Assembly (NCBI RefSeq): GCF_030268085.1
Contig: NZ_BSDE01000007.1
Coordinates: 62,001-126,000 of the forward strand
Length of the DNA: 64,000 bases
Origin: Geothrix limicola
Lineage (GTDB): Bacteria; Acidobacteriota; Holophagae; Holophagales; Holophagaceae
Direction: 5' to 3'
Both the position numbers and the translations under genes were made by a program. Each line of letters opens with the position of its first letter. The first letter of the stretch is position 1. Of the stretch, positions 1 through 64,000 are shown in pieces. Below the pieces are notes generated by a model, which was not told the origin of the DNA, searched no databases, and saw nothing but the letters and a program-made list of their open reading frames with translations.

Positions 1-48
1 CTGGCCCAGAGCCGCAGGTTCATCGAAGGCTGCGGGGGCGAAGGCTAG
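1..48 (+). CDS. C-terminal tail of an upstream gene (partial)
   Basis: An open frame enters from the left edge and stops at TAG 46-48, giving about 15 residues that end in GCGGEG. The 20-nt gap to the response regulator suggests the same operon. The short tail resembles the end of a histidine-kinase ATPase domain (a FIEGCGGE-type stretch), which would suit a regulator gene next door. This is too short to establish, and the frame could be chance. Confidence 0.3.
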   Translation: MAQSRRFIEGCGGEG

Positions 49-67
49 TCCTGCTAACGTGCCATTC

Positions 68-1348
68 ATGGACCTCCTGCTGGTCGAGGACAAGGACAGC
101 TTCCGGCGCCTGCTGAGCCAGGCGCTGGCGGGATCGCTCTGGAAGGTCCAGGCCGTGGCGGATCCGCAGGAGGCACTGCGGGCCCTGGAATCCCAGCCCT
201 TCCACGTGCTCGTCACGGATCTGCGCCTGCCGGGCATGAGCGGCCTTGAGCTGATCCGCCGCGCGCGGCGCCTGCATCCGGGCCTGCGCGTGGTGCTCAT
301 GTCCGCCTTCGGTGAGCCCAGAGACATCGTGGAAGCCATGCGGCTGGGGGCGGACGATTTCCTGCCCAAGCCCTTCGACCTCGATGCCTTCCTCGCCCTG
401 CTGGACCGCCTGCGGGCCCTCGTCGGCGCGCCGCCGCCGGATCCGACCGAACCCTGGATCGCACACAGCCCGGCCATGCAGGCCCTGGAGGCGGCACTCC
501 GCCAGGCGGCCGCCTCCACCCTGCCCGTGGTGTTCCGCGGCGAGCGGGGTTCCGGTCGCGAGCGTTGCGCCCGGCGGCTGCACGCGCTCCGGCATCCGGC
601 GGCCCCCTACCTGAGCCTGCCCGCGGCCACCCTGGGGCCCGAGGGGCCCGATCCCCGGACGCTCCAGCTGCTGGAGGGCGGAAGCCTCTACCTGGGCGGT
701 CTGGAGCATCTGACCACCGCCGCGGCGGGAGCCCTGGCCCGGGCCATGGAAGGCGAGGCCGGACGCCGCCTGGCCTGGATGGGGGGCGTGGACGCCGAGG
801 CCCCCCTGGACCCCGGCATCGCCCAGCGCCTGGGATCCCTGGAACTGCGCGTGCCCGCCCTCCGGGAGCGCCGCGAGGATCTGCTGGCCCTGGCGCGCCT
901 GCTGCTGGAACAGGCGGCACGGCGCGAAGGCCGGCCTTCCCCATGGCTGGAGCGGAGCGCCGAGCGGCAGCTGCTCGAGCATGACTGGCCCGGCAACGTG
1001 CGCGAGCTGGAGGTGCTCGTGGGCCGCACCCTCCTCTTCGCCGAAGGCCACGCCGTCCGCCGGTTTCCGGACCTCGGCCTGGGCCAGGAAGCTCCACTCT
1101 GCCTGCCCTGGCCGGAGCCGGGCCCCCTGGAGGGTATGCTGAAGGCCGTGGCCCGGTCCGCCGAGGCGCAGCTGCTGAGGCGGGGGCTGGCCGAGGCCGA
1201 AGGGGACCTGCCACGGGCCGCGGAGGCTCTCGGCCTGACGGTGCGGACCCTCGCTCAACGCTTGCGGGATCATGGCATCCCTCTGGAAGATAGAGCATCG
1301 AGTCCCATCGCTGAGGGAGGCTCCGCGCCCCCCCGAAAGGCACCATGA
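68..1348 (+). CDS. NtrC-type response regulator with degenerate ATPase domain
   Basis: Three parts in order. Residues 1-119 are a receiver domain with acidic pocket E7/D8, phospho-acceptor D51 (VTDLRLPG), S79 and K101. Residues about 130-330 are a shrunken sigma-54-activator-like AAA region. The C-terminus (about 370-402) is a Fis-type helix-turn-helix. In the AAA part the Walker A lysine is replaced by arginine (GERGSGRE, R164), the Walker B region reads GGSLYLGGLEHL without the acidic pair, and no GAFTGA loop is visible. It therefore probably cannot hydrolyse ATP to remodel sigma-54 holoenzyme and may act as a plain DNA-binding regulator. The DWPGNVREL sensor-2 motif is kept. ATG 68 is preferred over GTG 59 because it starts the receiver strand directly; neither has a clear ribosome site. 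The gene ends in an ATGA overlap with the MoxR gene. Target genes are unknown. Confidence 0.85.
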   Translation: MDLLLVEDKDSFRRLLSQALAGSLWKVQAVADPQEALRALESQPFHVLVTDLRLPGMSGLELIRRARRLHPGLRVVLMSAFGEPRDIVEAMRLGADDFLPKPFDLDAFLALLDRLRALVGAPPPDPTEPWIAHSPAMQALEAALRQAAASTLPVVFRGERGSGRERCARRLHALRHPAAPYLSLPAATLGPEGPDPRTLQLLEGGSLYLGGLEHLTTAAAGALARAMEGEAGRRLAWMGGVDAEAPLDPGIAQRLGSLELRVPALRERREDLLALARLLLEQAARREGRPSPWLERSAERQLLEHDWPGNVRELEVLVGRTLLFAEGHAVRRFPDLGLGQEAPLCLPWPEPGPLEGMLKAVARSAEAQLLRRGLAEAEGDLPRAAEALGLTVRTLAQRLRDHGIPLEDRASSPIAEGGSAPPRKAP

Positions 1349-2316
1349 CCCAGGCCCCTCCCGTCCTCATTCCCCCGGTCCGCATTCCGGAGGGGATCCG
1401 TCCCGCGGCGCGGGCCGGGTTGGCGGCGCTGCAGGCGGTGGTGGTGGGCAAGGAGATCCAGGTTCGGCGGGCCTTCGCGACCATGCTGGCCGGGGGACAC
1501 GTGCTGCTGGAGGACCTCCCGGGCGTGGGGAAGACCACCCTCGCCAAGGGCCTGTCGCGCATCCTCGGCGGCAGCTTCCAACGCGTGCAGGGCACCAACG
1601 ATCTGCTGCCCTCGGACCTGCTGGGCGTCCACCTCTGGGACGCGAAGGAGCAGGGCTTCCGCTTCCAGCCCGGACCGGTGTTCTGCCACGTGCTGCTGCT
1701 GGACGAGCTCAACCGCATCGGCCCCAAGACGCAAAGCGCCATGCTCGAGGCCATGGTGGAAGGCCAGGTCACCTTGGATCGCAGCACCCACAAGCTGCCC
1801 GAGCCTTTCTTCGTCATCGCCACGCAGAATCCGCTGGATCACGCCGGCACCTTCCCCCTGCCCGAAAGCCAGCTGGACCGGTTCTCCTGCACGATCCACA
1901 TGGGCTATCCGGACCGGGCCGCGGAGCGGCGCATCCTCATGGGCGAGGCGGGCGCCGACAAGCTGGACGATCTCGTGCCCGTGCTGGATCTGGACGGCTG
2001 GCGGCAGGCCCGCGCCGCGGTGCGCAGCGTGAAGGTCGCCGAAGCCGTGCTGGATTACGTCGAACGGATGGTGGAGCGCATCCGCGCCGGAGGCGGCTTC
2101 TGCTCCACCCGCGCGGCCAAGCACTGGATCGGCCTGGCCCAGGCCGAGGCCTGGCTGGAAGGCCGCGATTTCATCACACCGGATGACCTCCAGCGCACCC
2201 TCGCCGACACCATGGCCCATCGCGGCAGCCTGGATGACCGCCGCCTCAACCGCGGGGAACGGCGCGAACACCTGGCCCGCCTGCTGAAGGACCTGCCCGT
2301 GGGGTGGGCCGGATGA
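1345..2316 (+). CDS. MoxR-family AAA+ ATPase
   Basis: 323-aa MoxR-type AAA+ protein. Walker A is DLPGVGKTT (K63), Walker B is LLLDELNR, followed by the family-typical IGPKTQSAMLEAM helix and the ATQNP sensor-1 motif. MoxR ATPases are chaperone-like and usually work with DUF58/VWA proteins encoded next to them to mature metalloenzymes or envelope complexes. No DUF58 or VWA gene follows here; the next gene is RodZ-like. The ATG overlaps the stop of the response regulator (ATGA), so the two are probably co-transcribed and translationally coupled. The stop codon lies in the first unit of a 78-bp tandem repeat. Confidence 0.92.
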   Translation: MTQAPPVLIPPVRIPEGIRPAARAGLAALQAVVVGKEIQVRRAFATMLAGGHVLLEDLPGVGKTTLAKGLSRILGGSFQRVQGTNDLLPSDLLGVHLWDAKEQGFRFQPGPVFCHVLLLDELNRIGPKTQSAMLEAMVEGQVTLDRSTHKLPEPFFVIATQNPLDHAGTFPLPESQLDRFSCTIHMGYPDRAAERRILMGEAGADKLDDLVPVLDLDGWRQARAAVRSVKVAEAVLDYVERMVERIRAGGGFCSTRAAKHWIGLAQAEAWLEGRDFITPDDLQRTLADTMAHRGSLDDRRLNRGERREHLARLLKDLPVGWAG

Positions 2317-2463
2317 GGCCGGAGCAGGAGCGTAGGCCCACCGTGCGCGTAGCGCATGACCCCTTGGGGTCCGGCCCAGGGATGAGCCGGATGAAGCCGG
2401 AGCAGGAGCGTAGGCCCACCGTGCGCGTAGCGCATGACCCCTCGGGGTCCGGCCCAGGAGGGG
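2308..2463. repeat. 78-bp tandem repeat, two units, each with two hairpins
   Basis: Two nearly identical units with a 78-bp period; for example AGCAGGAGCG begins at 2323 and 2401, and GGCCCAGG at 2373 and 2451. Each unit contains two perfect small palindromes, TGCGC-GTA-GCGCA and ACCCC-TT-GGGGT. The loop of the second changes from TT to TC in unit 2 while the stems stay intact. A third partial unit supplies the CCGGATGA that contains the start codon of the next gene. It fills the whole gap between moxR and the RodZ-like gene and looks like a REP-type extragenic palindrome doublet. Confidence 0.85.
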
Positions 2464-2467
2464 CCGG

Positions 2468-3295
2468 ATGACCGAAGACACCTCCGTCGGCCAGCTGCTC
2501 AGGCAGGCCCGGGAATCGAAGGGGCTTTCCCTGGAGGATCTGGCGCAGGAGCTCAAGCTGCCCCTGCGACACCTCGAAGCCATGGAGATCGATGACTGGG
2601 CCGCGCTCCCGCCAGGTCGCGCCCGGCCCCTGGCCCGTCAGTTGGCCGAGCGGCTGGGGGTGGACCTCGAGAACCACACGGGCGCCTTCCAGATCCTGCC
2701 AGGCGTGCAGGAGCTGGATCCGCCCGATCCCAGGCAGGAACGGCTGGAGCGGGTGGTCATGGGGGCGCTGACGGTGGCCTCGGTGCTGGTGCTGCTGTGG
2801 CTCGTGGTGCCGGGGCCCAGCCTGGGGCGCAAACCCCAGCCGAGCTACCTGACGACGATTCCCAAGGCCACCCTGCCGCCGCCACCGCCGCCCTCGGAAT
2901 CGCCCTATCCCGTGTTGGGAGAGCTGCTGCCCGAAGCGCCGCTGAACGAGCAGGGCGCCCTCGTGAGCCTGCGCGCCATGGACACCTGCAATGTGAAGAT
3001 CGAGCCCGAGGTTGTGCCGGGGGGCGAGCCCGGGGCCCCGGCCCAGGCGCGCACCCTGCGCGTGTCCGAGCCCTGGCGCCTCCGCGTGAAGGGCCCCTTC
3101 ATCCTTTCGCTGGACAATGCCGGCGTGGTGAATGTGGAAGTGGCGGGCCGGCGCATCGCCCACGGGCGGAGTGTCGGCGAGACTTGGAGTGGGCGCTTCG
3201 ATGCCGAGGGGCGCTGGCTCCAGCCCCCGCCTCCCGAGCTTCCGGAAGGGGCGCCGCTGCCCGACGACGAAGAAGAAGGTGGAACCCGCCCATGA
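2468..3295 (+). CDS. RodZ-like helix-turn-helix membrane protein
   Basis: 275 aa. The N-terminal residues 7-70 form an HTH_25-type helix-turn-helix (VGQLLRQARESKGLSLEDL, LPLRHLEAME). A single transmembrane segment follows at about 96-115, then a proline-rich stretch (about 133-140) and a C-terminal beta-rich periplasmic domain of the DUF4115 type. This is the architecture of RodZ, which links cytoplasmic MreB to the cell-wall elongation machinery. No mre genes are nearby, so the role in cell shape is family-based inference. The ATG at 2468 lies in the tail of the tandem repeat and follows GGAGGGGCCGG. The stop overlaps the next ATG. Confidence 0.8.
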   Translation: MTEDTSVGQLLRQARESKGLSLEDLAQELKLPLRHLEAMEIDDWAALPPGRARPLARQLAERLGVDLENHTGAFQILPGVQELDPPDPRQERLERVVMGALTVASVLVLLWLVVPGPSLGRKPQPSYLTTIPKATLPPPPPPSESPYPVLGELLPEAPLNEQGALVSLRAMDTCNVKIEPEVVPGGEPGAPAQARTLRVSEPWRLRVKGPFILSLDNAGVVNVEVAGRRIAHGRSVGETWSGRFDAEGRWLQPPPPELPEGAPLPDDEEEGGTRP

Positions 3296-4401
3296 GCACG
3301 CATCCGATCGTCGAAAAATTCGTCCAGGGCAAGCTGCCCGAACCCATGGCCATGGCTCTGGTCGGCGGCAGCCTCCCGGTGCCGGCCAAGGACCTGCTGA
3401 ATGCGCTGGCCTTCGCGGTACTGCGGGAAACGCCCTACACCCAGCGCGCGCTGGATTTCCTCGCCACTATGCCGGAATCCATGGTGGCCGGCGTCGTCAC
3501 CGAACCGGTCGATCCGCCCGAGATCCTGCAGCTGGTGCTCTGTCACCGCAAGGAACCAGCCCTGCTCGAAACGGCGTTGCTGAACCCTTCGCTCACATCG
3601 GAGATCGTGGAAGCCTCGGTGCTGAGCCTGCCGGGCACCGTGCTCGAGATCGTGCTGAACAACCAGGTGCTGTGGCTGGAGCGACCGCGGATCCTCGACC
3701 TGCTGGAAGAGCACCCCGAAGGAGAATACGTCATCAAGCGGCGCGTCAACGAATTCCGTTTCGACATCCTGCGCCTGATCCCCGAAGACGTGAAGAAGCA
3801 GCGCCTCGAGATCATCGACGAGGTGGAGGCGGGCCGGCTGGACCGCGCCTGGTCCGAGCTGCCGCTGCCCAAGGAGAAGTCGAAGGAAGAGGCCGACGCC
3901 GAGGTCGAATCCGATGAGATGGCCGCCGAACGCCGCCTGCTGGCGCAGAAACCGCCCGTGGACGACGAGGGCAACGAGATCACCCTGACGCTCACCCAGC
4001 GCGTGATGAAGCTCAGCACCAACCAGAAGATCATGCTGGCCATCAAGGGTGGCAAGGAGGAGCGCACCCTGCTCATCCGCGAGGCCAATCGCCTGATCCA
4101 GGTGAACGTCATCCGCAACGGCCGCATCACCGAAGGCGAGATCGCCTACATCGCCCAGATGCGCACCGTGAACGAGGAGGTGCTGCGCATCATCTCCAAC
4201 AGCCGTGAGTGGATGAAGAAGTACCCCATCACCAAGGCCCTGGTCATGAACCCCCGCACCCCGCTGCCGGTGGCCATGACTCACTTCAAGCGCCTCTTCG
4301 ACGCCGACATGAAGCTGCTCATCAAGGATCGCAACGTGCCCGAACTCCTGCGCCGCGAGGCCAAGCGCCTCGTCGAGATGAAAGAGAAGGGGAAGAACTG
4401 A
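3292..4401 (+). CDS. Conserved uncharacterised protein, helical, co-transcribed with RodZ-like gene
   Basis: 369 aa, no family recognised. No signal peptide or membrane segment is visible, so it is probably cytoplasmic. Residues 1-180 look all-helical with recurring hydrophobic pairs (LPVPAKDLLNAL, ALLETALLNPSL, PRILDLLEEHP) suggesting HEAT-like repeats. A highly charged linker rich in Lys/Glu/Asp spans about 180-225. The second half is again helical and conserved-looking (NPRTPLPVAM, RNVPELLRREAKRLV). The ATG overlaps the RodZ-like stop (ATGA), so it is coupled to that gene and perhaps part of the same envelope process. The start is well fixed by the overlap; function is unknown. Confidence 0.8.
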   Translation: MSTHPIVEKFVQGKLPEPMAMALVGGSLPVPAKDLLNALAFAVLRETPYTQRALDFLATMPESMVAGVVTEPVDPPEILQLVLCHRKEPALLETALLNPSLTSEIVEASVLSLPGTVLEIVLNNQVLWLERPRILDLLEEHPEGEYVIKRRVNEFRFDILRLIPEDVKKQRLEIIDEVEAGRLDRAWSELPLPKEKSKEEADAEVESDEMAAERRLLAQKPPVDDEGNEITLTLTQRVMKLSTNQKIMLAIKGGKEERTLLIREANRLIQVNVIRNGRITEGEIAYIAQMRTVNEEVLRIISNSREWMKKYPITKALVMNPRTPLPVAMTHFKRLFDADMKLLIKDRNVPELLRREAKRLVEMKEKGKN

Positions 4402-4408
4402 AGGCCGG

Positions 4409-4867
4409 CTAGAGGTTCAGGCGGAAGAAGATCTGGCGCCCGTTCCACCGCTTGGATACGGCGTTGAATCCGAGCTGGGTGTAGATCCGGGTGGAAGCGG
4501 CGTTGTGCTCGTTGGTGTCCAGGCAGACCGTGGCGCAGCCCTTGGCTCTGGCCTGTTCGAGGGCGAATGCGATCAGGCGCCGACCCACGCCGCCCTGCCG
4601 GTGGTCGGGGGACACGAAGAGATCCTCGATGGTCGCTTCCAGACCCGCGGCCCACATGGAGAAACGGTACCGCTGGAGGACGTAGCCAATGGCCGCACCC
4701 TCCTCGAAGGCGAGGTAGAACGCCGCGTCCTCCGCGGACAGGAGATATTCGATGCTGGCCTGGAACTGGGCATCCGAGGGCGCGGTCCGTTCGAGGTGGT
4801 TTCTGAAGGAAACGGCCAGTCCGGCCAGGTGATCCGAGTCTTCCACGGTGGCGATTCGCAGGTCCAA
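4409..4867 (-). CDS. GNAT-family N-acetyltransferase
   Basis: 152 aa, the normal length of a single GNAT domain. It begins with the usual IRxATxxD-like strand (LRIATVEDSDHLAGL). Motif A/acetyl-CoA pyrophosphate loop is RQGGVGRRLIAFAL, after the beta-4 strand IEDLFVSPDH. Motif B is TNEHNAASTRIYTQLGF. The substrate cannot be read from sequence. It is convergent with the uncharacterised gene to its left, only 7 bp away, and has its own upstream gap of about 85 bp shared with a small exported-protein gene on the same strand. Confidence 0.88.
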   Translation of the reverse strand: MDLRIATVEDSDHLAGLAVSFRNHLERTAPSDAQFQASIEYLLSAEDAAFYLAFEEGAAIGYVLQRYRFSMWAAGLEATIEDLFVSPDHRQGGVGRRLIAFALEQARAKGCATVCLDTNEHNAASTRIYTQLGFNAVSKRWNGRQIFFRLNL

Positions 4868-4952
4868 GGTCCGCTCCGCAGGCGCTCAGCGCCCGATCAA
4901 GCACCTTAACCGGACTGGGAAGGCCAATCGGATCACGTCCCGCTGGGCCCGG

Positions 4953-5432
4953 CTACTTCAACACGCTCTTCTTGAAGGTGGCGACCATTTCTCCCGCGAG
5001 GGCCGGATCGACGGCTTCGGCCGAACGGTCGCGCGGCCCCTTGCCCTCCACCTGGACGACCTCCACCTCCTCCCCGGAGGCATCCTGGATCGTGAATTCG
5101 ACGACAAAGGTGCCGGTCTGCTTTTCCACCCGGATCACCTCGACGGTCAGGCGGTAAGGACTCCCGGGCCGGGTGATTTCCCTCAGGGAACCTTCCAAGG
5201 CCGTTGCGAACCCCCAGGCCCGCTCCTCGGTCTTCCACCCGATCCGCCCGTCCCAACAGACGCCGCGCTCGCGCTCGAAGGCCGGGGGCAGGCTGGCGTT
5301 CACCGTCATCAGGCTTCTGGCGGACCGCCTCAGGTAGGACGGGGCGGGGGCCAGATCGGGGGACGGATGGGCCCCCAGTCCGAGTCCGCCCAGGGTGAAC
5401 AAGGCAGCAAGGGCAAAGAAGCACTTCCTCAT
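4953..5432 (-). CDS. Small predicted exported protein
   Basis: 159 aa from ATG 5432, preceded by GGGGAGGCCCC, a good ribosome site. A longer in-frame extension upstream has no signal-like start. Residues 1-22 (MRKCFFALAALFTLGGLGLG) look like a Sec signal peptide with cleavage near AHP. The mature part has alternating hydrophobic strands (YRLTVEVIRVEKQTGTFVVEF) suggesting a small beta-rich periplasmic domain. No family is recognised. It is divergent from the parvulin isomerase gene; the 262-bp gap between them carries a 6-bp dyad CAGATC-N8-GATCTG (5565-5584) of unknown meaning. Confidence 0.65.
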   Translation of the reverse strand: MRKCFFALAALFTLGGLGLGAHPSPDLAPAPSYLRRSARSLMTVNASLPPAFERERGVCWDGRIGWKTEERAWGFATALEGSLREITRPGSPYRLTVEVIRVEKQTGTFVVEFTIQDASGEEVEVVQVEGKGPRDRSAEAVDPALAGEMVATFKKSVLK

Positions 5433-5694
5433 GGGGCCTCCCCCTGGAATCAAGCTGACCTTGGGGCGGGGGCGAGGATCGCTCAGATGCCTGTCAGGAC
5501 GGGCTTGATGGTCTATCGACCGAATGGCGGAAGGCATGAGCCTTTTTCTTGCCTGGTTTGGAGACAGATCCATCGAGAGATCTGGTACCGGAACGCGCCC
5601 TGGCCCTAAACTGGGGATCGGGCCGTCCGTGGATCGCTCTGCTGGCAGAGGCCTCGATCCGACACTCAGCCCCCTTCTTCTTCATGGAGTCCCC

Positions 5695-6696
5695 ATGTTT
5701 CGAACCCCGCTTCTCTCCCTACTGACGACGCTCCTGGTCGGCCAGACGCCGGCCGTGGCGCCCGCCCACGGGAAGGCCCCAGCCGCGCCTGCCAAGGCCA
5801 CGAAGGCCGCCGATCCCGCCAAGGCCACCAAGGAGGACGCGGTCATCGCCAAGCTCGGGAAATCCGTCATCCGCCAGTCGGATTTCGACACCTTCGTCCG
5901 GGTGGTGTTCAACGAGCAGCAGCGGCAGCAGATCAACGCCACGCCGGGGGTGCTCGACCGGGTGAAGACCAGCTACCTGGATTCCCTTGTGATGGCCGCC
6001 AAGGCGCGGAAGGATGGCCTGAACAAGGGCGCGGACGTGAAGAAGCAGGTGGAGCTGGCGGAAATCCGGGTGCTGGCCACGGCCCTCGCCGAGCAGTCCA
6101 AGGATGAGCTGAAGAAGCGCGCCGAGGTCAACGACGAGGAGCTGAAGACCTTCTACGACAAGAACCACGAGCAGTTCCAGTCCAAGCCCAGCTTCAACGC
6201 CCGGCATATCCTCATCGCCGTGAAGGGGTCGCAGCCCGGAAGTGACAAGGGCCTGAGCGACGAGGAAGCCAAGGCCAAGGCCGAGAAGGTCCAGGCCGAG
6301 CTGGCGGCGGGAAAGCCCTGGCAGGACCTCGCCAAGCAGTACTCCGATGATCCCGGCAGCAAAGACAAGGGCGGGCTCTACGAGAACGTGCCCTACGGCC
6401 GTTTCGTGCCCGCCTTCGACGAGGCCGTGCGCAAGCAGGAACTCGGGAAGCCCGGGGCCCCAGTGAAGTCCACCTTCGGATACCACGTCATCCAGGTCGA
6501 AAAACGGATCGACGCCGAGCTGCAGCCCTTCGACAAGGTGAAGGAGCAAATCCGCCAGCGGCTCACGGCCACCAAGATGGAAGACGCGAGGAAGGCCTTC
6601 ATGGACGAGTGCCGCAAGGCGGTCGGCTTCGTGGAGGTTCCCGCGGCGCCCAAGGACGGGCCGAAACCTGCTCCTGCCCCCAAGGCGGAGCGCTAG
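5695..6696 (+). CDS. Periplasmic parvulin-type peptidyl-prolyl isomerase (SurA/PpiC-like)
   Basis: 333 aa. A signal peptide (residues 1 to about 20) is followed by an Ala/Lys/Pro-rich spacer, a SurA-N-like helical chaperone segment (about 45-150), then one rotamase domain (about 165-275). Rotamase landmarks are FNARHILIAV, DPGSKDKGGLYENV, RFVPAFDEAV and FGYHVIQVEKR. Proteins of this class fold outer-membrane and secreted proteins in the periplasm. ATG 5695 is chosen over earlier in-frame codons because it opens the signal peptide, with GGAG at 5686-5689 upstream. The C-terminus is a short Pro/Ala/Lys tail. It has a single parvulin domain, unlike SurA, which has two. Confidence 0.88.
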   Translation: MFRTPLLSLLTTLLVGQTPAVAPAHGKAPAAPAKATKAADPAKATKEDAVIAKLGKSVIRQSDFDTFVRVVFNEQQRQQINATPGVLDRVKTSYLDSLVMAAKARKDGLNKGADVKKQVELAEIRVLATALAEQSKDELKKRAEVNDEELKTFYDKNHEQFQSKPSFNARHILIAVKGSQPGSDKGLSDEEAKAKAEKVQAELAAGKPWQDLAKQYSDDPGSKDKGGLYENVPYGRFVPAFDEAVRKQELGKPGAPVKSTFGYHVIQVEKRIDAELQPFDKVKEQIRQRLTATKMEDARKAFMDECRKAVGFVEVPAAPKDGPKPAPAPKAER

Positions 6697-6748
6697 ACAG
6701 GCGATGGGGATTCCCCAGCCCCGCCTCCGGCGTGACTGGGGCCGCGCG

Positions 6749-6822
6749 AATCGCTGGCACGCCGCTTGACGCCTGCGGCAGCCCCCCGGGCTGCCTTCGG
6801 CTGCGGCTACCTGCCAGCGATT
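6749..6822. repeat. Imperfect palindromic element
   Basis: Outer arms AATCGCTGGCA (6749-6759) and TGCCAGCGATT (6812-6822) are perfect inverted repeats. Inner GGCAGCC/GGCTGCC pairing lies around 6776-6795. It is positioned 50 bp after the parvulin stop and could fold into a long stem. It may be a transcription end or a small extragenic palindrome; there is no T-run. Confidence 0.55.
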
Positions 6823-6852
6823 CAGCGATTTCAGTCCCCGCCAATGGTTCTT

Positions 6853-6896
6853 CTCCAAAACAAAGGGCCCGCCGATTGGCGGGCCCTTTGTTTTGG
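6853..6896 (-). terminator. Intrinsic terminator of tRNA-Gly
   Basis: Near-perfect hairpin: CCAAAACAAAGGGCCCGCC, loop, GGCGGGCCCTTTGTTTTGG. Read on the minus strand it directly follows the tRNA, ends in a T-rich arm, and its proximal arm includes the encoded CCA of the tRNA. It may also serve readthrough from the parvulin gene on the other strand. Confidence 0.8.
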
Positions 6897-6968
6897 AGCG
6901 GGCGATGGGGATTGAACCCACGACATCAAGCTTGGGAAGCTTGCGTTCTACCACTGAACTACGCCCGC
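6894..6968 (-). tRNA. tRNA-Gly (anticodon CCC)
   Basis: Cloverleaf read on the minus strand. Acceptor arms are GCGGGCG and CGCCCGC, D stem GTTC/GAAC, anticodon stem CAAGC/GCTTG around loop TTCCCAA (anticodon CCC), and T stem GTGGG/CCCAT around TTCAATC. The 3' CCA is encoded. The gene is followed immediately by its terminator. Confidence 0.95.
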
Positions 6969-7148
6969 GGCAGGGGTTCATCCTAGCGCAAGACCGGGGT
7001 GGGGGCCAACCCCACCCCGGCGGGAGTGCTGGCGGCAGGGGATGCCAGTCTTAATCCGGGGTTGCGGAATTCCCGATAGAAAGGGAATCTGCCTTCGCAG
7101 CCGGCTTGAGCATGAACCCTAGCCGGGAAGGCTGCGGGACGCCGGGGG

Positions 7149-9650
7149 GTGTCGATGACGATGGGACCGCGCAACATTCCCACTCCGGCCGCTGGGGGGA
7201 TGGCGGTGCCCCAGATCATCGAGGCCTTCGCGCACCGCATGATGTACTCCATCGCCAAGGATCGGCACACGGCCACGGATTTCGACGTCTACCAGGGCCT
7301 GGCCTTTGCCGTGCGGGACCGGCTGATGGAGCGCTGGTTCAAGACCCAGAGCACCTACTACCTGCAGGACGCGAAGCGGGTCTACTACCTGTCGCTGGAA
7401 TTCCTGATGGGGCGGGCGCTGCTGAACAACGTGCTGAACCTCGGCGCCGAGGACAGCTACCTCCAGGCCATGCGCGAGCTCGGCTTCAAGCTGGAGGACA
7501 TCGGCGAACAGGAGTGGGACGCGGGCCTGGGCAACGGTGGGCTCGGCCGTCTCGCCGCCTGCATCCTGGATGCCGCGGCCACGCTGGAGCTGCCCTTCTA
7601 TGGCTACGGCATCCGTTACGAGTACGGCATCTTCCAGCAGCGGATCCTCGACGGCCAGCAGGTGGAGTATCCCGACGGATGGCTGCGCTACGGCAACCCC
7701 TGGGAGATCCAGCGCCCCGATGCCATCTTCCCGGTCCGGTTCTACGGCCATACGCGCGGCTCCTTCGACGCCACGGGTCGCTATCACGTGGATTGGCTCG
7801 ACACGCAGGATGTGTGGGCCATGGCCTACGACACGCCGGTGGCGGGCTTCCGCAACGGAACGGTGAACACCCTGCGGCTGTGGTCCGCCAAGTCCAGCCG
7901 TGAATTCGACCTGGCCCACTTCAACTCGGGCGAGTACGTCCGGGCGGTGGAGGACAAGACCCATTCGGAAAACATCTCCAAGGTCCTCTACCCGGCCGAT
8001 GACCAGAGTGCGGGCAAGGAGCTGCGCCTCAAGCAGCAGTACTTCTTCGTGTCGGCCACGCTGCAGGATGTGGTGCGCCGCTTCAAGAAACGGCCCAGCT
8101 GGCGCTGGGAGGAGCTGCCGGACAAGGTGGCCATCCAGATGAACGACACCCATCCGGCCCTGGTGGTGCCCGAGCTGATGCGCGTGCTGCTGGACCAGGA
8201 GGGCCTGGAATGGGACCTGGCCTGGTCCCTCACCCAGCAGGTCTGCGCCTACACGAACCACACGATCCTTCCCGAGGCCATGGAGGTCTGGCCCATGGAT
8301 CTCTGGCGCAACCTCCTGCCGCGCCACGTGGAGATCGTCGAGGAGATCGACCGCCGGTTCCGCCTGGCCGTGCGCGCGCGCTATCCCTTCGACGACGCGA
8401 AGCTCCAGCGCCTGGCCATCGTCGATCACGGCCACAGCGTGCGGATGGCCAACCTGGCCATCGTGGGCAGCCATTCGGTCAACGGCGTGGCCCAGCTCCA
8501 CACCGATATCTTGAAGGCCTCCACCTTCGCCGAAATGAACGAGCTGTTCCCCGGCCGGATCAACAACAAGACCAACGGCATCACGCCCCGGCGCTGGCTT
8601 CTCAAGAGCAATCCGGACCTGGCCGCTCTGGTCAGCGAGGCCATCGGAGACCGGTGGACCAAGGATCTGGACGCCCTGCGGGGCCTGGAACCTTTCGCGA
8701 CGGATGCGGCCTTCCAGGAGCGCTGGACGCGGGTGAAGCGCCGCAACAAGGAACGCCTGGCCGACTGGGGCCGGCGCACCCAGGAATTCGCCCTCGATCC
8801 CGCCTTCCTCTTCGATGTGCAGGTGAAGCGGATCCACGAGTACAAGCGTCAGCTGCTGAACCTGCTGCACGTCGCCACGCTCTGGAACCGTCTCCGCGAC
8901 GGCGTGGACGGAGGCGTGCCGCGAGCGGTCCTGATCGGCGGCAAGGCCGCCCCCGCCTACTGGGCGGCGAAGCAGATCATCCACCTGGCCAATGCCATGG
9001 CCCGCGCCATCGGCGAGGATCCCGCCGCCAAAGGGCGCCTCAGCCTGGCCTTCCTGCCCAATTACCGGGTGTCCCTGGCGGAGGTGGTGTTCCCCGCCAC
9101 GGAGCTGTCCGAGCAGATCTCCACCGCGGGCACCGAGGCCTCGGGTACGGGCAACATGAAGGCCGCGCTCAACGGCGCCCTCACCATCGGCACGCTGGAT
9201 GGCGCCAACGTGGAGATCCGCGAAGAGGTGGGTGACCCCAACATCTTCATCTTCGGACACACGGCGGAAGGCATCGTGCGGCTGCGGGACGCGGGCTACA
9301 AGCCGCGGGACTGGGCCATGGCCCACCCGGAGCTCAGGCGGGCCATCGACACCATCGGGAACCTGGAGGGCGGGCGTTTCCGGGCCCTGGCCTGGGCCCT
9401 GATGGATTCGGACCACTACTTCCACTGTGCCGACTACGCCTCGTACCTGGAAACCCAGGAGCGCGTGTCGGCCACCTATCAAAAGCCTGCCGAATGGGCT
9501 CGCATGTCCATCCTCAATGTGGCGGGCATGGGCAAGTTCTCCATCGACCGCACGGTGAGCGAGTACGCTCGGGATATCTGGAACGCCCATGCGGTGCCGG
9601 TGGAAGGGCCCCCGCCTGAACCGTCCATGCAACCGGCTTTGAGGCTCTGA
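7149..9650 (+). CDS. glgP: Glycogen/alpha-glucan phosphorylase
   Basis: 833 aa, standard length. It releases glucose-1-phosphate from alpha-1,4-glucans using pyridoxal phosphate. The PLP lysine is in EASGTGNMK (K671 from GTG 7149), followed by the conserved NGALTIGTLDGANVEI. Other family blocks are GNGGLGRLAAC, QMNDTHPAL, NHTILPEA, VKRIHEYKRQ and NKTNGITPRRW. Start codons GTG 7149, ATG 7155 and ATG 7161 are all in frame; the G-run 7144-7149 spaces best with 7155, so the true protein may be two residues shorter. It is followed by pfkA (32-bp gap) and aldolase, giving a glycogen-to-glycolysis gene order. Confidence 0.97.
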   Translation: MSMTMGPRNIPTPAAGGMAVPQIIEAFAHRMMYSIAKDRHTATDFDVYQGLAFAVRDRLMERWFKTQSTYYLQDAKRVYYLSLEFLMGRALLNNVLNLGAEDSYLQAMRELGFKLEDIGEQEWDAGLGNGGLGRLAACILDAAATLELPFYGYGIRYEYGIFQQRILDGQQVEYPDGWLRYGNPWEIQRPDAIFPVRFYGHTRGSFDATGRYHVDWLDTQDVWAMAYDTPVAGFRNGTVNTLRLWSAKSSREFDLAHFNSGEYVRAVEDKTHSENISKVLYPADDQSAGKELRLKQQYFFVSATLQDVVRRFKKRPSWRWEELPDKVAIQMNDTHPALVVPELMRVLLDQEGLEWDLAWSLTQQVCAYTNHTILPEAMEVWPMDLWRNLLPRHVEIVEEIDRRFRLAVRARYPFDDAKLQRLAIVDHGHSVRMANLAIVGSHSVNGVAQLHTDILKASTFAEMNELFPGRINNKTNGITPRRWLLKSNPDLAALVSEAIGDRWTKDLDALRGLEPFATDAAFQERWTRVKRRNKERLADWGRRTQEFALDPAFLFDVQVKRIHEYKRQLLNLLHVATLWNRLRDGVDGGVPRAVLIGGKAAPAYWAAKQIIHLANAMARAIGEDPAAKGRLSLAFLPNYRVSLAEVVFPATELSEQISTAGTEASGTGNMKAALNGALTIGTLDGANVEIREEVGDPNIFIFGHTAEGIVRLRDAGYKPRDWAMAHPELRRAIDTIGNLEGGRFRALAWALMDSDHYFHCADYASYLETQERVSATYQKPAEWARMSILNVAGMGKFSIDRTVSEYARDIWNAHAVPVEGPPPEPSMQPALRL

Positions 9651-9682
9651 CCCTTCACGCCACTCCTTTCAGGAACACCATC

Positions 9683-10792
9683 ATGGCCAATCCCATCCGA
9701 CGCATCGCGATTTCCACCGGCGGAGGCGACGCCCCGGGCCTGAACGCCGTGATCCGCGCCGTCGTCATCGCCGCCACCAACCTCGGCTGGGAATGCTACG
9801 GCATCCGCGAAGGCTTCAACGGCATCCTGTTTCCCGAGCGCTTTCCCGAAGGCGGCGTCTTCCGCCTGACGCGGGACCGGGTGCGGGGCATCGGCCACCT
9901 GGGCGGCACCATCCTGGGCACGACCAACCGCGGCAACCCGCTGCATTTCCCCGTGAAGATGCCCGACGGCACCGTGAAGGACGTGGATCGCACGGACGAG
10001 ATCCTGGAATGCTTCGCCCGCAAGGAGCTCGACGCGCTCGTCTCCATCGGGGGCGACGGTTCCCTCACCATCGCTCACGCCCTGTATCAGAAGGGCCTGC
10101 GGGTGGTGGGCGTGCCCAAGACCATCGACAACGACCTCGACAAGACCTATACGACGTTCGGCTTCGATACGGCCGTGGCCTTCGCCACCGACTGCCTCGA
10201 CCGCCTGCACAGCACGGCCGAAAGCCACCAGCGGGTGATGGTGGTGGAGACCATGGGCCGCTATGCGGGCTGGATCGCCCTCAATTCGGGCATCGCCGGC
10301 AGCGCCCACGCCATTTTGATCCCTGAAGTGCCCTTCGACCTGGAGAAGGTGGCGGCCAAGATCCGCACCCGGGACCAGGAAGGCCGCATGTATTCGCTGG
10401 TGGTGGCCGCCGAGGGGGCCAACCCGACGGACGGCCACCGCGCCGTGCTGGAACAGGCGGGCATCGGGCACGCCGAGCGCCTGGGCGGCATCGGCGAGTG
10501 GGTGGCCAGGGCCCTGCAGAACCTCACGGGCAAGGAGAGCCGCGTGGTTGTCCTGGGGCACCTGCTCCGGGGGGGCAGCCCCACCAGCTTCGACCGCCTG
10601 GCGGCGCTCCGGTTCGGGGCCGCCGCCGTGCGGGCCCTGCAGGAGGGCCAGAACGGCATCATGGTCTCCCTGGCCGTTCCCAACGTCATCTACGTGCCCC
10701 TGGAAGAGGTGGCCGGGCGCATGAAAGCCGTGCCCCTGGATTGCGATACGTTGCAGACGGGGCGGGATTTGGGCATCTGTTTCGGGGATTAG
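9683..10792 (+). CDS. pfkA: 6-phosphofructokinase, ATP-type with group III features
   Basis: 369 aa. Phosphorylates fructose-6-phosphate to the 1,6-bisphosphate. The nucleotide loop is GGGDAPG (13-19). GGDGS (123-127) has glycine where PPi-dependent enzymes have aspartate, so ATP is the expected donor. The catalytic TIDND (147-151) is preceded by lysine (PKTIDND), the residue typical of PPi enzymes and of group III ATP enzymes such as actinobacterial ones. MGRYAGW and LLRGGSPTSFDR sugar-phosphate motifs are present. The Gly/Lys pair fits an ATP-PFK of the group III lineage, often without classical allostery; donor use is inferred. It lies between glgP and fba. Confidence 0.93.
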   Translation: MANPIRRIAISTGGGDAPGLNAVIRAVVIAATNLGWECYGIREGFNGILFPERFPEGGVFRLTRDRVRGIGHLGGTILGTTNRGNPLHFPVKMPDGTVKDVDRTDEILECFARKELDALVSIGGDGSLTIAHALYQKGLRVVGVPKTIDNDLDKTYTTFGFDTAVAFATDCLDRLHSTAESHQRVMVVETMGRYAGWIALNSGIAGSAHAILIPEVPFDLEKVAAKIRTRDQEGRMYSLVVAAEGANPTDGHRAVLEQAGIGHAERLGGIGEWVARALQNLTGKESRVVVLGHLLRGGSPTSFDRLAALRFGAAAVRALQEGQNGIMVSLAVPNVIYVPLEEVAGRMKAVPLDCDTLQTGRDLGICFGD

Positions 10793-10866
10793 TGACGTCC
10801 GGGGCGAAATTCCGTTTCGCAGGATCCGGCAGGCTTGGATAGCCTGGAATGTGATTCGGAGGATCC

Positions 10867-11890
<1,024 letters not shown>

Positions 11891-11892
<2 letters not shown>

Positions 11893-12008
11893 AAAGATCT
11901 GAACCGCGAATGACGCGAATGAGCGCGAATAAAGATTGAATGCCAAAGCACGGCTGCTCTTATTCGCGCGCCCGTAGGGCGATTCGCGTCATTCGCGGTT
12001 ATCTTTTT
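11891..12008. repeat. Dispersed long palindrome, copy 1 (between convergent genes)
   Basis: Arms: AAAAAGATCTGAACCGCGAA... from 11891 and its mirror ...TTCGCGGTTATCTTTTT to 12008. The arms consist of reiterated CGCGAATGACGCGAATGAGCGCGAAT-type words around a less conserved centre ending GCGCGCCCGTAGGGCGATTCGCG. It fills exactly the gap between the fba stop and the livF stop, and A/T-runs at both ends make a plausible bidirectional terminator. A second copy lies at 31874-32011. Confidence 0.85.
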
Positions 12009-12724
12009 CAGCCCAGGTAGGCCGCAATGACGCGTTCGTTGCGGCTCAGCTCGGCGGGGGTACCTTCGACGGCGATGCGACCGCGCTCCATGACGTAGGC
12101 GTAGTCGGCGACTTCGAGGGCGCTCTTGGCGAACTGCTCGACGAGCAGGAGGGTGAGGCCTTCTTCCTTCAGGCGACGGATGGTGCGGAAGACTTCCTGC
12201 ACGATGACCGGCGCGAGGCCCATGGACGGCTCGTCCAGCAGCATGACCTTGGGCCGCGCCATAAGCGCCCGACCGATGGCCAGCATCTGCTGCTCGCCGC
12301 CGGAGAGGGTGCCGGAGGCCTGTTTCGCGCGGTCCCGGAGGCGCGGGAACAGGTCGTAGACGCGCTCCAGATCGGTCTGGGCCTTGGTCCGAAAGCCGAA
12401 GAAGCGCGGCAGGCGGCCATAGGCACCCAACAGGAGGTTGTCCTCCACGGACAGCGGCCCGAAGACCTTGCGTCCTTCGGGGGCGTGGGCGAGGCCCAGG
12501 CGCGCGATGCGCGAGGCATCGAGACCCTGCACCTCCTGGCCCGCGAGCACCACGCGACCGCGGCTGGGCTTGAGCCCCCCGGAGATGGCGCGCATGGTGG
12601 TGGTCTTGCCCGCGCCGTTGGCGCCGATGAGAGCCACGAGGGTGCCTTGCTTCACCTCGAGGGAGGCGCCGCTCAGCACTTCGCTGGCGCCGTAGCCCGC
12701 ATGGAGGTTCTCCACGTGCAGCAT
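12008..12724 (-). CDS. livF: Branched-chain amino acid ABC transporter ATPase LivF
   Basis: 238 aa, standard LivF length. Walker A is GANGAGKTT, signature LSGGEQQMLAIGRAL, Walker B VMLLDEPSMGLAP, and the family-typical ending is LLLVEQFA...VIAAYLG. It energises uptake with the fused LivM-LivG protein. ATG 12724 is 8 bp after the upstream stop. It is the last gene of the livJ-livH-livMG-livF operon, and its stop abuts the palindromic repeat. Confidence 0.95.
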   Translation of the reverse strand: MLHVENLHAGYGASEVLSGASLEVKQGTLVALIGANGAGKTTTMRAISGGLKPSRGRVVLAGQEVQGLDASRIARLGLAHAPEGRKVFGPLSVEDNLLLGAYGRLPRFFGFRTKAQTDLERVYDLFPRLRDRAKQASGTLSGGEQQMLAIGRALMARPKVMLLDEPSMGLAPVIVQEVFRTIRRLKEEGLTLLLVEQFAKSALEVADYAYVMERGRIAVEGTPAELSRNERVIAAYLG

Positions 12725-12732
12725 GGGGGCTC

Positions 12733-14706
12733 CTAGGCGGGTTGCGGCGCGGGGCCGCCAGGTTGGGGATCGGACTCGGGGGAGGCGGGCTGGGGCGGCT
12801 GGCCCAGGTAGGCCTCCACCACCTTCGGATGGCGCTTCACTTCGTCGGGCGCGCCCTCGGCGATGACCTTGCCGCCATCCAGCACGGTCACGGTGCTGCA
12901 CAGCTCGCTGACGACATCCATGTGGTGCTCGATGAGGATGATGGTGATGCCGCGCTGGTGCACCCGCTTGATGATCTCGATCTGCTGCAGCACGTCCGGG
13001 TGCGCCAAGCCCGCCGCGGGCTCGTCCAGGATGAGCAGGTCGGGCTTGCGGGCCAGGGCCCGGGCGATCTCCAGGAAGCGCTGGGCGCCGTAGGTCAGGT
13101 CCTTGGCTTTGTTGAGGGCCTGGCCCCGGAGTCCGATGAGATTGAGCAGGGCCAGGGCGTCCGCCCGCGCGCGGCGCTCCTCCGCGCGGCCGAGGCCGAA
13201 CAGCACCATGGGCAGGGGGCTGCGGTACACGCCCTTCAGCGCGACCATCACGTTCTCCAGCGCCGTCAGTTCGCCGAAGAGCTGGAGGTTCTGGAAGGTC
13301 CGCGCCACGCCCGCCCGGGCCACGCGGAAGAGGCTGCCCGTGGGCAGGGCTGAGCCGCGCAGGAGCACGCGGCCTGAACTGGGCGTGTAGAGGCCGGAGA
13401 TGACGTTCACCACCGTGCTCTTGCCCGATCCGTTGGGCCCGATGAGGCCGTGGATGGCGCCTGATTGGACGCTCACCGACAGGCCGTCCACGGCCTTCAC
13501 GCCGCCGAAATGGCGCTTGAGATCCTCGAGCACCAGCAGGGGGGCGCCGTCGGCGGGCCGTGACGGCAGGACGTCTTCGAGGGCCGAAGGTTCGGGCAGC
13601 GGCGCGTGAGGCACGCGGAAGAGGCGGGCGAGGAAATGCGAGAGGAAACCCATGAGGCCCTCGGGCAGGCCCACCACCACGGAGAAGAGCATCAGCGCGA
13701 AGATGGCCTTGCGCCAATCTTCGGTGTTCTCGACGAGAAAGCCCCCCACCACCAGCAGGCCCATGGCGACGACGGGGGCCAGGGCCTGGAAGGGCCGCGT
13801 CGTCTGCTTCGCCAGTCCGCGCAGGCCCGCGGCGAGGGCCGCCGCGAATCCCAGGCCCGAGAAGATCTGGAAGAGGTGGCGGTTCGACAGCAGGTTGGGC
13901 AGGAGGACGATGACCGAGGACCCCACGAAGGCGCCCCAGAGGCTCTTGCGGCCCCCCAGCACCACGCCCAGCAGCAGGATGATCATCAGGTCGTAGGTGA
14001 AACTCTGGGGCTGGAGGTACTGGAAGTTGAAGGCGTAGAGCCCGCCGGCCAGCCCGCCCAGGCCCGAGCCCAGCGCGAAGGCCGCGACCTTGTGCCGGTA
14101 GGTGCCGACACCCATGGCATCCGTGGCGATGGGGCTGTCGCGCAGGGCCTCGAAGGCGCGTCCCCACTGGGAGGCCAGGAGGTTGCGCATGAGCATCCAC
14201 ACCACCGCCAGCAGGGCCATGCAGAGCCAGTAGAAGAGGGGCGGCGTCAGCACGTGCCCGAAGACCGGCGGGCGGCTGAGGCTGAGGCCCTGGGCGCCCC
14301 CCGTGAGGCTTTCGAGTTCGTTCAACGCCGTGGTGCTGAGGGCGGCGAAGCTGAGGGTGGCCAGGGCGAACTGGGGGCCTTCGAGCCGCAGCGCGGGCAG
14401 GGCGAGCAGGCCACCCAGCAGCAGGCCGACGGCCATGGCGGCCAGCAGGGCCGGGCCCATGCCGAGCCCCAGCTTCGTGACGACGAGGCCGGCGGTGTAG
14501 GCGCCCAGGCCCAGGAAGGCCACGTGGCCGAGGTTCACCTGGCCCAGGTAGCCCACGGTGACATCCAGGCCGATGAGCAGGATGCCGTAGATGGCGAGCA
14601 GCGTGAGCAGACCCAGGGCGTAGGGGTTCACCACCAGCAGCGGAATGGTGGCGAGGCAGGCGAAGACGATGAGTTCGGCACCACGGAGGAGGAGGATCCG
14701 CTTCAT
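12733..14706 (-). CDS. livMG: Fused LivM permease - LivG ATPase
   Basis: 657 aa, roughly the sum of LivM (about 300) and LivG (about 250). Residues 1 to about 335 are a multi-span permease with the LivM signature GYLGQVNLGHVAFLGLGAY and GGLAGGLYAF. After a linker and one more possible membrane stretch (about 325-370) the LivG ATPase runs from about 388: GPNGSGKSTV (Walker A), LTYGAQRFLEIARAL (signature), LLILDEPAAGLAHP (Walker B), then LIEHHMDVV. The tail is Pro/Gln-rich. No stop or frame break is visible at the junction, so this is a true fusion. livH ends 1 bp upstream and livF starts 8 bp downstream. Confidence 0.95.
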   Translation of the reverse strand: MKRILLLRGAELIVFACLATIPLLVVNPYALGLLTLLAIYGILLIGLDVTVGYLGQVNLGHVAFLGLGAYTAGLVVTKLGLGMGPALLAAMAVGLLLGGLLALPALRLEGPQFALATLSFAALSTTALNELESLTGGAQGLSLSRPPVFGHVLTPPLFYWLCMALLAVVWMLMRNLLASQWGRAFEALRDSPIATDAMGVGTYRHKVAAFALGSGLGGLAGGLYAFNFQYLQPQSFTYDLMIILLLGVVLGGRKSLWGAFVGSSVIVLLPNLLSNRHLFQIFSGLGFAAALAAGLRGLAKQTTRPFQALAPVVAMGLLVVGGFLVENTEDWRKAIFALMLFSVVVGLPEGLMGFLSHFLARLFRVPHAPLPEPSALEDVLPSRPADGAPLLVLEDLKRHFGGVKAVDGLSVSVQSGAIHGLIGPNGSGKSTVVNVISGLYTPSSGRVLLRGSALPTGSLFRVARAGVARTFQNLQLFGELTALENVMVALKGVYRSPLPMVLFGLGRAEERRARADALALLNLIGLRGQALNKAKDLTYGAQRFLEIARALARKPDLLILDEPAAGLAHPDVLQQIEIIKRVHQRGITIILIEHHMDVVSELCSTVTVLDGGKVIAEGAPDEVKRHPKVVEAYLGQPPQPASPESDPQPGGPAPQPA

Positions 14707-14707
14707 C

Positions 14708-15586
14708 TCACACCTTCCGGATCGTGGCCTTGCCGAACACCCCGTTGGGGCGCAGGGCCAGGGCCAGGATGAGCAGCACGAGGCCCGGGGCCTCGCGCCA
14801 GCCGCTGCCGAGGTAGAAGCTGGCGAGGCTTTCCAGGGCGCCGAGGCACATGCCGATCAGCACGACGCCAAAGCCCGAATCCAGGCCCGCCACCACGGCG
14901 ACGGAAAAGGCCTTGAGGATGAGGGCCGAGGCCATGGTGGGCCCCACGGTGGTGATGGGCGAGACGAGGATGCCCGCCAGGGCCGCCACGGCGCCTGATA
15001 GCGCGTAGGAGAGCATGACGGTGCGCGTGGCGGAGATGCCCATGAGCTCGGCGGCGTCGCGATCCGCCGACACGGCCTCGAAGGCCTTGCCCAGCAGGGT
15101 GCGACGCTTGAAGAGCTCGATGGCGCCCATGATGGCGATGACGCCCACCGCCACGGATAGTTCCAGCCGCGTGACATCCACGCCCAGCACATGGATGGGA
15201 TCGGCCGAGATCGGCGTGGGGAAGGGCCGGTCGTCCCGGCCCCAGATGTTTTCGGCCGAGGAGAAGAAGAAGAGGCCGAGGATGATCGTGAGCAGGATCC
15301 AGCCCTCGCTCTTCTGCTCCAGCGCGAGTCGCACGGCCGCGCGCTCGACGATGAGGCCCATGAGGGCGCCGAAGAGCAGGCCGCCGGGGATCATCGCCCA
15401 GTAGGGCAGGCCCAGGTTCGTAAGGGTGAGGCTGAAGAAGGCCGAGACCATCACCAGCTCGCCCTGGCCGAAGTTGATGCTCTTGCTGGTGGCGTAAGTG
15501 AGCTGGAACCCGTAGGCGATGAGGGCGTAGACGAGGCCCATCAGCGCGCCGCTCACGGCCATCTGTCCGATGATCTGAACGTTCAT
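14708..15586 (-). CDS. livH: Branched-chain amino acid ABC permease LivH
   Basis: 292 aa integral membrane permease. LivH hallmarks are SGALMGLVYALIAYGFQLTYATSKSINFGQGELVM near the N-terminus (shown here only as SINFGQGE for recognition) and GILVSPITTVGPTMASALILKAFSVAVVAGL-type repeats later, with about 8 hydrophobic segments. It forms the channel with the LivM half of the next gene. It lies 66 bp downstream of the binding-protein gene, with a hairpin between them. Confidence 0.94.
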   Translation of the reverse strand: MNVQIIGQMAVSGALMGLVYALIAYGFQLTYATSKSINFGQGELVMVSAFFSLTLTNLGLPYWAMIPGGLLFGALMGLIVERAAVRLALEQKSEGWILLTIILGLFFFSSAENIWGRDDRPFPTPISADPIHVLGVDVTRLELSVAVGVIAIMGAIELFKRRTLLGKAFEAVSADRDAAELMGISATRTVMLSYALSGAVAALAGILVSPITTVGPTMASALILKAFSVAVVAGLDSGFGVVLIGMCLGALESLASFYLGSGWREAPGLVLLILALALRPNGVFGKATIRKV

Positions 15587-15615
15587 GCGGGCTCGATTCG
15601 GAAGGGGGAAAGATC

Positions 15616-15633
15616 GGGGGGCCGAAGCCCCCC
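15616..15633 (-). terminator. Intra-operon hairpin between livJ and livH
   Basis: Perfect 7-bp stem GGGGGGC/GCCCCCC closed by a CGAA (UUCG on the transcript) tetraloop, followed on the minus strand by GATCTTTCCCCC. It is likely a partial terminator or mRNA stabiliser that leaves more binding-protein message than permease message. Confidence 0.6.
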
Positions 15634-15652
15634 GGGTTGGCGATGGCGCGAC

Positions 15653-16945
15653 CTACTTGGTTTTCGGCTTGGCGGCTGGCTTGGTGGTGGGCTTGGCGGC
15701 CTTCGGGGTGGTGCCGGCGGCCTCCTTGATCAGGCGGGCCTTGTCGGCGGCATTGCCGAAGACCACGTGGCCGTCCTGCACCATGCCCATGACCGCCTGT
15801 TCGCGGCGGAAGGCCTCGTGGGTGGTGACATCGGCGGGATCCCACTTCGTGTAGGGGTGGTTCCAGGTGGCGATGACGCCTTTCACGGGCTCTTTCAGAT
15901 CCTCGAGGGCTTCCTTGATCTTGTGGGTGTCCGTGCTGCCGGCCTGCTTCACGGCGGCGGCGAAGATGTAGACGGCGTCGTAGCCCTGGGCCGCGGCCAC
16001 GGCCGAGGGGATGCGCCCCACCTTGTAGGTCAGGTGGTAGCCGTCGATGAAGGCCTTGGCCTTGGGCGTGATGGGCTCCTCGATGAAGGTCTGGGGCATG
16101 AGGGTGCCGTTGCCGTTCTTGCCGGCGTTGTCGATGTAGTTGGACATGGACAGCGTCCAGCCGCCGATGAGGGGCGCCTTCATGCCGATCTTGGCCATGC
16201 CGTTGGAGACGGCGGCCAGCTCGGGGCCGATGGCCCAGATGAGCACCGCCTGGGCGCCCGCGGACTTGGCGCGCAGCAACTGGGCGGTCATGTCCTTGTC
16301 GCCGATGTTGAACTTCTCCTGGGCTACCACCGTCAGCTTGTTCCCCTGCTTCTTGATCTGATCCAGCATGTCGTCGCGCCCGGACACGCCGTAGTTGGTG
16401 GAATCGAAGATGACGGCCACCTTGGTGAAGTGGCGGTTGATGGCCTCTTCGACGACCATGGCCGACTGGATGCCGTCGTGGGCGGCGAAGCGGAAGATGG
16501 AGAGATCCTTCACGCCGGCCCGATCCGGCTTATTGGCCCATTGCGTCATCGAGGCGGAACCCGCCGCGGGACAGATGATCTTGGTGATGCCCTTTTCCTG
16601 AAGGTGCTTGTCGCCCGCGAGGCAGACGCCGGTGTTCACGGTGCCGATGACGCCCGAGAGATCACCCATGGCCGCCAGCTCCTGGGCGATGAGGGCGCCG
16701 CGCTCGTTCTTGGCTTCGTCATCGCGCTCGATGATCTCGATCTTCATCTTCCGGCCGCCCACCTGGATGCCGCCCGCCGCGTTGATCTCGGCGATGGCCA
16801 GCTTGGCGCCGTCCCGCGTGGAGACGCCCATGGGGGCCGAGCCGCCCGAGAAGGGCCCCGTGAGGGCGAGCTTGACGGTATCCCCGGCCTGGAGGCCGAG
16901 GGCCGCGCACAAGAGGAGAGATCCTTGGACGATCTGCCTGGACAT
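15653..16945 (-). CDS. livJ: Branched-chain amino acid ABC substrate-binding protein
   Basis: 430 aa from ATG 16945, preceded by AAGGAGG. A longer upstream reading lacks a signal peptide. Residues 1-20 form a signal sequence (IVQGSLLLCAALGLQAG). The mature part is a type 1 periplasmic binding fold: VKLALTGPFSGGSAPMG, GAKLAIAEINAAGGI, then IGTVNTGVCLAG. The C-terminus ends in a Lys/Pro/Ala/Thr tail (AAKPTTKPAAKPKTK), unusual for LivJ. First gene of the operon, so it sets the substrate; Leu/Ile/Val is inferred from the family, and other amino acids or amides are possible. Confidence 0.9.
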   Translation of the reverse strand: MSRQIVQGSLLLCAALGLQAGDTVKLALTGPFSGGSAPMGVSTRDGAKLAIAEINAAGGIQVGGRKMKIEIIERDDEAKNERGALIAQELAAMGDLSGVIGTVNTGVCLAGDKHLQEKGITKIICPAAGSASMTQWANKPDRAGVKDLSIFRFAAHDGIQSAMVVEEAINRHFTKVAVIFDSTNYGVSGRDDMLDQIKKQGNKLTVVAQEKFNIGDKDMTAQLLRAKSAGAQAVLIWAIGPELAAVSNGMAKIGMKAPLIGGWTLSMSNYIDNAGKNGNGTLMPQTFIEEPITPKAKAFIDGYHLTYKVGRIPSAVAAAQGYDAVYIFAAAVKQAGSTDTHKIKEALEDLKEPVKGVIATWNHPYTKWDPADVTTHEAFRREQAVMGMVQDGHVVFGNAADKARLIKEAAGTTPKAAKPTTKPAAKPKTK

Positions 16946-17050
16946 CGTGTCCTCCTTGGAGGCGATGGGTTGGAGTAATTGGAAGTTGCCGCAAGCATAG
17001 CGGTCCACCGCCCGGCCGGGAAGGTGGGCAGAATCACATCAGACAGGAAT

Positions 17051-18070
17051 CTAGCCCAACCGGGCCTGGACCCAGGCCAGCAGCGCCTCTCCGCCGGAGA
17101 CGTGCTGTTCGGCGACGAAGAGGGGCATGTCCAGGGCCCGGGCGTGTTCGGCGCCCAGTTTCACCGCGTCCTTTTCGGTGCAGACCAGCCAGCCGGCGCC
17201 TTCAGCGCGGGCCAGGGCCTGCAGGCGCCGCAGATCCGCCGGGGCCGGGCCCTGGTGGTCGGGAAAGCTGTGGGAGCCGATCCAGCTGTGGCCGGCCAGC
17301 AGCAGATCGGCGTAGAAGGCCTCCGGGTGCCCGAGGCCGCACCAGGCGAAGGCCGGGCCCTGGGCCTCGCGGGATGGCCCATCCGCGGGCCAGGGGCGCA
17401 GGGTCCCCAGGATGAAATCCACCCAGAAGATGGGGCCGCCGGAACCGTGTCGGGCCCACCAGGCTTCGACCTCCGCGCGGTCCTTCGTTCTCGCCGCGCG
17501 CGTCACCACTAGTGCGTGGGCGCGCCGGGCGCTGTCGAGGGGTTCGCGCAGATCGCCCAGGGGCAGCATGCGCCCGTTGCCCCAGAGCCTCACGCCGTCG
17601 AGCACCAGCAGGTCGAGGTCGCGGTGCAGGGCGCGATGTTGGAACCCGTCATCGAGCAGCAGGCAGCGCAGTCCGGGCCGCTGGGCCAGGGCCCGCAGGG
17701 CGGCGGCGTGGCGCTTCCGGCCCACCACCACGCGCTGAGAACCCAGGCGCCGGGCCATGAGCAGGGGCTCGTCGCCGGTCTGGCGGGGATCCGAATCCGC
17801 CTCCACGCTCATGGGATCGATGTCGCGCCGCCCGCCGTAGCCCCGCGACAGCACGGCGTTCGTCCAACCGGCGGCTTCAAGGCCCTCGGCGAGATAGAGG
17901 GTGAGGGGCGTCTTGCCCGTGCCCCCGGCGCTGAGGTTGCCCACGGAGACCACGGGCACCGCCACGCGGGCGGCCCGTTCGGGATGGGCGTCGAAGCTGC
18001 GGTTGCGGGCGCGCACCACCGCCCCGTAGAGGGGGGCCAAAGGAGCCGCCAGGTAGCGCAGAATGGACAT
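17051..18070 (-). CDS. lpxK: Tetraacyldisaccharide 4'-kinase LpxK
   Basis: 339 aa. Inner-membrane kinase that phosphorylates the 4' position of the lipid A disaccharide. The Walker A is VGNLSAGGTGKTP and the following LSRGYGG is typical. LLDDGFQHRAL is the LpxK signature with its catalytic Asp-Asp-Gly-Phe-Gln-His. An N-terminal membrane-anchoring helix is short here. The gene stands alone; no other lipid A genes are in the window. It shows the organism makes lipopolysaccharide. Divergent from msrC with a 25-bp gap. Confidence 0.95.
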   Translation of the reverse strand: MSILRYLAAPLAPLYGAVVRARNRSFDAHPERAARVAVPVVSVGNLSAGGTGKTPLTLYLAEGLEAAGWTNAVLSRGYGGRRDIDPMSVEADSDPRQTGDEPLLMARRLGSQRVVVGRKRHAAALRALAQRPGLRCLLLDDGFQHRALHRDLDLLVLDGVRLWGNGRMLPLGDLREPLDSARRAHALVVTRAARTKDRAEVEAWWARHGSGGPIFWVDFILGTLRPWPADGPSREAQGPAFAWCGLGHPEAFYADLLLAGHSWIGSHSFPDHQGPAPADLRRLQALARAEGAGWLVCTEKDAVKLGAEHARALDMPLFVAEQHVSGGEALLAWVQARLG

Positions 18071-18095
18071 GGATCAAGCGTAGCGGAGGTTGGCG

Positions 18096-18635
18096 ATGAG
18101 CGAGGGCATCCTGCTGGCGAAGGTGGTGCGGGGCACCCTGCTTCCTGAAGACGCACGCGTCGCTCGGCTGCAGGAGGCCCTGCCGCAGATCGAGGCGGCG
18201 CTGGAGGGTGAGACCGATGAAGTGGCGCTCCAGGCCACGTTGGCCTGCCTGCTGTGGGAGACCCTGCCGCAGACCAACTGGTGCGGTTTCTACCGCCGGG
18301 TGGCGGATCAGATGCTGGCCGTGGGGCCGTATCAGGGCGGCATGGGCTGTCTGCGGATTCCCTTCGCGAAGGGCGTCTGCGGGGCCTGCGCGCGCACGGG
18401 CACCACCCAGCTGGTGCCGGATGTCCACGCCTTCCCCGGTCACATCGCCTGCGACGACGCCACCCGCAGCGAACTGGTGATCCCGGTCAGGAGGGGGGGG
18501 CGCGTGGTGGCCGTCCTGGACCTCGATTGCCCCGAACCAGAAGGCTTTTCGGCCCGGGAAGCCCAGATCCTGGAGAGCCTGCTTTCACGGACCTTCGACC
18601 GACCTGGGTTCCTTCCGGGCGGGACCCTGGGTTAA
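18096..18635 (+). CDS. msrC: Free methionine-(R)-sulfoxide reductase (GAF domain)
   Basis: 179 aa, one GAF domain. Reduces free methionine-R-sulfoxide to methionine with thioredoxin. The three family cysteines are at C85 (GGMGC), C95 (GVCGAC; a fourth, C98, is nearby) and C119 (HIAC), almost the same spacing as the E. coli enzyme. The WCGFY and SELVIPV blocks are also present. ATG 18096 is chosen over TTG 18090 because GGAGG at 18085-18089 spaces correctly. It precedes the cNMP-FHA gene by 25 bp and is probably in the same transcript. Confidence 0.9.
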   Translation: MSEGILLAKVVRGTLLPEDARVARLQEALPQIEAALEGETDEVALQATLACLLWETLPQTNWCGFYRRVADQMLAVGPYQGGMGCLRIPFAKGVCGACARTGTTQLVPDVHAFPGHIACDDATRSELVIPVRRGGRVVAVLDLDCPEPEGFSAREAQILESLLSRTFDRPGFLPGGTLG

Positions 18636-18660
18636 GCTAGGAAACTCCCCCGGGACCTTC

Positions 18661-19383
18661 ATGGCTGAACCCAGCTTTATCGATCAAAGCAAGCTGCGCT
18701 TCCGCGAAGGCGAGATCATCTTCCGAAAAGGGGAGATGGCCCAGCAGATGTACATCATCCTGCAGGGCAAGGTCCGCCTGTACATCTCAGAGGAGCCCAA
18801 AGGAGATTGGGCCGAAGAACTGGCCAAGGGGGACTTCTTCGGAGAAGGCAGCCTGCTGGAGGCCCTGCCGCGCCAGCACACCGCCATCGCCCTGGAGGAT
18901 TCGGATCTCATCGCCATCAACCGGGGCACCTTTTTGCGGATGATCCGACAGAACCCGGAAGTCTCCATCAAGATGATGCAGCGGCTGGCCCAGCGGCACC
19001 GGGAAGTGGGCGAGCGCCTGGAATCCCTGGATGCCACGCGCCCCGCCAAGGTGACCACGGGGCCCGTGGCGAACCTGGTGTCGGTGCTCAGCGGCAAGCC
19101 CCATCCCATCCTGTCGCACGGGTCTCTCATCGGCCGCTTCGACCCCACCACGGGCGTCCATCCCGACATCGACCTGACCGAAGAAGACCACAACCTGAGC
19201 GTCTCCAGGCGCCACGCCCGCATCCTCTGCGAGCACGGGCGGTATTTCCTCCTCGAAGAACCCGGCGTGGCCAACGGCACCTTCGTGCGCGGCGAGCGCA
19301 TCCTGCCCGGCGAACCCCGCGAACTGAAGCATGGCGACCGGGTGGGTTTCGGAATGGTGGTGCTCTTCTTCGAAAAGACTTAA
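18661..19383 (+). CDS. Cyclic-nucleotide-binding domain - FHA domain fusion
   Basis: 240 aa. Residues about 10-120 form a CRP-like cNMP-binding fold (FREGEIIFRKGEMAQQMYIIL, shown only as FRKGE; GDFFGEGSLLEALPRQHTA phosphate cassette region). Residues about 155-240 are an FHA domain with GRFDP, VSRRHARI and NGTFVRG, the phosphothreonine-binding motifs. There is no DNA-binding helix-turn-helix, so this is not a CRP transcription factor. It could connect a small-molecule signal to a phosphoprotein partner. The cassette has GEGSLLE...RQHTA rather than the canonical RTAxxxA arginine arrangement, so cAMP binding itself is uncertain. No kinase lies next to it. Confidence 0.85.
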   Translation: MAEPSFIDQSKLRFREGEIIFRKGEMAQQMYIILQGKVRLYISEEPKGDWAEELAKGDFFGEGSLLEALPRQHTAIALEDSDLIAINRGTFLRMIRQNPEVSIKMMQRLAQRHREVGERLESLDATRPAKVTTGPVANLVSVLSGKPHPILSHGSLIGRFDPTTGVHPDIDLTEEDHNLSVSRRHARILCEHGRYFLLEEPGVANGTFVRGERILPGEPRELKHGDRVGFGMVVLFFEKT

Positions 19384-19417
19384 CTTTCCCGCGGGCGGAA
19401 AAGTTGAGGAGGGCGTC

Positions 19418-19645
19418 ATGGGCACGGACCTGATGGTGGAGTTGTGGCGGGACGAGCACGGCGTTGTCCGGGAGCTGGTCCAGTTCGGCCTGGATGAGAT
19501 CGGCGGGGCCTGCATCATCCGGGAGCGGAACAGCCTGGATGAGCTGGATGGCGATGTGAACGAGGGGGACATGGTCGTGGCGCGCTTCGGCGATCCCGAG
19601 GCGGCCCGAGACTTCCTGTGGGAGGAGGGCTTCGAGCCCGTGTGA
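19418..19645 (+). CDS. Small hypothetical protein
   Basis: 75 aa from ATG 19418, with GAGGAGGG just upstream; the longer in-frame reading begins inside the preceding gene. Acidic, no signal or membrane segment (ELWRDEHGVVREL, DEIGGACIIRER, GDMVVARFGDPEAARDFLWEEGFEPV-type ending). No family recognised. Lies 34 bp after the cNMP-FHA gene and is likely co-transcribed. Confidence 0.7.
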   Translation: MGTDLMVELWRDEHGVVRELVQFGLDEIGGACIIRERNSLDELDGDVNEGDMVVARFGDPEAARDFLWEEGFEPV

Positions 19646-19706
19646 TCCCTCTCGTGACGGGAGTGGCGCTCCAAATCATGGAGAATGAAAGGCTAGGAGC
19701 GTCGCG

Positions 19707-20156
19707 ATGGAATCCCTCTTCAACCCGGCCGACCGGGAAGCCTTGTCAGTGCGCCTCGCAGCCCTGGAGGCCGATACGCCGCACCGGTGGGGCAAGATGA
19801 ACCCCGCCCAGATGCTGCAGCACTGCTCGCGGGGGTTGGAGGCGGCCACGGGAGACCGGCCCATGAAGCAGCTCTTCATCGGAAAGATCCTCGGGCCCCT
19901 CGTCCGCCGGCTGGCGCTGGGGAAACGGCCCATGGGCCGGAACTCCCCGACGGATCCGAGCTTCGTCGTGCTGGACGTCCGGGACTTCAACGCGGAGCGC
20001 ATCCGCCTCGCGACGATCATCGATCGCTTCGTCCAGCGGGGCCCCGAATCCGCCGGAAAGGCCACCCACGCCTTCTTCGGCCGGATGAGCGGCGACGAGT
20101 GGGGCCGCCTGATGTACAAGCACCTCGACCACCATTTGAGGCAGTTCGGGGTTTAG
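19707..20156 (+). CDS. DUF1569-family protein (DinB-like fold)
   Basis: 149 aa. The HRWGKMNPAQMLQHCSRGLE segment (only the WGKMNPAQMLQH core is diagnostic) and the final LMYKHLDHHLRQFGV match DUF1569, a four-helix DinB-like family whose histidines may bind a metal. Function unknown; such proteins are thought of as thiol- or metal-dependent. Ends 11 bp before a strong terminator hairpin, and is convergent with etfA. Confidence 0.78.
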   Translation: MESLFNPADREALSVRLAALEADTPHRWGKMNPAQMLQHCSRGLEAATGDRPMKQLFIGKILGPLVRRLALGKRPMGRNSPTDPSFVVLDVRDFNAERIRLATIIDRFVQRGPESAGKATHAFFGRMSGDEWGRLMYKHLDHHLRQFGV

Positions 20157-20167
20157 TTTTTTCTTCT

Positions 20168-20209
20168 CTCCAAAAAACAGCCCGGCCAATGCCGGGCTGT
20201 TTTTTGGAG
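20168..20209. terminator. Bidirectional intrinsic terminator
   Basis: Long hairpin CTCCAAAAAACAGCCCGGC, loop, GCCGGGCTGTTTTTTGGAG, with A-run and T-run on either side of a GC core. It serves the DUF1569 gene (+) and the etfBA operon (-). Its flanks resemble those of the tRNA-Gly terminator at 6853. Confidence 0.9.
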
Positions 20210-20222
20210 CTGGGAACGAGAC

Positions 20223-21194
20223 CTAGTTGGAACCAATCCCCAGCGCCTTCGCGGCCTTGGTGAGTTCGGGGACGACTTCGAAGAGGTCACCGACGATCCC
20301 GTAGTTCGCGAGCTTGAAGATGGGGGCTTCGGGATCCTTGTTGATGGCGACGACGAACTTCGAGCCGCTCATGCCGGCGATGTGCTGGATGGCGCCGCTG
20401 ATGCCGCAGGCGATGTAGAGGGTGGGGCTCACGACCTTGCCGGTCTGGCCCACCTGCATGCTGTGGGGCAGGCCCCAGCCCGCATCCACGGCCGCGCGGG
20501 AAGCACCCACCACGCCGCCGATGGCGTCGGCCAGCTCTTCGAGGATCTTGAAGTTGGCGCCGTCCTTCATGCCGCGGCCGCCGCTCACGATGACGTTGGC
20601 TTCGCTGAGATCCACCTTGCCGCTGGCCTTGGCGAGGATCTCCTTCACCACCGACTTGAAGTCGCCGGCGGGGGCGGGCAGGACTTCGGTGGCGCCGGCA
20701 CCGGCCTTCTCGGCGGCGGGGAACACGTTGGGACGCGTGGTGGCGACCTGGATCGCGCTGGAGAAGGTGGTGGTGGCGAAGGCCTTGCCGGCGTAGACCG
20801 GGCGCACGGCCTGGAGCTTGCCGTCGACGATGGAGAGGGCGGTGACGTCCGAGGCGTAACCCGCACCCAGGCGCGCGGCGGCGCGGGGGGCCACGTCCTT
20901 GCCGACGGCGGTGGCAGCGGCCAGCAGCACGGTGGCGCCCTTGGCCTTCACGGTGTCGGCCATGAGGGTGGCGAAGGCATCGCTGGAGTAGGACGCGAGG
21001 GTCGGGCCTTCGGCGGTGAAGATTACGTCGGCACCGAACTTGGCGGCCTCGGCGGCGCCCGCGCAGGAGGCGCCCGCGAACAGCGCGCCCAGCTGCTTGC
21101 CCGCGGCATCGGCCAGGCGGCGGCCTTCGCTCAAGGCCTCCGTGCTGGGCTTGCGGATCTGGCCATCCTTCAGTTCACAGAACACGAGAATCAT
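20223..21194 (-). CDS. etfA: Electron transfer flavoprotein alpha subunit
   Basis: 323 aa, usual EtfA length. The C-terminal FAD domain has [19 protein letters not shown] and [11 protein letters not shown], then [25 protein letters not shown] (recognition core VGQTGKVV and [10 protein letters not shown]). It carries electrons from acyl-CoA dehydrogenases to the quinone pool together with EtfB. Last gene of etfBA; GGATGATCC precedes the ATG. A plausible partner dehydrogenase is encoded at 53412-55247. Confidence 0.96.
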
Positions 21195-21231
21195 GGATCA
21201 TCCTTTCGAATCGGAAGTCTGTGGGGGTGGC

Positions 21232-21981
21232 CTAGAAGACCTTGGCTTCGTCCTTGAGCGCCTGCAGGAGCGCCTGGGCCTGGGCGGCGGCATCGCCTTC
21301 CAGCTTGCGGCCCGCGGGGCGTTCGGGGGGCAGGGCCAGGGCGCTGACCTGCGCGCCGGAGGTGGCGGGCGTGGCGTCCAGCTCTTCGATGGTCTTCTTC
21401 TTGGCGGCCATGATGCCCTTCAGGCTCGCGTAGCGGGGCTCGTTGAGGCCCTTCTGCGCGGTGATCACGGCGGGCAGGGCGCCTTCCACGATCTCGGATC
21501 CGCCTTCGATCTCGCGTTCGGCCTTGAAGGTGCCTTCGCCGAGTTCGAGTTTCACGATCACGTTGGCCTGGGCCACGTTCAGCAGTTCCGCCAGCATGGG
21601 GCCCATGGCGGCGTTGTCGCCGCCGAGTCCCTTGTTGCCGCAGAGGATGAGGTCGAAGCCCTTGTCCTTCACGTAGGCGGCGATCATCTGGGCCACCTGA
21701 TACGCATCGCCCTGGCCGTCGCCCTTCAGCAGCACGGCGCTGTCGGCGCCGAGCGCGAGGGCGTTCTTGAGCACTTCCTTGGTGCTGTCGCCGCCGACGG
21801 AAAGGGCCACGACTTCAGCGCCCTTGGCTTCCTTGATGCGGATGGCTTCTTCCAGTGCGTATTCGTCGTAGGGGCTGGTGATCCACTTCACGTCCGCCGG
21901 ATCGAGAGACCGCCCATCGGCGGCGACCTTGATCTTGGTTTCGGTGTCGGGAACCTGCTTGAGGGCGACGAGGATCTTCAT
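21232..21981 (-). CDS. etfB: Electron transfer flavoprotein beta subunit
   Basis: 249 aa from ATG 21981; the longer upstream reading has no family similarity. EtfB marks are MKILVALKQVPDTETKI at the N-terminus, SPYDEYALEEAIRIKE, and CGNKGLGGDNAAMGPMLAELL (AMP-binding loop region, with the family Asp in GGDNA). Heterodimer with EtfA, whose gene starts 37 bp downstream. The 186-bp gap to the divergent murG holds the promoters of both. Confidence 0.96.
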   Translation of the reverse strand: MKILVALKQVPDTETKIKVAADGRSLDPADVKWITSPYDEYALEEAIRIKEAKGAEVVALSVGGDSTKEVLKNALALGADSAVLLKGDGQGDAYQVAQMIAAYVKDKGFDLILCGNKGLGGDNAAMGPMLAELLNVAQANVIVKLELGEGTFKAEREIEGGSEIVEGALPAVITAQKGLNEPRYASLKGIMAAKKKTIEELDATPATSGAQVSALALPPERPAGRKLEGDAAAQAQALLQALKDEAKVF

Positions 21982-22167
21982 GGGCGCTCCCTGATGCGTC
22001 ATGGACAGGCCGGCGGAGGACCGGCCCAAAAGAAGAGTCTAGCCTGACGAAACCTCCCACCCCAGCGGCGTTTCACCGGGTTTGTGCCAGGAATCACGCT
22101 TGTCTCCGGGTAGGCTGCGGCGCCGACTCGCGGTAGGCCCGGACACTTCCGGTATGGTGGACGGATC

Positions 22168-23259
22168 ATGATCGAAGCCACGCCGAGTTTCCTGGATGCG
22201 CTGGTCCTCACGGGAGGTGGAACCGGCGGCCACTTCTTTCCCGCCATCGCGCTGGCAGAAGGGGCGCGGGCCCGGTGGTCAGACCGCGCCATCGTGTTCG
22301 TCGGCGCCCGGCGCGGCATCGAGGGCCGCGAACTCCCGAACCGGGCCTGGCCGCATCTGCTGCTGGATGTGGAGGGCGTGGTGGGCCGGTCTCCGCTGCG
22401 CATGGCGCGGTCCGCATGGAAACTCTGGCGCGCCGTGTCCCGGTTGAAGCGGCTCTGGCGCAGCGAACGCCCTTGGGCGGTCATCGGCACGGGCGGCTAC
22501 GGCGCAGCCCCGGCCCTGCTGGCGGCGCGGGCCCTGGGCATCCCCTTCTTCCTGCATGAAAGCAACGCGGCGCCCGGCGCGCTGGCGAAGCTGGTGGCCC
22601 CCAAGGCGCGGCGGGTCTGGTGCGGCATGGATGCCGTGAGGCCCCTGCTTCCGCAGGCCGACTGCCTGGTGGTGGGCACGCCTGTCCGCGAAGCGTTCCT
22701 CCGCGACTTCCGCCCTCCCGAATCGCTGAAACCACCCTTCCGTCTGCTCGTGCTCGGGGGCAGCGGCGGCGCGCGCGCGATCAATGAGGCGATGCTGGAA
22801 CTCGCGCCCACCCTGCTGGAAGGCCTGCCGGACTGGGGGATCCTGCACCAGGCCGGGCCGATGGAAGTGGCGCGCCTGGAGGGCCGGCCCCGCCATCCGC
22901 GCCACGAGCTGGTGCCCTTCATCGCGCGCATGGACGAGGCCATGGAGGCCTCCAGCCTGGTGCTGAGCCGGGCCGGTGCGAGCACCTGCGCAGAACTGAA
23001 AGCCTCGGGGCGCGGGAGCATCCTGGTGCCTCTTCCCACCAGCGCCAATGACCATCAGCGAATGAACGCCCGCGCCATGGCGGCGGAGGGAAGGGCGGTG
23101 GTGGTGGAACAAGGGGTGGATTTCCCCGCGAGACTCGGCTGCGCGGCCGGGGCGCTCATGCGGGATTCGGGGGCAGGGCGGGCCATGTCCGGGCAGGCCG
23201 AGGCCAACCAAGCTGTGGCACGCTGCCTGGATGACCTCGAGGCCCGGTTGCGCCTCTGA
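22168..23259 (+). CDS. murG: UDP-GlcNAc:lipid I N-acetylglucosaminyltransferase MurG
   Basis: 363 aa, standard MurG length, GT-B fold. It adds GlcNAc to lipid I to make lipid II. LTGGGTGGHFFPAIAL is the N-terminal glycine-rich loop, GTGGYGAAPALLAA the second, HESNAAPG the acceptor-site block, LGGSGGARAIN the C-terminal nucleotide loop and SRAGASTCAEL the UDP-GlcNAc signature. It is outside any division/cell-wall cluster, as far as the window shows. The ATG is the second codon cluster after GGACGGATC. Confidence 0.94.
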   Translation: MIEATPSFLDALVLTGGGTGGHFFPAIALAEGARARWSDRAIVFVGARRGIEGRELPNRAWPHLLLDVEGVVGRSPLRMARSAWKLWRAVSRLKRLWRSERPWAVIGTGGYGAAPALLAARALGIPFFLHESNAAPGALAKLVAPKARRVWCGMDAVRPLLPQADCLVVGTPVREAFLRDFRPPESLKPPFRLLVLGGSGGARAINEAMLELAPTLLEGLPDWGILHQAGPMEVARLEGRPRHPRHELVPFIARMDEAMEASSLVLSRAGASTCAELKASGRGSILVPLPTSANDHQRMNARAMAAEGRAVVVEQGVDFPARLGCAAGALMRDSGAGRAMSGQAEANQAVARCLDDLEARLRL

Positions 23260-23269
23260 AGGCCGTAGG

Positions 23270-24040
23270 CTACTTCGGCTGACGGGGCTCGGCGAGCCAG
23301 GCCACGACGACGGAGATGAAGTAGAGGCCCAGCAGCACGACGCTGAAGAAGATGGTGGTGACCACCACGTCGCCGGGTGTGAAGAAGGCGCTGAAGATCA
23401 GGATCGCCATGGTGGCGTGGCGCCAGTACTTCAGCATCAGCTTCGCGGTCACGATGCGGAAGCGCGCCAGGAAATAGAACAGCACGGGCAGTTCGAACAT
23501 CACGCCGGTGATGAGCGTGGTGGAGATGAAGAGGTCGAGGTAATCGGACGCGTGCAGGTTCGCGCGCAGGCCCGCGGAGGCCGCCTCCTGGAAGAGGATG
23601 TCGCCGAGGAACTTGAAGGCCTGCTTGTAGGCGAAGGCCGCGCCGGCCAGGAAGCAGCCGGAGGTCACCAGCACGAAGGGGATGACGAGGCGGCGTTCCT
23701 TGGGCAGTAGCCCCGGCCGGATGAAAGCCCAGAGCTGATAGAACAGGAAGGGGGCGGAAAGCACGGCCGCGGCCCACAGCGAGAGCCGCATCATGCTGAA
23801 GAAGGGCTCGGTCAGGTCCGTGAAGGCGAAGGGATCGAGGGCCGTGATGGCCTTGCCCGTCTGGCGCGCCATGGCCTCAAGGAAGGGACGCTGGGCCCAG
23901 GCCCACAGGTTGAACCGGTAGGCGTACGTGATGGCGAACACGACGGCCACGATGATGAGCGACCGGACGATCCGCACCCGCAGTTCCTGCAGGTGCTCCC
24001 AGAAGCTCATCTTGTTGGGCGGGGTCTCTGGAAGGGGCAT
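23270..24040 (-). CDS. tatC: Sec-independent translocase subunit TatC
   Basis: 256 aa with six predicted membrane spans. Conserved N-terminal KMSFWEHLQELRVRI (family F-x-x-H-L-x-E-L-R-x-R) for twin-arginine signal recognition, and the FELPV motif at the start of span 4. It is the substrate receptor of the Tat system with TatA from the upstream gene. Convergent with murG at 10 bp. A hairpin separates it from tatA. Confidence 0.96.
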   Translation of the reverse strand: MPLPETPPNKMSFWEHLQELRVRIVRSLIIVAVVFAITYAYRFNLWAWAQRPFLEAMARQTGKAITALDPFAFTDLTEPFFSMMRLSLWAAAVLSAPFLFYQLWAFIRPGLLPKERRLVIPFVLVTSGCFLAGAAFAYKQAFKFLGDILFQEAASAGLRANLHASDYLDLFISTTLITGVMFELPVLFYFLARFRIVTAKLMLKYWRHATMAILIFSAFFTPGDVVVTTIFFSVVLLGLYFISVVVAWLAEPRQPK

Positions 24041-24061
24041 GGTCCTCTTGCGGGAAAAGGA

Positions 24062-24085
24062 ACCGGCCTCCCGAGGGAGGCCGGT
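24062..24085 (-). terminator. Hairpin between tatA and tatC
   Basis: Perfect 10-bp stem ACCGGCCTCC/GGAGGCCGGT with a short loop, followed on the minus strand by TCCTTTTCC. It has the form of a weak intrinsic terminator placed between the two tat genes; likely lets tatA be made in excess of tatC. Confidence 0.7.
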
Positions 24086-24102
24086 CGATGGGTCATGCGG
24101 CC

Positions 24103-24288
24103 CTACTTCTTGTCCTTGTCGGAGGTGACGTCTTCCTTCACGGAATCCGTCAGCTCACGGCTGGCCTTCTTGAATTCCTGGATGCCCTTGCCTAGGCTCT
24201 TGCCCAGCTCGGGCAGCCGGGAGGGGCCGAAGAAGATCAGCAGCGCGATGCCGATCAGCAGGATTTCCATCATTCCGAGGTTGCCCAT
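24103..24288 (-). CDS. tatA: Sec-independent translocase subunit TatA
   Basis: 61 aa. One N-terminal membrane helix (MMEILLIGIALLIFFGPSRLPELG, core FGPSRLPEL is the TatA hinge), an amphipathic helix (KSLGKGIQEFKKA) and a charged tail. It forms the protein-conducting oligomer of the Tat pathway. No TatB-like gene is present in the window, so a TatAC-type system is possible. First gene of tatA-tatC. Confidence 0.93.
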   Translation of the reverse strand: MGNLGMMEILLIGIALLIFFGPSRLPELGKSLGKGIQEFKKASRELTDSVKEDVTSDKDKK

Positions 24289-24379
24289 GGGGTGCTCCGA
24301 TTCGCAGAGGTGGTCCGACCGCCTGAACTGACCGCAGGGTCACCGGGCAGGTTGAGTTCCATTCTAAACAAAGAAAGCC

Positions 24380-24395
24380 CGGGGGTCTGCCCCCG
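24380..24395 (-). terminator. Intrinsic terminator after ugd
   Basis: Stem CGGGGG/CCCCCG with a 4-nt loop, then on the minus strand GGCTTTCTTTGTTT. It lies 12 bp beyond the ugd stop and upstream of tatA. Confidence 0.65.
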
Positions 24396-24407
24396 AAGCG
24401 TTTGATT

Positions 24408-25775
24408 TCACGCCTTGACGGTGGCGCCGTCCACCGAGCGGCGGCCGAGGGACTGGTAAATCCAGCCCTTGGCCTCCATGGCCTCGGGCCGGAACAGGTT
24501 GCGACCATCGAACATGCGGGGGGCCTTGAGGGCCTTGGCAACGGCATCCAGATCCGCGTGGCGGTACTGGGACCATTCCGTGGCGATGAGCAGGGCGTCG
24601 GCGCCTTCGCAGGCCGCCAGCGGCGTCTCGGCATAGCGCACCTTGGTGCCGATTTTGGCCTTCACTGCGTCCATGGCGGCGAAATCGTGCACCACCACCT
24701 CGGCGCCCATGGTCACGAGGCCGTCGATGAGCTCCAGGGCCATGCTTTCGCGGATGTCATCGGTGTCGGCCTTGAAGGCCAGGCCCCAGAGGGCGAAGCG
24801 GCGGCCCTTTAGGGGACCGGGAACCCCCGCCTTCACGCCGAAATGGGCCTTCACCTTCCGCAGGAGCACCTGCTTCTGGTGGCGGTTGGCTTCCACGGTG
24901 GTGGCCAGGGTCATCATGGGCTGGCCGTGCTCGCGCCCGACCTTGAGCAGGGCCTGCAGATCCTTGGGGAAGCAGGAGCCGCCGAAACCCGGTCCGGGAT
25001 TGAGGAAGGCGGGCCCGATGCGGTGGTCCGCGCCAATGGCGACCTTGACGTGGTCCACGTCGGCGCCCACGGATTCGGCCAGGTTGGCGATCTCGTTGAT
25101 GAAGCTGATGCGCAGGGCCAGCATGGCGTTGGCGGCGTACTTCGTCAGCTCGGCGCTGGGGGGATCCATGCGGAACCACTTGCCGCCGCTGCGGTCGAGG
25201 AAGGGCTGGTAGAGCCCCTTCATCACGGTCTCGGCGTGGTCCGTGCGGCAGCCCACCACCACGCGGTCGGGTTCGAGGAAATCCTTGATGGCCGAGCCTT
25301 CCCGCAGGAATTCGGGATTGCTCACCACCTCGAAGGCCCGGTCCGTGTGGGCGGCGATCTCGGCATGCACCTGGGCGGCGGTGCCCACGGGCACGGTGCT
25401 CTTGTCCACGACGATGAGGGGCTTGGCCTCCATGGGTCGCAGCGCCATGGCCTGGCCGATCTGGCCCGCCACCGCCAGCACGTATTTCATGTCGGCGCTG
25501 CCATCCTCGCTCTGGGGCGTGCCCACGCAGATGAAGGCGGCGTCGGCGGTGGCGATGCCCTCGCGAAGGTCGGTGGTGAACCGGAGGGCGCCCGAAGCCA
25601 GGTGCTTCCGCAGGAGGTCGTCCAGGCCCGGTTCGAAGATGGGGGATTCGCCCCGCGAAAGGGTAGCGACCTTCGCCGTGTCCACGTCCACACCGAGGAT
25701 GCGGTGGCCCGCCTCGGCGAAACAGGCCGCAGCGACCAGTCCCACATATCCCGACCCGATGACCAGCACCTGCAT
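24408..25775 (-). CDS. ugd: UDP-glucose 6-dehydrogenase
   Basis: 455 aa from ATG 25775, at the start of the Rossmann strand MQVLVIGSGYVGLV. Oxidises UDP-glucose to UDP-glucuronate with two NAD+. The catalytic cysteine lies in PGPGFGGSCFPKD, and FICVGTP, KSTVPVGT and NPEFLREGSA are typical blocks. Supplies uronic acid precursors for capsule, LPS or exopolysaccharide. It stands alone; the divergent TolQ/polysaccharide-deacetylase operon is 59 bp away. Confidence 0.95.
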   Translation of the reverse strand: MQVLVIGSGYVGLVAAACFAEAGHRILGVDVDTAKVATLSRGESPIFEPGLDDLLRKHLASGALRFTTDLREGIATADAAFICVGTPQSEDGSADMKYVLAVAGQIGQAMALRPMEAKPLIVVDKSTVPVGTAAQVHAEIAAHTDRAFEVVSNPEFLREGSAIKDFLEPDRVVVGCRTDHAETVMKGLYQPFLDRSGGKWFRMDPPSAELTKYAANAMLALRISFINEIANLAESVGADVDHVKVAIGADHRIGPAFLNPGPGFGGSCFPKDLQALLKVGREHGQPMMTLATTVEANRHQKQVLLRKVKAHFGVKAGVPGPLKGRRFALWGLAFKADTDDIRESMALELIDGLVTMGAEVVVHDFAAMDAVKAKIGTKVRYAETPLAACEGADALLIATEWSQYRHADLDAVAKALKAPRMFDGRNLFRPEAMEAKGWIYQSLGRRSVDGATVKA

Positions 25776-25834
25776 GAGAGCCTCGCGCAAAGGATCCAGT
25801 GTAGCTTGCTATCATTCGAGATGAAGGAGAGGGC

Positions 25835-26530
25835 ATGGCGATCCTGGCATCACCCACGGGCAACGAGGTCAATCTGCTGGAGGTCATGCTCCACGCGGGG
25901 CCGGTCTCCAAGTCGGTGCTGCTGATCCTCGGGACCTTTTCGCTGCTCAGCTGGGTGGTCATCATCCGCAAGGCGCTGCTCTACCGCCGCAGCCGGGCCA
26001 TTTCCGAGCAGTTCCGCAACGTGTTCAAGCGCGCCACGGACTGGCGTGAATTGAAGCAGCAGGTGGAGAAGTTCGCCCTGAGCCCCCTCGTGGGCCTCTT
26101 CGTGGCGGGCTATGGCGAAGTGACCTACCAGCTGCGCCAGGTGGGCCAGGACGGCCGCCCCACCCTGCGCAGCATGGAAGCGGTGGAGCGCAGCCTCCAG
26201 CGGGCCAGCGTCGTGGAAATGGGGCGCCTGGAGCGCTCCCTGGGAGGCCTGGCCACGGTGGCGGCCGTGAGCCCCTTCATCGGCCTCTTCGGCACGGTCT
26301 GGGGCATCATCGATGCCTTCCGCGGCATCGGCGCCACGGGCAACGCCAACCTCGCCACGGTGGCTCCCGGCATCTCCGAGGCCCTGGTGGCCACGGCCAT
26401 CGGCCTGGTGGCGGCCATCCCCGCCCTCATGGCCTACAACTTCTTCCAGGGCCAGCTCAAGCAGTTCCAGACCGAATTGGATGACTTCTCCCTCGAATTC
26501 ATCAGCCTTTCCGAGCGGAACTTCACCTGA
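25835..26530 (+). CDS. tolQ: TolQ/ExbB-type proton channel protein
   Basis: 231 aa, three membrane spans (about 25-45, 135-160, 175-200) with the family signature [21 protein letters not shown] (core GLFGTVWGI) and [11 protein letters not shown]. In TolQ/ExbB these helices make the proton-driven stator of envelope motors. The obligate partner TolR/ExbD is not next door: the next gene is a polysaccharide deacetylase that overlaps the stop by 4 bp. The partner must lie elsewhere or has been lost. TolQ fits better than MotA by length and motif. Confidence 0.9.
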
Positions 26531-27342
26531 GACAGCGGCTGCCCCTCTCCCTGGACTGGGAGGACTGGTTTCAGCTCTGCTGCCCGCCCTATGACCAGCC
26601 CGAGGCCCTGGACCGCTTCGAGTGCCGGCTGGAGCTGGCCACGGAGCGGGCCCTGGCCCTGTGCGCCGATCTGGGCGCCACGGCCACCTGGTTCTGCCTG
26701 GGGGATCAGGCGCGGCGCCATCCGGAGCTGCTGCGGCGCATCGCCGCTGGGGGCCATGCCATCGCCCTTCACGGCCTGACGCACCGTCGGGCCTTCGAGA
26801 TGGACCGCGCCGCCTGGCGGGATTCGGTGCGTGACGGCAAGGCCCTCCTGGAGGATCTGAGTGGTCAGGCGGTGGTGGGCCATCGCGCGCCGGAATGGAG
26901 CCTGCGCGGCCCGGCCGCCGACTGGTGGCGGGACCTGCCGGAGTTGGGCTTCCGCTACGATTCCAGCCGCGTGCCCCTGGCCGTCATCGGGGATCCCGGA
27001 TTCCCGCGACGCCCGCACCTTCTGACCGAAGGCCTGTGGGAACTGCCGCCGCCGGTGCTCTGGTCCGGCCCCGTGCGGATGCCGCTCTGGGGCTGGGGCC
27101 CGCGGGTGCTGCCCTTCAGCCTGGTGCGCCGGGCCCTGGAATCGCTGGCCCAGGAAGACGCTGGCACGCCCCTGGTGCTGCATCCCTGGGAGCTGGACGC
27201 GGATCAGCCGCGGCTGCCGGGCCTTTCGCTGGGCCACCGCTTCACCCACAGCGCCGGTCTGCGGGGATACGGGGGACGTCTACGAAACCTCCTGGAGGGG
27301 TTCCGCCTCACGAGCCTCGAAGCCTGGCTGGCGTCCCGATGA
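26527..27342 (+). CDS. Polysaccharide deacetylase (NodB fold), apparent CTG start
   Basis: About 271 aa. The conserved NodB motifs run in frame from before the first [12 protein letters not shown] (catalytic Asp motif), [17 protein letters not shown] (metal histidines), GHRAPEWSL (Arg motif) and LHPWELD (C-terminal His). The last two and the W/P-rich middle match the PEP-CTERM/DUF3473-type deacetylases. The first in-frame ATG is 26800, beyond the first two motifs. No ATG, GTG or TTG exists between the upstream in-frame stop (26482-26484) and it. CTG 26527 overlaps the tolQ stop (CTGA), so it is the best start candidate, with translational coupling. It removes acetyl groups from an envelope or exopolysaccharide. 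The stop overlaps yaaA (ATGA). Confidence 0.75.
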
Positions 27343-28070
27343 AGCACTCGCCGTTCATCTTCCTCGCGCCTTCCGAAGACAAGGCCCCGGGCGGCGTTCC
27401 GGGCCACCTGGCGGAAACACCAGCCCAGCGTTGGGTGCGCGAAAGGCTCGTGGCCCTGGCCAAGACAGGTTCGCCCGAAGCCTTGAAGAAGGCCTTCGAC
27501 GTGAAGGACTTGGCCCTCGACAAGGCGCGAACCGAGGCCCTGGCGCTGGCGGGCCGCGCGCCCACATTGCCCCTGATGCCCGCGCTCGCGCGCTACAGCG
27601 GCGTCGCCTTCCAGGCCCTCGATGCGGCATCGCTTCCCGGTGAGGTGTGGTCCCAGGTGTTCGTGTTGTCCAACCTGCGCGGCCTCGTGCGGGGCGACGA
27701 GGTCGTGCCGCCCTACAAGCTCAAACTCGGCGCCATTCCGGGATTGAAGACTCATTGGCGGAAGGCGCTGCGGGCCCAGCTCGAAGCCCTTCCGGAAGGG
27801 CCCGTGTGGGAGCTGCTTCCGGGGGATTCGGCGGACCTGCTGAAGGGTTGGGCGCGCCCGCGCCACACGCTGGAGATCGTCGATGGCCGGGGGAAGGCCA
27901 TCAGCCATTTTTCGAAGAAGTACCGCGGCCTCGTGGGGCGGTGGATCCTGGAGCACCAGCAGGGGGATCCCCGCCGGGTGTTGAAGGGCCGCATCCCCGG
28001 CTGCCACTGGGCGGGCAGCGCGGACAACGAGCTGGGCGGCCTGAACCTGAGGCTGGTGGTGGAACCATGA
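27339..28070 (+). CDS. yaaA: YaaA-family peroxide stress protein
   Basis: 243 aa, usual YaaA (DUF328) length. Opens with FIFLAPSEDKAPGG, the family start, then SGVAFQALDA, LSNLRGLVRGDEVVPPYKLKLG and ISHFSKKYRG. In E. coli YaaA lowers free iron during peroxide stress and binds DNA; no enzyme activity is established. The ATG at 27339 overlaps the deacetylase stop (ATGA) and the stop overlaps the DUF309 gene, so it sits in the middle of a coupled operon. Upstream in-frame extensions are shadows of the deacetylase. Confidence 0.88.
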   Translation: MKHSPFIFLAPSEDKAPGGVPGHLAETPAQRWVRERLVALAKTGSPEALKKAFDVKDLALDKARTEALALAGRAPTLPLMPALARYSGVAFQALDAASLPGEVWSQVFVLSNLRGLVRGDEVVPPYKLKLGAIPGLKTHWRKALRAQLEALPEGPVWELLPGDSADLLKGWARPRHTLEIVDGRGKAISHFSKKYRGLVGRWILEHQQGDPRRVLKGRIPGCHWAGSADNELGGLNLRLVVEP

Positions 28071-28864
28071 GCGACGATTGCAACCGCACCCCCTTCTGGC
28101 AGCGCCAGCCGCGCCTGCCCCTGGAGGTCCACCGCTTCCTGCAGGACCGCATGGAGGCCGCCCTGCATGATCCCGAGGCCCGCCAGCACCTCGTTTGGCC
28201 CACGATCCTCGGCGCGCCGGGCATCCGCAAGGCCCATCCCGAAGGCCTCGCCGAGGCGGATCTCCTGAACCATGCCGCCCGCATGCTCGGGGCCCTGGGC
28301 CATCACGATCCGGAAGGCGCATGGAGGGCCCACCGCGACGCCTGGCCGGACACGGCCGAAGCTGGCTCTACGGGCTGGCGGCCGGCGTCGGCCTGGGGTG
28401 CCTGGGGGCCCCTGGTGAGCCTGCGCAGCGGCTGGCAGCTGGCCGCCCTCACGCCGCTGCCGCTCGGCGCGCGCTATCCGCTGGCCTGCGGCGTGTCGCT
28501 GTTCAACCACGGGCTCTTCCACGAGTGCCACGATGCCCTCGAACCCCTCTGGAGCGGCGCACAGGGCGATCTGAAGGATCAGCTGCAGGGGCTCGTCCTC
28601 CTCACCGGCGGCTACCACCACCTTCAGATGCACAACCTGGGTGGGCTGCGGGCCCTGTGGGAGGAGGCCCTGGGCCGTCTGGCGGCCTGTGGCGGCCGCG
28701 TGGCCACGCCCTGGGGCGAGGTGCGGGCCGAGGCCGCGCTGGACCTGACGGCCCGACGGCTGGAACATGGGAAGCGCATCTCCGCGGACGCGGACGATGC
28801 GGATGATGAGGCGGTGTTCGGACCCCTCTGGGCCCTGGACCGCCCCACCTGGGAGCTGGCATGA
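28067..28864 (+). CDS. DUF309-domain protein
   Basis: 265 aa. The C-terminal half has the DUF309 core FNHGLFHECHDALEPLW and LTGGYHHL, helical with conserved His/Glu that may hold a metal. The first about 120 residues have no recognised family (FWQRQPRLPLEVHRFLQDRM). Function unknown. Overlaps both neighbours by 4 bp, so it is translated as part of tolQ...nadB. DUF309 proteins are usually shorter, so the N-terminal extension is a local feature. Confidence 0.78.
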   Translation: MSDDCNRTPFWQRQPRLPLEVHRFLQDRMEAALHDPEARQHLVWPTILGAPGIRKAHPEGLAEADLLNHAARMLGALGHHDPEGAWRAHRDAWPDTAEAGSTGWRPASAWGAWGPLVSLRSGWQLAALTPLPLGARYPLACGVSLFNHGLFHECHDALEPLWSGAQGDLKDQLQGLVLLTGGYHHLQMHNLGGLRALWEEALGRLAACGGRVATPWGEVRAEAALDLTARRLEHGKRISADADDADDEAVFGPLWALDRPTWELA

Positions 28865-30435
28865 GTGACGTGGCCGATCTGCTGGTGCTGGGTGCGGGGA
28901 TCGCCGGATGCTCGGCGGCCCTGCGCGCCGCGGACCTCGGTGCCTCCGTGGTGCTGGTGGCCAAGGATGAGCTGGGAGGCACCAACACGGCCTGGGCCCA
29001 GGGCGGCATCATCGGTCTGGCGCCTCCCGAGATCGGGGATTCGCCGGATCTCTTCGCTTCCGACATCGAGGCCGCCGGCGCGGGTCTCTGCCGGCACGAG
29101 GCCGTGCGCATGCTCGCGGAAGAAGGTCCCGGGCTCTGCCGCAGCTTCCTGTGGGAGCGCCTGGGCGTGCCCTTCGACCTGGGCCCCAACGGCACACCAG
29201 ATCCCACGGCGGAGGCGGCCCACAGCGCGCGGCGCATCTACCACGCCAAGGACGCCACGGGGCTCGCCATCCAGACGGCCCTCAGCGAGGCCGTGCGCAA
29301 GCACCCGAACATCCGCGTACGGGAGCGGCTCTGCCTGGTGGATCTCATCACGAGCCCCCACCACTGCCTCAGTCCTGAGCGCGTCTACGAGCCCATCCGC
29401 GTGCACGGCGCCTTCCTCTTCGATCCCGCCACGGGCGAGGTGGAAGCGGCCCTGGCCAAGCGCACCCTGCTGGCCACAGGGGGGCTGGGCTACCTGTACC
29501 TGCACACCACCAATCCGCCGAGCGCCACGGGCGACGGCCTGGCCGCGGCCTACCGCGCCAGTGCACGCATCGTGAACTGCGAGTACGTGCAGTTCCATCC
29601 CACGGCGCTCTACGTGCCGGGCAAGCCGCGGACCCTGCTGACCGAGGCCCTGCGCGGCGAGGGCGCCTGGCTGGTGAACCGCCGGGGCGAACGCTTCATG
29701 GAACAGTACGCGCCGGAGCAGCTGGAACTCGCGCCGCGCGACGTGGTGAGCCGCGCCATCTTCCAGGAGATGGCCCAGAGCGGGGAGCCCAACGTGTACC
29801 TCGATCTGGCGCCGGTGGCCGCGCACCTGGACCTGGATTCCCATTTCCCCACCGTGATGGCCGCCTGCCGCGCCGAAGGCCTGGATCCCAGCCGCCAGCC
29901 CATCCCCGTCGTGCCCGCGGCCCACTATTTCTGCGGCGGCGTGCTGGTGGACCTGGAGGGCCGCACCAGCCTGCCGGGCCTCTTCGCCGCGGGCGAAGTG
30001 GCCTGCACGGGCCTGCACGGCGCCAACCGGCTGGCTTCCACGAGCCTGCTGGAGGGCCTGCTCTGGGGCTTCCGCGGGGCCGAGGCCGCGGTGCGCGAAC
30101 TGCCCGAGGCTGCCCCGCCCGAGGCCGCGGAGCTGGCGCCCTGGCGCATGCCCGAATCGCCTGAGCCCACGGATCCCCTGCTCATCGACCAGGACTGGGG
30201 GCTCATCCGCAGCACCCTCTGGAACTATGCGGGCATCGTGCGCACCGGCGCGCGCCTGCAGCGCGCCAAGGCCGATCTGCACTACCTCAACCACCGCATC
30301 GAGCGCTTCTACCACGAGGCCGGCCTCAGCCGGGAGCTGCTGGAGCTGCGCAGCGGCATCATCTGCGCGCGGCTCATCCTGAACGCGGCGCTGCAGAATC
30401 CCGAAAGCCGCGGCTGCCATTACCGCGTGGATTGA
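28861..30435 (+). CDS. nadB: L-aspartate oxidase
   Basis: 524 aa FAD enzyme that oxidises aspartate to iminoaspartate, the first step of de novo NAD synthesis. VLGAGIAGCSAALRAA is the FAD Rossmann loop, GGTNTAWAQGG the FAD block, EYVQFHPTALY and REVRNRRGERFM-like region (LTEALRGEGAWLVNRRGERF, core GEGAWLVN) the substrate face, and ANRLASTSLLEGL the C-terminal flavin motif. The ATG overlaps the DUF309 stop. nadA and nadC are not nearby. Confidence 0.93.
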   Translation: MSDVADLLVLGAGIAGCSAALRAADLGASVVLVAKDELGGTNTAWAQGGIIGLAPPEIGDSPDLFASDIEAAGAGLCRHEAVRMLAEEGPGLCRSFLWERLGVPFDLGPNGTPDPTAEAAHSARRIYHAKDATGLAIQTALSEAVRKHPNIRVRERLCLVDLITSPHHCLSPERVYEPIRVHGAFLFDPATGEVEAALAKRTLLATGGLGYLYLHTTNPPSATGDGLAAAYRASARIVNCEYVQFHPTALYVPGKPRTLLTEALRGEGAWLVNRRGERFMEQYAPEQLELAPRDVVSRAIFQEMAQSGEPNVYLDLAPVAAHLDLDSHFPTVMAACRAEGLDPSRQPIPVVPAAHYFCGGVLVDLEGRTSLPGLFAAGEVACTGLHGANRLASTSLLEGLLWGFRGAEAAVRELPEAAPPEAAELAPWRMPESPEPTDPLLIDQDWGLIRSTLWNYAGIVRTGARLQRAKADLHYLNHRIERFYHEAGLSRELLELRSGIICARLILNAALQNPESRGCHYRVD

Positions 30436-30458
30436 AGCCGATTCAGGGACAATGAGCC

Positions 30459-31859
<1,401 letters not shown>

Positions 31860-31873
31860 TGCCGCTTTGCCTT

Positions 31874-32011
31874 AAAAAGAAAAACCGCGAATGGCGCGAA
31901 TGAACGCGAATGCGGCGAGGATGGGCCGCCTGGACCTACGCCGGAAGGATGCCTGGTCGCCATTCGCGCGCCCGAAGGGCGATTCGCGTGATTCGCGGTT
32001 GATCTCTTTTT
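31874..32011. repeat. Dispersed long palindrome, copy 2 (between convergent genes)
   Basis: Same family as copy 1: left arm AAAAAGAAAAACCGCGAATG (31874 on) continuing GCGCGAAT..., right arm ATTCGCGTGATTCGCGGTTG (31982 on) ending CTTTTT at 32011. The inner right arm GCGCGCCCGAAGGGCGATTCGCG is almost identical to copy 1 (CCGTAGGG instead of CCGAAGGG); the centre differs. It lies between sdaA (+) and the YrdC gene (-). After it comes TGCCTTCGCGGTGATC-type sequence to 32092. Confidence 0.85.
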
Positions 32012-32092
32012 AAGCCGCAGAAAATCGATAAGGATCTGGCCTTTTCTTCGTGCCTTCGCGGTGATCCTTTGTTTCCCCAACAACAGACCGTA

Positions 32093-32695
32093 TCAAAGCG
32101 GCCAGGGGCCAGCGCCTTCGCGGATCAAGAGGGGCTCGTCTTCGCTGAGATCGACGATGGTGCTGGGGATGCCCAGGGGCTGGCCGCAGTCCACCACGAG
32201 GTCCAGCGCGTGGCCCTGCTCCTCTTCGATCTCCCAGGCGGTGTTGAGCACGGGCTGGTCGGGTAGCGCCACGCTCGTGGTGATGATGGGTTCGCCCAGC
32301 AGCGCCACCAGGGCCTGGCAGAAGGGCTGGTGGGGGATGCGCAGGCCGACGACCTGCTTGTTCTGGAGGTAGCGCGGCACTTCGCGGCTGGCGGGCAGCA
32401 ACACCGTGTAGGGCCCGGGCAGCATCTGTTTCAGCAGGCGAAAGGTGGGGGTGTCCAGGTGGCGCGTGTAGCGGCAGAACATCTCCATGTCCGAGCAGAG
32501 GATGGACATGGGTTTCTTCGGATCGCGCCCCTTGATCTGGAGGATGCGGTCCACGGCCTTCTTGCGCGAGGCGAGGCAGCCCAGGCCGTAGAGGGTGTCG
32601 GTGGGATAGGCGATGACCCCGTCCCGCTGCAGCAGCTCCGCGATGCGCTCGAGGTGGCGCAGCTGGGGCGTGTCGGGGTGCAGGGTGAGGATCAT
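32093..32695 (-). CDS. Sua5/YciO/YrdC-family protein
   Basis: 200 aa from ATG 32695 (MILTLHPD). The YrdC fold is shown by VIAYPTDTLYGLGC, IKGRDPKKPMSILC and GPYTVLLPA. YrdC/Sua5 proteins make threonylcarbamoyl-AMP for tRNA t6A; the KPMSILCSDMEMF segment is more like the YciO branch, for which t6A activity is weak or unproven. The start overlaps the Nudix stop by 4 bp; earlier in-frame starts lie in that gene. It is the last gene before the palindromic repeat. Confidence 0.88.
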   Translation of the reverse strand: MILTLHPDTPQLRHLERIAELLQRDGVIAYPTDTLYGLGCLASRKKAVDRILQIKGRDPKKPMSILCSDMEMFCRYTRHLDTPTFRLLKQMLPGPYTVLLPASREVPRYLQNKQVVGLRIPHQPFCQALVALLGEPIITTSVALPDQPVLNTAWEIEEEQGHALDLVVDCGQPLGIPSTIVDLSEDEPLLIREGAGPWPL

Positions 32696-33372
32696 GTCAG
32701 CGATTCCCAGCGCGCGCGGCCGGCGGAGGGATGTTCTGAGGGCCGTTGGAAGAAGCGCTCCGCAAGCGCTGCGTCGAGTTCCGCGGGCACCCCGCTGCGC
32801 CGGGCCTGGAGGGCCAACAGGGCCATGACCGTGAGGCTGTCCGTGATCTCCCCGCTCAGCACGCGGCGGAGGCAATCAGCGAACGGTTCGCGATGGAGCA
32901 GCAGTTCCTCGTCATCCTCTGGGTGATGGCCTTCGAGGGGCGCCAGGCCCGTGGCGAGAAAGAGAAAGGCCTCCTCCTCGGTGGAGGAATTGCTGGGATG
33001 GAAGAAGCAGAGGGGCTCCCAGATCTGGGCGCTGAGGCCGGCTTCTTCGGCGAGCTCCCGCCGCATGGCCTCGTAGGGACTCTCCGAGGTGTCGCCACCT
33101 CCTTCAGGGAGTTCCCATGAATAGAGCTCGAGCGGATAACGCCACTGACCCACCAGCACCACGCGGTCCTGGTCATCCAGCGCGAGCACGCCGCAGGCGG
33201 TGCGCCGAAATCCGCAGACCGCGTAGCGGCCTTCGGCGCCGCGCCGATGCCGGAAGCGATCCTCGCGGATGCGGATCCAGGGCGAGTCGTAGACGAACCG
33301 GCGGTCGAGGACGGTGTAGGGGTCCGGATGTTCAGGCCGGGGCAGGGGCTTCAGATCCATAGCTTTGAACAT
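32692..33372 (-). CDS. Nudix hydrolase, ADP-ribose pyrophosphatase type
   Basis: 226 aa. Nudix box GGGDTSESPYEAMRRELAEEAGL (core REL-x-EE-x-G intact) after VVLVGQWRYPLELYSWELPEG (core YPLELYSWELPEG), the layout of ADP-ribose pyrophosphatases. It hydrolyses nucleoside diphosphates linked to sugars; ADP-ribose is the likely substrate by family. ATG 33372 and ATG 33360 are both possible; neither has a clear ribosome site. The stop overlaps the YrdC start (ATGA). Confidence 0.88.
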   Translation of the reverse strand: MFKAMDLKPLPRPEHPDPYTVLDRRFVYDSPWIRIREDRFRHRRGAEGRYAVCGFRRTACGVLALDDQDRVVLVGQWRYPLELYSWELPEGGGDTSESPYEAMRRELAEEAGLSAQIWEPLCFFHPSNSSTEEEAFLFLATGLAPLEGHHPEDDEELLLHREPFADCLRRVLSGEITDSLTVMALLALQARRSGVPAELDAALAERFFQRPSEHPSAGRARWESLT

Positions 33373-33421
33373 AGCAAAACGCCCGCAGAAGCGGGCATCC
33401 CGGAATCCTCGGAGGATAAAA

Positions 33422-33450
33422 GCAGAAGCCCGGCTTGGCCGGGCTTCTGC
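33422..33450 (-). terminator. Intrinsic terminator after rpsO
   Basis: Perfect 13-bp stem GCAGAAGCCCGGC/GCCGGGCTTCTGC with a 3-nt loop, followed on the minus strand by TTTTATCC. A second hairpin (CCGGGGGT/ACCCCCGG, 33459-33490) lies between it and the rpsO stop, and a small one GCCCGC-AGAA-GCGGGC at 33381-33396. Confidence 0.85.
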
Positions 33451-33501
33451 GCGGGGGTCCGGGGGTGTGCGCGCAGCGCGGAACCCCCGGAGAATACTGA
33501 C

Positions 33502-33771
33502 CTACCGACGGAGGCCGAGGCGCTCGATCAGGGTGGCGTAGCGCTCCTTGTTCTTCTTCTTGAGGTAGTCAAGAAGGCGGCGGCGCTGGCCGACCATGAT
33601 CATGAGACCGCGACGGCTGTGGTAGTCCTTCGTGTGGGTCTTGAAGTGTTCGGTCAGGTCGTTGATTCGCTTGGTGAGGATCGCGACCTGCACCTCGGGC
33701 GAACCCGTGTCCGACTCGTGCTGCTTGTAGTCGTCGATGATGATCTTCTTCTGTTCAACGTTCAGGGCCAT
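33502..33771 (-). CDS. rpsO: 30S ribosomal protein S15
   Basis: 89 aa, universal length. Begins [29 protein letters not shown] (core [11 protein letters not shown]) and continues [18 protein letters not shown] and [11 protein letters not shown], which bind 16S rRNA helix 22. The usual partner pnp does not follow. Strong termination downstream. The leader (33772-33943) may hold the S15 autoregulatory site, but I cannot see a convincing one. Confidence 0.98.
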
Positions 33772-33909
33772 GGTGGCTCCTTTTCGGGGGATCGCCCGTC
33801 ACCCTGCTGCCAACGCTTCGCGTTGTCAGATCGCCTGCGGCGAAACCTTCAGTCCCGTACCGAAGGTGGGTCAAATCTGGTGAAGGCCAGATGCCTATCG
33901 TTTTTCAAT

Positions 33910-33946
33910 CACCATTTTTTTGCCGGCTTTGCCGGCGAAAAAATGG
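33910..33946 (-). terminator. Terminator of tRNA-Leu
   Basis: ACCATTTTTTTGCCGGC, TTT loop, GCCGGCGAAAAAATGGT. Perfect GC core with A/T arms. The proximal arm includes the CCA end of the tRNA. Read on the minus strand the distal arm gives the T-run. Confidence 0.8.
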
Positions 33947-34029
33947 TGCGGATAGAGGGACTCGAACCCCCACGTCTTGTGAACACTAGTACCTGAAACT
34001 AGCGCGTCTACCAATTCCGCCATATCCGC
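33944..34029 (-). tRNA. tRNA-Leu (anticodon CAG)
   Basis: Class II tRNA. Acceptor GCGGATA/TATCCGC, D-arm GGCGGAATTGGTAGACGC, anticodon stem CTAGT/ACTAG around loop TTCAGGT (anticodon CAG), long variable arm GTTCACAAGAC region and T-arm GTGGG-GGTTCGAGTCCC. CCA is encoded. 86 nt including CCA. Confidence 0.95.
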
Positions 34030-34127
34030 TTGAAAGAACAATCCAGGTCCCGCGGGATCCGAATGTGCCGAACTCCAAGCCTAGCGCGGTTCGCCGTCGG
34101 AGGCAACACCGATTCTTCGCAGGGCGA

Positions 34128-34586
34128 TCACCATTCCCGGTAGGGGATGCCGTTCATGCCCGTGCCCTGGGAAAGGCTGTAGACATCGTAGACATGGCCG
34201 CCCCCCCAGCTGGTGCTGGTGGGGTCATCGTTGGTGTTGCGCAGCCCCCATTCGGCTTTGCCGGTGAAGGGGTCCACCGGGATGCGGCGGAGAAACTTGA
34301 CCTTGCGGTTGAGGGAGCCGGCAGCGGGAACGCCCTCCACGAGGATCTCGAGGCTTTCGGGATAGAAATTCGCTTCGGCGGGAGGCGCCTTGATCTTCTG
34401 CTGCTCGGCTTGTCGCTTGTAGTCATCGATGGCGGCGCGCATTTCGCGGAGGTCACGCCTGAGTTCGATTTCCTGCTGCCGTTTCAAACCGTTGCGCGCC
34501 AATGGCACCACCACGGAGGCGAGGATCATCAGCACGGTGGCCGTGACGACCAGCTCCAGCAGGGTGAATCCGCGCTGGCGGCTCAC
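34128..34586 (-). CDS. Type II secretion/type IV pilus pseudopilin
   Basis: 152 aa starting at GTG 34586, which overlaps the secretin stop (GTGA). The prepilin peptidase site is RQRG|FTLLELVV with Glu at +5, then a hydrophobic helix VTATVLMILASVVVPLA. The C-terminal part (PVDPFTGKAEWGLR, VYDVYSLSQGTG) resembles GspG-like major pseudopilins, where it forms a calcium-binding loop. Last gene of the pilus operon; it is assembled through the secretin apparatus. Confidence 0.88.
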   Translation of the reverse strand: MSRQRGFTLLELVVTATVLMILASVVVPLARNGLKRQQEIELRRDLREMRAAIDDYKRQAEQQKIKAPPAEANFYPESLEILVEGVPAAGSLNRKVKFLRRIPVDPFTGKAEWGLRNTNDDPTSTSWGGGHVYDVYSLSQGTGMNGIPYREW

Positions 34587-36946
34587 TGCACCGTCACGAG
34601 GGCGTTGGACCAGCGCCCGGAAACGGGATTCGTGCCCATCAGGAACTGGCCGCTCTGGATGAGGACGGGCGCGTTCCCGGCGCTGAGGCCTTCCAGTTCG
34701 AGGGTGGCGAAGGGCCCGGCATCCGCGCCCGCCGGGTTGCGCCGGAAGACCAGTTTCAAGGCGCCATCCTTGCCGGGGATTTGCTCCAGAGTGCCGTTTT
34801 CCGCGCTGAGGAATTCACCGGGCGTGACGCCCTGAAGGCGCAGGCCGGGGGGCAGTCTCAGCTCCAGGGTGCCCGAACTCAGGCCGCCTCCCCCGCTCAC
34901 CGTCAGGGTGACGCGAACCCTTTCCCCGACCTTGATTTCAGAGGCCACGGGGGACATGAAGATCACGAGGTCCGAGGGCGCAGGCGGCGCGTCGGCCGGC
35001 TTCTTTTCCTGGGTGGTGTCTGTGGGAGCGGGCGCGGTCGGGGGCGCGGTCGGTGGCGCCGCCGGGGGGGCGGCTGGAGCGGTCGAGGGTGGCGCTGCGG
35101 GAGGCTGCACGGCCGGGGGCTGGGCGGGACTGAGCGGCGCGGGCTGGGCTGTGGGCTGGGTGGCAGGCGGATTCACGGCTGTGGCGGGCTTGGTCGTGGT
35201 GGCAGGCGCTGGCGTCTTCTTCGGTGCGACCGGAGAGAATGGGCCGGCCTTGGAGGTGGCGTCATCCGGATTGAAGGGCGCCATGTCCTGCTCGGTCAGG
35301 ACGGGCTTGCGGACGAGCACGGCGCGGATGGTGAGGATCACGTCGGTCTTGGCCTTGCTGTTGTGCGTGTTGCCGAACAGCCGGCCTACGAGCGGGATGT
35401 CGGCGAGTCCCCAGATGCCCTGGAGGCTCTTCTGCTCCTCGTCCTTCAGCAGGCCGCCGAAGATGGCGGTCTCGCCGTCCCGTAGGCGAGCGGAGGTCTT
35501 GATCTCGCGCTGGCCCAGGTCCGGGCGGCCAGGCGTGGAGCCCGATTTCAGCGTCGTCACGGTGCTGTCGATCTTCAGCGTGACTTCCCCGTTGTTGTGA
35601 ACACGGGGCTCCACCTTGATCTTCACGCCCACGTTCTCGTAGGAGAAGGAGGTCTGGCCGACACCGCCCAGCAGGGAGGAAGCGCCGGCGGTGGCGCCCG
35701 TGGTGCCGGTGGGCAGGGAGAGCTGGCTCTGGGTGGTGGAGATCTTTTCGCCGATGTTCACTTCGCCGGTTTCGCCCGAGGCGACCCGCACATTCGGGCT
35801 GGCCACCATGCGCGCATCGCCGTTGCTCTTGAGGAAGTCGAGGGCCAGGTTGGGGAAGAGCACGCGAATGTCGGCGGTGTGGATCTTGGTGAATCCCGAA
35901 TTGGTGTTCATGCCCGAGGTGTTGTTCACCGTGGTCGCGCCGAAACGGTACGTGCCCGAAGTATCCGAGGCGTTCAGCACCGGCAGCAGGCCCACCTGCT
36001 CCAGCGTGTTCTCGGTGACTTCCATCAGCTCGAAGTAGACCATGACCTCGGCCTTGCCCTTGTCGAGGGTGCGCACCACCTGGTCGACGATGGCCAGTTC
36101 CGTCGGCTTGGCCCGCACGATGATCGCGTTGGTACGCTTGTCCGTGAACACCTTGAGCTGGTTGTTGAGGGTCGTGAGGGTCTGCCGGAGTTCCTGGGGA
36201 TCGGCGAAGGACAGGTAGTAGGTCTTGATGATCTGGTTTTCGTAGGCTTCGCGGTTCTGGGGGCTGTTCTTGAAGATCATGATGGTGTTCTTGTCGAGCA
36301 CCTTGTAGAACAGGTCGTTCTGCAGCATGAGGGTGTCGAGCACGCGCTGGAAGGGCAGGCCGCGGAGGTCGATGGACACGCTCTGATCCTGGTACGACGT
36401 GTGGGTGATGATGTTCACCCCTGAGGCCTTGCTGAGGGTCGCGAAGATCTCGCGCAGGCTGGTCTTGCGGCTGAAGTTCAGGTCGATGCCGTCGATGGAG
36501 CGCGGGTTGAGCTGGATCGCGTTCATGGCATCAGCCTTGATCTTCATCAACTCGAGATCCTCGGTGGTATCGGCTTCGGCCTTGTCACGGGCGGCCTTTT
36601 CCTCCAGGCGGATGAGCCAGTCCTGGGCGATCTGGTTGTCGGGATCCAGCACGAGGGCCTTGCGGACTTCGGACAGCACGGTGTCGCTGAACCCCTTCAT
36701 TTCGGCCTGGCGGGCGAGGTTGAGGTGCAGTTCGGAGGCCCGCTGGGAGGCGCGCTTGATGCCGATGCGCGCCTTGGTATTGGTGGGATCGCTGCGGAGC
36801 GCGGCGCGGTATTCGGCGACGGACTCGTCATACCGGCCTTCGTCGAAGGCCTTGTTCGCCCTGTGGAGGCTGCAGCCGAGGGCCAGCACCAGGAGCGCGG
36901 CGGCGATGAGCGGTTTGCGAAGCTGGGCGAAGGAGGGAATCGGCAT
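34583..36946 (-). CDS. Secretin lipoprotein with C-terminal cohesin-like domain
   Basis: 787 aa from ATG 36946, with GAAGGA at the correct distance. Residues 1-25 form a lipoprotein signal (LLVLALGC, C25). A TPR-like stretch follows (27-120, ANKAFDEGRYDESVAEYRAAL region), then the secretin N-domains (about 150-330), and the GspD/PilQ secretin core (about 400-570, with VGVKIKVEPRVH, GQREIKTSARLRDGETAIFGGL, DIPLVGRLFG). A Pro/Ala/Thr-rich linker (about 580-650) precedes a beta-sandwich of the cohesin type (about 655-787, SEIKVGERVRVTLTVSGGGG-like start). It forms the outer-membrane ring for pili or type II export. Overlaps the pseudopilin by 4 bp. Confidence 0.9.
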   Translation of the reverse strand: MPIPSFAQLRKPLIAAALLVLALGCSLHRANKAFDEGRYDESVAEYRAALRSDPTNTKARIGIKRASQRASELHLNLARQAEMKGFSDTVLSEVRKALVLDPDNQIAQDWLIRLEEKAARDKAEADTTEDLELMKIKADAMNAIQLNPRSIDGIDLNFSRKTSLREIFATLSKASGVNIITHTSYQDQSVSIDLRGLPFQRVLDTLMLQNDLFYKVLDKNTIMIFKNSPQNREAYENQIIKTYYLSFADPQELRQTLTTLNNQLKVFTDKRTNAIIVRAKPTELAIVDQVVRTLDKGKAEVMVYFELMEVTENTLEQVGLLPVLNASDTSGTYRFGATTVNNTSGMNTNSGFTKIHTADIRVLFPNLALDFLKSNGDARMVASPNVRVASGETGEVNIGEKISTTQSQLSLPTGTTGATAGASSLLGGVGQTSFSYENVGVKIKVEPRVHNNGEVTLKIDSTVTTLKSGSTPGRPDLGQREIKTSARLRDGETAIFGGLLKDEEQKSLQGIWGLADIPLVGRLFGNTHNSKAKTDVILTIRAVLVRKPVLTEQDMAPFNPDDATSKAGPFSPVAPKKTPAPATTTKPATAVNPPATQPTAQPAPLSPAQPPAVQPPAAPPSTAPAAPPAAPPTAPPTAPAPTDTTQEKKPADAPPAPSDLVIFMSPVASEIKVGERVRVTLTVSGGGGLSSGTLELRLPPGLRLQGVTPGEFLSAENGTLEQIPGKDGALKLVFRRNPAGADAGPFATLELEGLSAGNAPVLIQSGQFLMGTNPVSGRWSNALVTVQ

Positions 36947-36963
36947 CGGGGGCATCCTTCGGA

Positions 36964-37614
36964 TCAGAATTGGTTCACGGGTGCGCCGCCGGAGGCCTCG
37001 CGGACCTCCAGGACCAGACGCAGATCCGGGTATTTCGTGTTCTGGAATTCGGCTTTGGTATCGAGGACAGACATGAGCTTCCACCGGTCCTTGAGCACGG
37101 AACCCTGGACCAGGGTGACGGGTTCCTCACCCTTCATGAAGGCACCCACCTTGCCCGAGGGGCTGCCCTTGAAGAAGCCGAGGTAGCGCAGGTCCTGCGG
37201 GCGGCCCGCGAATTCGGCGGCCTTCTCCTGGGCCAATTTCTGGCGCTGGAGTTCCTCGGCTGTCGGCGGCGGCGGCGGTGGCGGCACCACCACCTTCACG
37301 GGCGGCGGTGGCGGCAGCGGGGCCTCGAACATGAAGAGATCCCGCTGCTGCTTGGCCACCGGGGGCAGTTCGCCAGCCTTGCCCAGGGCTGCGAGGTCAG
37401 GCAGGCGGCGGAGGCCCTGCAGCTGCCGGGGATCGAGGTTCGATCCGGTCTTGGCGGCCGCCTTGTGGCCCTTGGGTGCATCCGGACTGAGGAAGGAGTA
37501 CAGGGCGTAGCCCATGACGAGCAGGAAGGCGGCGAGGGCGATCTGGGTCTTGGGGTTGGACCGGATTTCCTGGCGCATGGCCTGGAAGTCGAAGGCGTTG
37601 GAGGATGCGCTCAT
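36964..37614 (-). CDS. PilP/GspC-like inner-membrane clamp protein
   Basis: 216 aa. A short cytoplasmic N-terminus, one membrane helix (about 26-44, IALAAFLLVMGYALYSF), a flexible region with two runs of prolines (PPPPPVKVVV, PPPPPPPTAEEL) and a C-terminal beta domain (LRYLGFFKG, VGAFMKGEEPVTLVQGSVL), the arrangement of PilP/GspC that contacts the secretin. The usual PilP lipoprotein signal is replaced by a membrane helix, so it is closer to GspC-type anchoring. It lies 17 bp upstream of the secretin start. Confidence 0.75.
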   Translation of the reverse strand: MSASSNAFDFQAMRQEIRSNPKTQIALAAFLLVMGYALYSFLSPDAPKGHKAAAKTGSNLDPRQLQGLRRLPDLAALGKAGELPPVAKQQRDLFMFEAPLPPPPPVKVVVPPPPPPPTAEELQRQKLAQEKAAEFAGRPQDLRYLGFFKGSPSGKVGAFMKGEEPVTLVQGSVLKDRWKLMSVLDTKAEFQNTKYPDLRLVLEVREASGGAPVNQF

Positions 37615-38192
37615 GCCTCGCCCTCCTCAGCCTGGGGCCCACTGGCCTTGCGGAAGGCTCGAAGCACGATGGTGAGCCGCGCGCCCTCGGGGCTTTCCTC
37701 CAGGCGGCCGTCCCGCACGGCGAAGGGCAAGCCGGATCCTTCGAGATCGAGCATGAAGGCTTTGTGGTTGGCATAGATGCCCACGGCCACGAATTCGACT
37801 TCCACGGCCTCCAGGTCGGAGCCCTTGGTGCCCTCGCGGCTGGGCAGGCCGTACTTCACCGTCTGCAGCCTCAGCCCGTGCTTCTGCACCAGGGCGTGGA
37901 GGGTCTTGCTGAGGTTCCACTGGAGTTCGCCGGCCGATCCCCGGGGCAGGCGGGTCTCCAGATCCGCCAGGGTCTCCCGTCCGCGCCGGATACGGTCCGC
38001 CAGCTGCTGGAGTTCCTGGAGCTGGGTGACCTGCTGATTGCGGCTGAGCTCGGCTTCCCGCTTGGCCTTCAGTTTCTGGGACAGCTGCTGGGAGGCGTCC
38101 GGAAGCAGAAAGAACGCCACGCCCAGGCCCGACACCAGCCCCAGGATGCCCAGGGCCAGTCGGAGGCGGCTTGCGCGAAGGGGGCTGTTCAT
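37611..38192 (-). CDS. PilO-like inner-membrane assembly protein
   Basis: 193 aa. An N-terminal membrane helix (about 10-29), a coiled-coil (about 33-75) and a C-terminal ferredoxin-like domain (about 95-180) with HKAFMLDLEGS and LTIVLRAFRKA. This is the layout of PilO, which pairs with PilN to make the alignment complex. Sequence match is weak; position between PilN- and PilP-like genes supports the call. Both ends overlap neighbours by 4 bp. Confidence 0.75.
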   Translation of the reverse strand: MNSPLRASRLRLALGILGLVSGLGVAFFLLPDASQQLSQKLKAKREAELSRNQQVTQLQELQQLADRIRRGRETLADLETRLPRGSAGELQWNLSKTLHALVQKHGLRLQTVKYGLPSREGTKGSDLEAVEVEFVAVGIYANHKAFMLDLEGSGLPFAVRDGRLEESPEGARLTIVLRAFRKASGPQAEEGEA

Positions 38193-39112
38193 TGGGGATT
38201 CCTTGGGTCCGTCGGGCGCGCCCGCGCGGGACGGCGGCGGCGGTCTCCGGCTTCCTCGTCATTCGTGGGTGCGGGCGTGGGCGGCCGGGGCTGGAAGGTC
38301 TCCGGAGTCGGCCTGGCCGACGGGGGAACGACGTGCGGGGACGGCTGGCCCGTGGGTGATTGGACCTGGGGGGACTGGACCTGGGGCAGCGGGCCCGCCA
38401 CGGCCCGGCCGGCGGCCGATCCCGGGCGTCCCGAAGCCACGGGCGCGGGGGAGGCCACCGGGGATTTGCCCGGCGTTTTTCCGGGCAGGGGCGCTGCGAC
38501 AGGAGCGGCGGGTCCCAGCTTGATGGCCTTCACCTGGAAGGGGGGCGGCACGGCGGCCGTGGGCAGGCTGAGCTCGAAATCCCAGCCGCCGCCCTGGCGC
38601 TCGGCTTCCCGCTCCAGATTGACCTGCGCGAAGACCGGGGTGGTGCGCAGGGCTTCGATGAAAGCGGCTTCGGCCACGCGAGTCCGCGCCTCGCCCTTGA
38701 GTTTCATCACCACCTGCTGGGAACTGCTGCGGGCCCGCTGCAGCGTCTTCAGGCGCATGTCGGGCACCATGCACTGCTCCAGCTCCGCCGTGAGTCTGGA
38801 CCAGGGCAGGCTGCGTTCCAGCAGGATCCGCTCGGCCAGCTTCCAGCGGGCCTGCTCGCGGGAGACGTCCATGTCCTGGAGGGAGGCCTGGATCTGCTGT
38901 TCCTGCCTGGCGGCGCGCTTGGCTTCCTCGGTCAGGCTGACGGCGTCCCGTCCGGCCCGGCTGGCCTGGTGGTAGGCGCGCCAGGTGAGTCCGATGGCGC
39001 CGGTCAGGACGAGGATGCCCAGGCCGAGGCCGAGCCAGCCGAGGGCCTGGTGCCGCTGGCGCCAGAGGCTGGGGCGCGGCGCCAGGTTGAGGTGGAGGAC
39101 CGGAACGGCCAT
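38189..39112 (-). CDS. PilN-like assembly protein with Pro-rich C-terminus
   Basis: 307 aa. Starts with VPVLHLNLAPRPSLWRQRHQAL (the LNLAPRP element is typical for PilN, which binds PilM), one membrane helix (about 29-48), a coiled-coil (about 50-110) and a ferredoxin-like domain to about 200. The last about 100 residues are a Pro/Ala/Gln-rich tail with three PQVQSP-like repeats, longer than in PilN. The tail may be periplasmic spacer. Part of the overlapping operon. Confidence 0.78.
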   Translation of the reverse strand: MAVPVLHLNLAPRPSLWRQRHQALGWLGLGLGILVLTGAIGLTWRAYHQASRAGRDAVSLTEEAKRAARQEQQIQASLQDMDVSREQARWKLAERILLERSLPWSRLTAELEQCMVPDMRLKTLQRARSSSQQVVMKLKGEARTRVAEAAFIEALRTTPVFAQVNLEREAERQGGGWDFELSLPTAAVPPPFQVKAIKLGPAAPVAAPLPGKTPGKSPVASPAPVASGRPGSAAGRAVAGPLPQVQSPQVQSPTGQPSPHVVPPSARPTPETFQPRPPTPAPTNDEEAGDRRRRPARARPTDPRNPQ

Positions 39113-39843
39113 CAGCGGCTCTCCCCGAATACGAGGCGATCATCCATGAGCTTGGTGGCCAGGCCGCTATCGGGCCAGGCGGGCGCGCCCCAGATGAAGA
39201 GCTGCTGGGGCGGGCGCGATTCCCGTTGAAGGAAGGCGGCGCTGGGGGCGATGCGCTCCTCCATCCAGCCTTCGGCATCGAGGGGCTCGGACCATTGGCG
39301 CAGGAGGCAGAGCGTGCGGCCCCAGGCCACGAGGGTGCCGGCGTAGCGCCCGGATTCCACGGGGCTCAGCGACAGCAGCATGCCCGGCAGGGCGAGGGAG
39401 GGGGCCAGCAGGTTGTAGAGGTACAGCCAGCGGGGCGTGAGCGTGTGGACCGTCCGATCGAGGCGCAGGCTCAGCTGGAGCATGGATTCGCGCAGATCTT
39501 CGCGGATGCCCGAAGCCAGCCAGGCTCCGGGTTCGACTTCCAGGGCCTGCACGAAGTGGGGCGTCTCCAGGGCCAGGGCCTGGGTGAATCGCCACTTGAA
39601 GAAGGCCTCCTGGGCTTCGGCGCCGCGGGGCAGCTCGGTGAGGTCGCGCATCAGGACCGAAGGGGTCCACAGGTCTTCCACGACCCAGCGGGTGGGGCCC
39701 GGAGGCAGGGCCGCCAGCGCCTGGGCCAGCTGGTCCTCGGTGGGCGTGCCGTTCAGGGGGCGTCGATGGGTTCCGGCCACGACCCGATGGGCGTCGAGCC
39801 ACAGGAGGGAGGCGTCGGGCGGAGCCAGGAGGGGCAGCTTCAC
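39112..39843 (-). CDS. PilM-like cytoplasmic assembly protein (divergent)
   Basis: 243 aa. First gene of the operon; its stop overlaps the PilN start (TGATG). The place and the actin-like pattern (LWLDAHRVVAG, WVVEDLWTPSVLMRDL, LSLSPVESGRYAGTLVAWG) fit PilM/GspL, but it is about 100 residues shorter than PilM and no clear nucleotide-binding motif is visible. It could be an ATP-independent scaffold. Probably not an enzyme. Divergent from smc across a 214-bp promoter region. Confidence 0.6.
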   Translation of the reverse strand: MKLPLLAPPDASLLWLDAHRVVAGTHRRPLNGTPTEDQLAQALAALPPGPTRWVVEDLWTPSVLMRDLTELPRGAEAQEAFFKWRFTQALALETPHFVQALEVEPGAWLASGIREDLRESMLQLSLRLDRTVHTLTPRWLYLYNLLAPSLALPGMLLSLSPVESGRYAGTLVAWGRTLCLLRQWSEPLDAEGWMEERIAPSAAFLQRESRPPQQLFIWGAPAWPDSGLATKLMDDRLVFGESR

Positions 39844-40057
39844 AACCCTTCCCCCGGCCGGTGATCGGCCGCCAGGCTAGACGGGGGGGCTGGGAAAGGC
39901 TGCACAGGTGACTCCTGACTGGCCTGGGAAGGCCTAAGTCTAACGGGCTTCCGGCCGTTTCCCAAGGGGCCGCCCGCAAGCGCGGGTCGGATCCTACGCG
40001 TGATGTGGAATGATGGAGGGAGATGTTCCCCACTGTTTTCACCGGAGCGCTGACCGC

Positions 40058-43000
40058 GTGCGCCTGATCTCTCTCGAACTCCATGGTTTCAAATCCTTCG
40101 CCGACGCCCAGAAGCTGAGCTTCCCGGGCGGCATGACGGCGGTGGTCGGGCCGAACGGCTGCGGGAAATCGAACATTTCCGACAGCCTGGCCTGGGTGCT
40201 GGGAGAGCAGCGCGCGTCCATGCTCCGCGGCTCGGAAATGGCCGACGTGATCTTCGCGGGCACGGCCCAGCGCCGGGCGACGGGCATGGCCGAGGTCAAG
40301 CTGGTGCTCGAGATGCCGGATCCGGCCCTGCCGGGAGCGACGCGCGAGGTGGTGATCTCGCGCCGCCTCTACCGCGACACGGGCAGCGAGTACCGCATCA
40401 ACGGACGCGAGGCCCGCCTCAAGGATGTGCAGGATCTCCTGCTCGACACGGGCATGGGCACGCGGGCCTACAGCTTCATCCAGCAGGGGCAGATCGACCT
40501 CATCCTCAGCAGCAAGCCCAAGGATCGCCGCCTGCTGCTCGAAGAGGCCGCGGGCATCACGCGCTACAAGCTGCGCCGCGCCGACGCCGAGAAGCGACTG
40601 GAAGAGACCAAGGCCAACCTCCAGCGCCTCGACGACATCCTCTTCGAACTGAACAAGCAGATGGATTCGCTGCGCCGCCAGGCTTCCCGCGCGCGCAAGG
40701 CCAAGGAACTCGACACCGAGATCAAGGCCACCCAGCGCATCCTGCTCGCGGGCAAGGCCGTGGAACTGGAGGCCGCCAAGCTGCGCATCCTCGATCAGCT
40801 GGATGCCATCGAGCGCAGGGTGGCGGAACTCACGGCCCAGGTTTCGGAAAAGGCCTCCGAAGTCGAGGCGCTGCGCCTTTCGGTAGACGAGCAGCAGCAG
40901 GCGCAGGCCAAGCGCCACAGCGCGATCCTGGGCCTGGATCAGCGCCTGCAGCTGGCGGAGCAGGAGCGCGGTTTCCAGGAGGAACGGCGGGACGAGGCGA
41001 CGGGACAACTGCATCGCCTGCAGGAGCGCATCCAGACCCTGGCCGACCGGCTGTCGGAATCGGGCGATACCTTCACGGCGCTGGAGGCGGTGCTGAAGGA
41101 GGCCTCCGAACGCCTGAGTGTGTGGGAAGCGGACCTGGCCAAATCCGAAGAGATGGTGGCCCTGGCCCAGGGGGCGCTGCGACACGAGGAATCGGCACTG
41201 CACGCCCTGCGGGAGCGCAAGGCCGAAAGCCAGAAGGAGGCCCAGGCTCGCCAGAAGCAGCGGCTGGGTTTCCAGAGCCAGATCGCGCAGCTCGAAGGTC
41301 GACTCGATGCCCTGAACCACGAGGAATCCGTCCGGTCGCCGCGTCTGGAGAGTCTGCAGGCCGAAGCCACCCAGGTGGATCGCTCCCTGGAGGGGCTGCT
41401 CTCCCAGTTGGAGCAGGCCGAAGAGGCCGCCTTCGACCAGCGCCGCCGGGCGGAGACCCTGGAAGAGACCCAGCGGGTGCTGGCCCAGGATCATCACCGC
41501 GCCGAAGCCGAATTGGATGCCGCCGAGCGCCGCCTGCGGCAGCTTTCGGACCTGCTGTCCCAGAGCTTCGGCGACGAAGAATTGAAGAAGGGCCTCGGCT
41601 GGCTGCGGGAGCAGGGCATTCGTCCCAACGCGCTCGTGGAACTGCTGACGGTGGACGAGGCCTCACGCCCGGATCTGGAACGTCTGCTGGGCGCCTGGCT
41701 GCAGTCCCTGTCGGTGGATGTCGCCGGAGCCCGCCTGGCCGCGGGCGCGCCGGGGCATCTGCTGCTGGCCCTCGAGGCCGAAACCCCGGCGCCAGCCGCG
41801 CCCGAAGGCTGCGAACCGCTGCGGGACCACGTCCGCTGGAGCGGCTCTGAAAGACCGCTCGGGGCCCTGGTGGACCGGGCTTTCCGCTGTTCGGACGAGG
41901 CCCTGCCGGATCTCGCCCTCGCCCATCCCGAGTTCGCCTTCGTATCTCCCGGCTTCATCCGCCTTCCCTTCGGTCCCCTGCAGCTCGGCGTGTCCGCGCC
42001 CGCGGCCTCGCCGATCAAGCTGAGGGCCGAGCAGGAGGAGGCCAGCGCCACCCGGGAGGCGCTCCTCGACCGCCTGGAGGATCTGGAGGCCCAGCGGGGC
42101 CGGGGCGGGGATGAGGCCCGCGCCGCCCGCGAACGCTCCCTGGAGATCGATGAGGATCTGCGTGCCCTGCGCCGGAGGAGCGACACCCTCAAGGCCCAGA
42201 AGACCTCGCTCCAGGCCCAGTTGTCCGAGATCCGCGCCGCCAGCGAGCGGGCGGACGCCCTCTGGGAACAGATCGAAACCGAGATCAAGCGCCTACAGGG
42301 CCTTCTCCGCGAACTCGACGAGCATCCGGAGGAAGCGGGCGACGCCGCGCTGGAGGAGGCCATCCAGCAATCGGAAACCCTCGTGCGCGAGGCGCGCCAG
42401 CGCCTGGACGAGCGGCGCGACCAGCGCTCGGAGACGGCCCGGGGCCGCGACGCCGCCTGGGCCGAGCGGGATGGGCACGAACGCCACCTGCAGCTCGCCC
42501 AGCGGGGCCGTTTCGATCTGGAGGCCGAGCGCCAGCGGATGGAGGCCGAGGTCGGCGAACAGGTGGAGCGCATCCAGGCTTGTGCCCAGCGCCTGGCCGA
42601 ACTGGAAGCCGAATCCCAGCGCCTCCTGCAGGATCGGGAAGGCGTCCAGGAGCAGGCCCGAGAGGCTCAGCCGAGGCTGGAACTGGATCAGGAGAACCTG
42701 CGGGTCCAGGAACGGTCGGCCCGCGAATTCCAGGAGGCCCTGGAAAACGCGCGGTCCCAGCATCAGGAAGTGCTGATCCACGGGGCCCAGGTCCAGGGCA
42801 GCCAGGAGGCTCTGGCCAAGGAAGTGGAACTGGCGCTGGGGCTGGAGGTGCCGGCCTTCCTCGCGGGCCTCAGCGAGGCGGAACGCGAAGCCTGGGAAGA
42901 AGGCGAGCTGGTCCACCAGACGCGCCTGAACGAACTGCAGGGCCGGCGCATGGACCTGGGCGGCGTGAACCCCCTGGCCATCCAGGAACTGGAAGAGGCC

Positions 43001-43567
43001 GAAACGCGCATGGCCTTCATGGACGAGCAGCGGGCCGACGTCACCGCCGCCATCGGCAACCTGGAATCCACCATCCAGGAGATCAACTCCACCAGCGAGG
43101 AACGGTTCCGCGAGGCCTTCGACTTCGTGAACAACCGCTTCCAGGAAGTCTTCCGCGAGGCCTTCGGGGGCGGCAGTGCCCACCTCAGCCTCGAGGATCC
43201 GAAGAACCTGCTGGAATGCGGCATCGAGATCACGGCCCAGCCGCCCGGAAAAACCGCCAAGGCCCTCACCCTGCTGAGCGGCGGGGAGAAGGCGTTGACG
43301 GCCATTTCGCTGCTCTTCGCCATCTTCCACTTCAAGCCCAGCCCCTTCTGTGTGCTGGACGAGGTGGACGCGCCCCTGGACGAGGCCAACGTGGGGCGTT
43401 TCGCGGCCATGGTCCAGAAGATGAAGACGGACACCCAGTTCATCGTCATCACCCACCAGAAACCCACCATGGTGGCCGCCGATACCCTCTACGGCGTGAC
43501 CATGGAAGAGGCCGGCTGCTCCCGGCTGGTGAGCGTCCAGTTGCGGGAGGCGGAAGCCCTCGTCTGA
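40058..43567 (+). CDS. smc: Chromosome segregation ATPase SMC
   Basis: 1169 aa from GTG 40058, with GGAGCG upstream; an earlier ATG adds residues unlike any SMC start. N-terminal MRLISLELHGFKSF and Walker A GPNGCGKSN (31-39, K37), then a long coiled-coil (about 160-500), a hinge (about 510-650; less conserved), coiled-coil to about 1000, and the C-terminal head with LLSGGEKALTAISLLFAI (signature) and FCVLDEVDAPLDEAN (Walker B). Condensin that organises the chromosome with ScpA/ScpB. No scp genes are next to it. Confidence 0.96.
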   Translation: MRLISLELHGFKSFADAQKLSFPGGMTAVVGPNGCGKSNISDSLAWVLGEQRASMLRGSEMADVIFAGTAQRRATGMAEVKLVLEMPDPALPGATREVVISRRLYRDTGSEYRINGREARLKDVQDLLLDTGMGTRAYSFIQQGQIDLILSSKPKDRRLLLEEAAGITRYKLRRADAEKRLEETKANLQRLDDILFELNKQMDSLRRQASRARKAKELDTEIKATQRILLAGKAVELEAAKLRILDQLDAIERRVAELTAQVSEKASEVEALRLSVDEQQQAQAKRHSAILGLDQRLQLAEQERGFQEERRDEATGQLHRLQERIQTLADRLSESGDTFTALEAVLKEASERLSVWEADLAKSEEMVALAQGALRHEESALHALRERKAESQKEAQARQKQRLGFQSQIAQLEGRLDALNHEESVRSPRLESLQAEATQVDRSLEGLLSQLEQAEEAAFDQRRRAETLEETQRVLAQDHHRAEAELDAAERRLRQLSDLLSQSFGDEELKKGLGWLREQGIRPNALVELLTVDEASRPDLERLLGAWLQSLSVDVAGARLAAGAPGHLLLALEAETPAPAAPEGCEPLRDHVRWSGSERPLGALVDRAFRCSDEALPDLALAHPEFAFVSPGFIRLPFGPLQLGVSAPAASPIKLRAEQEEASATREALLDRLEDLEAQRGRGGDEARAARERSLEIDEDLRALRRRSDTLKAQKTSLQAQLSEIRAASERADALWEQIETEIKRLQGLLRELDEHPEEAGDAALEEAIQQSETLVREARQRLDERRDQRSETARGRDAAWAERDGHERHLQLAQRGRFDLEAERQRMEAEVGEQVERIQACAQRLAELEAESQRLLQDREGVQEQAREAQPRLELDQENLRVQERSAREFQEALENARSQHQEVLIHGAQVQGSQEALAKEVELALGLEVPAFLAGLSEAEREAWEEGELVHQTRLNELQGRRMDLGGVNPLAIQELEEAETRMAFMDEQRADVTAAIGNLESTIQEINSTSEERFREAFDFVNNRFQEVFREAFGGGSAHLSLEDPKNLLECGIEITAQPPGKTAKALTLLSGGEKALTAISLLFAIFHFKPSPFCVLDEVDAPLDEANVGRFAAMVQKMKTDTQFIVITHQKPTMVAADTLYGVTMEEAGCSRLVSVQLREAEALV

Positions 43568-43893
43568 TGGCGTGAAATGGAGGTTGACAGGTTCGTTTTC
43601 GCCCCTACCTACCGGGGTCCAAGGCGTTCTTGGCTGTCAATGCGAAAGAAAGCGGAAATTGTGGAAAACCCAGGATTTGGGTGGGTCGGCAGATTCTGCT
43701 AGCGTCATCAATCTAAGAGTTGAAATAATTGATCTTGTATTGATGCAGATTTGCCCTGCTCGCGTTAGGAACCCTGTATCCGGACAGGATTTAGCACCTC
43801 GAAATAGGGGCAATCCACAGCCTTTTCCACAGGGAAAAATGCCCTATTTGTAACTGTCTGGAAATATTTGAGTGACGAAGCCGTGACGGGAGC
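43568..43893. other. Non-coding AT-rich gap with DnaA-box-like words and a hairpin
   Basis: 326 bp between smc (+) and the TPR gene (-). TTGACA at 43582-43587 and an AT-rich stretch (43711-43752) stand out in this GC-rich genome. Three 9-mers resemble DnaA boxes: TGTGGAAAA (43660-43668), CAATCCACA (43811-43819) and TTTTCCACA (43823-43831). Inverted repeat GAAATAGGGGCA/TGCCCTATTT (43801-43812, 43840-43849) could terminate transcripts. No supported gene here. Confidence 0.5.
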
Positions 43894-45435
43894 TCAGCCT
43901 TCGGTCTCGCCCACGAGGAATCCCGGACGGAGCCATTCGCGGATGGTCTCGTCGGTCACGCCCAGACTGGTCAGGTGTTCGGTGGCCATCTTCAGGCTCT
44001 GGTCTTCGTCGCGGCAGATGAGCAAGCGCTGCTTCCAGGCTTCCGTGGCCCGACTGCGCAGCTCGGGCTCACCGTTGTTCATGCGCTTCTCGAGCACAAA
44101 GCCCAGGTTGTTCGCCGCCTTGCGGTGCTGGGGTTCCAGCGACAGGGCCTTCTCGTAGGCTTCGGTGGCTTCCTTCCAGAGGTTGAGCACCTCGAGGGCC
44201 ACGCCCTTGGCGTTCCAGACATCCGCGTCCTGCGGGGCCAGGGCCATGGCCTGGTCCACCATGCTCATCTGATCCTCGCGGCGGTTGGCGAAGCGGTAGA
44301 CCTCGGAAAGGCCGAGGTAGGCACTGTATTCGCCCGGATCCAGCTCCAGGGCCTGGAGGAAGGCCTGCTCCGCGGCAGGTCCCTGGCGGGTTTCCACGAG
44401 CACGTAGCCCAGTTGTACCTGCAGGTCCGCGGCGTCGGGTTCGCGCATCAGGGCCTCGCGGTAGCAGCGCAGGGCGTCCTCCCAGCGGCATTCCTCCCGC
44501 GCCATGTCGCCCAGGGCGGCCCAGGGATTCGAGGCATCTGGATCGGTTTCGGCGGCGAGGCTGAAGTAGGACACGGCGCCGTCGCGGTCGCCCATGTCGC
44601 GCTTCAGTTCGCCCAGGAGCGCCTGGGCCTCGGCCAGCACTGGAGCGGGAGGGGCCAGCAGCATGAGGGTGTGGAGCTGCCCCTGGGCCAATTCCAGATG
44701 GCCCTGCTCGCTGAAGATCTCGGCGAGGATGAAGAAGCTGGCGGGTTCGGAGGCGTGCAGGCTGCGGGCCCGGTGGATGCAGCGGAAGCCTTCGGCCAGT
44801 TCGCCGCGCTTCAGCAGTAATTCTCCGAGGGCGTGCCAGCCCCAGTAGTAGGAGTCTTCGGCGGAAAGCGCGGCCACGAGCTGGGCCTCGGCCCCCGCGA
44901 AGTCGCCCAGCTGTTCCATCGAGATGGCGAGCAGGCGCAGCGTGCGGGGATCCTTCGGATTGAGGCTGAGGGCCTTCAGCAGCCAGGCCTTGGCGTCCGA
45001 GGGCTGGTTCAGGTGCAGCTGCAGGAGACCTGCCAGTTCAAGGGCCTTCGGGTCCTGGCCGTTGAGGGCCAGGGCCTGCTGAAGCGCCAACTCGGCGCCG
45101 TCCAGATCGGCCATGAGCAGGCGCAGGTAGGCGAGGTTGCGCAGGTGCCCGCCATCGGCAGGATGCTCGTCCCGCAGCGATTCCAGCTGGCCGAGCAGTT
45201 CCAGGGCCTCTTCTTCGCCGGTATGGTCGCCGTAGCAGAGCAGACGCTCGAACCAGACCTCCGCATGGGCCCGGTCCTCGGCCAGCAGCTGTTCGAGGAG
45301 TTCCTGGGCCTCTTCATGGCGGGCGCGTCCGTTGAAGGCGCGAGCCAGCGCAAGCCGGTCTTCAAAGGAAGGGCCGGTTGCCGCCTTGAGGGTCGTCAGT
45401 CCGGGGTCTAGCAGCTTGAGCCAAGGGCGTACCAT
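43894..45435 (-). CDS. Tetratricopeptide repeat protein
   Basis: 513 aa built almost entirely of about 12-13 TPR-like helix pairs (ALELAGLLQLHLNQPSDAKAWLLKAL, WHALGELLLKRGELAEGFRCI; only short stretches listed). No signal or membrane segment, so a cytoplasmic scaffold for protein contacts. No catalytic domain. Residues near the C-terminus (ATEHLTSLGVTDETIREWL) are helical and not TPR. Last gene of the minus-strand group behind the 2-hydroxyacid dehydrogenase (28-bp gap). Role unknown. Confidence 0.85.
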   Translation of the reverse strand: MVRPWLKLLDPGLTTLKAATGPSFEDRLALARAFNGRARHEEAQELLEQLLAEDRAHAEVWFERLLCYGDHTGEEEALELLGQLESLRDEHPADGGHLRNLAYLRLLMADLDGAELALQQALALNGQDPKALELAGLLQLHLNQPSDAKAWLLKALSLNPKDPRTLRLLAISMEQLGDFAGAEAQLVAALSAEDSYYWGWHALGELLLKRGELAEGFRCIHRARSLHASEPASFFILAEIFSEQGHLELAQGQLHTLMLLAPPAPVLAEAQALLGELKRDMGDRDGAVSYFSLAAETDPDASNPWAALGDMAREECRWEDALRCYREALMREPDAADLQVQLGYVLVETRQGPAAEQAFLQALELDPGEYSAYLGLSEVYRFANRREDQMSMVDQAMALAPQDADVWNAKGVALEVLNLWKEATEAYEKALSLEPQHRKAANNLGFVLEKRMNNGEPELRSRATEAWKQRLLICRDEDQSLKMATEHLTSLGVTDETIREWLRPGFLVGETEG

Positions 45436-45463
45436 GGGATGCCTCGTGAGTGCATCCAGGGTA

Positions 45464-46402
45464 TCACCCCCGAGTGCCGGTCAGGGCGTTCCCAAGACCG
45501 TCGCAGAGCAGGCGCGCCATCGCTTCGCGCGTTTCCACGGTGGCCGATCCGAGATGGGGCAGCAGCACGGCGCGCGGCGCCTGCAGCCAGCGGGGGTTGA
45601 TCCGCGGTTCGCCGTCGTAGACATCGAGTCCGACGCCGCCGAGGCGGCCGGATTCGAGCAGGTCGATGGCCGCGTTCTCATCGAGGATGCCGCCGCGCGC
45701 CGTGTTGATGATCACCGCGCCTTCCGGCAGCTTTTCGAGTGCCGCGCGGTCCAGCAGGCCGCGGGTCTGATCCGTCAGCGGGCAATGGAGGGACAGCACG
45801 GCGCTGAGGGGCAGCAGCTCGGCGAGGGACATTCGTTGAGCGCGCCCGGCGCCGAAATCCACCTCGCCATCGCGACCGTCGCGATCCCAGAAGAGGGGCC
45901 GCATGCCCAGGGCCCAGGCGCGTCGCGCGAAGGCCTGGCCGATGGGGCCGCTGCCGAGGATGCCGCAGGCCTTGCCCGCGAGGCCGGGGCCCAGCAGTTG
46001 ATCCGGCGCCCAGCCCTTCCAGGCGCCGGAGCGCACGAGGGCCTCGCCTTCGGCCACACGGCGCGTCAGGGCCAGCAGCAGGGCCAGGGCGATATCGGCA
46101 GTGGCGTCCGTCAGCACACCCGGCGTGTTCACCACGGCGATGCCGCGAGACTCGCAGGCCTTCAATGGCAGGTGGTTCACGCCCACGGAATAGGTGCCGA
46201 TGGCCCTCAGCTTCGGAGCGGCGTCGAGATCCGCCTCCGTGATGGGTTCGGACAGCATCACCACCAGGGCCTCGGCCTCGGGCAGGGCGGCGTTCCACTC
46301 GGGCGAGCGGAACGCCGCGAGCCGCAGGTTGGGGAAACGCGCGCCGAGTTCGGCCAGGGCGGGGCCGACGAGGGGTGAGGTGGAGAGGATGCGGATGCTC
46401 AT
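45464..46402 (-). CDS. D-2-hydroxyacid dehydrogenase family protein
   Basis: 312 aa, typical length. NAD-binding GILGSGPIGQAFARRAW, then LHCPLTDQTRGL, INTARGGILDE and the catalytic Arg/Glu/His set (Arg in NTARGG region, Glu in GLDVYDGEP, His in LLPHLGSA). Such enzymes reduce 2-ketoacids (glyoxylate, hydroxypyruvate, phenylpyruvate) reversibly; substrate not deducible. ATG overlaps the ruvA stop (ATGA), an unexpected pairing of repair and metabolism genes. Confidence 0.9.
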   Translation of the reverse strand: MSIRILSTSPLVGPALAELGARFPNLRLAAFRSPEWNAALPEAEALVVMLSEPITEADLDAAPKLRAIGTYSVGVNHLPLKACESRGIAVVNTPGVLTDATADIALALLLALTRRVAEGEALVRSGAWKGWAPDQLLGPGLAGKACGILGSGPIGQAFARRAWALGMRPLFWDRDGRDGEVDFGAGRAQRMSLAELLPLSAVLSLHCPLTDQTRGLLDRAALEKLPEGAVIINTARGGILDENAAIDLLESGRLGGVGLDVYDGEPRINPRWLQAPRAVLLPHLGSATVETREAMARLLCDGLGNALTGTRG

Positions 46403-46986
46403 CGTTGCAGGGCCTTCAGGGCCTGGCGGATGGCGTCCGCCAGCGGGGGTTTGGAGGTGCGGAGTTCGGCGACCACGGGCAGCACCACATCCTCCTTGAA
46501 GCCGAGGTTGGTGAGGGCCGAGCGCAGGCTTTCCTCCCAGGGATCGCCAGTGGGCACGCCGGACAGGCCATCGAGCCCCGACAATCCGCCCAGTTTCTCC
46601 GAGAGTTCGAAGCAGATCTTTTCGGCGGTCTTCTTGCCCACGCCGGGAATGCGGGTGAGGGTCCGCACGTCGCGCCCGCGAATGGCCCGCACCAGGTCTT
46701 CAAGCGAAAGCGCGCCCAGGGCCGCGAGGGCCATCTTCGGGCCGACGCCGTCCACCTTGATGAGCAGGCGGTACAGCTCCCGCTCCTGGGTGGAGGAGAA
46801 GCCGAGCAGGGAGATCTCGTTCTCCCGCACCAGCAGTTCGGTGTGCAGCACGACCTGGGAGCCGGCCTCGGGCAGCAGTCCGTAGGTGGACAGGCTGATG
46901 GCGGCGGCGTAGCCCACGCCCCCGCATTCCACGAGGGCCAGGTTGGGCAGCTTCTGGATGAGTTCTCCGCGCAGGCGTCCGATCAT
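46399..46986 (-). CDS. ruvA: Holliday junction branch-migration protein RuvA
   Basis: 195 aa. OB-fold N-terminus (MIGRLRGELIQKLPNLALVECGGVGYA, core VECGGVGY), helix-hairpin-helix pairs VDGVGPKMALAAL and IPGVGKKTAEKI, and a C-terminal RuvB-contact domain (ALTNLGFKEDVV). Binds Holliday junctions and directs RuvB. ruvB and ruvC are not adjacent. The stop overlaps the dehydrogenase start. Confidence 0.95.
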   Translation of the reverse strand: MIGRLRGELIQKLPNLALVECGGVGYAAAISLSTYGLLPEAGSQVVLHTELLVRENEISLLGFSSTQERELYRLLIKVDGVGPKMALAALGALSLEDLVRAIRGRDVRTLTRIPGVGKKTAEKICFELSEKLGGLSGLDGLSGVPTGDPWEESLRSALTNLGFKEDVVLPVVAELRTSKPPLADAIRQALKALQR

Positions 46987-47022
46987 CCTTCGAGGATAGC
47001 GGAAGGCCGTCCTCGGACGCGC

Positions 47023-48156
47023 TCAGAGCCAGTAGCGGAGGAGGGAATCCTGCAGGCGGCCCACCACATCCCGGTTGCGGCGCATGCGCTCCTCCCGGCC
47101 CGGCAACGCCTCGAAGGCCGGCACGGGATCGTGGAGGGTGCGGCCCACCTCGGGTCCGAGCAGGTGTTTCCACCGCGCCAGCCACGCGACCGGAAGGGCC
47201 TCGGGAATCGGCAGGTCCATCAGCGTGAGGTAGAGGATGGCCCAGACGCGCGCCACCACCTGGGCATCGTAGCCGCCACCCAGCGTGAACAGGGCCCGGC
47301 CCTGCGTGTGTGTCTTGGCCAGGTCGAGGATGCGGCGGTAGAGGGTTTCGAAGGCCTGGGTCGTGAGCGCGAGGTCGCCCAGGGGATCGGCGAAGTGCGC
47401 GTCGGCGCCGGCCTGCACCACCAGCACATGGGGGGAGAATTCCTCCAGGACTCGCGGCACCACGGATTCGAAGGCCTCCAGGTAGCTGTCGGACTCCGTG
47501 AAGGGCTCCAGGGGCACATTCACGCTGAGGCCCCGCGCCGGGCCCGATCCCAGTTCCTGGATGTGGCCGGTGCCTGGGTAGAGGTAGTGGCCCGTTTCGT
47601 GGAGGCTGATGGTGAGCACGCGGTCGTTGTCGTAGAACAGGTTCTGCACGCCGTCGCCGTGGTGGAGGTCGATGTCGAGGTAGGCCACACGCCAGCCGTG
47701 ATCCACAAACGCGCGGATGGCCACGGCCAGGTCGTTGTAGAGGCAGAAGCCTGCGGCCCGGTCTTTCTGGGCGTGATGCAGGCCGCCCCCGAGCTGGAGG
47801 ACGCGCGTGTCGGCGCCGTCCATAAGCATCCGCGCTCCGTGGAGGGTGCCGCCCACCAGCCAGCGGGCCGCGAGGTCCATTCCCGGGAAGATGGGATTGT
47901 CCGGCGTGCCGAGGCCGAAGCGCTCGGCCTCGGGCCGCGCCTCGCCGCGATCCAAGGCCTCCACCATCGCCACGTAGGCCTCGTCGTGGATGCTGAGGAT
48001 GTCCTCTCGCGTGGCGGCGGGCGCGGCAAGGGGCGTGGCCGGGTGACCCAGGCCCTGGAGCAGGTCCAGCAGCATGGCCAGCCGGGCCGGCGTGAAGGGA
48101 TGCTCCGGGCCGAAGTCGTACCCGGCGTATTCCGCGCGGTGGATCAGGACGGTCAT
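47023..48156 (-). CDS. acuC: AcuC-type class I/II deacetylase
   Basis: 377 aa HDAC-fold enzyme. Zinc/active-site motifs: GGGLHHAQKDRAAGFC (general-base His pair), YLDIDLHHGDGVQ (zinc Asp and His), VVQAGADAHFADP (zinc Asp) and LGGGYD. Size and motifs match AcuC, which deacetylates acetyl-CoA synthetase in Bacillus. The ATG overlaps the AcuB-like stop (48153-48156), so the two are translated together. It faces the acyl-CoA synthetase/acetyltransferase genes, which suggests reversible lysine acetylation as its job. Confidence 0.9.
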   Translation of the reverse strand: MTVLIHRAEYAGYDFGPEHPFTPARLAMLLDLLQGLGHPATPLAAPAATREDILSIHDEAYVAMVEALDRGEARPEAERFGLGTPDNPIFPGMDLAARWLVGGTLHGARMLMDGADTRVLQLGGGLHHAQKDRAAGFCLYNDLAVAIRAFVDHGWRVAYLDIDLHHGDGVQNLFYDNDRVLTISLHETGHYLYPGTGHIQELGSGPARGLSVNVPLEPFTESDSYLEAFESVVPRVLEEFSPHVLVVQAGADAHFADPLGDLALTTQAFETLYRRILDLAKTHTQGRALFTLGGGYDAQVVARVWAILYLTLMDLPIPEALPVAWLARWKHLLGPEVGRTLHDPVPAFEALPGREERMRRNRDVVGRLQDSLLRYWL

Positions 48157-48785
48157 TGAACGGGTCGAAGCTTCGGAAGGGGCCAGAGCACGTTGAATTC
48201 GGCGGCGCGGAGATCGTCCGCCAGGCTGCGGATCTGGTTCGAATCCACCCGCAGCACCGTGCGCACCGCCTCATCCGGCGTGGGGTAGGTGAGGATGGAA
48301 TGGATGTTGACGTGTCGCGTGGCGAGGAGGGCCGTGAGGCGGGCCAGCTCGCCGGGCCGGTCCACGAGGGCCACCTCCAGACGCGAGGAGGGCTTGGTCA
48401 CACCCGTCAGGCTCATGAGGGCGTCGAGCAGATCCATGCCCGTGAGGATGCCCACCAGTTCGCCGCCATCCAGCACGGGCAGGCACCCGATCTTGTGCTC
48501 GCGCATGATGCGCGCTGCGTCCTCCACGGGATCCAGGGGATCGGCCGTCAGGGGCGGGCTGCTCATGGCCAGCGACACGGGATCGTCCCCGCTGCGCGGC
48601 TCGGGGCAGAGGCTGCTGGTGGCGAAGCGGATATCCCGATCGGTGAGCACGCCCACGAGGCGCCCCTGGTCCATCACGGGCAGGTGGCGGAATCCGCGGG
48701 CCTGGAGGATCTGATTGGCCTCGCCGAGGGTGGCTCCGACAGGGACCACCGTCACCGGCCTGCGCATCATTTCCTTCACGAGCAT
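48153..48785 (-). CDS. acuB: CBS-pair and ACT domain protein (AcuB-like)
   Basis: 210 aa from ATG 48785, preceded by GGAGGTGGCC; the longer in-frame reading runs through the mobile element. Two CBS domains (about 1-60 and 75-135: GFRHLPVMDQGRLVGVLTDRD, core RLVGVLTDRDIR; EHKIGCLPVLDGGELVGILTG) and a C-terminal ACT domain (about 140-205). CBS pairs bind adenosine nucleotides; the ACT part may sense an amino acid or acyl metabolite. AcuB belongs with AcuC and AcuA in acetoin/acetate control. The stop overlaps acuC. Confidence 0.88.
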   Translation of the reverse strand: MLVKEMMRRPVTVVPVGATLGEANQILQARGFRHLPVMDQGRLVGVLTDRDIRFATSSLCPEPRSGDDPVSLAMSSPPLTADPLDPVEDAARIMREHKIGCLPVLDGGELVGILTGMDLLDALMSLTGVTKPSSRLEVALVDRPGELARLTALLATRHVNIHSILTYPTPDEAVRTVLRVDSNQIRSLADDLRAAEFNVLWPLPKLRPVQ

Positions 48786-48820
48786 GGCCACCTCCTTCGA
48801 ATCAGGGCTTCCGGAAATCC

Positions 48821-49089
48821 GGAGCGTGTCCAAATAATGGGTTGGGGTTGCACTGGGGCGCCAGCCGAGGGAGGCAAGAAAGGCGACGAAGGCCTTGGCG
48901 GTTCCAAGGACGAGGAGCCTGACGCAGCATCCCGACGGCTGCCGCCCCAGCCCGAAGGGTTGATGGCAAAGGGCTCCCATGCTGCGTCAGCGGGCTTGAA
49001 CGGTGAACCCGCACCGCCCTGCGCCCCCCTCCTTGCCTGGAAACCCTTTGCCATCAATGCAGCCCCTATCGATTACTTGGACACGCTCC
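48821..49089. mobile_element. MITE-like element with terminal and nested inverted repeats
   Basis: 269 bp. Terminal arms GGAGCGTGTCCAAATAAT (48821-48838) and ATTACTTGGACACGCTCC (49072-49089) match 17 of 18 and extend imperfectly to about 33 bp. Inside are CTGACGCAGCAT/ATGCTGCGTCAG (48919-48930, 48979-48990) and TTGATGGCAAAGGG/CCCTTTGCCATCAA (48960-48973, 49044-49057), both perfect. No transposase-size ORF. It lies between acuB and the acetyltransferase gene; the right arm overlaps the last codons and stop of the latter. Confidence 0.8.
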
Positions 49090-51553
49090 TAGCCTGGCAG
49101 AAGGTCAGGCGCAAGCTGGGCTGCAGGGGGAGCGGACCGGTGGCGGCCGCTTCGCCCTGGATGAGGACCTGGGCTTCCAGCGCGCACAGCCAGGGCAGTT
49201 CTTCCACGAGCTGGGTCAGGCGGCCCAGCGTTTCGCCCAGGCCGCTGGTGGGGCGGAGGCGCAGCCGCTCGAGGACGTCGGCGATGTCGAGATCCGTGAG
49301 CGGCGTGATGCGCAGGATGGAGCCCGCGCCCTGGCGGTGGAAGCGCCAGATGGGCCCGAAGTCGGGATCCGCCGACAGGTTGAGCGATACCTGCGGCGCC
49401 TTCGATTTGGCCGGAGCCGCGGCTTCGGCGATGGGAACGCCGAAGAAGGCCATCAGCTCGCGGAGCTCGGGTTCGGGCAGGGCCGCGGGCGCCGATCCTG
49501 TGAGCCCTTCTACGAACTGCTCGACCCGGCGCCGGGCCTCGCCCGCGCTCAGATCCGCGTATCCCGAGATCCGCCCTGCAGGCTGCATGCGGAACCGGGC
49601 GTATTCCACGACCTTGGAAAGGGCCAGGGCCGCCGATTCGGGAAAGCGGTACGAGGGGAAGGTGCGGTAGCGGCCGCCGCTTTCGCCCAGGGCCGTCGAA
49701 CCCACGGGCACGGCGCCGCTCATGCCCATGAGGGAGAGCAGGGTCGGCTTGGCGATGCCCGTCGTTTGTTCGGCCCGCACGGCGGCGCGCCGGATGGCCC
49801 GCGCCACCACCGTGGGATCGCAGGTGCCCAGGCAGGCGAAGGAGGCGATGAGGGCATCCACCTGGGGATGCTCCAGGGCCTCCTGGCAGGCCCGTTCGTA
49901 GTGCTCGGGCATGGCCATGGCGTGCAGGTCCACCACGCCGGGGCCGGCGATCTCCATGCCGTGGGTTTCGCAGGCGTCCGCGCAGATGGTGGCGACTCCG
50001 CCGGAATTGCTGACGATGGCCACGCGGTTGCCCCGAGGCAGGGGCTGGTGGGAGAGCAGCAGCGCGATGTCGAAGAGGTCTTCCAGTGTGTCGGCGCGGA
50101 TGACGCCCGCCTGGTGGAAGAGGGCCTCCACTTCGGCGTCATCGCGGGGGCTTGCGGCGATGTGGGCCAGGGCCACGCGCCGCCCCGCGTGGCTGCGGGC
50201 GCTCTTGACGCAGAGGATGGGCTTGCGGTGCGAGATGCGGCGGGCCAGGCGGGCGAAACGCCGGGGGTTGCCGAAGGTCTCCAGGTAGAGCAGGGCCAGG
50301 TCGGTATCCGGATCCTCGTCCCAGTATTGCAGCAGGTCGTTGCCCGAGACATCGGCCCGGTTTCCGGCGGAGACGAAGGTGGAAAAGCCCAGTCCGCGCT
50401 CGGCCGCGTACTGCAGGATGACGACGCCGAGGGCTGCGGAATGGCTGAAGAAGCCCACCCTCCCGCGCGGCGGCATCGTCGCGGCCAGGCTGGCGTTGAG
50501 CTGCACCGCGGCGTGGGTGTTGATGAGCCCCAGGCAGTTGGGGCCCACCAGCCGCGCCCCGTGGCTGCGGGCCAGCCGCAGCAGGCGGGCCTGGCGCCGG
50601 GCCCCCTCGGGCCCCGTCTCCGCGAAACCGGCGGCGAGGGCCAGCAGGCCGCGGGCACCCCGTTCCAGGGCGCGCTTCGCGAGGGCGGAGGCCTTCGTGG
50701 CCGGCACCGCGAGGATGACCAGATCCGGCGTTTCCGGCAGGGCCGCCAGCGAGGCGTAGGCCTGCACGCCTTCGATGGTGTCGGCCTTGGGGTTGATGGG
50801 ATAGACCGAACCCTGGAAGTGGTTTTCGAGGATGTGGCGGAAGATGATGTTGCCCACGGAACCCGGATCGCGCGAGGCGCCCGCCACGGCCACCACGCGG
50901 GGTCGCAGGAGCGGCACGAGGGAATTGGCTGTGGCCACGCGCTCTCGCAAGTCCGTGCGTTCGCGCAGGGCCTCGGGCGCGCTGAGCGGGAACTGCACGT
51001 GGATGATGCCGCCCTCCATGGCCCGCCGGGTTTCGAAGCCCGTGTCACGGAACACGTTCGCCATCTTCTCGTTGCGGGTCAGCAGCTCGGCTTCGAAGCC
51101 CAGGTATCCGGCGCCCGCGGCCATGCCCGCCAGGCGCTCGAGGACCAGGGTGCCGATGCCACGGCCCTGGTGCGCATCGCCGATCATGAAGGCCACTTCC
51201 GCCACGGCGCCCCCGCCGCCCACGTAGTTGCCCAGCCCGAGGATCTTCTGCTCCTCGCCCTCGCCTTCGACGGCCAGGAGGCAGGCGCGCAGGCGCAAGT
51301 TCGGATCGCAGAGTTCCTCCACGAATTTGCGAGAGACGCCGGCCACGCCGCCCATGAAGCGCATGGCCATGCTTTCGGCGGACAGGCTGCGGATGAAGGC
51401 CGCCACCCGTTCCACGTCGTCAGGCACCGCCACTCGGAGCAGGATGCCCTGGCCGTCCTTCAGGAGGACGAATTCCCGGTAGGTTGCCCCGTCTGGGATG
51501 ATGCTGAACACCCTGGGCCTCGTGAGTGTGGTGAGATCCGACCACCCTACCAT
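49073..51553 (-). CDS. Protein acetyltransferase: GNAT plus acyl-CoA-synthetase-like (Pat-like)
   Basis: 826 aa. Residues about 35-195 are a GNAT domain (GDAHQGRGIGTLVL acetyl-CoA loop). From about 215 follows an NDP-forming acyl-CoA-synthetase-like part: VVAVAGASRDPGSVGN (CoA_binding Rossmann), FFSHSAALGVVIL, SAGNRADVSGNDLL and SNSGGVATICAD. The C-terminal ATP-grasp region is cut down (DPDFGPIWRFHRQ and LTPL-like motifs remain, the first half is missing), so ATP-dependent synthesis is doubtful. With the GNAT this suggests a Pat-type lysine acetyltransferase regulated by ligands. The last five residues and stop come from the mobile element. ATG 51553 is used; the first 35 residues are unlike GNAT. 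Confidence 0.85.
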   Translation of the reverse strand: MVGWSDLTTLTRPRVFSIIPDGATYREFVLLKDGQGILLRVAVPDDVERVAAFIRSLSAESMAMRFMGGVAGVSRKFVEELCDPNLRLRACLLAVEGEGEEQKILGLGNYVGGGGAVAEVAFMIGDAHQGRGIGTLVLERLAGMAAGAGYLGFEAELLTRNEKMANVFRDTGFETRRAMEGGIIHVQFPLSAPEALRERTDLRERVATANSLVPLLRPRVVAVAGASRDPGSVGNIIFRHILENHFQGSVYPINPKADTIEGVQAYASLAALPETPDLVILAVPATKASALAKRALERGARGLLALAAGFAETGPEGARRQARLLRLARSHGARLVGPNCLGLINTHAAVQLNASLAATMPPRGRVGFFSHSAALGVVILQYAAERGLGFSTFVSAGNRADVSGNDLLQYWDEDPDTDLALLYLETFGNPRRFARLARRISHRKPILCVKSARSHAGRRVALAHIAASPRDDAEVEALFHQAGVIRADTLEDLFDIALLLSHQPLPRGNRVAIVSNSGGVATICADACETHGMEIAGPGVVDLHAMAMPEHYERACQEALEHPQVDALIASFACLGTCDPTVVARAIRRAAVRAEQTTGIAKPTLLSLMGMSGAVPVGSTALGESGGRYRTFPSYRFPESAALALSKVVEYARFRMQPAGRISGYADLSAGEARRRVEQFVEGLTGSAPAALPEPELRELMAFFGVPIAEAAAPAKSKAPQVSLNLSADPDFGPIWRFHRQGAGSILRITPLTDLDIADVLERLRLRPTSGLGETLGRLTQLVEELPWLCALEAQVLIQGEAAATGPLPLQPSLRLTFCQARSVSK

Positions 51554-51676
51554 GCTCGCCTAGCCGCCTGATTCCATGTGGGATCCATAATCTTCCCGCG
51601 CGTCCTTTTCCCTTATGGACGCTGGGGTCGGGGCGTTATAGATTGGCCACATCACTACAATCAATCAGGGGGCGAT

Positions 51677-53374
<1,698 letters not shown>

Positions 53375-53411
53375 TCCGACATCCCGCCCCGCCTATGCAT
53401 CAGGAGGCCCC

Positions 53412-55247
53412 ATGAAGTACCTCGACGACGATCGCGACATCCGTTTCAACCTCCTCGAATGGCTGGATCTCGACGCGGTGCTCAAGGGCGAGGCCTACCG
53501 GGACATGGACCGGGAGCAGCTGGGCATGGTGCTGGACGAGGCGCTCAAGGTGGCGAGAGGCAGCGTGGCTGCCTGCAACGAAGCGGGGGACCGCACGGGC
53601 GCCCGCTTCGAGAACGGGAAGGTACAGCTGCCGGAGGGCTTCGCCGAGGCCTTCCGGGATCTGGCTTCGGGGGGCTGGATCAGCGCCACCATGAACCCCG
53701 AGTTTGGCGGCATGGGGTTGCCGGAATCCGTGGGCACGGGCATCAGCGAATTCCTCATGGGGGCCAACACCTCGCTGGGACTCACGGTGCTGCTCACACG
53801 CGGATCCGCCCACCTCATCGAAAGTTTCGGCAGCGAGGCGCTCAAGGCCACCTACTGCGAGCGGATGTACACCGGCGAATGGGCCGGCACCATGTGTCTC
53901 ACCGAAGCCGGGGCCGGCAGCGATCTCGGCGCGCTCACGACGAAGGCGGTGCGGCAGGCGGATGGCACCTACCTCATCAGCGGCGAAAAGATCTTCATCA
54001 CCAGCGGCGAGCACTCCCTCACGCCCAACATCGTGCACGCCGTGCTGGCGCGCACGCCCGACGCCCCGGCGGGCCCCAAGGGCCTCAGCCTCTTCGTGGT
54101 GCCCAAGTTCCGTGTGAACGCGGATGGCAGCCTCGGCGCGGCCAACGATGTGACCTGCGCGGGCATCGAGCACAAGCTGGGCATCCACGGATCGCCCACT
54201 TGCAGCCTCGTCTTCGGTCTCAACGGCGCCTGCCAGGGGTTCCTCCTGGGCCAGGAAGGGCAGGGCCTCGCCCACATGTTCCAGATGATGAACGCCGCAC
54301 GGTACGAAGTGGGCGTGCAGGGTCTGGGTAACGCCTCGGCCGCCCACCAGGCCGCCCTCGCCTATGCGAAGGAGCGCCTGCAGGGGCGCGGCCCGGGCGC
54401 CGCGAAAGGCGGGGCCCAGTCGCTCATCATCGAGCATCCGGACGTGCGCCGCATGCTCCTCATGCAGTCCGCCTATGTGCAGGGCATGCGGGCCCTCGTC
54501 TCCTACACGGCCTGGTGCATGGACATGGCCGCGGTATCGGAAGGCGAGGAGAAGGACCGCTGGCAGGGGCTGGTGGAGCTGTTTACGCCCATCAGCAAGG
54601 CCTGGTGTTCGGATTGGGGTTTCCGCGTGACGGAATGGGCGCTGCAGACCTACGGCGGTTACGGCTACACCATGGACTACCCGGCCGAGCAGTACCTGCG
54701 GGACTGCAAGATCGCCTCGATCTACGAAGGCACCAACGGCATCCAGGCGCTGGATCTCGTGGGACGCAAGTTCAAGATGCAGGATGGGCGCCCCGTGAGC
54801 CACCTCCTCAGGCTGGCGGGCGACACGGCGAAACAGCTGGCGGACGACCCGGTGCTGGGCGCCTCGGCCCGGCAGCTGGCTGAGGCGGTGAAGGCCCTGG
54901 GCGCAGTGCTGGCCCACATCCCCACCCGCGAGAATGCGGGCCTGCTCACGATCCTGAATGCCGTTCCCCTGCTGGACATGCTGGGCCACGTGGTGGCGGG
55001 CTTCCTCCTGCTGCAGCAGGCGGCGCTGGCCGGCCGCAAGGGCGCCGAGCTCCTGAGCGCGCGGGGGGTGGATCCCAAGGATCGCGCCGCCGTGCGGACG
55101 CTTTGCGCCGGCAGTCCGGATGCGGCCTTCTACCTGAACAAGGTGCAGGTGGCGATCCACTTCGCCCACCGGGGCCTTCCGCTGGTGGCCGCCCACGCCG
55201 CCGCCATCCTCAGCGGGGAGACGGCACCCATGGAGGCCATGCTGTAG
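53412..55247 (+). CDS. Acyl-CoA dehydrogenase with C-terminal extension
   Basis: 611 aa, longer than the 380-aa core type. FAD/substrate blocks CLTEAGAGSDLGAL and GEKIFITSGEH, ARYEVGVQGLGNA, and IYEGTNGIQALDLVGRK containing the catalytic Glu region. The C-terminal about 160 residues are helical, as in the long FadE-like/AidB-type enzymes. Electrons pass to EtfAB (20223-21981 here). The first about 40 residues (YLDDDRDIRFNLLEWLDL) match the N-terminal domain of these long forms. It starts after GGAGGCCCC. Confidence 0.93.
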   Translation: MKYLDDDRDIRFNLLEWLDLDAVLKGEAYRDMDREQLGMVLDEALKVARGSVAACNEAGDRTGARFENGKVQLPEGFAEAFRDLASGGWISATMNPEFGGMGLPESVGTGISEFLMGANTSLGLTVLLTRGSAHLIESFGSEALKATYCERMYTGEWAGTMCLTEAGAGSDLGALTTKAVRQADGTYLISGEKIFITSGEHSLTPNIVHAVLARTPDAPAGPKGLSLFVVPKFRVNADGSLGAANDVTCAGIEHKLGIHGSPTCSLVFGLNGACQGFLLGQEGQGLAHMFQMMNAARYEVGVQGLGNASAAHQAALAYAKERLQGRGPGAAKGGAQSLIIEHPDVRRMLLMQSAYVQGMRALVSYTAWCMDMAAVSEGEEKDRWQGLVELFTPISKAWCSDWGFRVTEWALQTYGGYGYTMDYPAEQYLRDCKIASIYEGTNGIQALDLVGRKFKMQDGRPVSHLLRLAGDTAKQLADDPVLGASARQLAEAVKALGAVLAHIPTRENAGLLTILNAVPLLDMLGHVVAGFLLLQQAALAGRKGAELLSARGVDPKDRAAVRTLCAGSPDAAFYLNKVQVAIHFAHRGLPLVAAHAAAILSGETAPMEAML

Positions 55248-55277
55248 ATCGGGGCCCGGCCGAAGCCGGGCCCCGAT
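55248..55277. terminator. Hairpin after acyl-CoA dehydrogenase
   Basis: Perfect 13-bp stem ATCGGGGCCCGGC/GCCGGGCCCCGAT with CGAA loop, directly after the stop codon; convergent with the lectin gene stop at 55289. No T-run on the plus strand, so termination is inferred. Confidence 0.7.
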
Positions 55278-55288
55278 GCATGCAAGCC

Positions 55289-56461
55289 TTACTGGATGAT
55301 CCACACCTGCTTTGAGGTGCCGGTGGCCGTGGCCTGGCGGATCTTGGCCAAGCTGGTGTTGCCATTGGGATCCACCATCAGGCTGCTGTAGGCGCACTCG
55401 ATGAGGTAGCCGTTCCCGGAGGGGGTGAGGAGCCACTGCTCGTTGGGTGTGCCCGTGCCGTAGGGATACTGAATCAACAGGGTGCCGCTGGTCGTGCTGC
55501 TGCCGGGGTCATTGAGGCAGAGGCCGCTGGTGACGTTGACGATCTTGTAGTACCCGTTGCCGAGGTACGTGAACTGCCATTTCTGGTTGTTGCCTCCGTT
55601 GGCGGCGTACAGGATGACGTTGGTGCCCGAGGTGGTGGCGCTGCCGGGATCATCCCAGACCAGGCCGCTCGCGCTGTTGGTGACGGTGTAGGTGCCGTTG
55701 GGCAGGGGGCCTCCGCTGCCGTTGCAGCTGTTCGTGAGCAGGCAGCTGCCCACTTCGGACACGATGCTGTTGCCCGAAATGGCGCAGGTGGCTTCTCCGG
55801 GGCAGGTGTTGTAGGTGTGGGGATTGCCGGGGGTGGCCACGGTGGCGCCGGAGGATACGGAGTAGCGGCAGCGGGCATAGGGTCGGCTTCCGCAGGGGGT
55901 GCCCAGGTAGAACTCCGTGAAGGTGGATGTGGTGGCCTGGAAGGCGGTGGCGTTCACCGTGCCCAGGGCGCCCAGGTAGGTATCCGTGCCCGTGCTCATG
56001 TCCCGCACGGTGCAGCCCCACCAGCCGCCGCCCTCCGGGGCCAGGTGGAAGCGGTACTGGCGACCCACGGTCCAATCGTAGTGGCGGAGCAAGTGGTAGC
56101 CCACGCCTTCGCCTCCGAAGGGCTCGCCGCAGGTGCCGGCGGAGGGGCGGGACCCGGTGGTGTTCCATATGGCGAAGACCACGCCCTTGCCGCTGCTGCC
56201 GACGCAGGGGTTCACGTCGGTCTGCAGTCCGCAGTAGCCGCCGGTGCCCGCCGTGTCATTGAGCCAGAACTGGTTGGCCTGGTAGATGCCGGCTCCCACG
56301 CCCGGGCTCGCCTCGATGGTGAAGAACATGTCGATGGTGGCGGGTTGGCTGGGGAAGGTGAAATTGCCCGCGGGGGTCCCGCCCTGGGCCAAGAGGACCA
56401 GCCCGCTGAGGGCCAACAAGCCGCAGCCAAAGGCGCGGCGGAGGGTGGATAGGATGCGCAT
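55289..56461 (-). CDS. Secreted DUF3472/ricin-type lectin protein
   Basis: 390 aa from ATG 56461. A signal peptide (1-25, LLALSGLVLLAQG) leads to an about 230-residue beta-rich domain of DUF3472 type (WNTTGSRPSAGTCGEPFGGEGVGYH, HYDWTVGRQYRFHL; short core listed) with cysteines typical of an exported protein. The C-terminal about 130 residues carry the ricin-B lectin repeats SGLVWDDPGSATTSGTN...QKWQF and SGLCLNDPGSSTTSGT...EQWLL (Q-x-W), so sugar binding. The TT/ACC-rich codon mix differs from neighbours. No enzyme recognised. Convergent with the dehydrogenase. Confidence 0.85.
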   Translation of the reverse strand: MRILSTLRRAFGCGLLALSGLVLLAQGGTPAGNFTFPSQPATIDMFFTIEASPGVGAGIYQANQFWLNDTAGTGGYCGLQTDVNPCVGSSGKGVVFAIWNTTGSRPSAGTCGEPFGGEGVGYHLLRHYDWTVGRQYRFHLAPEGGGWWGCTVRDMSTGTDTYLGALGTVNATAFQATTSTFTEFYLGTPCGSRPYARCRYSVSSGATVATPGNPHTYNTCPGEATCAISGNSIVSEVGSCLLTNSCNGSGGPLPNGTYTVTNSASGLVWDDPGSATTSGTNVILYAANGGNNQKWQFTYLGNGYYKIVNVTSGLCLNDPGSSTTSGTLLIQYPYGTGTPNEQWLLTPSGNGYLIECAYSSLMVDPNGNTSLAKIRQATATGTSKQVWIIQ

Positions 56462-56956
56462 GAAGGCTCCTGGAATGGGGTGAAGGGAGAACACGAGGAT
56501 GGGTGGGTGCAGAGGGCACACCCTCCCGCGGGGCCTGGCCCGGAGGCTCCCTGAATGGACAGGTGCTGAGGGAGCCCAAGGCAGGCCCGGGCCTCAATCG
56601 GCGCGCTCGATCGAGGGTTCGAGTATTTATTTTGTGCAAACAAAAATATTCAAAAAATCGGGACCGATTCGCAGAAGGTAGATTCGATGATCGGCCTGGT
56701 CAAGCGCATATGTGAAGTTTTTAAAATTAATTTGTGTTCTCGTTAAAATTATTGATCTTGGGTCAATCGGGCTGCTGCCACGGGAGGCCATTACGCGCGT
56801 CCTTGGTCGGTTCGCCGGGAGGACTCGAGGGGCAGCTGTGCCTCCTGCGTCCGCAAGCGGCACCCGAGCCTTGAGTCAGCATTTCAGCTTGAGCATTGAT
56901 GCTTTTACGAGCAATGTTTGATTGGTTTTTCCAATTCACTCAAGAAAGGACCTGTC
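56462..56956. other. AT-rich intergenic region upstream of nitric oxide reductase
   Basis: 495 bp without a supported gene; the divergent promoters of the lectin and qNor genes must be here. GGCTCCCT/AGGGAGCC (56551-56558, 56570-56577) is a hairpin. 56620-56770 is strongly AT-rich (TATTTATTTTGTGCAAAC, TTTTTAAAATTAATTTG) and contains a broken FNR-like dyad TTGAT-N5-GTCAA (56752-56766), one base too wide for a canonical box. GAAAGGA at 56944-56950 is the qNor ribosome site. Confidence 0.55.
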
Positions 56957-59245
56957 ATGAACGCTGCGCATCAGGACTCAGCCCCCCTCTCTCCTCGGTG
57001 GCGTCAAGCACTGGTCCTGGTGATGGTGTTCGGCTTCAGCCTGCTGATCTGGGTGACGGCCAAGACCTACGCGGGAGCTCCGCCCATCCCGGCGCGAGTG
57101 CTGGGCGAGGCGGGCCAGACCCTCTTCACGGGAGAGGACATCAAGGACGGCCAGGAGGTCTTCCTGAAGTACGGCCTCATGGAGCACGGAACCCTGTGGG
57201 GGCATGGTGCCTATCTGGGCCCCGACTACACGGCCGAATACCTGCATCGCCTGGCGGAGATCGGCCGTGAATCGCTGGCCCAGGCGCGGTACGGCAAGGG
57301 CTTCAAGGATCTCAGCGAGGGGCAGGGCCTCGAGATCGGGGCGCTGGTGGCCCCCCAGATCAAGCAGAACCGCTACGATCCGGGCACGGACACGCTCCGC
57401 TTCAGCAGCCTGGAGGCGGAGGCTTTCCGCATCCAATCGGAAGAATGGAAGACCTACTTTTCGGGAAGCGAACCTGCGGTGGGGCTGCCCGCGAAGTTCA
57501 TCCGCGATGAGCGCGAGCTGAGGCAGCTGACGGCCTATTTCGCGTGGGCCACCTGGGCCACGGTGGCGCCGCGCCCGGGCAAGGACTACTCCTACACCAA
57601 CAACTGGCCCTACGAGCCGCTCGTGGGCAATGCCCCCACGGCCTCCACCTACCTGTGGAGCGCCATGAGCCTCATCGCGCTTCTCGGTGGTCTTGGATTG
57701 ATCCTCTTCATCTTCGGGAAGTTCGACTATCTGGGATGGGGCGGCGAGGCCGGGTGGAAGCACGCGGAGGAGGGCAGGCTCCACGCCTGGGCCCTCACGC
57801 CCAGTCAGAAGGCCGTGGGCCTCTACTTCGCGGTGGTGGTCCTGCTCTTCCTGGGCCAGGCGGCCTTGGGCGGCGCCCTGGCCCATTACCGCGTGGAACC
57901 CGGTGGCTTCTACGGCTTCGACCTCACCCGGTTCCTGCCCTACAACCTCGCCCGCACCTGGCATCTGCAGCTCGCGATCTTTTGGATCGCCACGGCCTGG
58001 GTGGGAGGCGGGCTCTTCCTGGCGCCGCTCGTGGGCGGTTCCGAGCCCAAGGGGCAGAAGGCGGGCGTGCTCCTCCTTCTGGGCGCCTTGGCCATCGTGG
58101 TATTCGGTAGCCTCTTCGGGGAGTTCCTGGGGATCAACAACAAGCTGGGCAGCCTGTGGTTCTGGCTGGGACACCAGGGGAGCGAATACCTGGATCTGGG
58201 CCGGTTCTGGCAGCTCCTCCTGGCGGTCGGGCTCATCTTCTGGCTCTTCCTCATGTTCCGCGCCCTGCGTCCCGCCATGAAGGGCACGGAGCAGGGAGAG
58301 CTGCCCTCCCTCTTCTTCTACGCGGCCATCGCCATCCCCCTGTTCTACGTGCCCGCGCTGTTCTACGGGCCCCGCACGAATTTCGCCGTCATCGACAACT
58401 GGCGTTTCTGGATCATCCACCTGTGGGTGGAAGGCTTCTTCGAACTCTTCGCGACGGTGCTGGTGGCGGTGATGTTCTATCAGCTGGGGCTGGTCACGGC
58501 CAAGTCGGCCACGCGACTCGTCTACCTCGACGCCATCCTCTACCTGGCCGGGGGAATCATGGGCATCGGCCACCACTGGTACTTCACGGGGCAGGGCACC
58601 CTGAACATGGGGCTGGCGGCCAGCTTCTCGGCCCTGGAGGTGGTGCCGCTCACACTCTTGACGCTGGATGCCTGGGATTTCATCCGGCTGCAGGACAAGA
58701 ATTGCGAGGATTGCGGCCGGCCCCTGGCGGCCAAGCAGCGCTGGGCCATCAAGTTCCTCATCGCCGTGGGCGTGTGGAATTTCGTCGGGGCGGGCGTCTT
58801 CGGATTCCTGATCAACCTGCCCATCGTGTCCTACTTCGAGATCGGCACCACCCTCACCGCCAACCACGGCCATGCGGCCATGTTCGGTGTCTTCGGGATG
58901 TTGGCCCTGGCGGTGCTGGTGTTCTGCCTGCGGGAGCTGAAAGGCGACCGGGCCTGGGACGGGGCCGAGACGTTCATCCGCATCGGCTTCTGGGGCCTCA
59001 ACATCGGGCTTGGCCTGATGATGCTCCTCGACCTGTTCCCCGGCGGCGTGATCCAGCTCTGGGATGTGCTCGCCCACGGCTACTGGCATGCCCGGCGCCT
59101 CACTTTCATCATGGGCGGCACCTTCCACACTCTGGAGTGGATCCGGATCGCCGCGGACATGATCTTCCTTCTCGCCGGGGCGCTCCCCATCGCCTACGGC
59201 ACCCTGAAGCTGCTCTTCACCCAGGAGCCGAACGGCCAGGCCTGA
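56957..59245 (+). CDS. norZ: Quinol-dependent nitric oxide reductase (qNor)
   Basis: 762 aa. ATG 56957 follows AAAGGA; the earlier in-frame ATG 56918 has no ribosome site. An N-terminal extension (about 15-230) carries the fused NorC-like domain without a CxxCH heme site, which marks the quinol form. Twelve-plus spans follow, with conserved heme/FeB histidines in TWHLQLAIFW, HLWVEGFFELF, GIGHHWYFTG and NHGHAAMFGV. It reduces NO to N2O from the quinol pool, for detoxification or respiration. No nirK/nirS, nosZ or norC in the window. The AT-rich leader suggests own regulation. Confidence 0.96.
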   Translation: MNAAHQDSAPLSPRWRQALVLVMVFGFSLLIWVTAKTYAGAPPIPARVLGEAGQTLFTGEDIKDGQEVFLKYGLMEHGTLWGHGAYLGPDYTAEYLHRLAEIGRESLAQARYGKGFKDLSEGQGLEIGALVAPQIKQNRYDPGTDTLRFSSLEAEAFRIQSEEWKTYFSGSEPAVGLPAKFIRDERELRQLTAYFAWATWATVAPRPGKDYSYTNNWPYEPLVGNAPTASTYLWSAMSLIALLGGLGLILFIFGKFDYLGWGGEAGWKHAEEGRLHAWALTPSQKAVGLYFAVVVLLFLGQAALGGALAHYRVEPGGFYGFDLTRFLPYNLARTWHLQLAIFWIATAWVGGGLFLAPLVGGSEPKGQKAGVLLLLGALAIVVFGSLFGEFLGINNKLGSLWFWLGHQGSEYLDLGRFWQLLLAVGLIFWLFLMFRALRPAMKGTEQGELPSLFFYAAIAIPLFYVPALFYGPRTNFAVIDNWRFWIIHLWVEGFFELFATVLVAVMFYQLGLVTAKSATRLVYLDAILYLAGGIMGIGHHWYFTGQGTLNMGLAASFSALEVVPLTLLTLDAWDFIRLQDKNCEDCGRPLAAKQRWAIKFLIAVGVWNFVGAGVFGFLINLPIVSYFEIGTTLTANHGHAAMFGVFGMLALAVLVFCLRELKGDRAWDGAETFIRIGFWGLNIGLGLMMLLDLFPGGVIQLWDVLAHGYWHARRLTFIMGGTFHTLEWIRIAADMIFLLAGALPIAYGTLKLLFTQEPNGQA

Positions 59246-59329
59246 CGGTTCAGCAAAGGCTCGCACCATCTTGAATCGAACCCGGGTACACCAAACAACG
59301 AGGGAACACCAAGCACCAAGGAGACCGAC

Positions 59330-59638
59330 ATGCCCATCACGAACCTTCAGGAAGCCCTGCCCATGCCCGAATCGCAGCGGGCGATGCTTCCGCTGATTGA
59401 TGTGGAGCACGGGACCAAGCTCGTGCTGGTGGCCCTGCCCAAGGATGTCCAGATCCCCGCGCACAAGGCCCCCTATCCGGCCAGCGTGCAGCTGCTCACG
59501 GGACGGATCGAAGTGCTCAAGGGGGAAATCTGGATCCCCATGCTTCCCGGAGAACGGGTGGTCTTCGACAAGGACCAGCCCCATGCCCTGAAGGCCTTCG
59601 AATCCTCCTACCTCATCGTGACTCACATGCGGGGCTAG
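59330..59638 (+). CDS. Small cupin-type protein
   Basis: 102 aa. Single cupin beta-barrel pattern VQLLTGRIEVLKGEIWIPMLPGERVVFD, with residues at the metal-site positions partly changed (HKAPYP at the first site and QPHALKAF at the second), so metal binding is uncertain. AAGGAGA precedes the ATG. In other bacteria such cupins sit beside NO-related genes; here it lies 84 bp after norZ and 6 bp before NDH-2. Role not known. Confidence 0.75.
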   Translation: MPITNLQEALPMPESQRAMLPLIDVEHGTKLVLVALPKDVQIPAHKAPYPASVQLLTGRIEVLKGEIWIPMLPGERVVFDKDQPHALKAFESSYLIVTHMRG

Positions 59639-59644
59639 GGGGCG

Positions 59645-60952
59645 ATGACTGACCCGCATCCCGTGCCTTCATCCCTTCCCACCGTCCTCATCGTCGGGGC
59701 CGGGTTCGGGGGCCTGAAGGCGGCCACCGCGCTCAAGCATGCTCCAGTCCGGGTGGTCGTGGTGGACCGCCAGAACCATCACCTGTTCCAGCCCCTGCTC
59801 TACCAGGTAGCCTCGGCTACGCTCTCCCCGGCGGACATCGCCGCGCCCATCCGCCACATCCTCCGCACCCAAAAAAACGCCGAGGTGGTGCTGGGTGAGG
59901 TTAGGGCCGTGGATCTGGCTGCGCGGCGGGTGGACCTGGCGGACGGAACGGGGCTTTCGTACGACTTCCTGATCCTGGCGGCGGGATCGCGCAGCTCCTA
60001 CTTCGGCCGGAAAGATTGGGAGGGCCTGGCCCCGGGCCTCAAGACCCTGGACGACGCCCTGGAGATCCGACGGCGCTTCCTGCTCACCTTCGAGCGGGCG
60101 GAGCAGGAGGAGGATCCGGACCTCCGCCGGGAATGGCTGACCTTCGTCATCGTCGGCGGCGGGCCGACCGGCGTGGAACTCGCGGGCACCCTGAAGGAGA
60201 TGGCCCGGCTTTCCCTGCCACGGGAATTCCGGCGCATCCGCACGGACCGGGCCCGGGTCATCCTCGTCGAGGCCGGCAGCAGCATCCTGGCGAATTTCGG
60301 AACCGGACTTTCCGAGAAGGCCGTAGTGGAACTGGAACGCATCGGCGTCGAAGTCCGCCTGGGACAAGCCATCACGGGGATCGAAGCACGCGCCGTCCAG
60401 CTCGGCGGAGAGCGCATCCCCACGCGAACGGTCATCTGGGCCGCCGGCGTGGCGGCCGTGCCCTTGGCTGCGAGTCTGGGCCTGGAGGTGGATCGCATCG
60501 GGCGGCTGCTCGTCGAGCCCGACCTCAGTCTTCCGGGCCATCCCGACGTGTTCGCCATCGGGGACCTGGCCGCCTTCCTCCACGGCTCAGGAGGTGCCCT
60601 CCCAGGTGTCGCGCCGGTGGCAATCCAGCAGGGCGACTGTGCGGCGAACAACATCGTGGCGACCTTGGGACATCGATCCCGACAGGCTTTCCGTTACCGG
60701 GACAAGGGCAGCATGGCGACCCTCGGACGAGGGAAGGCCGTGGCCCACATCGGCCACCTGAGCTTCACGGGCTATCCGGCTTGGCTGGCCTGGCTGTTCA
60801 TCCACCTGATGCTGCTCGTCGATTTCCGAAGCCGGGTCTTCGTCTTCTTCGAATGGCTCTGGGCCTACCTGACGACCCAGCCTCGGGCCCGGCTCATTCT
60901 CAGGAACGGTCCTCGACCCGGTGCAGGTGAGCCCTCCGGCAAGGATGCGTAA
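59645..60952 (+). CDS. ndh: Type II NADH:quinone oxidoreductase
   Basis: 435 aa FAD enzyme, no proton pumping. Two Rossmann loops: VLIVGAGFGGLKAATAL (FAD) and FVIVGGGPTGVELAGTL (NADH). HHLFQPLLYQVASATLSP is the family quinone-site block, and AIGDLAAFL holds FAD. The C-terminal FRSRVFVFFEWLWAYL helices anchor it to the membrane. It could supply quinol for norZ. It starts 6 bp after the cupin gene, likely one transcript. Confidence 0.92.
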   Translation: MTDPHPVPSSLPTVLIVGAGFGGLKAATALKHAPVRVVVVDRQNHHLFQPLLYQVASATLSPADIAAPIRHILRTQKNAEVVLGEVRAVDLAARRVDLADGTGLSYDFLILAAGSRSSYFGRKDWEGLAPGLKTLDDALEIRRRFLLTFERAEQEEDPDLRREWLTFVIVGGGPTGVELAGTLKEMARLSLPREFRRIRTDRARVILVEAGSSILANFGTGLSEKAVVELERIGVEVRLGQAITGIEARAVQLGGERIPTRTVIWAAGVAAVPLAASLGLEVDRIGRLLVEPDLSLPGHPDVFAIGDLAAFLHGSGGALPGVAPVAIQQGDCAANNIVATLGHRSRQAFRYRDKGSMATLGRGKAVAHIGHLSFTGYPAWLAWLFIHLMLLVDFRSRVFVFFEWLWAYLTTQPRARLILRNGPRPGAGEPSGKDA

Positions 60953-61018
60953 ATCTCAGAATACGCCTTGCCCAGGCTGGATCCCGCGAACGGTTGGGTG
61001 TGCGCGACGGGCATGCTT

Positions 61019-61522
61019 TCAGGATCCGTAGCGCGAAGGAAGAAAGTTCAGCTCCCGGGCGGCTTCCTCCAGCATCGCCGTCACCTGATCTGGGGGAAGC
61101 CGGTCTGCGGCCGGGTAGATGGAGGCCTCCTCGAGGGCATTGTGAGCCGTCAGGCGGAGCTTCAAGGCTTCGATGGCCGCCTGGATCGAGGCGATCTCAG
61201 GGGATGGATCACGCAGCGCCTTCACGGCGCCTGCCAGAACGGTCATGAAGGCATCATGGTCTTCATGGAGCGTCTGAAGCGGCCTTCGGAGATCCGGATG
61301 GGTCTGCTCCAGAACGGGAAAGATCACCTTGTGTTCGGCACGAATGTGGACCGCCAGTCGCATCCAGATCCGATCCAGGGCCGTGCAGGCCGCGTCCCAC
61401 CGGCCGGAATCGAGCGAGGTCTGGGCGATGGTGAACAGGTGATCGATCTCTTTGTGGTCGCCCGAGAGCATCGCGGTGAGGGAGGGGGCTTCAAACGAGT
61501 GTCTTCGGTGAGGCGTGAGCAT
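61019..61522 (-). CDS. Hemerythrin-like (HHE) protein
   Basis: 167 aa. Helical bundle with HHE metal ligands: DHKEIDHLF, HIRAEHKVIFPVL, LHEDHDAFM and HNALEEASIYPAA, the usual diiron pattern. Such proteins bind O2 or NO, or act with iron-sulfur repair (as in YtfE-like). Its place beside norZ suggests an NO-related function by context. Convergent with ndh over a 66-bp gap and 63 bp downstream of the unknown 341-aa gene on the same strand. Confidence 0.85.
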   Translation of the reverse strand: MLTPHRRHSFEAPSLTAMLSGDHKEIDHLFTIAQTSLDSGRWDAACTALDRIWMRLAVHIRAEHKVIFPVLEQTHPDLRRPLQTLHEDHDAFMTVLAGAVKALRDPSPEIASIQAAIEALKLRLTAHNALEEASIYPAADRLPPDQVTAMLEEAARELNFLPSRYGS

Positions 61523-61585
61523 GGTTCGGACCTCCGACAGCGTGTGTGACCTGGGCTCGTTCCTTCACGCGGTTGAGGGTTTCGT

Positions 61586-62611
61586 TCAACCGCCTGCCAA
61601 GCGACCGAGGGCCAGGAGGCCGCGAGGCGGCCCCGGCGGGCTGGCCGGCAGATCCGGAAGGTCCATGGAAGCGCCAGGGGTTAGCCCCTGTTCGAGCACG
61701 GACAGGAACAGTTCGGACAGCTCGGCGGCCGCCCCTTCCACGTGGCGGGAGGCCTCGGCCAGGGCGGCCCGCGACATCCGCCCGGCATCCTGCAGACGGT
61801 AGAGCAGGTACCAGCTCGTGAAGCCTTGGATCTTTTTCCGGACCCAGGCGAGAAGATCCTGGCGTCCCGGCAGACGCGCGGAGGGAATGCCCGTTTCGGC
61901 CCCCAGGAGGCGGGCGAAGAGCCTCCAACGATCGGCCCAGTCGGATTCCGGCTTCTGGGCGTAATCCTCCAGGGCGTGGGCCACACTCACGAACTGGTGC
62001 GACTTCAGCAGGGACACCCGGTTCTTGACGATGGGATCCCGGGCCACCAGGTATCCGGCCACGTCGCCTTCCAGGTTGGGCCGGAGATCGTAGGTGTGCT
62101 TCGAGAACAGGAGCGGCACGGCCCGGGCCAGGGGATCTTCCAGGCGCTGAAGCACCAGGAGGCCCGCCGCGCCTCCCAGGTCGCCCAGCCACGTGCCGAG
62201 TTCGAGGCCCGTGCCACCCTGGCCCAGCAGGGGCAGGCGCGAGGCGCCCAGGCGGGTCCGGGCTTCCAGGCCGACGAGGATATGGCCGGCATCCATCCAG
62301 CGGTCCTGATGCCACACCACGGCGGAGTCCTTCAGGGCGCGCACGAGGGAAGCCCCGAGCAGCGGCGTCGGATCGGGAGGCGCCAGGCTTTGCAGGTAGA
62401 GGTTGAAACCCCAGTTGCGCAACCGGCTCTGCCGGCGTTCGAAGTCGAGGCTGTGGGAGGTTCCGTAGTACAGGCCGCGAAGCGTCCGGATGCGCTGGTA
62501 GGGGCCTTGCCCACGCTGCTGAAGGCGAAGGGCGGCCTCGTGCAGCAGCCGGATCAGGATTCCCAGCGTGGGGCCGGGCAGCGGGCCAGGGGGAGGGTCG
62601 GGGTTCAACAT
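61586..62611 (-). CDS. Uncharacterised 341-aa protein in the nitric oxide block
   Basis: 341 aa, no family recognised, no signal peptide or transmembrane segment. Early GILIRLLHEAALRLQQRGQGPYQRIRTLRGLYYGTSHSLD-type helical start (only LRGLYYGTSHSLDFE is distinctive), then a glycine-rich middle (GTGLELGTWLGDLGGAAGLLVL) and a helical end (SWYLLYRLQDAGRMSRAALAEASRHV). The tail is Pro/Gly-rich. It is the first gene of a two-gene unit with the hemerythrin gene. The promoter region holds a perfect 12-bp palindrome. Function unknown. Confidence 0.75.
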   Translation of the reverse strand: MLNPDPPPGPLPGPTLGILIRLLHEAALRLQQRGQGPYQRIRTLRGLYYGTSHSLDFERRQSRLRNWGFNLYLQSLAPPDPTPLLGASLVRALKDSAVVWHQDRWMDAGHILVGLEARTRLGASRLPLLGQGGTGLELGTWLGDLGGAAGLLVLQRLEDPLARAVPLLFSKHTYDLRPNLEGDVAGYLVARDPIVKNRVSLLKSHQFVSVAHALEDYAQKPESDWADRWRLFARLLGAETGIPSARLPGRQDLLAWVRKKIQGFTSWYLLYRLQDAGRMSRAALAEASRHVEGAAAELSELFLSVLEQGLTPGASMDLPDLPASPPGPPRGLLALGRLAGG

Positions 62612-62922
62612 GCAATGCCCTCGCGCACGTCTGGAGTGAGGACCGAGGTGAAGGGAGGATCCAGTGGGGGATTGCGTCGACCTTGAATAAAAGATTGGGA
62701 TCCCAAGTAATTGATTACGATAGCAGGTGAATGGTTGTCTCGACAGATCCTGAAGGTCAGCCCATGGGCGGCCGGAGCAACAGGGGCATTGAATGCGCCT
62801 TCTGGAGGAGGACTGGCCTCACAAGCTATCGGTAATCTCTGGGCCATTCCGGTGATGGCGATTGAGCACCGCTTGAGCACATGGCCCCGGTGCAAGGAAG
62901 ATGTGCTGAATAAAAACAAAAA
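62612..62922. other. Gap between unknown gene and tRNA-Ala, without a supported gene
   Basis: 338 bp to the tRNA (311 bp to its terminator). Short ORFs on both strands are inconsistent with each other and carry no ribosome site. The visible structure is the palindrome pair at 62695-62718; the rest shows no feature I can support. Confidence 0.6.
62695..62718. promoter_or_regulatory. Adjacent palindromes, possible operator
   Basis: TTGGGATCCCAA (62695-62706) is a perfect 12-bp palindrome, followed without gap by GTAAT-TG-ATTAC (62707-62718), a second perfect dyad. They lie 84-107 nt upstream of the unknown gene ATG (62611, minus strand). They could be operator sites for that gene or a divergent promoter. 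The regulator is unknown. Confidence 0.4.
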
Positions 62923-62923
62923 T

Positions 62924-62945
62924 GCCCCCTGATTTCTCAAGGGGC
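62924..62945 (-). terminator. Terminator of tRNA-Ala
   Basis: Stem GCCCC/GGGGC with a 12-nt loop, followed on the minus strand by ATTTTTGTTTTTA, a strong T-rich tail just past the tRNA 3' end. Confidence 0.65.
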
Positions 62946-62949
62946 TGGT

Positions 62950-63025
62950 TGGTGGACCTGATCAGGATCGAACTGACGACCTCTGCATTGCGAACGCAGC
63001 GCTCTCCCAGCTGAGCTACAGGCCC
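62950..63025 (-). tRNA. tRNA-Ala (anticodon CGC)
   Basis: Minus-strand cloverleaf. Acceptor GGGCCTG/CAGGTCC (one G-T pair), D-arm GCTC-AGCTGGGA-GAGC, anticodon stem CTGCG/TGCAG around loop TTCGCAA (anticodon CGC), T-arm with GTTCGATCC. CCA encoded. 76 nt. Confidence 0.95.
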
Positions 63026-63120
63026 ACGAAGCTCCAGTTTAGCGTGTCGGCGTTGGGCGTCAATGGTGGGGCCCGGCGGGCAGTAGTGGCTGGCGCCGCG
63101 GGAGGGCCTGGGCGGAATGG

Positions 63121-63146
63121 CGAAGGCCGCCTTGCGGCGGCCTTCG
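63121..63146. terminator. Strong hairpin downstream of ferredoxin oxidoreductase gene
   Basis: Perfect 11-bp stem CGAAGGCCGCC/GGCGGCCTTCG with a TTGC loop, 81 bp past the minus-strand stop at 63227. No T-run, so it may be an mRNA 3' stabiliser rather than an intrinsic terminator. Confidence 0.5.
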
Positions 63147-63226
63147 GTGTCCATGTGGCATAACCTTCTCGCCGGGGGCCGGCTCCGAACGCGCCACCGG
63201 CGCGTCCTCCGTCACCCGGCGGTCGG

Positions 63227-64000
63227 TTACATGAGGCTCTGCATGATCTTGTCGAGTTCGGCGGCGCTGGGCTTCAGCATGTCCTCGCCGAGGCTGGCCA
63301 GGGGCTCGTCCACCAGGTTCAGCACCTGGGGAAGAGGGGGCTGGATGGGGTTGATGTAGAGCAGGCCCGTGAGGAACTCACCCTTCTCCATGGATTCGTG
63401 GATGGCCTTCATGGCACCGAAGCGGTCCGTGGGGTCGTAGTGCTCGTGGATGGCCTTGATGGCCACCTTGGAACCGTCGGGGAAGGTCACGACTTCGGTC
63501 TCGCCGGCGGCGATATCGACGTCCTCGACCTCGGAGTACTGGATGAAGCCCAGGTCGTGGAGGGGGAAATCATGATCCTTCACGTGCTTGTAGGAGCGCG
63601 TGGAGGCGTCGTGGTTGTTGAAGGTGACGCAGGGGCTGATGATGTCGAGCACCACGGTGCCTTCGTAGGCGAAGGCGGCCTTGAGGATGGTGTTCATCTG
63701 CTTGGGGTTGCCCGAGAAGCAGCGCGCCACGAAGCCGCAGCCCAGTTCGATGGCCAGGGTGCAGGGGTCGATGGGAGGCAGCTCGTTCTTGGCGCCCGTC
63801 TTGAGGAAGGAACCCTTGTCGGCGGTGGCGGAGAACTGGCCCTTGGTGAGGCCGTAGACGCCGTTGTCCTCGATGATGTAGATCATCGGGATGTTGCGGC
63901 GCACGGCGTGGACGAACTGGCCCATGCCGATGGACATGGAATCGCCGTCGCCCGATACGCCGATGTTGATGAGCTGGCGGTTGGCCAGGGAGGCGCCGGT
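63227..64000 (-). CDS. 2-oxoacid:ferredoxin oxidoreductase beta subunit (5' end outside window)
   Basis: 257 residues visible, open to the window edge. The frame reads ...QLINIGVSGDGDSMSIGMGQF: GDGDS is the thiamine-diphosphate motif of the beta subunit (PorB/KorB), so the internal ATG at 63937 is not the start. NGVYGLTKGQ continues the TPP/magnesium site, and the DIISPCVTFNNHD block with C is typical. It oxidises pyruvate or 2-oxoglutarate to acyl-CoA, reducing ferredoxin, together with an alpha subunit encoded beyond the edge. KorB-like length suggests 2-oxoglutarate or a similar keto acid. Confidence 0.93.
   Translation of the reverse strand, partial: TGASLANRQLINIGVSGDGDSMSIGMGQFVHAVRRNIPMIYIIEDNGVYGLTKGQFSATADKGSFLKTGAKNELPPIDPCTLAIELGCGFVARCFSGNPKQMNTILKAAFAYEGTVVLDIISPCVTFNNHDASTRSYKHVKDHDFPLHDLGFIQYSEVEDVDIAAGETEVVTFPDGSKVAIKAIHEHYDPTDRFGAMKAIHESMEKGEFLTGLLYINPIQPPLPQVLNLVDEPLASLGEDMLKPSAAELDKIMQSLM

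Follow-up and report, generated by a model that had tools for sequence, protein, structure and literature searches.

A secretin with a predicted cohesin-fold domain on a C-terminal linker in Geothrix limicola and other Acidobacteriota

It has long been an open question how type II secretion systems recognize substrates in the folded state. Secretin subunits, as a rule, have an even number of membrane strands, and cohesins are protein-binding modules. The secretin structures treated in the excerpted part of PMC6532946 are periplasmic except for the beta-lip and the amphipathic loop, the two elements that enter the outer membrane. A search of the open-access literature (titles and abstract openings, among the matches listed; subscription journals were mostly outside its scope) returned no secretin with a cohesin domain. 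Such a protein is encoded in the window analyzed here, a 64,000-nucleotide stretch of Geothrix limicola DNA.

The secretin gene (34583..36946, minus strand, as are all window coordinates given below; the stop codon is included) is a single gene with a 787-residue product, recognized from its open reading frame, its Pfam matches, and 44 related loci. The minus strand is open across the entire interval, and the plus-strand reading has stops. The predicted product starts with a signal peptide and the lipobox LALG-C (residues 1 to 25; 36872..36946), visible in the sequence itself; Gly24 and Cys25 are invariant in all 23 rows of an alignment (A5) that comprises the window's secretin and its counterparts from 22 loci, and the protein is a probable lipoprotein. 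It continues with a helical, TPR-like region (residues 33 to 141; 36524..36850), which is represented by helices in the structural model and by weak Pfam TPR matches at about residues 29 to 66; the NCBIfam Tgl model matches residues 68 to 125 with an E value of 2e-4, far below its cut-off. This region is followed by an N0/STN-like domain (residues 157 to 226; 36269..36478), recognized by its alpha/beta pattern in the model and a below-cut-off STN match at residues 187 to 226, by an N1 domain (Secretin_N, PF03958; residues 241 to 298; 36053..36226; 42.6 bits, E value of 6.9e-11), and by the secretin barrel domain (PF00263; residues 372 to 545; 35312..35833; E value of 3.8e-34), whose 118.1 bits are well above the Pfam cut-off of 27.5. 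A Pro/Ala-rich linker of about 90 residues (residues 562 to 652; 34991..35263), predicted to be disordered (pLDDT below 50 at residues 562 to 606, 608 to 634, and 636 to 652) and variable among relatives, connects the barrel to a C-terminal domain of 133 residues (residues 655 to 787; 34586..34984), which was delimited from the model and from structure and profile comparisons. As a whole, the single-chain model of the full-length protein is modest (mean pLDDT 67.6, pTM 0.34), with low confidence for parts of the barrel. The lipoprotein signal, the Pro-rich linker, and the domain limits at residues 655 and 787 had all been proposed in a preliminary description of this locus, and the lipobox at Cys25, the pLDDT profile, and the model agree with each of them.

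When predicted alone, residues 655 to 787 give a model with a mean pLDDT of 95.7 and a pTM of 0.87. Its best Foldseek match is 2xdh (E value of 2.3e-10, TM score of 0.81), a non-cellulosomal cohesin from Archaeoglobus fulgidus that is also its best solved match in VIA-align (Z score of 17.0, rmsd of 1.8, 123 aligned residues, 15% identity). The best 50 VIA-align matches listed are all cohesins or cohesin-containing proteins; the best 50 listed by Foldseek include at least one non-cohesin (9ifr). The cohesin-type beta sandwich proposed in the preliminary description is therefore what the structure comparison returned. By sequence, the match to the Pfam Cohesin model (PF00963) is weak. The window's own domain scores 15.9 bits, below the cut-off of 24.1, and a search of the G. 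limicola genome with this model gave no match at E values up to 1. Among the 40 rows of alignment A1, which contains the window's domain and those from 39 of the 42 domain-bearing loci (L006, L031, and L033, being near-duplicates, were omitted), 18 match Pfam Cohesin at E values up to 10, with 9.7e-7 for the strongest match. Comparison of profiles extends these matches: hhalign aligns the Holophagaceae domain with secretin cohesins from other families of Acidobacteriota over 126 columns (probability of 97.9%, E value of 3.6e-13), and an acidobacterial secretin-cohesin profile that includes six Holophagaceae rows matches solved cohesins with E values down to 5.4e-11. The face that corresponds to the dockerin-binding one of known cohesins is no better conserved than the other one (mean entropy of 1.52 for each, permutation P value of 0.51, with sheets and their facing assigned by hand). 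As judged from these models, the secretin carries a real cohesin-fold domain.

The secretin gene is the fifth in a row of six. The first one, orfL (39112..39843), is assigned to the PilM/GspL position by its place alone and matches no Pfam or NCBIfam family. It is followed by orfN (38189..39112), a PilN/GspL-like gene whose PF05137 score of 20.0 bits is just under the cut-off of 22.8; by the GspM/PilO-like orfM (37611..38192; NF040576, E value of 1.6e-4, below the cut-off); and by orfP (36964..37614), which encodes a Pro-rich protein with no convincing family and is placed in the PilP/GspC position by its location and sequence. The row ends with a GspG-like pseudopilin of 152 residues (34128..34586), whose start shares 4 bases with the end of the secretin gene and which matches N_methyl (PF07963) above the cut-off and TIGR01710 below it, at 34.6 bits. 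This gene was found behind the secretin gene in 42 of 44 loci; the contig end cuts off the remaining 2. All six genes are present in 35 of the 44 loci, and contig ends interrupt the row in 8; in the last one (L042), the row is interrupted inside orfP, whose last part is preceded by different sequence although the contig continues, a break that represents either a rearrangement or an assembly error.

Two secretins encoded in the G. limicola genome score above the Pfam cut-off. The second one closes a PilM-N-O-P-Q row (L080), and PilB, PilT, and PilC are grouped at yet another site (L134), with gene names in both groups given by position and similarity. Candidates for the E and F partners of the window's secretin lie elsewhere in the genome: a second GspE/PilB-type ATPase (C1:57241), which shares 43% identity with PilB over 394 residues, and another T2SSF protein (C6:132325) in addition to that of the pilus. 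The window's secretin reaches neither the cut-off of the type II GspD model TIGR02517 (146.9 versus 351.35) nor that of the PilQ model TIGR02515 (112.5 versus 284.35). The designation "type II" accordingly rests on gene content, from which this secretin is read here as serving a type II secretion-like machine that is separate from the type IV pilus.

The 44 related loci come, where named, mostly from Holophagaceae (Geothrix and its kin), with some labeled just Acidobacteria. The C-terminal domain is kept at 131 to 134 residues in 42 of them; in the remaining two (L025 and L043), the contig ends before the domain. A profile made from alignment A1 found a single domain match in 55 of the 61 Holophagaceae genomes (one of these matches, in genome G201, spans only 44 residues) and none in the other 6. 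At the level of the phylum, Pfam Cohesin at E values up to 0.001 matched 107 of 199 Acidobacteriota genomes, including none of the 18 Holophagaceae among them, and at least 19 of the 30 loci fetched for these matches had a secretin in the same frame, as judged by blastp. A wider profile of secretin cohesins (A4) had matches in 158 of the 199 genomes, a single one in 119 of these, and exactly one in each of the 18 Holophagaceae. Among the matches listed, these lie mostly in frames of approximately 700 to 1100 residues, which is the length of secretins; the A4 figures count cohesin matches, with the secretin itself confirmed in the fetched loci, and both A4 and the dockerin profile A2 used below were built partly from genomes that were later searched with them. 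On the evidence of these profiles, a cohesin domain of this family is encoded in most of the Acidobacteriota genomes sampled, including many with no detected dockerin. It is not universal, as 41 of the 199 genomes had no match to A4 and 6 of the 61 Holophagaceae genomes had none to A1.

Dockerins are likewise common in the family. Profile A2 detected them in 54 of the 61 Holophagaceae genomes, and in 45 of the 61 they scored above the Pfam cut-off. The single match above this cut-off in the G. limicola genome is at the C terminus of a 2073-residue protein with NPCBM and Ig domains. In all 30 Holophagaceae loci read, the dockerin ends 0 to 7 residues before the stop codon, and the 8 dockerin proteins that were scanned include M4, S53-type, and C1-type peptidases, as well as Vps10/BNR and Ig domains. 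The C-terminal position is not special to Holophagaceae: in other families, the dockerin ends within 10 residues of the stop codon in 15 of the 20 loci that have the stop in view (from 26 loci of the phylum, with the two Holophagaceae ones, L156 and L157, excluded).

Co-occurrence of cohesins and dockerins was evaluated by Fisher tests in which genomes were treated without correction for kinship. Outside Holophagaceae, the presence of an A4 match was not significantly associated with that of a dockerin (odds ratio of 1.8, P value of 0.14; 52 genomes with both, 88 with the cohesin only, 10 with the dockerin only, and 31 with neither). With Holophagaceae included, the odds ratio was 2.3 (P value of 0.03), and for Pfam Cohesin alone, it was 2.2 (P value of 0.025), the latter association looking better because Pfam misses diverged cohesins. 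Dockerins track a second cohesin far more closely, being present in 33 of the 39 genomes with at least two A4 matches versus 19 of the 101 genomes with one (odds ratio of 24, P value of 6e-13). Four genomes of family f18 encode from 13 to at least 30 dockerins each, and a cohesin tail is absent from all 7 of their secretins (30 of the 51 listed secretin matches were read, and locus L195 was left out); in family f10, a dockerin is present in 1 of the 19 genomes with a Cohesin match.

Gene order offers the dockerins another candidate partner. In Holophagaceae, 20 of the 21 dockerin genes inspected are directly followed by a gene for a lipoprotein of approximately 200 residues; in the G. limicola genome, the first ATG of the latter comes 8 bases after the stop codon of the dockerin gene. 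In other families, small cohesin genes, read by eye, adjoin the dockerin gene; they code for lipoproteins in L219 and L221, and the product in L222 is a small protein. The dockerin gene of L220 and L223 is not clearly visible among the longest frames. Aligned by hhalign with the secretin cohesins, the Holophagaceae lipoproteins gave a probability of 18% over 102 columns (P value of 0.0013), and there was no match in a profile comparison with the Holophagaceae secretin domain, no Cohesin match in a Pfam scan of 18 of them, and no cohesin in a search against PDB sequences. These lipoproteins may represent diverged cohesins and, by position, are better candidates for the dockerin partner than the secretin domain. 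The genome does encode dockerins, for which the preliminary description had suggested a search, but the order of the genes links them to the neighboring lipoprotein, and in the other families their presence has no significant association with a match to the secretin-cohesin profile.

With regard to the orientation of the domain, the even number of membrane strands, taken together with the topology of the structures cited above as far as the excerpt covers it, would make the tail start in the periplasm, so that the cohesin domain probably faces the periplasm and not the cell exterior. The cohesin would then most likely serve as a periplasmic docking arm, a reading that we consider to have an even chance of being right. 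The subunit number and strand topology it assumes are taken from other secretins. Cohesin domains, a dozen or more in number, would surround the pore on flexible arms that leave the barrel on the periplasmic side and could keep a partner near the channel, either a part of the machine or substrates that are recognized without a dockerin. The searches for a partner described above found none for such an arm, and the family's exoproteins with a dockerin tag are improbable partners, since gene order pairs them with the adjoining lipoprotein. The preliminary description had instead placed the domain outside the cell, holding pilins or exoproteins at the surface. The fold is indeed that of a cohesin, as this proposal required, and the cohesins of cellulosomes display enzymes at the surface, yet the expected start of the tail on the periplasmic side, given the even strand number, makes such a location highly improbable. 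Known secretins, according to the same portion of PMC6532946, lie in the periplasm except for a thin rim, and the dockerin genes have their own neighbor gene, which together leave the holding of exoproteins at the surface unsupported; pilins are an unlikely ligand as well, given the separate PilM-N-O-P-Q row encoded elsewhere in the genome.

Capture of cargo by its dockerin was considered as the main hypothesis and lost ground to the co-occurrence data from the phylum, the f18 genomes, and the lipoprotein genes next to the dockerin genes. On this view, the ring of secretin cohesins would capture exoproteins in the periplasm by their C-terminal dockerins and feed them into the pore. In Holophagaceae, where the secretin domain is the sole cohesin detected by profile and dockerins are almost as widespread, the numbers fit this proposal, and so do the immediate proximity of the dockerins to the stop codon and the peptidases that carry them, which are of kinds often exported by type II systems. 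Against it stand the nonsignificant association outside the family, the preference of dockerins for genomes with a second cohesin, the dockerin-rich genomes whose secretins have no cohesin, the nearly constant lipoprotein neighbor, the C-terminal dockerins also seen in other families, and the lack of a difference in conservation between the two faces of the domain, so that the proposal now appears improbable. A relay limited to Holophagaceae, in which the secretin arms would take up exoproteins, Sec-exported peptidases among them, by the C-terminal dockerins in the periplasm and pass them through the pore to the adjoining lipoprotein, which would take up the dockerin outside, is a long shot; if true, it would provide an explicit and portable address tag for a type II system. 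A purely structural role, in which the linker and the cohesin would contribute to the assembly or anchoring of the secretin ring, through self-association or through contacts with peptidoglycan or an accessory protein, without binding any cargo or moving part, is doubtful but deserves more weight than cargo capture. Cohesins bind proteins, and a long, disordered, and variable linker is more in keeping with a tethered binder than with a rigid part of the ring. On the other side, the domain is kept in many genomes with no detected dockerin, other secretins use their C-terminal regions for assembly by way of pilotins (as stated in the excerpt of PMC6532946), and the lipobox and TPR-like part of this secretin could themselves act as a pilotin.

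Whichever role applies, this is a firm, wide, and testable variant of the secretin architecture. A secretin that bears a predicted protein-binding domain on a flexible arm, present in most of the sampled genomes of the phylum, offers a defined piece to delete, to purify, and to use as bait.

Among the known systems, GspD (TIGR02517) resembles the window's secretin in its barrel and N-domains, in neighbors of the GspM/PilO, PilN, and GspG types, and in the occurrence of a second E protein and a second F protein elsewhere in the genome. The window's secretin differs in scoring far below the GspD cut-off, in having just the N0 and one N1-type domain visible, and in its lipobox, TPR-like region, and cohesin tail. 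The Amuc_1098 family (NF042912) matches residues 26 to 232, spanning the TPR-like and N0 parts, with an E value of 1.8e-21, but the score of 75.9 bits is far from the family's cut-off of 750. The A. fulgidus cohesin 2xdh shares the whole fold, over all 123 aligned residues, and differs in its low sequence identity and in that the window's domain is carried on a secretin. Finally, the small cohesin genes of other Acidobacteriota (L219, L221, and L222) code for a related cohesin domain, recognized by the same profile, but as small separate proteins beside a dockerin gene and not as part of a secretin.

In Holophagaceae, almost all of the inspected genes for dockerin-tagged exoproteins (20 of 21, loci L224 to L244) are directly followed by a gene for a lipoprotein of ∼200 aa, and these lipoproteins share a conserved domain of ∼155 aa. 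In the G. limicola genome itself, such a pair is found on the minus strand of contig C2 (locus L244), where the last sense codon of the dockerin gene ends at 14932 and the lipoprotein domain spans positions 14345-14803. The lipoproteins of these loci could be cohesins that have diverged very far, and the two adjoining genes look like an exoprotein/anchor pair.

In Acidobacteriota families other than Holophagaceae, small cohesin genes adjoin dockerin genes at L219 (304-1740, plus strand) and L221 (3164-4569, minus strand), both with a lipoprotein signal, and at L222 (2326-5078, minus strand). The genomes of family f18 (G016, G030, G043, and G068) encode from 13 to at least 30 dockerins each; neither the Pfam search nor profile A4, built from acidobacterial secretin cohesins, found a cohesin in them. 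With the same profile, three genomes of family f10 (G073, G084, and G179) yielded two cohesin matches each, both within frames of ∼760 to 910 aa, which are perhaps duplicated cohesin secretins.

In Geothrix terrae (locus L042), the row of genes upstream of the secretin breaks off at ∼7636, inside orfP, the gene in the PilP/GspC position, and unrelated genes take its place. The contig continues past this break, which reflects either a rearrangement or an assembly error.

The lipoprotein secretin of the window also carries a fused TPR-like region (36524-36850, minus strand). Its weak match to the Tgl model suggests a built-in pilotin.
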